Positions 1 through 11,546 of a stretch of DNA of 11,546 nucleotides are shown here, one piece after another. The stretch spans positions 1-11,546 of the forward strand of contig JAQUEG010000009.1 of the NCBI GenBank assembly GCA_028685275.1, written 5' to 3'. The notes under the pieces were generated by a model. The model had not been told where the DNA came from and did not search any database. It saw only the letters and a list, made by a program, of their open reading frames with translations. A program made the position numbers and the translations under genes. Each line of letters opens with the position of its first letter. Position 1 is the stretch's first letter. The stretch is from Bacilli bacterium (GTDB lineage Bacteria; Bacillota_I; Bacilli_A; RF39; UBA660).

Positions 1-1466
1 CCAAAGACGGTTCTAGTTGGTTTGCGGCTCATCCTGATGCTGTTGCTTATTATTTAGATCCAAGAAATTTCCTAAATGAATACAATATTTTAATGTTTGA
101 AGCTTTAGGATATGAAAGTGAATATCAAACTAAAGAAGTAGTGCAAAAAATATTGAATGGAACATTTATGTCAGGAACTTATATTAATGATGGTATAAGC
201 AAATCATATGCTGATACTTTTATGGAAGCAGGCCAAATATCAGGTGCTAGTCCAATTCATTTAGCATCTAGAGTAAGACAAGAACAAGGAACAACCGCTG
301 GTGCTGCAGTTGATGGTAAGTATCATGATTGCATTAGTTATAACGCTAACAATACCAAAACTTTTAAAGGTTCTAGCATTTATAATTTTTTCAATATTGG
401 TGCCTATAGTGGTTCGAACCCTGTATGTAATGGCTTAGCATACGCAGCAAGTGATTCAGGTGATCGGCCTTGGAATAGTATTTATAAATCAATTATTGGC
501 GGTTCTAATTTTATTGCAAATGCTTATATTAATAAAGGCCAAAACACCTTGTATTTACAAAAATTTAATGTTAATCCAAATGCTGACTATTCATTACATA
601 CGCATCAATATATGACCAATATTGAAGCACCACGTTCAGAAGCTTCTATTAGTTATTCAACTTATAATAATTACGGCGTTTTTAATCAAGCTTTAACTTT
701 TGTTATTCCAGTTTTTAATAATATGCCTGATAAAACTGAATTACCTACTTTATTAGGAAACCCTAACAATTATTTGAAAAATATAACTATTAATAATAAA
801 TCACTTACATCTTTTCAACGCACTAAACAAACATATGATATTTATGTAACAGAAATTACTAATAATGTTATTATTGGTGCTAGTAAGATTAGTGATAAAG
901 CTAAAATTATATCTGGAACTGGAACTAAAACATTAAATGATACTAATACTAAAATTGAAATAATCATTGAAGCGGAAAATAAAACAACTAGAACTTATAC
1001 TCTTAACATCATTAAAAGTGATGACGTTCCAATTACAATTAACGAAATATTAGCTAACTTAAATTGGCGTAATCATAATAATTATATTAGTGGAATAAAG
1101 TTAAATACCGAAATCAGTACTATTTTAAATAATATTGACCAATATACGCCAACGATTAATTTTACCATTAAAAATAAAAATGGCGCTCTAAAGCAAAGCG
1201 GGAAAATTAGTACTGGTGATCAAATAATAATTACGATTAATGAAGAATCATTTGCCCAAACTGCTGTTTTATACGGTGACGTTAATGGTGATGGTAAAAT
1301 TACTATTTTAGATTTATTAATTATTCAAAAACAATTACTAGGTTCTAAAAAATTAAATGCTGAATATTTAACCGCATCTGATACAAATAAAGATGGGAAA
1401 GTATCAATTCATGATTTATTAAAAATTCAAAAACATATATTGGGCGCTGCTTTTATTGCGCAATAG
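1..1466 (+). CDS. Dockerin-bearing endo-beta-N-acetylglucosaminidase (GH73-like), 5' partial
   Basis: The gene is cut by the left edge; the frame is open from base 3, so the ATG at 93 is internal. The first codons read SSWFAAHPDAVAYYLDPRNF, typical of secreted glucosaminidase-family autolysins, which cleave the GlcNAc-MurNAc glycan strand of peptidoglycan outside the cell. The likely catalytic Glu lies in ASRVRQEQG (Glu codon 282-284). After the catalytic domain come a cadherin-like beta-sandwich (about 762-1019, PF12733 type), a second beta-rich linker domain (about 1026-1265) and a C-terminal type I dockerin (about 1275-1450). Its two calcium loops, DVNGDGKITILD and DTNKDGKVSIHD, keep Asp/Asn/Asp/Asp at positions 1, 3, 5 and 12, and each is followed by a DLLxIQKxxLG helix. 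No membrane anchor or LPXTG motif is present, so attachment probably relies on the dockerin. The next gene encodes a cohesin and begins 11 bases after the stop codon. The signal peptide and any SH3 domains would lie upstream of the window. Confidence 0.9.
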   Translation, partial: KDGSSWFAAHPDAVAYYLDPRNFLNEYNILMFEALGYESEYQTKEVVQKILNGTFMSGTYINDGISKSYADTFMEAGQISGASPIHLASRVRQEQGTTAGAAVDGKYHDCISYNANNTKTFKGSSIYNFFNIGAYSGSNPVCNGLAYAASDSGDRPWNSIYKSIIGGSNFIANAYINKGQNTLYLQKFNVNPNADYSLHTHQYMTNIEAPRSEASISYSTYNNYGVFNQALTFVIPVFNNMPDKTELPTLLGNPNNYLKNITINNKSLTSFQRTKQTYDIYVTEITNNVIIGASKISDKAKIISGTGTKTLNDTNTKIEIIIEAENKTTRTYTLNIIKSDDVPITINEILANLNWRNHNNYISGIKLNTEISTILNNIDQYTPTINFTIKNKNGALKQSGKISTGDQIIITINEESFAQTAVLYGDVNGDGKITILDLLIIQKQLLGSKKLNAEYLTASDTNKDGKVSIHDLLKIQKHILGAAFIAQ

Positions 1467-1470
1467 GAGG
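1465..1470 (+). promoter_or_regulatory. Ribosome binding site of the cohesin gene
   Basis: AGGAGG overlaps the TAG stop of the dockerin gene and lies six bases before the ATG at 1477. It decides the start: the in-frame ATG at 1456 precedes this site, and the ATG at 1472 is followed at once by an in-frame TGA. The overlap of stop codon and ribosome binding site suggests the two genes are translated from one message. Confidence 0.9.
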
Positions 1471-1476
1471 TATGAA

Positions 1477-2793
1477 ATGAAAAAAACAAATTATTTATTA
1501 TTATTTATTTTTACTGTTTTAATTACTTTTATTTTTAATATAGAAACAGTTAATGCAGTTACTGGGACATTTAGTGTTAAAGCATCAAGTACTAATGTTT
1601 TAATTGGTAATAACGTTAAAATAACTGTTACCGTATCTAGTGCAGCACCAATTGGTGCTTGGGAATTTGTTCTTAATTATGATAGTTCTATATTAAAATT
1701 AATTAGTTCAACGCCAAATACATATATTGTTGATTATGGTGATGGCACAAAAAAATCAGCGTCATATACTTATACTTTTAAAACATTAAAAACTGGGAAA
1801 ACAACAGTTGCAGTTCGTGATGCCGCTATTATTGATTATGATAACGAAACAGAAATGGCAATTACTAAAAAAAGTACTACCGTTACTGTTAGTAAACCAG
1901 TTATTATTGAAAAATCTAGTAATGCGAATTTAAAGGAACTATTACCTTCAAAAGGAACATTATCGCCTTCTTTTGATCCAAATATAACTGAATATGATAT
2001 TAATATTAATGAATTAATTGATAAGTTTATCATTACCGCTAACCCCGAAGATGATAAATCTAGTATAATTGGTGACGGCGAAGTAACTTTAACTGAAGGT
2101 ATTAATGTATTTGAAATAAAAGTAACCGCCGAAGATGGAACAACAAAAACATATACTATTAATACTTATATTATTGACGAAAATCCAATTGAAGTAAATA
2201 TTAATGGTAATAAATATACAATAATTAAAAACACACCATTTACTACTGTCCCTCATAATTATATCCAAACTTCCATCCCAATTAATGGTATTGAAGTTGT
2301 TGCTTATGAAAATAATATCACTAAATTTATTCTTATTGCTTTAAAAAATAAAGATGGCGAAAGCAGTTTGTTCATTTATGATCCAAACCAAGAAAAATAT
2401 ACAAAATATAATGAAATTAATAATGGTATTATGCGTCTTTATCTATCAACACCACCAACTAATATTAAAATACCAAATAATTATAAACCAACTAAAACCA
2501 CTATTAATAATATTGAAATAGAAGGTTGGGTTAACAAACAAGATAATGCTTTTTTATTAGTTTATGCCATGAATGTAACAACCGGTGAATATAATTTATA
2601 CTCTTACGATAAAACTGATGAAGTATTTCAACGATTTAACAATAATAATATTACTATTAAAGATTTATTGCAAAATTATTTACCACTTTTAATTATGACT
2701 GCTATTACTATTGTTATTTTAATTAGTATTGTTGTTATTCAATTATTTACAATAAAAAAAATAAAAAATTCATTAAATAAAAAGAAAGTTTAA
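1477..2793 (+). CDS. Membrane-anchored cohesin-domain surface protein
   Basis: A 438-residue type I membrane protein. Residues 1-27 form a signal peptide (two Lys, then a long hydrophobic core) with a likely cut after VNA. Residues about 29-143 resemble a cohesin: it opens with the strand FSVKASSTNVLIGNNVKITV, then GAWEFVLNYDSSILKL, and ends in a TTVTV strand. Residues 149-233 are a cadherin-like beta-sandwich (PF12733 type, ITEYDI and KTYTINTY signatures), the same module as in the upstream hydrolase. Residues about 240-395 form a beta-rich domain I cannot name. A transmembrane helix at about 401-426 is followed by a basic cytoplasmic tail, KKIKNSLNKKKV. Cohesins bind dockerins tightly, and the gene just upstream encodes a dockerin, so the natural inference is that this protein is the membrane receptor holding the glucosaminidase on the surface. 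The binding itself is not shown by sequence. The start is fixed by AGGAGG at 1465-1470. Confidence 0.85.
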   Translation: MKKTNYLLLFIFTVLITFIFNIETVNAVTGTFSVKASSTNVLIGNNVKITVTVSSAAPIGAWEFVLNYDSSILKLISSTPNTYIVDYGDGTKKSASYTYTFKTLKTGKTTVAVRDAAIIDYDNETEMAITKKSTTVTVSKPVIIEKSSNANLKELLPSKGTLSPSFDPNITEYDININELIDKFIITANPEDDKSSIIGDGEVTLTEGINVFEIKVTAEDGTTKTYTINTYIIDENPIEVNINGNKYTIIKNTPFTTVPHNYIQTSIPINGIEVVAYENNITKFILIALKNKDGESSLFIYDPNQEKYTKYNEINNGIMRLYLSTPPTNIKIPNNYKPTKTTINNIEIEGWVNKQDNAFLLVYAMNVTTGEYNLYSYDKTDEVFQRFNNNNITIKDLLQNYLPLLIMTAITIVILISIVVIQLFTIKKIKNSLNKKKV

Positions 2794-2825
2794 TTTTTAA
2801 CATTAAATGAAAAAATATTTAAAAG

Positions 2826-2859
2826 AAATACCAAAACTTATTGTAAAGGTATTTTTTTT
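2826..2859 (+). terminator. Intrinsic terminator after the cohesin gene
   Basis: AAATACC (2826-2832) pairs with GGTATTT (2848-2854) around a 15-base loop, and the 3' arm runs into eight T residues (2852-2859). It lies about 30 bases after the cohesin stop and would end the dockerin/cohesin message. The loop holds the -35 box of the next gene. Confidence 0.75.
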
Positions 2860-2869
2860 AATATATAAT
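2841..2869 (+). promoter_or_regulatory. Sigma-A-type promoter of the LCP gene
   Basis: TTGTAA (2841-2846) and a perfect TATAAT (2864-2869) are separated by 17 bases. Transcription would start near 2876, giving a leader of about 25 bases before the ATG at 2902. The -35 box lies in the loop of the preceding terminator and the spacer covers its 3' arm and T-tract, so the two signals are interleaved. A weak purine-rich ribosome binding site (AGAAAG, 2883-2888) follows. Confidence 0.7.
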
Positions 2870-2901
2870 TAATATTAATTATAGAAAGAAGTTGTTGCAA
2901 C

Positions 2902-5043
2902 ATGAAAAAGATATTTCCTTTTATTGCTAAAAATATTTTAAATCCTATAACTATAATAACTGCCTATTCTTTATGTCTTATAGTCACTAGTTATTTAATT
3001 TATTTACTAAGTTTATTGACTGGAATTGAAACTTTATTCCGTGTTATTATTATTATTATTTTAATTCTTCTTTTATTTATATTTCTTTTTATTGGTTTTA
3101 ATATTATAAAAAGAAAAAAGATCGTATTATTTTCAATATATGTTTTAACTATTATTTTATTTATCATAATTGAAGCAGTAATATCTTATAACATTAATAA
3201 AATGTATAATACAATCAATACCATTAGTCAAAAAGAAATTGTTTATACAACAAGTTTAATTACACTAGCTGATAGTAATATCAAAACAATTAATGATATT
3301 AAAAATATTAAAATTGGAATTATAAATGATGAAGATAGTATTGACGGCTACATTATTAGCCAGGAAATAATAGAAGAAAATCAATTAGCGAAAAATAATA
3401 CATACAATAAATATGATAGTTTTATTTTAATGATTAGCGATTTATATGAGAAAAAAGTAGATGCTATATTTGTTCCTGGGAATTATGTATCAATGTTTTC
3501 TGATGACGAACTTTTTCAAAATATAAAAAATGATACTAATATTATTATTACTAAAGAAAAAAGAATAAAAGAACAAGAAAAATACCAAAACACCAAAATA
3601 ACTAAACCATTTACATTACTAATTATGGGAATTGATGATAAGTCAGAAAATATTAATGCAAATGCGAATGGGGATGCTTTAATGTTAATTACTTTTAATC
3701 CGAAAACATTAAATGCTACTATTCTTAGTATTCCTCGTGATACACTAGTACCAATTACTTGTCGCAATAATTATCAAACTAAAATAACTCATGCTAGTTG
3801 GTATGGTGAAAAATGTATGGTTGCTACCATTGAAAAACTAATCGATATTAATATTGACTATTATGTGAAAGTTAACTTTAAAGGTGTTGTTAAATTGGTT
3901 GATGTTCTAGGTGGTATTGAGGTAGATGTGCCAATGAAATTCTGTGAACAAAATAGTGACCGCCAGAGAGGCAACAAAGAAATTTGTTTAGATAAAGGTT
4001 GGCAACGTTTAAACGGCGAAGAAGCTCTAGCACTTTCTCGTAATCGTTATGACGCACCAGGAGGAGATATTGGTCGTGGCTTAAACCAACAATTAGTTTT
4101 AAAAGCAATTTTAAATGAATCTAAAAACATTAATAATATTAACCAGTTTTATGATATTTTAGAAGTGATTGAAAATAATATTGCCACTAACTTCTCTACT
4201 AAACAAATTTTATCTTTATATAATATTGGTAAAGATATAATTAAACATAGCAAAAGCAACAACGAACCGCTTGCTTTTCAACAGTTATTTCTAAAAACAT
4301 ATGGTTTATCGATATATTATCCATCTTCATATCGTGATTTATCAATGCAAGCTTACTATAAAGGTAGTCTTAATGATGTTATTAAAGCCATGAAAATTAA
4401 TCTTGATTTAATTGACCAAGAACCAATAAAAACTTTTACTTATTCAATTAAAGAGCCTTATGAAAAGAAAAAAATTGGGGAAGGACCATATTATGGTGAA
4501 AGTAAAATTCAACTGGTGCCTGATTTTACATCAAAAGATAAAGAATATGCTCTTAACTGGGGCTTGCAACATGATATTAAAATAACATTTGAAACAATCC
4601 AATCTGATGATCCTAATTATACAAATAACCAAATAATCAAACAAAATATGCATTCTAAATCTTTATTATCAAGAATAAATAAAAACGAGGGGATTATTTT
4701 AACAATTGTAGAAAAAGTTGAAACAACTAATCCGAACAAAGTTAATTGTACTTTAACGGAAAATGAAGAAAACCCAGTATGTTTTATGCCAAAATTTATT
4801 AATGAAAAAATAAGTAATGTTGATGATTGGCTAAATTCCATTGTTTATAACTTTATTGTCACAAAAGAAAAAGTAATGACTAATAATGAAGAAGACCATT
4901 TAGTTATCTTTGAACAATCGGTAAATGAAAGTACCAAAGTAAAAGATATGAGCGCTGAATTAATTATTAAGTATTACTTTTATGAAAACAACAAAGAAGA
5001 ACCAGAAGAAGAGCTGGAGGATGAGACTGAAATTAATCCATAA
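2902..5043 (+). CDS. LytR-CpsA-Psr (LCP) family protein with PBP-like and PASTA-like domains
   Basis: 713 residues. Three transmembrane helices (about 12-39, 44-70, 73-97) precede a large extracellular part. Residues about 105-225 resemble half of a periplasmic-binding fold (KIGIINDEDSIDGYIISQE, then KKVDAIFVPGNYVSMFSDD). The LCP domain runs from about 237 to 470 and shows the family hallmarks: LLIMGIDD, the acidic NGDALM (Asp258), LSIPRDT with Arg279 and Asp280, and SRNRYDAPGGDIGRGLNQQ with Arg380, Arg382, Asp389 and Arg392. LCP enzymes transfer undecaprenyl-linked anionic polymers such as teichoic acid to peptidoglycan. Residues about 525-605 match a PASTA repeat (VPDFTSKDKEYALNWGL, then IIKQNMHSKSLL) and 625-695 look like a second. 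An acidic tail ends the protein. Most LCP proteins have one membrane helix and lack the sensor-like and PASTA parts. The gene has its own promoter and is convergent with the ltaS-like operon. The LCP assignment is firm; the polymer substrate is unknown. Confidence 0.9.
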   Translation: MKKIFPFIAKNILNPITIITAYSLCLIVTSYLIYLLSLLTGIETLFRVIIIIILILLLFIFLFIGFNIIKRKKIVLFSIYVLTIILFIIIEAVISYNINKMYNTINTISQKEIVYTTSLITLADSNIKTINDIKNIKIGIINDEDSIDGYIISQEIIEENQLAKNNTYNKYDSFILMISDLYEKKVDAIFVPGNYVSMFSDDELFQNIKNDTNIIITKEKRIKEQEKYQNTKITKPFTLLIMGIDDKSENINANANGDALMLITFNPKTLNATILSIPRDTLVPITCRNNYQTKITHASWYGEKCMVATIEKLIDINIDYYVKVNFKGVVKLVDVLGGIEVDVPMKFCEQNSDRQRGNKEICLDKGWQRLNGEEALALSRNRYDAPGGDIGRGLNQQLVLKAILNESKNINNINQFYDILEVIENNIATNFSTKQILSLYNIGKDIIKHSKSNNEPLAFQQLFLKTYGLSIYYPSSYRDLSMQAYYKGSLNDVIKAMKINLDLIDQEPIKTFTYSIKEPYEKKKIGEGPYYGESKIQLVPDFTSKDKEYALNWGLQHDIKITFETIQSDDPNYTNNQIIKQNMHSKSLLSRINKNEGIILTIVEKVETTNPNKVNCTLTENEENPVCFMPKFINEKISNVDDWLNSIVYNFIVTKEKVMTNNEEDHLVIFEQSVNESTKVKDMSAELIIKYYFYENNKEEPEEELEDETEINP

Positions 5044-5072
5044 AAAAATAACGAATAATTTCGTTATTTTTT
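5043..5072. terminator. Bidirectional terminator shared by convergent genes
   Basis: A 13-base-pair stem (5043-5055 with 5060-5072, loop TAAT) fills the 27-base gap between the LCP gene and the small gene on the - strand. Its ends fall inside both TAA stop codons (5041-5043 on +, 5071-5073 on -). Each arm supplies a run of A/T, so it gives a T-tract in both directions. Confidence 0.85.
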
Positions 5073-5685
5073 ATTCAACAGCAACAATATTAAGTTTTGA
5101 ACCTTCATGTATTATTGTTAATTTTATTTCATTTGAATAATCCATATCCTTTTTATATTTACAACCAATAATTAATTCATAAGCTTTTTCATCAATGATA
5201 TCTTCATATTGAAAAGTTACGGATTTAATATCTATTATCTCTACTTTAGTAACAGATGGTAATTCTTGTTTCCGGTCACCGTATATGTTACTTTCAATAT
5301 GATGATATATAGTGTCTTTTGCCTTCAATAAAAAATTGTCTTTAATCATTGGTGATATAAATTGTAAGCCGCCAACATCATCTTTAGTTATTTTACTTTC
5401 CAAATCATAAAAATCAGTTACAAATAATTTTGCTACTAATTCAGCATAATTCTTTTCATCATAGTCATCATCTTTTAATAAATTAGCTAATTCAGCAAAT
5501 AATTCCTTAAATAAATCCGTTTTATCAACTGTTAATTGATAATCATATGCTTTAATTTCTTCTAATACTTCTACCTTATTATCATTATCATCAGTTTTAT
5601 TATCTCTATAAAAAAAATAAATAATAAAACTAACAATAATTAATAATATAATTAAAATAAGCATATTGATTGTTTTTTTGTTCAT
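5071..5685 (-). CDS. Small membrane-anchored protein of unknown function, NTF2-like fold suspected
   Basis: 204 residues when started at the ATG at 5685. A frame from a GTG at 5694 is possible, but that codon lies in the ribosome binding site AAGGAG (5694-5699), eight bases before the ATG. One transmembrane helix at about 6-25 (INMLILIILLIIVSFIIYFF) is followed by a charged Asp/Asn/Lys linker and an extracellular domain from about 45. The domain starts with helices (LFKELFAELANLL, YAELVAKLFVTDFYDLESK) and ends in strands (KVEIIDIKSVTFQYED, AYELIIGCKYKKD, NEIKLTIIHEG). This helix-then-curved-sheet order recalls NTF2-like domains of envelope proteins such as TcpC, but that is inference from pattern only. 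It is the second gene of the operon with the LTA-synthase-family gene, whose TGA lies within its leader, so a supporting role for that enzyme is plausible. I do not recognise the family. Confidence 0.75.
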   Translation of the reverse strand: MNKKTINMLILIILLIIVSFIIYFFYRDNKTDDNDNKVEVLEEIKAYDYQLTVDKTDLFKELFAELANLLKDDDYDEKNYAELVAKLFVTDFYDLESKITKDDVGGLQFISPMIKDNFLLKAKDTIYHHIESNIYGDRKQELPSVTKVEIIDIKSVTFQYEDIIDEKAYELIIGCKYKKDMDYSNEIKLTIIHEGSKLNIVAVE

Positions 5686-5690
5686 ATTGA

Positions 5691-7712
5691 TCACTCCTTA
5701 TATTCTTGCATTAACATTTCTGTTTCTTTTTGTCGCCTAATATAATCATACATAATTATATAATTAGAAATGGTTAAAACATTATCTGCATGCTCTATAT
5801 ATTTATCAATATATTCTTGTGTAATCACCGTATCTTCTAACAATAAGTATTCCTCTTTTTGATTATTATAATATAATTTATTAGTTAACCAATTTCCATT
5901 AGGAAACACTACTACATTTTCTTTTACTGAAAAAATATCAGTTCCTAATTGATATGGGCTATGAAAACCAAACATATTACCTAGGGTTGGTAAAATATCA
6001 TACATACCCATTACTAAATCAACTTCCTTTTTAATTTTTTTATCTTTAGTCCAAATAATAAAAGGCACCTTTCGATTTAATTCATAGGTATAATAATCAA
6101 CTGGAACATACATTTCGTCATCCTTATCAATTACTTCATCGTTATATGGGTCATAATTATAAAGTTTAATATAATCTTTTTTGGGCAAACGAGCATCATG
6201 ATCACCATAAATAATAATCACCGTGTTTTCTAACAAACCTTCATTATCTAAATCCTGAATAAATTGTCCTAAAGCCTCATCCGCATAATGAGTTGCTTTT
6301 AAGTAATTACCCAACTTTGTTCCTTCCATATATGGAACACTTACTAATTCAGTTATATCCTCTTCATTAGTAACTTCAATTTTCATATCAACCGGAAACT
6401 CACCATAAGCTTCAACTTCTGAAAAAGGGGTGTGATTAGTTAACATAATCATTGTCCCGTAAAAATTTTTATACTTATCAGCAATGTTTTTTATTTTAGG
6501 AACCGCTTGTCGAAAAAATGATTTATCAGATAAACCTAACCCAATTTTTTCATCAATAACAAAATCTGCTTTATGATAATATCGATTATAGCCCAATTGT
6601 TTATGCATTGCCAAACGATTCCAAAAAGTACCGTTATTACCATGCATACTAAATGAATAATAATCTTGTTCTTTTAATAATTTAGGAATTGTAATATACT
6701 CTCGATCCCAATAACTCACAAATACCGTTCCAATACTAGAAGGCATAAGTGAGGTATTTAATGTAAACTCACTATCACTACTAGTACCAACCCCTACTTG
6801 TGAATAAAAGTTAGTAAAATGCAGGCCTTCACGCGCTAATTTATTTAAATTTGGTGTAACTTCCTCATCATTAAACTCTAAATCCATAGCAAATGTTTGA
6901 ATACTTTCAGCATGAATTGTAATAATATTTTTCCCCTTGAATATATTTGTATACTTATTAGTTTTATGCTCTAATTGATTATTTTTATAATAATCTGCCA
7001 CTTCTCTTGCTACTTCTTCATAACCAAAAAAAGCGTGAATACGAGGTTCTAAGCTCTTAACAATATCATTTATTTGATAGGTATAAACACCTACTTTCAT
7101 AATTAAAAACTCACGATTCCATTGATTATTTAAGCGACTAAGTTCTACTCCCGTTAAAGTAGAAAAAAACAAAAGAAATAGAAAAAAAGCAAAAATTAAA
7201 TTAGGAATCATTATTTTTCGACCATAACCTAATTTTTCTTTTCCAAAATATTGACTCCTTTTTAAATTCCGATATACAAATAAAACTATAAATGGTTGAA
7301 TTAATAAAACAAAATCCTTTAATTGTAAAACATTTTCAACAACAGCATCGCCTACTTCACTAATTTGTAACGAAGTTAATATTAAGGAAACAGAAATAAA
7401 AGAAGTATAAAATGTATAGTAAACACTGTTAGCAAGACAAATAAAAGTTAAAAATACAGATAATGTCATATAATAATTAATTCTTTTTTTTGGTCTAAAA
7501 AGATACGCAAAAGAACATAAAAAAATAGTAATTGCTAAATCAGCTAATAATGGTTTTATTTCAAAATAATTGCCAACAGTAAAAAAACGTACCAAAGTTG
7601 CATTTATTAATAAACTAATAACAGTAGTTAAAAACAAAATGTTTTCATGAATATATTTTTTATAATTATATTTTTTTATTTTAATAAAGAATTTCATCAA
7701 TTTCTTTTTCAT
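5691..7712 (-). CDS. Lipoteichoic acid synthase (LtaS) family membrane sulfatase-fold enzyme
   Basis: 673 residues. Five transmembrane helices (about 24-43, 54-72, 80-100, 130-150, 168-188) precede an extracellular alkaline-phosphatase/sulfatase-fold domain from about 260. LtaS-type enzymes use phosphatidylglycerol to build the glycerol-phosphate chain of lipoteichoic acid at the outer face of the membrane, with a Thr intermediate and a Mn/Mg ion. Metal and substrate motifs are present: IHAESIQTF (Glu269), SMHGNNGTFWNR, MLTNHTPF, and IIYGDHDA (Asp504, His505). The nucleophile region reads VGVGTSSDSEF, whereas Staphylococcus aureus LtaS has GQGKTSDSEF, so the residue aligned with the catalytic Thr is Ser311, with Thr310 beside it. 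Length and layout match LtaS. The start is the ATG at 7712, five bases after GGAGG (7718-7722); the upstream ATG at 7724 overlaps that site. The gene has a strong promoter and is followed by a small membrane protein gene. A primase (LtaP-like) or other phosphoglycerol transferase role is possible; the family is certain. Confidence 0.93.
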   Translation of the reverse strand: MKKKLMKFFIKIKKYNYKKYIHENILFLTTVISLLINATLVRFFTVGNYFEIKPLLADLAITIFLCSFAYLFRPKKRINYYMTLSVFLTFICLANSVYYTFYTSFISVSLILTSLQISEVGDAVVENVLQLKDFVLLIQPFIVLFVYRNLKRSQYFGKEKLGYGRKIMIPNLIFAFFLFLLFFSTLTGVELSRLNNQWNREFLIMKVGVYTYQINDIVKSLEPRIHAFFGYEEVAREVADYYKNNQLEHKTNKYTNIFKGKNIITIHAESIQTFAMDLEFNDEEVTPNLNKLAREGLHFTNFYSQVGVGTSSDSEFTLNTSLMPSSIGTVFVSYWDREYITIPKLLKEQDYYSFSMHGNNGTFWNRLAMHKQLGYNRYYHKADFVIDEKIGLGLSDKSFFRQAVPKIKNIADKYKNFYGTMIMLTNHTPFSEVEAYGEFPVDMKIEVTNEEDITELVSVPYMEGTKLGNYLKATHYADEALGQFIQDLDNEGLLENTVIIIYGDHDARLPKKDYIKLYNYDPYNDEVIDKDDEMYVPVDYYTYELNRKVPFIIWTKDKKIKKEVDLVMGMYDILPTLGNMFGFHSPYQLGTDIFSVKENVVVFPNGNWLTNKLYYNNQKEEYLLLEDTVITQEYIDKYIEHADNVLTISNYIIMYDYIRRQKETEMLMQEYKE
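5694..5699 (-). promoter_or_regulatory. Ribosome binding site of the small gene after ltaS
   Basis: On the - strand AAGGAG lies eight bases before the ATG at 5685 and inside the last codons of the LtaS-family gene, whose TGA is at 5691-5693. It supports the ATG start over the GTG at 5694, and also shows that TGA is used as a stop codon. Confidence 0.85.
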
Positions 7713-7717
7713 GTATT

Positions 7718-7722
7718 CCTCC
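7718..7722 (-). promoter_or_regulatory. Ribosome binding site of the LtaS-family gene
   Basis: GGAGG on the - strand, five bases before the ATG at 7712. The in-frame ATG at 7724 is partly inside this site and so is unlikely to be used. Confidence 0.85.
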
Positions 7723-7744
7723 ATTAATATAATTCAATGCTTAA

Positions 7745-7773
7745 AGTATAGCACTTTTTATAAACTTTTTCAA
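7745..7773 (-). promoter_or_regulatory. Sigma-A-type promoter of the ltaS-like operon
   Basis: On the - strand, TTGAAA (7768-7773) and TATACT (7745-7750) are separated by exactly 17 bases. Transcription should start near 7738, giving a leader of about 25 bases. The promoter lies just after the terminator of the upstream operon, so the LtaS-family gene and its small partner form a separate unit. Confidence 0.8.
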
Positions 7774-7803
7774 ATAAAAAAAAGTGGTTTACACAACCAC
7801 TTT
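7774..7803 (-). terminator. Intrinsic terminator after the YihY gene or the structured region
   Basis: AAAGTGGTT (7781-7789) and AACCACTTT (7795-7803) form a 9-base-pair stem with a 5-base loop. Read on the - strand the 3' arm runs straight into a T-tract (7774-7783, broken by one A), which is the expected form. On the + strand the tail is only TTTATCT, so the - direction is favoured. Confidence 0.85.
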
Positions 7804-7905
7804 ATCTAAAATAGACCAACTACAAAATAAGATTATATCCCAATTGTAGTCTATGATAATGAATACTTATCGGCACTTGATAAGATATCCATCGTTATTA
7901 TTATA
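7804..7905. other. Structured intergenic region, possible small RNA or long 3' untranslated region
   Basis: No gene is visible in the stretch between the terminator and the YihY stop. It holds two hairpins. One pairs ACTACAA (7819-7825) with TTGTAGT (7844-7850), extended by TAG/CTA across a bulge. The other pairs CTTATC (7866-7871) with GATAAG (7879-7884) around GGCACTT, and on the + strand an outer helix TGATAATG (7854-7861) with CGTTATTA (7893-7900) adds eight pairs, two of them G-U. A TATAAT reads on the - strand at 7900-7905, with a poor -35. A - strand transcript from there to the terminator would be about 120 bases. Transcription and direction are not settled; no known RNA family was recognised. 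Confidence 0.4.
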
Positions 7906-7928
7906 TGCATTTTTTTGATTTTAAATCA

Positions 7929-8738
7929 TTATTTGTCCCTAATTGCATTTAATGCTAAACCAATAACAAAAATAAATGATAATAAATATATCCAAATTAA
8001 TAAAATAATTAAATTAGCAATACTACCATAAAAAATATCATATGTAGCAAAAACAGAAACATAATAAGAATATATTTTAGTAGCAATCATCCAACTAATA
8101 GTAGTAAATAATGCACCATAAGTAGCATTTTTACTTTTTATTTGTTTTTCTGGTGCAATTGTATATATTAATTTTATTATAAAATAAATAAATAAAAATG
8201 ATAAAGGAATTTCTAAAATACGATAAATTAATAATATTTCATCAGAAAAGTGTTTAAAAATATTTGAATTATTAATAACCGTCAAAATACTATCACCAAA
8301 TACTGGCACAATAAGAATAAAACCTAATAAAAAGACAATCATAAAAGCTAGTAAAATTGCTTTAATTCTGGTCCTTAAAAAATTCTTGTTTTTTAAATCA
8401 TATAACATATTAGAAATGACTACAATCGTATGTGTACCATTAGACGCCAAAAGAAAAGCCGAAATTATAAAAACTAAAACACTAAAATCAAATCCTTTAC
8501 CTTCAATGATAGGAACAATTAAATTACTAGTAGCCGGAGGAAAGGAATTATTAATAAAATCAATAAAATTATCAACTGAAAGTGAAAAAAGCGATCCTAA
8601 TAAACCGACCAAGGAAATAATTGGAATAATTGATAAAACAAAGTAAAATGCCAAACTTCCTGGCAAAACTTGCATTACTGGTAAATTAAATACTTTTTTC
8701 AAACGCCTAACAAATTTTTTTATTAATGATTTAACCAT
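7929..8738 (-). CDS. YihY/BrkB (virulence factor BrkB) family membrane protein
   Basis: 269 residues with about six transmembrane helices after a basic N-terminus. Family hallmarks are present: LPGSLAFYFVLSIIPII in the first helix region, a middle ASNGTHTIVVISNMLYD, IAPEKQIKSKNATYGALF, and the C-terminal YGSIANLIILLIWIYLLSF with the closing LALNAIRDK. The family was once called ribonuclease BN by mistake; its members are integral inner-membrane proteins of unproven function, proposed to act as transporters. It is the last gene of a three-gene operon, beginning 12 bases after the GGDEF gene. The ribosome binding site is a poor AGGCGG (8743-8748) only four bases before the ATG, so translation may depend on coupling to the gene before. 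A terminator lies 126 bases downstream. Confidence 0.9.
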   Translation of the reverse strand: MVKSLIKKFVRRLKKVFNLPVMQVLPGSLAFYFVLSIIPIISLVGLLGSLFSLSVDNFIDFINNSFPPATSNLIVPIIEGKGFDFSVLVFIISAFLLASNGTHTIVVISNMLYDLKNKNFLRTRIKAILLAFMIVFLLGFILIVPVFGDSILTVINNSNIFKHFSDEILLIYRILEIPLSFLFIYFIIKLIYTIAPEKQIKSKNATYGALFTTISWMIATKIYSYYVSVFATYDIFYGSIANLIILLIWIYLLSFIFVIGLALNAIRDK

Positions 8739-8750
8739 AATACCGCCTAC

Positions 8751-10805
8751 CTATTTACTATCCTGTTTTTTTATTTCTTTATTAGTAAGCATTTCTAATA
8801 CCGCTTCATTTATTGCATCATCAATTAGTTTAATATCATCCATAATCATACTATAACCAATAGCAACACCCCGATCATAAGGAAGGTCTTTAAACATACG
8901 TTCTAACTTCCGTATATAATCAATAACTTGATTTTCATCATAACCAACCATATAAATTAAAAATTCATTACCATCGGTTCGAATAATATCAGTATTTTCT
9001 ATTTGACTATTAATTAATATATTAGCAGCTGCTTTTATTAAACGGTCACCTTCATCATGACCATAATTATCATTTATTTCCTTTAAATTGTTTAAATCAA
9101 TAATAATTACCGTTTGTGGATATACTTTATTATCTTCCCAATTTTCAATATTATTATTTAAATAATATCTATTTTTTAATGACGTAAGTGGATCAATATG
9201 TTTAACAGCACTATACTTTTTAGTAGCACGCATTTTTTTCCTTTTTGATACTATAATTCCCATAATAATAATTAAAATTGGTATTAAAACAATATATAAC
9301 CATAAAAATGATAAATTAATAATATTATAATTTAATAATAAATTATTAATTCCTGTTAATACATATTGATTATGATTAATATTATTTAAATAAAATTGAT
9401 ATAAATCATAAAATAATTTATTTTCATTATTATTAACTAAATAATTATAATTAAAATCAATTGTATCTTGATATATAATATTATATTTTTTCAATTGACG
9501 ATTTTTATGATATTGATACGTATTATAATCAATTACCAACAAATTTTCGTTTTCATTTTTCAGTTTACTAATACTTTCATATGTATGGAAATTAGCATCA
9601 ATATTTATATTAATATAATTTAATAATTTCGTTCCCTTTATCATATTGATATCTTTATTATTTAACCCTTGAAACGAATCAATTACTATATCATTGCGAA
9701 TATGAGCAAGTACTAAATAATCACTATTAATTGGTGAGATCGTACTATAAATATTGTTTCCTAATTTAGAAAAATTATAGTAATTAAAAACAAGATCAAC
9801 TTTATTATTGCGAATAGCTTCTTGTAAATCATTAACATTATTATATTTTTGATAAATAAATTCGATTTCAGCAAAATTAGCAAAGCCATCAATAAAAACT
9901 TGATTAATACCTGTTAATTCCCCATAAGAATATAAGTCATATGGAATATTCTCAATATAACCATAAGTATATCTTTTGCCCCGAAAGGATGCTTTTGCTT
10001 CTTCATTTATATTATTAATATCGCAATATATATTAAACATTTCTTCATTATAATTTTTATCTAAATGATTATTACGCCAAAAATGATAATATTTATTTAT
10101 AATTGAACTAAAACGATTTTGTTTTTCATCTATTGATAATACATATTTATCTGCTAAATCATTAAACATGTAAACTACATGATATTTATTTTTTATAATT
10201 TCATCTAAATATGCATTTCTCGCTAAAATAATATAATTAACTTCTCCATTATTAAAAGTTGTAATCAGTTGTTCAATCGATTCAGCCATAATATAAGTTA
10301 AATTATACTTTTTTAAATAATTCTTTATTATATTATGGTTATTAGTTAAAACTCCAATTGTTTTGTTATTTAAACTATCTAAATCATTAATCTTTAAATT
10401 TTTATTACTTAATATTACATAATTATCTTCATAAAAAGTAAAATCATTTTCTTTTATTTTTTGATTATTTTTAACAATTTTAAAAGCATTAGTAGTTTCT
10501 GGCGCCTGGTTATTAATATTATAAGAAATCATATTGAAATCTAATTCGGTTTCTAATATGAAATCATTTAAAAATGAAAAGAAAATACCAGTTCCTTCTT
10601 TGCCAAAAATTGGTAAATTATTAGGAATGGCAATATCTATCATCTTGTTTTTATTATCTTCCAACCACCTTTTTTCAAATAAACTAAGATTCAATATCCC
10701 TTTATTTTGGTCTAAATTAAAAGTCCGGTATGCATAAACACTAATTACAATAATAACCGCAAACATTATAAATATTATTTTTTTACTTCTTTTTTTTGCT
10801 TTCAT
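8751..10805 (-). CDS. Membrane GGDEF-domain protein with two periplasmic-binding-like sensor domains
   Basis: 684 residues. A transmembrane helix at about 8-26 leads to an extracellular part with two PBP (SBP_bac_3-like) units, about 35-265 (KTIGVLTNN, GEVNYIILARNAYLDE) and about 270-490 (RYTYGYIENIPYDLYSYG, NKVDLVFNYYNFS). A second helix (498-520) is followed by a cytoplasmic GGDEF domain from DPLTSLKNR (Asp538). GGDEF enzymes join two GTP into cyclic di-GMP. The first metal Asp (Asp570 in IIDLNN), Asn578 and the GHDEGD Asp587 are kept. The signature, however, reads RTDGNEF (609-615) instead of RxGGDEF: the first Gly is Asp and the metal-binding third residue is Asn613. The inhibitory RxxD site is ENTD. 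The domain may therefore be inactive, weakly active, or a GTP or nucleotide sensor. No EAL or HD-GYP domain is present. The start is supported by AAGGTGG (10813-10819) seven bases upstream, overlapping the stop of the preceding gene. Confidence 0.88.
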   Translation of the reverse strand: MKAKKRSKKIIFIMFAVIIVISVYAYRTFNLDQNKGILNLSLFEKRWLEDNKNKMIDIAIPNNLPIFGKEGTGIFFSFLNDFILETELDFNMISYNINNQAPETTNAFKIVKNNQKIKENDFTFYEDNYVILSNKNLKINDLDSLNNKTIGVLTNNHNIIKNYLKKYNLTYIMAESIEQLITTFNNGEVNYIILARNAYLDEIIKNKYHVVYMFNDLADKYVLSIDEKQNRFSSIINKYYHFWRNNHLDKNYNEEMFNIYCDINNINEEAKASFRGKRYTYGYIENIPYDLYSYGELTGINQVFIDGFANFAEIEFIYQKYNNVNDLQEAIRNNKVDLVFNYYNFSKLGNNIYSTISPINSDYLVLAHIRNDIVIDSFQGLNNKDINMIKGTKLLNYININIDANFHTYESISKLKNENENLLVIDYNTYQYHKNRQLKKYNIIYQDTIDFNYNYLVNNNENKLFYDLYQFYLNNINHNQYVLTGINNLLLNYNIINLSFLWLYIVLIPILIIIMGIIVSKRKKMRATKKYSAVKHIDPLTSLKNRYYLNNNIENWEDNKVYPQTVIIIDLNNLKEINDNYGHDEGDRLIKAAANILINSQIENTDIIRTDGNEFLIYMVGYDENQVIDYIRKLERMFKDLPYDRGVAIGYSMIMDDIKLIDDAINEAVLEMLTNKEIKKQDSK

Positions 10806-10817
10806 TTATTTACCACC

Positions 10818-11264
10818 TTAACTACTTTTATTCCATGTTATAAAAGTATTTTTTTTACTTTTATAACCCATACACGGAATTCGCTCTTCATTTTCTTCCC
10901 AAGTAATATAAAATTGCAAATCATAATAATTTAATTGTTCTTCCGAAAATTTATTTAATATTGATTCTAATGTTAATTTTACTTCATCAAGTTCAGCGTT
11001 TTCTTTCATATTCGTTACAATGTTAACAATTTTACCTTTAATATCAATATGCGCTTCTTTTATTTCATCATTTTTTGTTAAATTATTAATAATATCATTT
11101 TTTAAATCTTCTTTTATTTCATTTTTGGTAATTCCTTGTAAACGATTTCCATAAACACTAGAATCATTATATAACATAAAAAATAAATAATATGCTAGTA
11201 TTCCTAAAATTATTAATAATACAATTATAATTAATAACCATTTATACTTTTTTAAAAATTTCAT
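10818..11264 (-). CDS. Small single-pass membrane protein of unknown function
   Basis: 148 residues when started at the ATG at 11264, six bases after GAGGTG (11271-11276). A longer frame to 11387 would cover the promoter and is rejected. Four lysines precede one transmembrane helix (about 9-30, LLIIIVLLIILGILAYYLF), and an extracellular domain of about 110 residues follows. It opens with SVYGNRLQGI, then a helix (KNEIKEDLKNDIINNL), strands (EAHIDIKGKIVNIVTNM), a helix (ELDEVKLTLESILNKF) and a closing strand pair (YDLQFYITWE; CMGYKSKKNTFITW). This strand-helix-strand order suggests a compact alpha/beta domain. I do not recognise the family. It is the first gene of the operon with the GGDEF protein (12-base gap) and the YihY protein, so it may act with one of them at the membrane. 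Confidence 0.8.
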   Translation of the reverse strand: MKFLKKYKWLLIIIVLLIILGILAYYLFFMLYNDSSVYGNRLQGITKNEIKEDLKNDIINNLTKNDEIKEAHIDIKGKIVNIVTNMKENAELDEVKLTLESILNKFSEEQLNYYDLQFYITWEENEERIPCMGYKSKKNTFITWNKSS

Positions 11265-11270
11265 TTTTTG

Positions 11271-11276
11271 CACCTC
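11271..11276 (-). promoter_or_regulatory. Ribosome binding site of the small membrane protein gene
   Basis: GAGGTG on the - strand, six bases before the ATG at 11264. It fixes the start inside the longer open frame. Confidence 0.8.
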
Positions 11277-11289
11277 TTTTATACTGCCA

Positions 11290-11318
11290 ATTATACTATA
11301 TAATTTACTTTTAGACAA
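11290..11318 (-). promoter_or_regulatory. Sigma-A-type promoter of the three-gene operon
   Basis: On the - strand, TTGTCT (11313-11318) and a perfect TATAAT (11290-11295) are 17 bases apart. Transcription would start near 11283, giving a leader of about 19 bases. No other promoter of this quality was seen before the GGDEF or YihY genes, which fits a single operon. Confidence 0.75.
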
Positions 11319-11335
11319 CTTAGAACCTAATATTA

Positions 11336-11353
11336 GTATATTATATAATATAC
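11336..11353. repeat. Perfect 18-base palindrome upstream of the operon promoter
   Basis: GTATATTAT is followed directly by its reverse complement. It lies about 18 bases upstream of the -35 box, where an activator or repressor could bind. In DNA this rich in A and T, a palindrome of this size can also arise by chance. Confidence 0.35.
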
Positions 11354-11389
11354 CAACATTATAATAATAATGATTTTCTTTTCGCAAAA

Positions 11390-11431
11390 AAGAAAAAAGA
11401 TAATTAGTATTCTAATTAAATCTTTTTTCTT
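11390..11431 (-). terminator. Intrinsic terminator of the right-hand partial gene
   Basis: A long hairpin pairs AAGAAAAAAGATAATTAG (11390-11407) with CTAATT (11412-11417) and ATCTTTTTTCTT (11420-11431); AA at 11418-11419 is bulged and the loop is TATT. On the - strand the 3' arm is T-rich and continues into more T (from 11390 down to 11386). The stop codon of the right-hand gene lies within the stem. Confidence 0.7.
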
Positions 11432-11546
11432 GTTCTTAATACAGATTCTAATCTAGTTGCTCTTAAAATTTGATTATCTAAAGAACCATAAGACATTCCT
11501 AATTCCATTAAATAACCACTATTGAATACTATTAAAGAATTATTAT
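11416..11546 (-). CDS. C-terminal end of an unidentified gene, 5' partial
   Basis: The frame is open from the right edge of the window to TAA at 11416-11418, giving 42 residues, including FNSGYLMELGMSYGSLDNQI and ending LRATRLESVLRTRKKI. The frame is stop-free, has codon use like its neighbours and runs directly into a terminator, which supports a real gene end. The basic amphipathic C-terminal helix is the only visible trait; I do not recognise the family. Confidence 0.6.
   Translation of the reverse strand, partial: NNSLIVFNSGYLMELGMSYGSLDNQILRATRLESVLRTRKKI

What the first reader, a model, noticed from the sequence alone, without database searches (positions are those of the whole stretch)
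1..2793. Dockerin-tagged autolysin next to its probable membrane cohesin receptor
Two adjacent genes, sharing a stop codon/ribosome binding site overlap, encode a GH73-like peptidoglycan hydrolase with an intact type I dockerin and a signal-peptide/cohesin/transmembrane protein. Both also carry the same cadherin-like domain. Cohesin-dockerin pairs are best known from cellulosomes that degrade plant polysaccharides. Here no polysaccharide-degrading enzyme is visible, and the pair seems to be a minimal one-to-one device for holding a cell-wall hydrolase at the membrane instead of using LPXTG, LysM or choline-binding anchors. The dockerin recognition positions 10/11 are Ile-Leu and Ile-His instead of the Ser/Thr common in clostridial cellulosomes, suggesting private specificity.
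Basis: partly seen in the sequence, partly recalled or inferred. Interest (0 to 1): 0.72.

Follow-up and report, generated by a model that had tools for sequence, protein, structure and literature searches.

The report
Autolysin docked to its private membrane receptor
Many uncultured gut bacteria encode a wall-cutting enzyme directly beside a membrane protein whose outer domain appears to hold that enzyme through a cohesin-dockerin lock, and lock and key change together from species to species, which suggests what dockerins do in bacteria that do not digest plant fibre.

Summary
ORF1 (3-1466, 5' end cut by the contig end) is an AtlA-type GH73 enzyme with a C-terminal type I dockerin. ORF2 (1477-2793) is signal peptide - cohesin - cadherin-like - beta region - one transmembrane helix. 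AlphaFold2 gives ORF2 residues 27-143 a cohesin fold. The genome (82% complete) holds one cohesin, one dockerin and no sortase match. The pair is not local: 148 of 152 distinct GH73-dockerin genes in fetched loci have this receptor gene next door, and at least 86 of 94 full-length receptor genes have a dockerin just upstream. The dockerin co-varies with the neighbour's cohesin domain (r 0.56) more than with its own enzyme domain (0.21). The excess coupling falls on the recognition positions of both repeats and largely spares the calcium ligands. The receptor domain predicts dockerin type in 106 of 113 typed pairs. Some receptor types escape the Pfam cohesin model; 28 of 85 paired genomes have no Pfam cohesin match. 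Best reading: a dedicated calcium-dependent lock tethering one hydrolase to the membrane. Binding and physiology are inferred, not shown. I call it a new variant of a known kind.

The parts
3..1466 (+). ORF1: secreted GH73-type peptidoglycan hydrolase with C-terminal dockerin; 5' end cut by the contig end (about 200 residues missing by comparison with the 688-aa relative in L150)
189..683 (+). AtlA-type glucosaminidase (GH73) domain, residues 63-227; Glu94 aligns with the Glu of LLETG in AtlA and is invariant in the 26 aligned enzymes (its catalytic role is recalled)
   Evidence: (6fxo, E 1.2e-14)
759..1040 (+). cadherin-like domain of the enzyme, residues 253-346
   Evidence: matches receptor cadherin-like regions of relatives; PF12733 in relatives' enzymes
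1272..1442 (+). type I dockerin, two intact calcium loops with near-symmetric recognition helices
   Evidence: (62.2 bits)
1465..1470 (+). AGGAGG ribosome-binding site of ORF2, overlapping the stop codon of ORF1
   Evidence: sequence
1477..2793 (+). ORF2: membrane receptor, signal peptide - cohesin - cadherin-like - beta region - transmembrane helix - short basic tail
1558..1905 (+). cohesin domain of the receptor, residues 28-143
1957..2163 (+). cadherin-like domain of the receptor, residues 161-229
   Evidence: PF12733 33.5 bits
2176..2634 (+). conserved membrane-proximal beta region, residues about 234-386 (reads like two similar units, by eye)
2656..2790 (+). transmembrane helix (394 to about 420) and basic cytoplasmic tail
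   Evidence: helix 394-437; hydropathy in the set of pairs
2815..2866 (+). terminator-like hairpin with a U run between ORF2 and the next gene, suggesting a two-gene transcript
   Evidence: z -3.1, 2 of 200 shuffles fold as well; the consensus terminator scan found none

Best explanation
This is a dedicated two-gene tether. The secreted GH73 hydrolase has no membrane or sortase anchor of its own; its C-terminal dockerin binds, with calcium, the cohesin domain of the single-pass membrane protein made from the next gene. The hydrolase is thereby held at the outer face of the membrane, at the base of the wall, where it can trim or release newly made glycan strands without escaping. The two partners diversify together, so lineages have their own matched lock and key; the same receptor frame is sometimes paired with a secreted peptidase instead. 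Shown by computation: domains, fold, gene pairing, and covariation focused on the recognition positions. Inferred: physical binding, calcium dependence, position at the membrane, and the physiological role.
For: Cohesin fold. Pairing counted from both sides: 148 of 152 GH73-dockerin genes; 86 of 94 receptor genes, the 8 others being one contig edge and 7 that were fetched and looked at. Distance correlations over 147 pairs: dockerin-cohesin 0.56, dockerin-enzyme 0.21, dockerin-receptor tail 0.19; partial Mantel r 0.51, 0 of 999 shuffles reach it; it holds within the canonical cohesin cluster, n 94, r 0.45, and within one dockerin type, n 60, r 0.31. Of 63 dockerin columns the 13 with the largest excess coupling to the cohesin domain are positions 10, 13, 14, 17, 18, 21 of both repeats and 11 of repeat 2; ligand positions 1, 3, 5, 12 show 0.25 or less. 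Dockerin type predicted from the neighbour's cohesin domain 106 of 113, from GH73 86, from receptor tail 82; with GH73 relatives excluded 96, 39, 53. Five receptors not used for the type models score best with the model of their partner's type (partner typed by eye): 3 of 3 in reversed gene order, 2 of 2 others. Anchor logic: 143 of 147 receptors have a membrane-like segment at or after the tail, and the other four are cut at contig ends; 1 of 147 enzymes has one after the GH73 start; no LPxT[GAN] in the last 60 residues of the enzymes or the last 80 of the receptors; no sortase match in the window's genome.
Against: No binding data and no model of the complex. One receptor (G066, L224) sits beside a GH73 enzyme that has no dockerin. 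Seven Lachnospiraceae-type loci of the 160 distinct ones lack a dockerin in the frame of the enzyme yet keep a cohesin-like neighbour; an eighth, L128, has neither. In L127 a dockerin lies in another frame. Two GH73-dockerin genes with enough sequence downstream lack the receptor (L130, L139). Of 85 paired genomes 35 do not have exactly one dockerin match, so the relation is not always one to one. The sign test on supported branches is underpowered: for DY against the rest 4 of 5 pairs concordant on the GH73 tree (p 0.125) and about 5 of 5 on the tail tree (p 0.06); for canonical against the rest 3 of 7 and 3.5 of 9 concordant on average, the remainder showing no difference in the receptor; no pair went the opposite way. 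Loop position 9 of repeat 1, also a ligand position, shows some excess coupling, 0.94. The enzyme's SH3 domain may itself bind the wall.
Confidence: 0.78

Rival explanations
1. The pair is a regulator complex: the receptor switches the hydrolase on or off or sets glycan length, as SpdC does for SagB in S. aureus, and tethering is secondary.
For: A GH73 enzyme acting with an integral membrane partner is known: SagB-SpdC (passages of PMC12272431; that SagB is of GH73 is recalled). The receptor has a conserved membrane-proximal region beyond the cohesin.
Against: SpdC is an integral membrane protein of the CAAX protease family; this receptor's model has one membrane helix and Pfam lists no CAAX-protease match in it. 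Reuse of the receptor with unrelated peptidases suits a general tether better.
Confidence: 0.3
2. A minimal cellulosome-like surface complex: the cohesin protein is one piece of a larger set with further dockerin enzymes missing from the incomplete genome.
For: The genome is 82% complete. 45 of 108 dockerin-bearing genomes of the family have two or more matches.
Against: Of 85 paired genomes 50 have exactly one dockerin. In the stretches of multi-dockerin genomes looked at, many extra matches are internal, asymmetric EF-hand repeats, and some belong to further pairs with their own receptor. The 27 aligned receptors show one cohesin-position domain each.
Confidence: 0.08
3. The covariation is only shared ancestry: both genes travel together, so their differences track each other without binding.
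For: The pair is adjacent and co-inherited; the tree-based sign test alone is not significant.
Against: Two other domains of the same two genes serve as controls and track the dockerin far less (0.21 and 0.19 against 0.56). Coupling concentrates on the recognition positions and largely spares the calcium ligands. Prediction survives removal of GH73 relatives (96 of 113), less well removal of tail relatives (77 of 113, majority 60).
Confidence: 0.07
4. The enzyme is a weapon against other bacteria held on the surface, not a hydrolase of the cell's own wall.
For: Dockerin-bearing wall hydrolases in cellulosomes led to the idea of a lyticome (passage of PMC6403190).
Against: A single-pass tether on a stalk of a few beta domains would keep the enzyme inside or just above the cell's own wall (inference). 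Pfam names no secretion-system or immunity gene among the window's other proteins, but the upstream side is off the contig.
Confidence: 0.1

Closest known systems
Cohesin-dockerin pairs of cellulosomes (type I)
   Same: Dockerin fold class, dual symmetric calcium loops, cohesin fold; recognition positions 10, 11, 17, 18 carry the specificity (recalled; the positions are also named in a passage of PMC4081043)
   Different: One cohesin, one enzyme, neighbouring genes, membrane helix instead of SLH or sortase anchor, peptidoglycan hydrolase instead of plant-fibre enzyme
Clostridium perfringens cohesin-like modules of GH84C and GH33 (2jh2, 2w1n, 2vo8)
   Same: Nearest solved folds to the receptor domain; also outside classical cellulosomes (recalled)
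   Different: There the cohesin sits on glycoside hydrolases themselves (descriptions); here it sits on a membrane-anchored protein without an enzyme domain
C. thermocellum single-cohesin surface proteins OlpA and OlpC (3ul4, 4dh2)
   Same: Cohesins solved with type I dockerins (PDB titles); single-cohesin cell-surface proteins (recalled)
   Different: Anchored by SLH modules (recalled) and part of a large cellulosome set
S. aureus SagB-SpdC
   Same: A glucosaminidase working with an integral membrane partner on nascent peptidoglycan (passages of PMC12272431)
   Different: SpdC is of the CAAX protease family; no cohesin or dockerin (recalled)
Dockerin-bearing GH73 of Ruminococcus albus and lysozyme of the R. 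champanellensis cellulosome
   Same: A dockerin on, or a cellulosome place for, a wall hydrolase (table row in PMC4081043 read from flattened columns; passage in PMC6403190)
   Different: Members of large dockerin sets; no dedicated neighbouring membrane receptor is mentioned in the passages I saw

Membership tests
Type I dockerin | Pfam Dockerin_1 above its curated cut-off, full length | tested here: met
   58.5 bits against 22.9, model 1-57 of 57
Type I dockerin | Two calcium loops with intact ligands and a symmetric recognition helix | tested here: met
   D1 N3 D5 T/S9 D12 in both repeats of the window; over 147 dockerins the two repeats agree at 92% of seven recognition positions, against 34% between proteins
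Type I dockerin | Calcium-dependent binding to a cohesin | not testable with these tools
   needs protein
Cohesin | Pfam Cohesin above its curated cut-off | tested here: met
   25.5 bits against 24.1; 28.7 in the genome search
Cohesin | Cohesin fold | tested here: met
Cohesin (DY-type receptors of relatives, model of L073) | Cohesin fold | tested here: inconclusive
GH73 glucosaminidase | Sequence relation to a solved enzyme of the family with the Glu conserved | tested here: met
   6fxo E 1.2e-14, Glu aligned, invariant in the 26 aligned; that AtlA is of GH73 is recalled
GH73 glucosaminidase | Pfam PF01832 match | tested here: not met
   not listed for ORF1 at E up to 1; so AtlA-type by pairwise similarity, not by that Pfam model
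GH73 glucosaminidase | Glucosaminidase activity | not testable with these tools
   needs protein
Cellulosome | Scaffoldin with several cohesins or several dockerin enzymes | tested here: not met
   one PF00963 and one PF00404 match in the genome; genome 82% complete
Cellulosome | Sortase anchoring of the scaffoldin (one of the known anchor types) | tested here: not met
   no PF04203 match in the genome, no LPxT[GAN] near the end of 147 receptors
Cellulosome | SLH anchoring of the scaffoldin (the other known type) | not tested
   no SLH match in ORF2, but the genome was not searched for SLH
SagB-SpdC complex | Partner is a CAAX-protease-family integral membrane protein | tested here: not met
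   no such Pfam match in ORF2; one membrane helix in the model

The most novel reading that the evidence does not exclude
A whole class of private dockerin-receptor locks: single-pass membrane receptors whose outer domain has diversified from canonical cohesin into several types, some perhaps no longer cohesins but short Ig-like domains, each matched to its own dockerin type, so that different pairs can work side by side in one cell (G071 carries two types) and tether autolysins or peptidases at the membrane of uncultured gut Bacillota. This would supply missing partners for dockerins in bacteria that do not degrade fibre, whose receptors the Pfam cohesin model often does not see.
Probability: 0.5. 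Interest if true: 0.8.

Novelty: new variant of a known kind. Interest (0 to 1): 0.68.

Why it matters
PMC4081043 (passage) states as open what dockerins do in non-cellulolytic microbes that carry few or no cohesins. Here the likely partner is the next gene, and in 28 of 85 paired genomes no Pfam cohesin match was found at all, so such genomes would be counted as dockerin-only. It makes the question directly testable, offers a way of holding a wall hydrolase at the membrane without sortase, LysM or choline binding in small-genome gut bacteria, and supplies 147 natural candidate lock-and-key pairs for learning a cohesin-dockerin code.

Tried and rejected
Rejected: cellulosome fragment. Rejected as the main account: shared ancestry alone. 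Gave little: the tree-based sign test (never opposed, but too few supported switches); Pfam for the enzyme domain of ORF1; phmmer of ORF2 against PDB (1aoh only at E 0.23; a PHIST hit at 0.015 not pursued); the consensus terminator scan; Rfam at gathering thresholds (no match). The DY-type receptor model did not settle whether that domain is a cohesin. A cohesin-dockerin complex could not be modelled: the structure tool takes single chains of native sequence, and I did not build a fused chain.

Caveats on the numbers. In one search a neighbour counted if its frame lay within about 500 nt on the same strand; 175 GH73 frames were merged to 160 by shared 5-letter words (over 80%). One of 148 pairs was dropped for lack of a tail hit. 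The 94 full-length receptors are rows I picked by coverage from the printed, capped list; the dockerin list there is the printed part (down to about 1e-7) with some rows left out by me, so 86 of 94 is a lower bound: L225 and L226 turned out paired. Dockerin types were defined by patterns made after seeing the alignments; 34 of 147 fell in no type and were left out of the 113. (Mantel) and 101 do not use types. One search mixed weighted observed with unweighted shuffled values; one search repeats it with equal treatment and is the one to trust. The 221 of 288 genomes have any match at that E-value, not only full-length ones. The numbering of dockerin positions and the names of cohesin faces are recalled. 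Literature: the searches listed no paper whose title or listed abstract start describes such a pair; of the papers I saw passages only; only open-licence full texts are held, and Peer et al. 2009 was not held.
Full report
What is there. The window is the whole contig C51 of a 0.87 Mb, 82% complete genome. ORF1 (3-1466) lacks its 5' end. It carries an AtlA-type glucosaminidase domain (6fxo, E 1.2e-14), a cadherin-like domain recognisable by homology and a type I dockerin with both calcium loops intact (58.5 bits). ORF2 (1477-2793) starts 10 nt after the ORF1 stop, with AGGAGG overlapping that stop. It reads signal peptide, cohesin (25.5 bits, cut-off 24.1), cadherin-like (33.5 bits), further beta structure, one long C-terminal helix. 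A hairpin with a U run follows, then an LCP ligase on the same strand, and LtaS, BrkB and GGDEF proteins on the other. The full-length enzyme of the closest fetched relative (L150, 688 aa) adds an SH3_3-like segment (21.1 bits, below cut-off) behind a signal-like start.

One to one in this genome. One PF00963 match, one PF00404 match, one GH73-dockerin gene (its other match is the receptor's own cadherin-like region), no sortase match. With 18% of the genome unseen this is strong but not final.

The pair is widespread. In 145 genomes of the same family, PF00404 matches 108 and PF00963 only 72. A profile of the receptor found 94 full-length receptor genes in 92 genomes; at least 86 have a dockerin less than 400 nt upstream. 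The 8 others: G033 is cut at a contig edge; G099 and G110 are in fact paired (G110 with a PF01832 glucosaminidase); in G015, G141 and G071 the receptor comes first and a dockerin protein follows, an M6 peptidase by Pfam in G015 and G141, while in the G071 protein Pfam calls GLUG and dockerin but no M6 domain; in G042 the following frame is cut; in G066 the enzyme lacks a dockerin. In the order, 221 of 288 genomes in 76 of 103 genera have a match to the receptor profile at E 1e-30 or better. Going the other way, of 160 distinct GH73 genes in fetched loci 152 have a dockerin, and 148 of these have the receptor next downstream; two of the four without run off the contig. The pair also stands in contigs titled Lachnospiraceae, Roseburia, Eubacterium and others, besides many titled Bacilli, Bacillales, Tenericutes or Erysipelotrichaceae. 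I take the window's organism for an uncultured small-genome gut Bacillota of the RF39 kind, but no tool named it.

Who binds whom. Over 147 pairs, sequence distances of the dockerin follow those of the neighbour's cohesin domain (r 0.56) much more than those of its own GH73 domain (0.21) or of the receptor's tail (0.19). Partial Mantel r is 0.51 with both controls, 0 of 999 shuffles reaching it. The effect holds within the canonical cohesin cluster (n 94, r 0.45) and within one dockerin type (n 60, r 0.31), while dockerin against tail vanishes (-0.03) and dockerin against GH73 falls to 0.10 (19 of 999 shuffles reach it). Column by column, the dockerin positions that couple more to the cohesin domain than to either control are, in order, 13, 18, 14, 17, 17, 13, 14, 10, 10, 18, 21, 21, 11, that is nearly the same positions in both repeats; ligand positions 1, 3, 5 and 12 show 0.25 or less, and position 9 of repeat 1 shows 0.94. 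The receptor columns most coupled in the earlier, cruder version lie mostly at 55-64, 72-95 and 115-130 of the window protein, with 32 and one gap column besides; these stretches hold or border strands 59-67, 83-87, 94-103 and 107-120 of the model. That such strands make the dockerin-binding face is recalled. The two repeats of a dockerin agree at 92% of seven recognition positions, against 34% between proteins, the mark of a symmetric, dual-mode binder.

Types. Dockerins fall into QK 60, DY 22, LR 11, RQ 11, QR 9 and 34 untyped. Clustering receptor domains into eight groups puts 20 of 22 DY pairs alone in one group, 6 LR pairs alone in another, 7 RQ pairs with one LR in a third, and 9 QR pairs with 6 untyped and one LR in a fourth; the largest group holds all 60 QK plus 26 untyped, 4 RQ, 3 LR and 1 DY; three groups are single pairs. 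The nearest receptor domain predicts the dockerin type in 106 of 113, against 86 by GH73 and 82 by tail (majority 60). With neighbours close in GH73 excluded (nearest quarter of distances) it is 96, 39 and 53; with neighbours close in the tail excluded (nearer half), 77, 25 and 44. Five receptors not used for the type models score best with the model of their partner's type, typed by eye, including three in reversed gene order. Dockerin type changes at least 40 times on the GH73 tree, 43 on the tail tree and 24 on the cohesin-domain tree; on supported branches no matched switch goes the opposite way, but several show no difference in the receptor and the pairs are too few for significance.

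Not all receptor domains are plain cohesins. The DY-type domain is some ten residues shorter (alignment, models), and Pfam listed no cohesin in the DY example scanned, L065, nor in three receptors of other non-QK kinds. The AlphaFold model of a DY receptor is Ig-like, and cohesins tie there with unrelated folds. Of 85 paired genomes 28 have no Pfam cohesin match.

Anchor. By a simple hydropathy rule all 147 receptors have a hydrophobic segment near the start and 143 a membrane-like one at or after the tail; the other four stop at contig ends. One of 147 enzymes has a membrane-like segment after the GH73 start. LPxT[GAN] was found in none, looking at the last 60 residues of enzymes and 80 of receptors.

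Reading. The simplest account is a calcium-dependent tether of one hydrolase to its neighbour receptor at the membrane. It works like a cohesin-dockerin pair and is one by domain and fold; it is not a cellulosome. In setting it resembles SagB-SpdC, a glucosaminidase working with a membrane protein (PMC12272431). What is new is the dedicated, gene-paired, membrane-anchored form, its spread, and the co-diversified types. I found no description of it in the searches named under Tried and rejected.

Noticed in passing
L227 3092-7214, L228 802-5227, L230 489-4630: Second form of the device with reversed gene order: short receptor first, then a dockerin protein (M6 peptidase with GLUG motif in L227 and L228; in L230 GLUG and dockerin but no M6 call), all with a DY-type dockerin.
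   Followed up: partly
L176 1-3998; L241 2-4845: Receptor-like gene beside a papain-like (Peptidase_C1) dockerin protein: the tether also seems to serve proteases.
   Followed up: partly
L112, L114, L121, L133, L134, L141: Lachnospiraceae-type GH73 genes without a dockerin hit, still followed by a cohesin-like receptor gene; unexplained, and against strict pairing.
   Followed up: partly
L127 5062-9397 (Roseburia inulinivorans DSM 16841): The pair in a cultured species, but the dockerin lies in another frame than the enzyme; frame break or assembly error not resolved.
   Followed up: no
window 2902-5043; L150 10995-11999: LCP-family ligase with an extra periplasmic-binding-like stretch (weak NMT1 and phosphonate-binding matches, below cut-off) between its membrane part and the LCP domain; a similar stretch is seen by eye in the relative L150.
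   Followed up: no
window 8751-10805: Membrane GGDEF protein whose N-terminal part reads, by eye, like two solute-binding domains in a row (no Pfam match there), in a sub-megabase genome.
   Followed up: no
L231-L238, L242: Extra dockerin matches in multi-dockerin relatives are often internal, asymmetric EF-hand repeats unlike the binding dockerins; some stand in tandem (three near-identical copies in L238).
   Followed up: partly
L006, L008, L010, L011 (G130, G134, G083, G017): Cohesin matches inside open frames of about 2,900-3,100 aa in the same family; in G130 and G083 a dockerin match lies in the same frame.
   Followed up: no
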